Source of the DNA: Desulfobacula sp.
GTDB taxonomy: Bacteria; Desulfobacterota; Desulfobacteria; Desulfobacterales; Desulfobacteraceae
NCBI RefSeq assembly: GCF_021107415.1
Contig: NZ_JAIOSW010000429.1
Location: 1 to 5,340, forward strand
Direction: 5' to 3'
DNA: 5,340 nucleotides
Position numbers and translations under genes: made by a program. Below are positions 1 to 5,340 of the stretch, piece after piece. The notes beneath the pieces were generated by a model. It was not told where the DNA came from. It was given only the letters and a program-made list of their open reading frames with translations, and ran no database searches. Each line of letters opens with the position of its first letter. Positions within the stretch are counted from its first letter, which is position 1.

Positions 1-246
1 ATCATGTTTGGCAAAGATCATGTAAGCTATTGATATAATAAGAAATATTAAGTTTTGTTACGTCAAGTGATGTATAAAGTTGAATGAGGTTCCCCGGGTC
101 TCCTCCGGGTCGGCTGTTAAATTCTGGGTGCAGAAAGATGATTTCTCATTGATAAGAAATGTTTGAAACGGTTTATTATAGGGCTTATTCAATGATGACA
201 CCCCGCAATGCCAAGGTCATTTATTTAGGTGCATTTTTTTGAAAAA
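1..246. other. AT-rich intergenic stretch, no gene recognised
   Basis: No frame on either strand gives a convincing protein here. The only compositional feature is a short GC-rich patch near 91-111. There the heptamer CCGGGTC occurs twice (94-100 and 105-111), and CCCGG (93-97) can pair with CCGGG (105-109) across a 7-nt loop. No T-run follows the hairpin on either strand, so it is not a typical terminator. A 22-codon ATG frame at 84 and a 27-codon frame through the same patch are both too short to call. The stretch may be degraded DNA from a former gene or mobile element, but nothing proves this. Confidence 0.4.
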
Positions 247-471
247 CTAAAGTTTCTTGAATTTATATTGACAGATATTTATAGCATCAAATATTTGAGA
301 AATTTTGCTATAAGCTGTCTGTACTTTGCTCTCGGGTGTTTCTACTGAGATTACAGAGGGGATATGACACTCGGACTTTTCATCTTTTGTGATATCCTTA
401 AGTATTGAAGCCCAAGACTTTTTAATAATAGTCCACCCCCAAATAAGAATGGGTGCTGTACAGGTCTTATG
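247..471 (-). pseudogene. Possible 3' remnant of a decayed gene, unknown function
   Basis: On the minus strand, bases 471 down to 250 form 74 uninterrupted sense codons ending in TAG (249-247). The frame is closed upstream by TGA (474-472). It contains no ATG, GTG or TTG codon that could start a protein of useful length. The translation looks protein-like: a tryptophan-rich start (WGWTIIKKSWASILKDI), a charged middle (KDEKSECH) and an amphipathic end (ETPESKVQTAYSKISQIFDA, then a basic tail KFKKL). A frame this long is uncommon by chance in DNA this AT-rich. Upstream on the same strand an ATG with a purine-rich leader gives only MKKTDF before a stop, which fits frameshift decay. I do not recognise the family; a transposase C-terminus is one possibility. 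Chance remains a real alternative. Confidence 0.3.
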
Positions 472-561
472 TCATTCAAAAGTCAGTTTTTTTCATTCCT
501 CTGTGTCTCCAATATAATTTAAGCAATTCATCCCAAAAAGAATAAAACCACTATAAAAAAG

Positions 562-630
562 TTTTCCTAAAAGTATTACATTTTTTTCCTAAAAGTATTA
601 CATTTTTTTCCTAAAAGTATTACATTTTTT
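562..630. repeat. Three tandem copies of a 22-bp AT-rich repeat
   Basis: The unit CCTAAAAGTATTACAT followed by a T-run starts at 566, 588 and 610, exactly 22 bp apart. The copies match at every base except the last of the third copy, and four T's at 562-565 continue the pattern to the left. The period is close to two helical turns, so the same face of DNA would be presented each time. The core AAAAGTAtTACaTTTT is a near-palindrome. The array lies about 180-250 bp upstream of the sigma-54-like promoter of the exoprotein gene, a usual distance for activator sites. A regulator-binding array is inference; polymerase slippage of a neutral sequence is the simple alternative. Confidence 0.9.
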
Positions 631-810
631 ACATAATACTGATACTCTCAGTTCGTATAAATACCATTCATTTAATAAATTTAATTTTTTTATCCATAAA
701 ATCGATAATTATTTGTTGTTTTCAATTACAGGTACTACTAACCTATCCGGGAAGGCATTAATAACAAGACTTTTGAAAAATCCAACCGTATTTGCTGTCA
801 TAGGGTTTTT

Positions 811-826
811 CGGTATATTTTTTGCA
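811..826 (+). promoter_or_regulatory. Candidate sigma-54 (-24/-12) promoter of the exoprotein gene
   Basis: The sequence cGGtAtattttTTGCA has GG at 812-813 and GC at 824-825. The 12-bp GG-to-GC offset is the one found in sigma-54 promoters (consensus TGGCAC-N5-TTGCA). The -12 element TTGCA is perfect; the -24 element keeps GG and A but has T where CAC has its two C's. Transcription would begin near 836-838, leaving a leader of about 65 nt before the ATG at 901. TTTGCA (821-826) and TGCAAA (842-847) also form an inverted repeat around the predicted start. PEP-CTERM genes in other bacteria are known to be controlled by RpoN with the PrsK/PrsR two-component pair, which makes this site plausible. 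AT-rich DNA can give such matches by chance. Confidence 0.45.
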
Positions 827-883
827 TATAACTATTTGAATTGCAAATCAATATTAACCATGACTATACAAAAGAATTCAATC

Positions 884-892
884 GGAGAGGAG
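884..892 (+). promoter_or_regulatory. Shine-Dalgarno site fixing the exoprotein start
   Basis: GGAGAGGAG ends 8 nt before the ATG at 901, an ideal spacing. This favours 901 over the in-frame TTG at 841, which has no such site and would put 20 hydrophilic residues ahead of the signal peptide. The ATG at 893 is in another frame and reads only seven codons. Confidence 0.85.
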
Positions 893-900
893 ATGAAAGC

Positions 901-1584
901 ATGTCAAAACATTTAAAATTCTTGTTAATCGGTTGTATTATCTTAGTTACCCCCCATTCTGTTTTTGCTGACTATGTAGTGAATACAGGGCCAGGGAACA
1001 CATTTGTCAGTGGCGTCCAAGTGAAAAGCACTCAATGGGTGGCTGGTCAGTTTACGCTGAATCAAAGTTTTTCTACTATTGTGGACATTGAAGGGTGGTT
1101 CGCATTGACAGGCGGCACCATTACTGTAGCAATATATGGAAATAATTTCAATTCTGGATCCCCGATACCTGATTCAAACATAAGTTATGGCAGCTGGGCC
1201 TTCTCCGTTCTGGATATGGCTGATTATGATCCCAATAACAGCACCATAGATCCCGACACTCCTGACAGTTTTGGCTGGGCTGGCGTTTCAGGGGTATCAC
1301 TGAATTTATCAGCAGGAACATATTGGGCAGCTTTTGAGGTCCGTAGCGGACAAAATTATAATGGTTTTATGCCTGACATGTATGATGAAAACGATAATCC
1401 CTTGTCAAGCGATATTCTGGCTGAATATGCTTGGTGGCGCTCTCCTCGCTGGAGAAATGCCAATTCCAGTTATGAAACCTTTGGATTAAGAATTGGTAAT
1501 CCCGTACCCATACCCAGCGCCTTATTGCTCCTGGCTTCAGGTCTTCTGGGAATTGCTGGATTCAATAAAAGAAAACAAAAATAG
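901..1584 (+). CDS. Secreted PEP-CTERM (VPLPA-type) sorting-domain protein
   Basis: This 227-residue exported protein has a signal peptide (basic MSKHLK, hydrophobic 7-16, likely cleavage after V-F-A at 23). Its mature region is rich in Gly, Ser, Asn and Trp and has no cysteine. The C-terminus is a tripartite sorting signal: motif VPIPSA (202-207), transmembrane stretch LLLLASGLLGIAG (208-220), then a basic tail NKRKQK. This is the PEP-CTERM/VPLPA layout. In such proteins exosortase (EpsH/Xrt) is believed to remove the tail in the inner membrane, releasing the protein to the surface or the extracellular polysaccharide matrix. The QWVAGQFTL...DIEGWF segment (45-67) and GTYWAAFEV (139-147) resemble beta-sandwich cores seen in other members, but no enzyme motif is visible. 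An acidic stretch (105-122) could bind cations. No exosortase or polysaccharide genes are nearby. The gene appears monocistronic, with a candidate sigma-54 promoter upstream and a terminator 21 nt downstream. Its ligand and exact role are unknown. Confidence 0.9.
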   Translation: MSKHLKFLLIGCIILVTPHSVFADYVVNTGPGNTFVSGVQVKSTQWVAGQFTLNQSFSTIVDIEGWFALTGGTITVAIYGNNFNSGSPIPDSNISYGSWAFSVLDMADYDPNNSTIDPDTPDSFGWAGVSGVSLNLSAGTYWAAFEVRSGQNYNGFMPDMYDENDNPLSSDILAEYAWWRSPRWRNANSSYETFGLRIGNPVPIPSALLLLASGLLGIAGFNKRKQK

Positions 1585-1604
1585 GTTCATTAAAATAATT
1601 AAAA

Positions 1605-1635
1605 GCAGGGCCATTCAGTTGGCTCTGCCTTTTTT
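1605..1635 (+). terminator. Rho-independent terminator of the exoprotein gene
   Basis: GCAGGGCCA (1605-1613) pairs with TGGCTCTGC (1620-1628), giving nine pairs including one G-U, around a 6-nt loop. It is followed by CTTTTTT (1629-1635). It starts 21 nt after the TAG stop. Together with the upstream promoter candidate it makes the exoprotein gene a self-contained unit. Confidence 0.9.
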
Positions 1636-1790
1636 ATTTCTGCTTCAAGTTTTTTCTTATTTTAAATACACTATATGAACCAATTTCTGTTATAGAAGTC
1701 ATTTCTTTTTTCATCTTACCAATATATAAACCCACCAAATTCATAACCTGTCCATTCAACTATACTTGTAGTAAAATAGAATACGAATGC

Positions 1791-1819
1791 TTAAATTCTG
1801 TTCAAGTTTCTAATATAAT
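1791..1819 (+). promoter_or_regulatory. Candidate sigma-70 promoter for the GC-rich RNA element
   Basis: A perfect -10 box TATAAT (1814-1819) is preceded, after a 17-bp spacer, by a weak -35 box TTAAAT (1791-1796). The predicted start is near 1826, five bases before the first paired base of the structured GC-rich island. That placement is the main support, since TATAAT by itself is not rare in AT-rich DNA. The promoter could drive a small RNA, or a long leader reading into the tatD-family gene. Confidence 0.45.
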
Positions 1820-1825
1820 GAATTG

Positions 1826-1975
1826 ATTGAGGCTCTTTGGTTTCGGCAAAGGCAGGGGGGAAGAGGATGCTTCGGCCGGGTTTGAATCGCTGCGGAGGCA
1901 GGACGCCGGGAGCAGTGATTTCACCTCGTAGCCGGACATGGATGTCCGGCGAAGTTTAGGCCAAAGTATTGCCTT
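1826..1975 (+). ncRNA. Candidate structured RNA with GGA-loop hairpins (CsrA-type sites?)
   Basis: This GC-rich island in AT-rich surroundings has no good reading frame but strong pairing potential. The outer stem joins GGC (1831-1833) and CTTTGG (1835-1840) with CCAAAG (1961-1966) and GCC (1971-1973). CTTC (1870-1873) can pair with GAAG (1951-1954). One hairpin joins AATCGCTGC (1885-1893) to GCAGTGATT (1912-1920) and carries an inner GGC/GCC stem with loop AGGAC. A second is a perfect 8-bp stem, GCCGGACA/TGTCCGGC (1931-1938/1943-1950), with loop TGGA. GGA occurs six times in 1859-1942, and ACATGGATGT differs by one base from the CsrA selection consensus core ACARGGAUGU. CsrA/RsmA proteins bind GGA in hairpin loops, so a CsrA decoy RNA or a CsrA-controlled leader is a reasonable guess. 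No U-tract terminator follows. A dispersed repeat element is the main alternative. Confidence 0.4.
1931..1950. repeat. Perfect inverted repeat with GGA in the loop
   Basis: GCCGGACAT (1931-1939) and ATGTCCGGC (1942-1950) are exact reverse complements separated by GG. In RNA this would form an 8-bp stem closed by the tetraloop UGGA. It is the strongest hairpin of the GC-rich island. Its 3' arm could alternatively pair with CTTCGGCCGG (1870-1879), through CCGGCGAAG (1946-1954) with one bulged G, so two mutually exclusive folds are possible. Confidence 0.85.
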
Positions 1976-1990
1976 TCTCCCTGTCGTTCG

Positions 1991-2007
1991 ATGAGTTGTT
2001 TACTCAT
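1991..2007. other. Small inverted repeat upstream of the tatD-family gene
   Basis: ATGAGT (1991-1996) and ACTCAT (2002-2007) are perfect complements around the loop TGTTT. No T-run follows on either strand, so this is not an intrinsic terminator. Its second half overlaps the -35 box of the proposed tatD promoter, so it could equally be an operator. The role is undetermined. Confidence 0.4.
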
Positions 2008-2027
2008 TATGTGTTATTCGGTATATT
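1999..2027 (+). promoter_or_regulatory. Candidate promoter giving a near-leaderless tatD-family mRNA
   Basis: TTTACT (1999-2004, four of six consensus bases), a 17-bp spacer and TATATT (2022-2027, five of six) form a reasonable sigma-70 site. Transcription would begin at about 2033-2034, essentially at the ATG. That fits the absence of any Shine-Dalgarno sequence before this gene. The region is AT-rich, so the match could be fortuitous. Confidence 0.35.
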
Positions 2028-2032
2028 AAAAT

Positions 2033-2842
2033 ATGTTTTTTATTGATTCACATTGTCATCTGCATGATTCAAGGATAATCTCAGATATTCCAGGAATAGA
2101 GGACAGGGCAAGGATAGCAAATGTTCAATATATGGTATCCTGTGCCACCATGGAAAATAATTTTGAATTAACCGCACAATTGTCCAAGGATTTTAGTTCC
2201 ATTCTGCCCTGTTTCGGGATTCATCCCTGGTTTGTGGACAATATATCCGATCAATGGAAAGAACGACTGGAACATTATCTCTTGGCCTATTCATCCGGCA
2301 TTGGTGAGACAGGGCTTGATTTTACAGATAAAACAAGTGACCGGGATTTACAGATTAAAGTATTTGAGCATCATCTTGGGCTTGCTATGGAATTGGAACG
2401 CCCCATTAATATCCATATACGAAAGGCCTGGGATACCTTTATTCATATCCTGAAAAAAATGGGGAAACTTAAAGTTTCCGGGCTAATACACTCTTATTCC
2501 GGGTCAGCAGATATGATTTCGCTTTTTGAGACATACGGGTTATACATTTCTTTTTCAGGGTCAGTGACAAATCCCAATGCCAAAAAAGTCGTGAATGCCT
2601 TGAAAAGGGCTTCAAAAGAACGGTTTGTTCTGGAAACAGATACGCCTGATATCTATCCTTATTTATCGGAACCACAAGTTTCCCAACTCAATGAACCTAA
2701 AAATTTACCGGCCATTGCACAGATTGCATCAACCAGGATCGGCATGGAATTTGAAGAATTTTCAAGACAGGCTTATGATAACAGTTTGAATCTATTTCAT
2801 TCCATATTGCCGGGGAAAAAGGACAATCAATGGACCAGCTAA
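2033..2842 (+). CDS. tatD: TatD-family metal-dependent hydrolase (DNase-like)
   Basis: This 269-residue protein belongs to the TatD branch of the amidohydrolase (TIM-barrel) superfamily and has the usual length. All expected metal ligands are present: H7 and H9 in the N-terminal DSHCHLH, E92 in GIGETGLDF, H128 in NIHIRKA, H153 in LIHSYSGS and D203 in ETDTPD. GIHPW (62-66) and NEPKNLP (220-226) are further family signatures. Family members are cytoplasmic Mg2+/Mn2+-dependent 3'-5' exonucleases or related phosphodiesterases linked to DNA repair and nucleic-acid turnover; despite the name they are not part of Tat export. Which TatD paralogue this is cannot be read from the sequence. The start at 2033 places DSHCHLH where relatives have it, although no Shine-Dalgarno site precedes it (only AT-rich TATATTAAAAT). 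Its end overlaps the next gene by 13 nt, indicating a shared transcript and coupled translation. Confidence 0.88.
   Translation: MFFIDSHCHLHDSRIISDIPGIEDRARIANVQYMVSCATMENNFELTAQLSKDFSSILPCFGIHPWFVDNISDQWKERLEHYLLAYSSGIGETGLDFTDKTSDRDLQIKVFEHHLGLAMELERPINIHIRKAWDTFIHILKKMGKLKVSGLIHSYSGSADMISLFETYGLYISFSGSVTNPNAKKVVNALKRASKERFVLETDTPDIYPYLSEPQVSQLNEPKNLPAIAQIASTRIGMEFEEFSRQAYDNSLNLFHSILPGKKDNQWTS
2820..2823 (+). promoter_or_regulatory. Ribosome-binding site deciding the TcdA-family start
   Basis: AGGA, within GGGGAAAAAGGA, lies 6 nt before the ATG at 2830. The two later in-frame ATGs (2842 and 2854) have no comparable site at the right distance. The site lies inside the end of the tatD-family gene, so ribosomes finishing that gene could re-initiate here. 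Confidence 0.6.
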
Positions 2843-3588
2843 TGGATCAATCAATGGACCAATTCGCAAGAACAGAGCAGCTTCTCGGGTCACAGGCAAT
2901 GGAAAAAATAAAAAATGCGACAGTGGCTGTTTTTGGTCTGGGTGCAGTAGGATCATTTGCAACCGAAGCCCTTGCCCGTACAGGTGTCGGCAATTTACAT
3001 CTTATTGATTTTGATACGGTGGATGCCACAAATATCAACCGGCAGCTGTTTGCATTAAACTCTACCATTGGCAGGGAAAAAGCCAACATTGCTTATGAAC
3101 GGGTAAAAGATATTAATCCGCTTTGCAATGTAGAATTTCACAGCTCATTTATCAATGCCCAAAGCCTTGAGAATCTCTTGTCTAAAGGGATTGATGTGGT
3201 GGTGGATGCCATAGATGGGCTTAATTCAAAGGTAAACCTGATTGTAGGTGCAAGGCAGCTGAGCCTTGCTGTGGTTTCCAGCATGGGGGCTGGAGGAAGA
3301 ACTGATATCTCCATGATAAAAACAGGAGATATCAGTGAGACTTGTGTCTGTCCTCTGGCAAGGGTGGTGAGGCAACGGCTTCACAGGCGGGGGCTTTATA
3401 AAGGGGTAAGGGCTGTTTATTCCATTGAAAAATCCTTAAACAAACAACCCTTTCGATCTGAAGATGCACAAGATGCGCTACCGGATCATGGCCGGTCAAG
3501 ACCTCCCATCGGAACTATTGCCTGGGTGCCGGGTGTTTTTGGCCTCACCATTGCAAGCGAGGTGATAAATATCATTACCCGGACTTGA
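2830..3588 (+). CDS. tcdA: E1-like ThiF-family protein, probable tRNA t6A dehydratase TcdA
   Basis: This 252-residue protein adopts the E1/MoeB/ThiF Rossmann fold. The ATP-binding glycine loop is GLGAVGS (36-42). It is followed by LIDFDTVDATNINRQ (58-72), with the adenylate-contacting Asp residues and the N-x-N-R-Q signature, then K84 and VVDAID (124-129). GAGGRTD (153-159) and the IGTIAWVPGVFGL end (227-239) match the TcdA (CsdL/YgdL) branch, and the length is near that of the E. coli enzyme. MoeB-type zinc CxxC pairs and a rhodanese domain are absent, which argues against MoeB or ThiF proper. TcdA uses ATP to cyclise N6-threonylcarbamoyladenosine at position 37 of ANN-decoding tRNAs to ct6A in the cytoplasm. 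In E. coli it works with the CsdA-CsdE sulfur relay, which is not encoded here. C172 and C174 form an unexplained CxC. Its 5' end overlaps the tatD-family gene, giving a two-gene operon, and its 3' end overlaps the convergent ligase. ATGs at 2842 and 2854 are alternative starts. Confidence 0.82.
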   Translation: MDQLMDQSMDQFARTEQLLGSQAMEKIKNATVAVFGLGAVGSFATEALARTGVGNLHLIDFDTVDATNINRQLFALNSTIGREKANIAYERVKDINPLCNVEFHSSFINAQSLENLLSKGIDVVVDAIDGLNSKVNLIVGARQLSLAVVSSMGAGGRTDISMIKTGDISETCVCPLARVVRQRLHRRGLYKGVRAVYSIEKSLNKQPFRSEDAQDALPDHGRSRPPIGTIAWVPGVFGLTIASEVINIITRT

Positions 3589-5314
3589 TAGTCTCTTCAT
3601 CCCTGAGTACCCGTCTTAAAACTTTTCCAATATTTGATACAGGAATTTCATTTCTGAATTCAATAAATTTGGGCCGTTTATAACCTGCCATATTGTCTTT
3701 GCAAAATGTGTTTATTTCCTCTTTAGTTGCGGATTGTCCTTCTTTGAATTTAATAAAAGCCTTTACTTTTTCACCGGATTTTTCATCAGGAACGCCTACT
3801 ACAGCCACCAGCTCAACCTTGGGATGGGTATAAAGGATATCTTCCACCTCCCTTGGATAGACATTGAAACCACCCACAATGATCATATCCTTTTTACGGT
3901 CTGTGATGGTGATATATCCATCTTTATCAATGTTGCCAATATCCCCTGTCAGAAAATACCGCTTGCCGTTAATCTGTCTGAAAACTTCTTCATTAGCATC
4001 CGGTCTTTTCCAGTATCCCTTCATGACCTGGGGACCGCAAATGGCAAGCTCCCCGTCTTCCCCCTGGGGAAGTTCTTTTGTGTCATCCTTTAAATCAACA
4101 ACTTTTACATCTGTTTCAGGAAGGGGAAAGCCAATACTGCCTATTTTCCTGGTTTCTTTAAATGAGGGATTGATGCAGGCAGCAGGGGCGGTTTCCGTAA
4201 GTCCGTACGCCTCGAAAATAATAGAACCGGTTTTTTCTTCAAATTGTTTACACACTTCCGGGGGTAGGGGAGCTCCACCTGAAAGACACCCCATAATTGA
4301 GGAAATGTCATATTTCTCCAAGTTTGGATGGTTTGTAAAAGCGATAAATATTGTTGGAACGGCAGTGATAAAAGTAGGTTTGTATTTTTGTACTGCCTCC
4401 AGAACTCCTGTAAAAGGCGGATTGCCCGCCCTTGGATCCGGGATGCATATCAGCCTGCTTCCTGACAATGCTGAAAAAAGAAGAGCGCTTGTTATACCAA
4501 AACTGTGATACCAGGGTAAAACACCAAGATATGTATGATATCCGCCACGCCTCATTTTTTCGGCCTTTTTCCCCTCTTCATGGACCAGCCTGAAATATTC
4601 TTCACAAGCTTCCAGATTGTAAGCAAAATTTGTATGGCTCAGTTCAGCCCCCTTGGGCACACCAGTTGTGCCGCCGGTATAGAGCATGACAGCGGTATCC
4701 TCATCCGGGTTGACATCAAAGGAGGGAGGATTTGGGCTGGCAGAGGCAACAATATCGTCAAACATAAGGTGTCCGGGTTCATGTTTGTCAGCTTTGGGGA
4801 TTTTGCCTAAAAGTCCACCAATGAACGCTTTGATTTTTGGAAGATAGGATTTGATATTGCAAACAATAACAGTTTCAATATCGGTGTCTTTTATAGCCTC
4901 AACCGTGTTTGGATATAGCAGGGGATGGTCCATGCAAAAGACCATTTTTGATTCGGAATCCTTGAGCTGGTAATTCAGCTCTGTCGGCGTGTATGATGGG
5001 TTACAGTTCACAGCTACAGCACCAGATTTAAGGATGCCAAAAAGAACTTCAGGAAAGTGGGGTATGTTGGGAAGAAAAATAGCAATTTTATCCCCTTTTT
5101 TAATACCTTTGCCCGCAAGAAAGTTCGCAATTCGGTCCGCAGTATCCTTGACTTGGGAATAAGTCCTGAAAGCGCCGTTAAAAATGGTATAGACATTATC
5201 AGGATACTTTTTAGCCGTTTCATCAAGGATTTGAGGCAGAGGGTAGTGGTAATCAGTTACATCGTGTGATACGCCTTCCGGCCAATAGGGAGTTTTCCAT
5301 GCTTGATCCGTCAT
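3575..5314 (-). CDS. fadD: Long-chain fatty-acid-CoA ligase (AMP-forming)
   Basis: This 579-residue member of the ANL adenylating superfamily is full length. It carries all core motifs: the phosphate loop YTGGTTGVPKGAELSH (212-227), PWYHSFG (267-273), GGAPLPPEV (346-354), the adenine-contacting FEAYGLTETAP (367-377), TGD with D458, the hinge and C-terminal stretch DRKKDMIIVGGFNVYPREVE (472-491), and the catalytic lysine K564 in NIGKVLRR. Such enzymes convert a carboxylate, ATP and CoA into acyl-CoA, AMP and pyrophosphate through an acyl-adenylate. An insertion with basic and hydrophobic residues (about 156-176, SYLPKIKAFIGGLLGKIPKA) resembles the membrane-associating segment of FadD-type ligases, favouring long-chain substrates, but specificity cannot be proved here. 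It would supply beta-oxidation or lipid synthesis at the inner membrane face. The ATG at 5314 is supported by AAGGAG (5328-5323) 8 nt upstream. The promoter lies outside the window. The stop codon sits inside the end of the convergent TcdA-family gene. Confidence 0.92.
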   Translation of the reverse strand: MTDQAWKTPYWPEGVSHDVTDYHYPLPQILDETAKKYPDNVYTIFNGAFRTYSQVKDTADRIANFLAGKGIKKGDKIAIFLPNIPHFPEVLFGILKSGAVAVNCNPSYTPTELNYQLKDSESKMVFCMDHPLLYPNTVEAIKDTDIETVIVCNIKSYLPKIKAFIGGLLGKIPKADKHEPGHLMFDDIVASASPNPPSFDVNPDEDTAVMLYTGGTTGVPKGAELSHTNFAYNLEACEEYFRLVHEEGKKAEKMRRGGYHTYLGVLPWYHSFGITSALLFSALSGSRLICIPDPRAGNPPFTGVLEAVQKYKPTFITAVPTIFIAFTNHPNLEKYDISSIMGCLSGGAPLPPEVCKQFEEKTGSIIFEAYGLTETAPAACINPSFKETRKIGSIGFPLPETDVKVVDLKDDTKELPQGEDGELAICGPQVMKGYWKRPDANEEVFRQINGKRYFLTGDIGNIDKDGYITITDRKKDMIIVGGFNVYPREVEDILYTHPKVELVAVVGVPDEKSGEKVKAFIKFKEGQSATKEEINTFCKDNMAGYKRPKFIEFRNEIPVSNIGKVLRRVLRDEETIKSG

Positions 5315-5340
5315 TTTTATTTCTCCTTTTGTTTAAGGTG

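What the first reader, a model, noticed from the sequence alone, without database searches (positions are those of the whole stretch)
1826..1975. GC-rich structured RNA candidate with CsrA-like GGA hairpins
A compact island with nested complementary arms lies just downstream of a perfect TATAAT. It contains six GGA triplets, two of them in hairpin loops (1901-1903 and 1940-1942). ACATGGATGT is one base off the CsrA selection core. The arrangement resembles RsmX/Y/Z or CsrB modules, or a CsrA-bound leader, and would link the region to post-transcriptional control. The 3' arm of the second hairpin can also pair upstream (1870-1879 with 1946-1954), which would hide or expose the GGA loop like a switch.
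Basis: partly seen in the sequence, partly recalled or inferred. Interest (0 to 1): 0.7.

Follow-up and report, generated by a model that had tools for sequence, protein, structure and literature searches.

The report
Dispersed hairpin RNA with CsrA-type loops
The stretch is one copy of a scattered family of about 150-letter folded elements in sulfate-reducing bacteria whose two hairpin tips look like docking sites for the global regulator CsrA, so a repeat that multiplies in genomes may also act as a sponge for that regulator.

Summary
In detail: window 1842-1989 (+) folds far better than chance (z -5.1), with GGA in two hairpin loops. The whole is larger than described: a closing helix (1851-1877/1959-1985) makes a three-way junction with two hairpins. 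It is not a lone sRNA gene or a tatD leader. Relatives lie scattered in 21 of 86 genomes of its nearest held relative's family (35 matches in one) and show no overall orientation bias to neighbouring genes. The helix keeps pairing while its sequence changes; G.U wobbles outnumber A.C mismatches 83 to 17, so the GGA strand is the one that folds. The loops match CsrA sites: CAGGACG (the CsrB repeat) and AUGGAU (ANGGAN), 39 nt apart. Architecture and loops resemble Rfam TwoAYGGAY (RF01731, Csr-Rsm clan), but the window fails that model and the hairpins come in the opposite order. TwoAYGGAY proved dispersed too, and in Bacillota it accompanies csrA (44 of 47 genomes against 169 of 252; phylogeny uncorrected). 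Best reading: a repeat-borne CsrA decoy RNA, a new variant of a known kind. Binding and transcription are untested. The proposed switch is rejected (about 20 kcal/mol worse).

The parts
1842..1989 (+). whole element: three-way-junction repeat, TwoAYGGAY-like
   Evidence: CM R1 match 1841-1989 (the window is one of the six sequences the model was built from); boundaries from comparison with five full-length copies
1851..1877 (+). P1, 5' arm of the closing helix (pairs with 1959-1985)
   Evidence: fold; covariation; arm-swap control
1959..1985 (+). P1, 3' arm
   Evidence: fold
1878..1926 (+). P2 hairpin: lower stems 1878-1881/1923-1926 and 1884-1893/1912-1921, purine internal loop 1894-1896/1908-1911, upper stem 1897-1899/1905-1907
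   Evidence: fold; helices 2-4
1899..1905 (+). P2 loop CAGGACG, identical to the CsrB repeat CAGGA(U/A/C)G
1931..1950 (+). P3 hairpin
   Evidence: fold and pair probabilities; helix 5
1937..1944 (+). P3 loop CAUGGAUG: ANGGAN hexaloop closed by C-G (A1938-U1943 pair probability 0.69)
1951..1958 (+). unpaired junction stretch GAAGTTTA; TTTA is invariant in the six aligned copies, other subfamilies read otherwise (e.g. GAATGAG)
1814..1819 (+). TATAAT; either the -10 of the copy's own promoter or a boundary motif. A TAATATA-like box recurs about 30 nt before P1 in six of the eight Desulfobacula-type copies aligned
   Evidence: not proven to be a promoter

Best explanation
Window 1842-1989 is one copy of a dispersed family of about 150-nt elements whose + strand folds as RNA into a three-way junction: a long closing helix of variable sequence (P1) and two hairpins (P2, P3) that each show a CsrA-type loop. 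Shown by computation: fold, pairing kept despite sequence change, strand-specific wobble use, loop conservation, dispersal, no overall orientation bias. Inferred: when a copy is transcribed (from the TATAAT at 1814 or by read-through), the rigid helix protects the RNA and holds the loops about 39 nt apart, so that one CsrA dimer bridges them and is taken from its mRNA targets. Copies spread as a non-autonomous repeat; their added dosage would tune CsrA activity or shield the element's own transcript. The mover is unknown.
For: Fold z -5.1 on the + strand. Six full-length copies: 18 of 53 pairs have changes on both sides (shuffles 9.3 +/- 2.0), and 87.4% of cells pair against 35.8-47.6% when slid by 1-3 columns. 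In 105 non-redundant copies each copy's own P1 arms match better than swapped arms (median 21 against 11 Watson-Crick pairs in 40 Desulfobacteraceae copies; 30 against 8 in 65 RF01731 copies). P1 wobbles: G.U 83 against A.C 17 (p 1e-11) in Desulfobacteraceae copies, 56 against 34 (p 0.026) in RF01731 copies. GGA in at least one hairpin loop (counted with two closing pairs) in 38 of 40 and 65 of 65 copies, in two in 25 of 40 and 53 of 65; two loops of the stricter consensus in 17 of 40 and 46 of 65, against 0 of 800 and 0 of 1300 mononucleotide shuffles. Loop sequences equal known CsrA sites, and CsrA bridges sites 10-63 nt apart (passages of PMC7652899). Nearest Rfam family RF01731 is in the Csr-Rsm clan. 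csrA present in 36 of 40 element-bearing genomes; in Bacillota 44 of 47 with the element against 169 of 252 without, p 8e-5.
Against: No CsrA binding or transcript could be tested. Flanks show no sense-strand promoter or T-run polarity (130 non-redundant copies; the exact TATAAT alone leans upstream, 8 against 2). Some loops are CACGA(C/G/T)G without GGA (9 of 64 motif loops in the Desulfobacteraceae set, and one CAGACG). SELEX hairpins mostly had four or fewer contiguous pairs; several of these stems are longer. csrA was not found in G012, G125, G002, G585, G639 and G663, though these bear elements, nor fliW in those six; gaps in the assemblies cannot be excluded. The csrA association ignores phylogeny and assembly completeness. 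The RF01731 wobble excess is not significant per copy (28 against 16, p 0.096), the copies were found with models that reward G.U over A.C, and a folded single DNA strand could also prefer G.T to A.C. In the arm-swap test 25 of 40 Desulfobacteraceae and 15 of 65 RF01731 copies do not exceed the 95th percentile of swaps. Below-cut-off Rfam matches also went to unrelated hairpin families (mir-266 on another copy, E 0.028; CRISPR-DR29, E 0.93, and mir-266, E 2.4, on the window).
Confidence: 0.5

Rival explanations
1. A MITE- or REP-like DNA repeat without RNA function: a transposase or recombinase recognises the folded single DNA strand, including the loops, and the CsrA likeness is coincidental.
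For: Many unlinked copies; near-identical copies in G046, many in arrays with other modules bounded by TATAA and with inverted ends ATGAAACTC/GAGTTTCAT (21 copies read); two subfamilies in G012 share about 15-45 nt of flank on each side, one of them ending near TATA (four copies each, by eye); no overall strand bias; no promoter polarity.
Against: No mover found: Y1 (RAYT-type) transposases were not found in 7 of 40 element-bearing genomes (G015, G053, G649, G625, G514, G683, G661), which have 3 to 9 matches each; most are drafts. Structure is kept in diverged copies. Loops match CsrA sites. The wobble bias fits RNA at least as well.
Confidence: 0.33
2. A cis-acting CsrA-bound 5' leader of the tatD operon (tatD and a ThiF-family gene), whose first start codon lies 44 nt downstream.
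For: The element ends at 1989, tatD starts at 2033 on the same strand. In the Desulfobacteraceae set alone copies lean to the sense strand, 23 against 12, p 0.09.
Against: No match to the element in 80 tatD loci (blastn; upstream stretches of 12 of them also read by eye). Over both sets copies lie 49 sense to 43 antisense between co-directional genes (p 0.60), 40 to 40 without G046.
Confidence: 0.07
3. A conserved stand-alone CsrB/RsmX/Y/Z-type sRNA gene.
For: GGA loops; TATAAT upstream, with a TAATATA-like box about 30 nt before P1 in six of eight Desulfobacula-type copies aligned.
Against: No Rfam match; no conserved locus seen, many dispersed copies; no terminator-like site listed at its 3' end.
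Confidence: 0.06
4. Chance structure in a GC-rich island.
For: None beyond the island's composition.
Against: z -5.1; homologues with compensatory change.
Confidence: 0.02

Closest known systems
TwoAYGGAY RNA (Rfam RF01731, clan CL00106 Csr-Rsm protein binding)
   Same: Long closing helix of variable sequence, three-way junction, two hairpins with CA(N)GGANG loops; often multi-copy and without strand bias. One Desulfobacteraceae copy (L123) matches the model end to end at 38.2 bits.
   Different: The window copy gives no RF01731 match up to E 10, and 1 of 13 copy-bearing Desulfobacteraceae genomes gave one, below cut-off. Here the hairpin with the purine internal loop comes first and the simple one second; in the RF01731 copies that I read it is mostly the other way round (by eye).
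CsrB/CsrC and RsmX/Y/Z
   Same: GGA in hairpin loops; the P2 loop equals the CsrB repeat.
   Different: No model match; two loops on one three-way junction instead of a string of hairpins (recalled for CsrB); dispersed repeat rather than one regulated gene.
REP elements / REPINs with RAYT transposases
   Same: Dispersed, palindromic, mostly between genes (15 of 93 copies overlap an ORF of 110 aa or more), in arrays in G046.
   Different: About 150 nt rather than 20-40 bp (PMC3733652, abstract start); no constant GTAG/CGTC tag next to the hairpin (GTAG in the window, L111, L112 and L115, other letters in other copies); Y1 transposase not found in 7 of 40 genomes.

Membership tests
TwoAYGGAY (RF01731) | score at or above the gathering cut-off (43 bits) | tested here: not met
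   Window: no match at gathering nor up to E 10. Best relative L123 38.2 bits.
TwoAYGGAY (RF01731) | two terminal loops with AYGGAY | tested here: inconclusive
   Window P3 AUGGAU fits; P2 AGGAC is the shorter form. RF01731 copies themselves mix both forms.
TwoAYGGAY (RF01731) | three-way junction under a long helix | tested here: met
TwoAYGGAY (RF01731) | order of the two hairpins as in the RF01731 copies read | tested here: not met
   Order reversed (by eye).
CsrA-binding RNA (works like) | loops that match CsrA sites at bridging distance | tested here: met
   CAGGACG and AUGGAU, GGA 39 nt apart; published sites and 10-63 nt range.
CsrA-binding RNA (works like) | binds CsrA in vitro or in vivo | not testable with these tools
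   Needs protein and RNA.
CsrA-binding RNA (works like) | occurs only where csrA occurs | tested here: inconclusive
   36 of 40; Bacillota 44 of 47; exceptions may be incomplete assemblies. The window's own genome is not held.
CsrB/RsmX/Y/Z | Rfam model match | tested here: not met
REP/RAYT | short palindrome with constant tetranucleotide tag | tested here: not met
   Length about 150; tag varies.
REP/RAYT | Y1 transposase in the genome | tested here: not met
   Not found in 7 of 40 element-bearing genomes, most of them drafts.

The most novel reading that the evidence does not exclude
TwoAYGGAY and its Desulfobacteraceae counterpart are mobile CsrA decoys: repeats that multiply in genomes of at least three bacterial groups and carry a selected two-site CsrA trap, so that CsrA titration capacity is set by a transposable RNA structure rather than by a dedicated sRNA gene. 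The trap may protect the element's RNA or its host from the cost of insertion.
Probability: 0.3. Interest if true: 0.78.

Novelty: new variant of a known kind. Interest (0 to 1): 0.55.

Why it matters
In 2014 CsrA-sequestering sRNAs were known only from Gammaproteobacteria, and TwoAYGGAY was predicted to be another such class (PMC4333381, passages). This work extends the architecture to Desulfobacteraceae and shows that both sets are dispersed, often multi-copy, and without overall strand bias to their neighbours. That speaks against the 'Cis-reg' type that Rfam gives RF01731 and agrees with the original table of 2010, which marks it as not cis-regulatory (PMC2864571, table passage). If the copies bind CsrA, repeat copy number becomes a regulatory variable, and an old question (what TwoAYGGAY does) can be tested with one binding assay.

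Tried and rejected
Switch (alternative pairing): rejected. Riboswitch or other Rfam family: none at gathering score. tRNA/tmRNA: none. Plasmid or phage origin: blastn gave two short weak plasmid hits (E 0.1 and 0.5) and no phage hit at E 1. tatD leader. RAYT mobilisation. IS110 as cause of the truncated copies: an IS110 gene (PF01548) starts beside one truncated copy (L082), but I saw no transposase-like ORF beside the truncated copies L081 and L116 (ORFs by eye; no family search run on them), so dropped. Flagellar link: two copies lie beside FliI-FliJ genes, yet only 2 of 30 loci with the neighbouring gene have a copy (the same two; 30 loci of 63 genomes with that gene, flanks up to 1.5 kb, some cut by contig ends), so dropped. 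cis strand bias: an early sense excess (27 against 11, my sum over the two groups) vanished with more copies (49 against 43). Sense-strand promoter or T-run: none. Terminal inverted repeats by folding 110-nt flanks gave uninterpretable outer pairs. R1 at order level: 19 of 389 genomes, all already positive.

Limits: CM searches score only a capped number of candidates per genome (36, 8, 9), so copy numbers are lower bounds and single copies may be missed. start from 191 copies that I picked from the listed matches, mostly high-scoring full-length ones (80 of the Desulfobacteraceae set, 111 of RF01731); 130 non-redundant flanks entered and 105 non-redundant copies. Gene context used ORFs of 110 aa or more, not a gene caller. 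The six-copy structure came from folds of those same six. Family, phylum and class names are mine: the tool tells no groups for these genomes; I took them from the record titles of L001 (Desulfobacula), L031 (Bacillota) and L041 (Colwellia).

Full report
What is in the window. The window comes from a relative of Desulfobacula: the TatD protein at 2033-2842 is up to 90% identical to unnamed metagenome proteins and 65-81% to listed proteins labelled Desulfobacula, 84% to one in a Desulfobacula MAG. The order is a protein with a PEP-CTERM-like tail (901-1584, label from recall; no Pfam or NCBIfam hit), the GC-rich element, tatD, a ThiF-family gene and a CoA ligase on the other strand. The + strand of 1826-1995 folds at -80.1 kcal/mol, z -5.1; the minus strand at -55.8, z -3.4. 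The fold is a three-way junction: P1 (1851-1877 with 1959-1985), P2 (1878-1926, loop CAGGACG) and P3 (1931-1950, loop CAUGGAUG).

It is a dispersed family. Blastn of window 1601-2032 against 80 tatD loci found no match to the element, and the upstream stretches of 12 of them that I read show none. BLAST with the element found it elsewhere in 10 of 97 genomes, at up to three places each (one of the ten, G076, is a 22-base match only). A covariance model from six full-length copies matched in 21 of 86 genomes of the family of G001, with 35 matches in G046, 26 in G040, 19 in G012 and 17 in G125 (at most 36 candidates scored per genome), and in 19 of 389 genomes of the order, all already known. 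In G046 the copies read are nearly identical, many in arrays with other modules that share TATAA boundaries; in G012 two subfamilies share about 15-45 nt of flank on each side. That is how an amplified, non-autonomous repeat looks. There is no overall strand bias: 49 sense against 43 antisense between co-directional genes, 40 convergent, 34 divergent, 25 at contig or locus ends (191 copies); the Desulfobacteraceae set alone leans to sense, 23 to 12 (p 0.09), RF01731 copies 26 to 31.

The structure is kept, and on one strand. In the six-copy alignment 18 of 53 pairs change on both sides, twice the shuffled mean, and sliding the partner by 1-3 columns halves the paired cells; the structure was taken from the same six, which inflates the paired percentage. 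A test free of alignment between copies gives the same: each copy's own P1 arms match far better than arms swapped between copies, although 25 of 40 Desulfobacteraceae and 15 of 65 RF01731 copies do not exceed the 95th percentile of swaps; shared arms within subfamilies are my explanation. With scoring that treats G.U and A.C alike, G.U outnumbers A.C 83 to 17 in 40 non-redundant Desulfobacteraceae copies, and 30 copies have more G.U against 2 with more A.C; in 65 RF01731 copies the counts are 56 to 34, and 28 to 16 copies (p 0.096). So the strand that carries GGA is the one that folds. The copies were found with models that reward G.U, which may add to the excess, but most matches lie far above threshold. 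RNA explains it best; a folded single DNA strand is not excluded.

The loops are CsrA-type. A review (PMC7652899, passages seen) gives the CsrB repeat as CAGGA(U/A/C)G, the SELEX consensus as RUACARGGAUGU, the RsmE loop as ANGGAN, and a bridging range of 10 to 63 nt. The window has CAGGACG and AUGGAU with GGA 39 nt apart. Among 40 non-redundant Desulfobacteraceae copies 38 have at least one GGA loop and 25 have two; among 65 RF01731 copies 65 and 53. A minority of loops reads CACGA(C/G/T)G and lacks GGA.

Nearest known family. A cmscan of 17 loci that hold copies matched RF01731 TwoAYGGAY over its full length in one of them, L123, at 38.2 bits, E 0.014, below the cut-off of 43; another copy gave a mir-266 match, E 0.028, far below that family's cut-off, so such scores alone prove little. 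Architecture and loops carry the comparison. [quoted passage not shown] TwoAYGGAY was described in 2010 (PMC2864571, table passage) and predicted in 2014 to bind CsrA (PMC4333381, passages). I found RF01731 in 47 of 299 Bacillota genomes (29 above cut-off) and 22 of 274 genomes of the class of a Colwellia (13 above cut-off), in several at the scoring cap of nine. Its copies share the long helix and the two loops, but the hairpin with the purine internal loop mostly comes second there and first here. I therefore call the window element TwoAYGGAY-like and do not file it as a member; common descent of the two sets is not shown. The searches (TwoAYGGAY, RF01731 and variants) listed papers on motif annotation, folding, function prediction and databases. 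In the five of which I read passages none reports dispersal; I did not read PMC7682815 or the whole of any paper.

Does it go with CsrA? csrA was found in 36 of 40 element-bearing genomes. In Bacillota, where csrA is not universal (213 of 299, 209 above cut-off), 44 of 47 element genomes have it against 169 of 252 others (p 8e-5); with genomes above the RF01731 cut-off only, 28 of 29 against 181 of 270 (p 4e-4). Phylogeny and completeness were not corrected for. The exceptions G585, G639 and G663, and G012, G125 and G002 in Desulfobacteraceae, also lack a detected fliW, which fits either real loss or gaps in the assemblies; they count against the reading as they stand.

Against a simple sRNA gene: 130 non-redundant flanks show no sense-strand promoter or T-run excess (promoter score Wilcoxon p 0.97; T-runs 70 against 60), though exact TATAAT is found upstream in 8 and at the mirror place in 2.

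Conclusion. The most likely reading is a repeat-borne CsrA decoy RNA (0.5); the main rival is a DNA repeat whose loops serve its own mover (0.33). Binding and transcription tests would decide.

Noticed in passing
window 561-630: Three head-to-tail copies of a unit of about 22 bases (TTTTTTTCCTAAAAGTATTACA) in an AT-rich gap, seen by eye.
   Followed up: no
window 86-115: A second short GC-rich island with self-complementary CCCCGGG/CCCGGG-like letters in AT-rich surroundings, seen by eye.
   Followed up: no
window 901-1584: Protein with a PEP-CTERM-like tail (label from recall), no Pfam or NCBIfam match.
   Followed up: partly
L151-L170 (G046): Element copies sit in arrays with other hairpin modules that share the ends ...GTTTCATATAA; a modular repeat system whose mover is unknown. 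An IS110-type transposase fragment (PF02371, L151 1683-2201) lies about 500 bases from one copy.
   Followed up: partly
L082 1501-2121: An IS110-family transposase gene (PF01548) starts about 21 bases from a truncated copy, as if IS110 had inserted into the repeat; REP elements are known IS targets (PMC1525189, abstract).
   Followed up: partly
L093 and L116: What looks by eye like the same LysE and DsbA-like gene pair is flanked by different fragments of the element at opposite ends in two genomes.
   Followed up: no
L133 1501-1674: A copy with an extra hairpin of about 25 nt inserted in the junction before the second P1 arm; other long matches (168-175 nt) occur in G042 and G125.
   Followed up: no
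RF01731 copies: Rfam types TwoAYGGAY as Cis-reg, but its copies lie 26 sense to 31 antisense between co-directional genes.
   Followed up: yes
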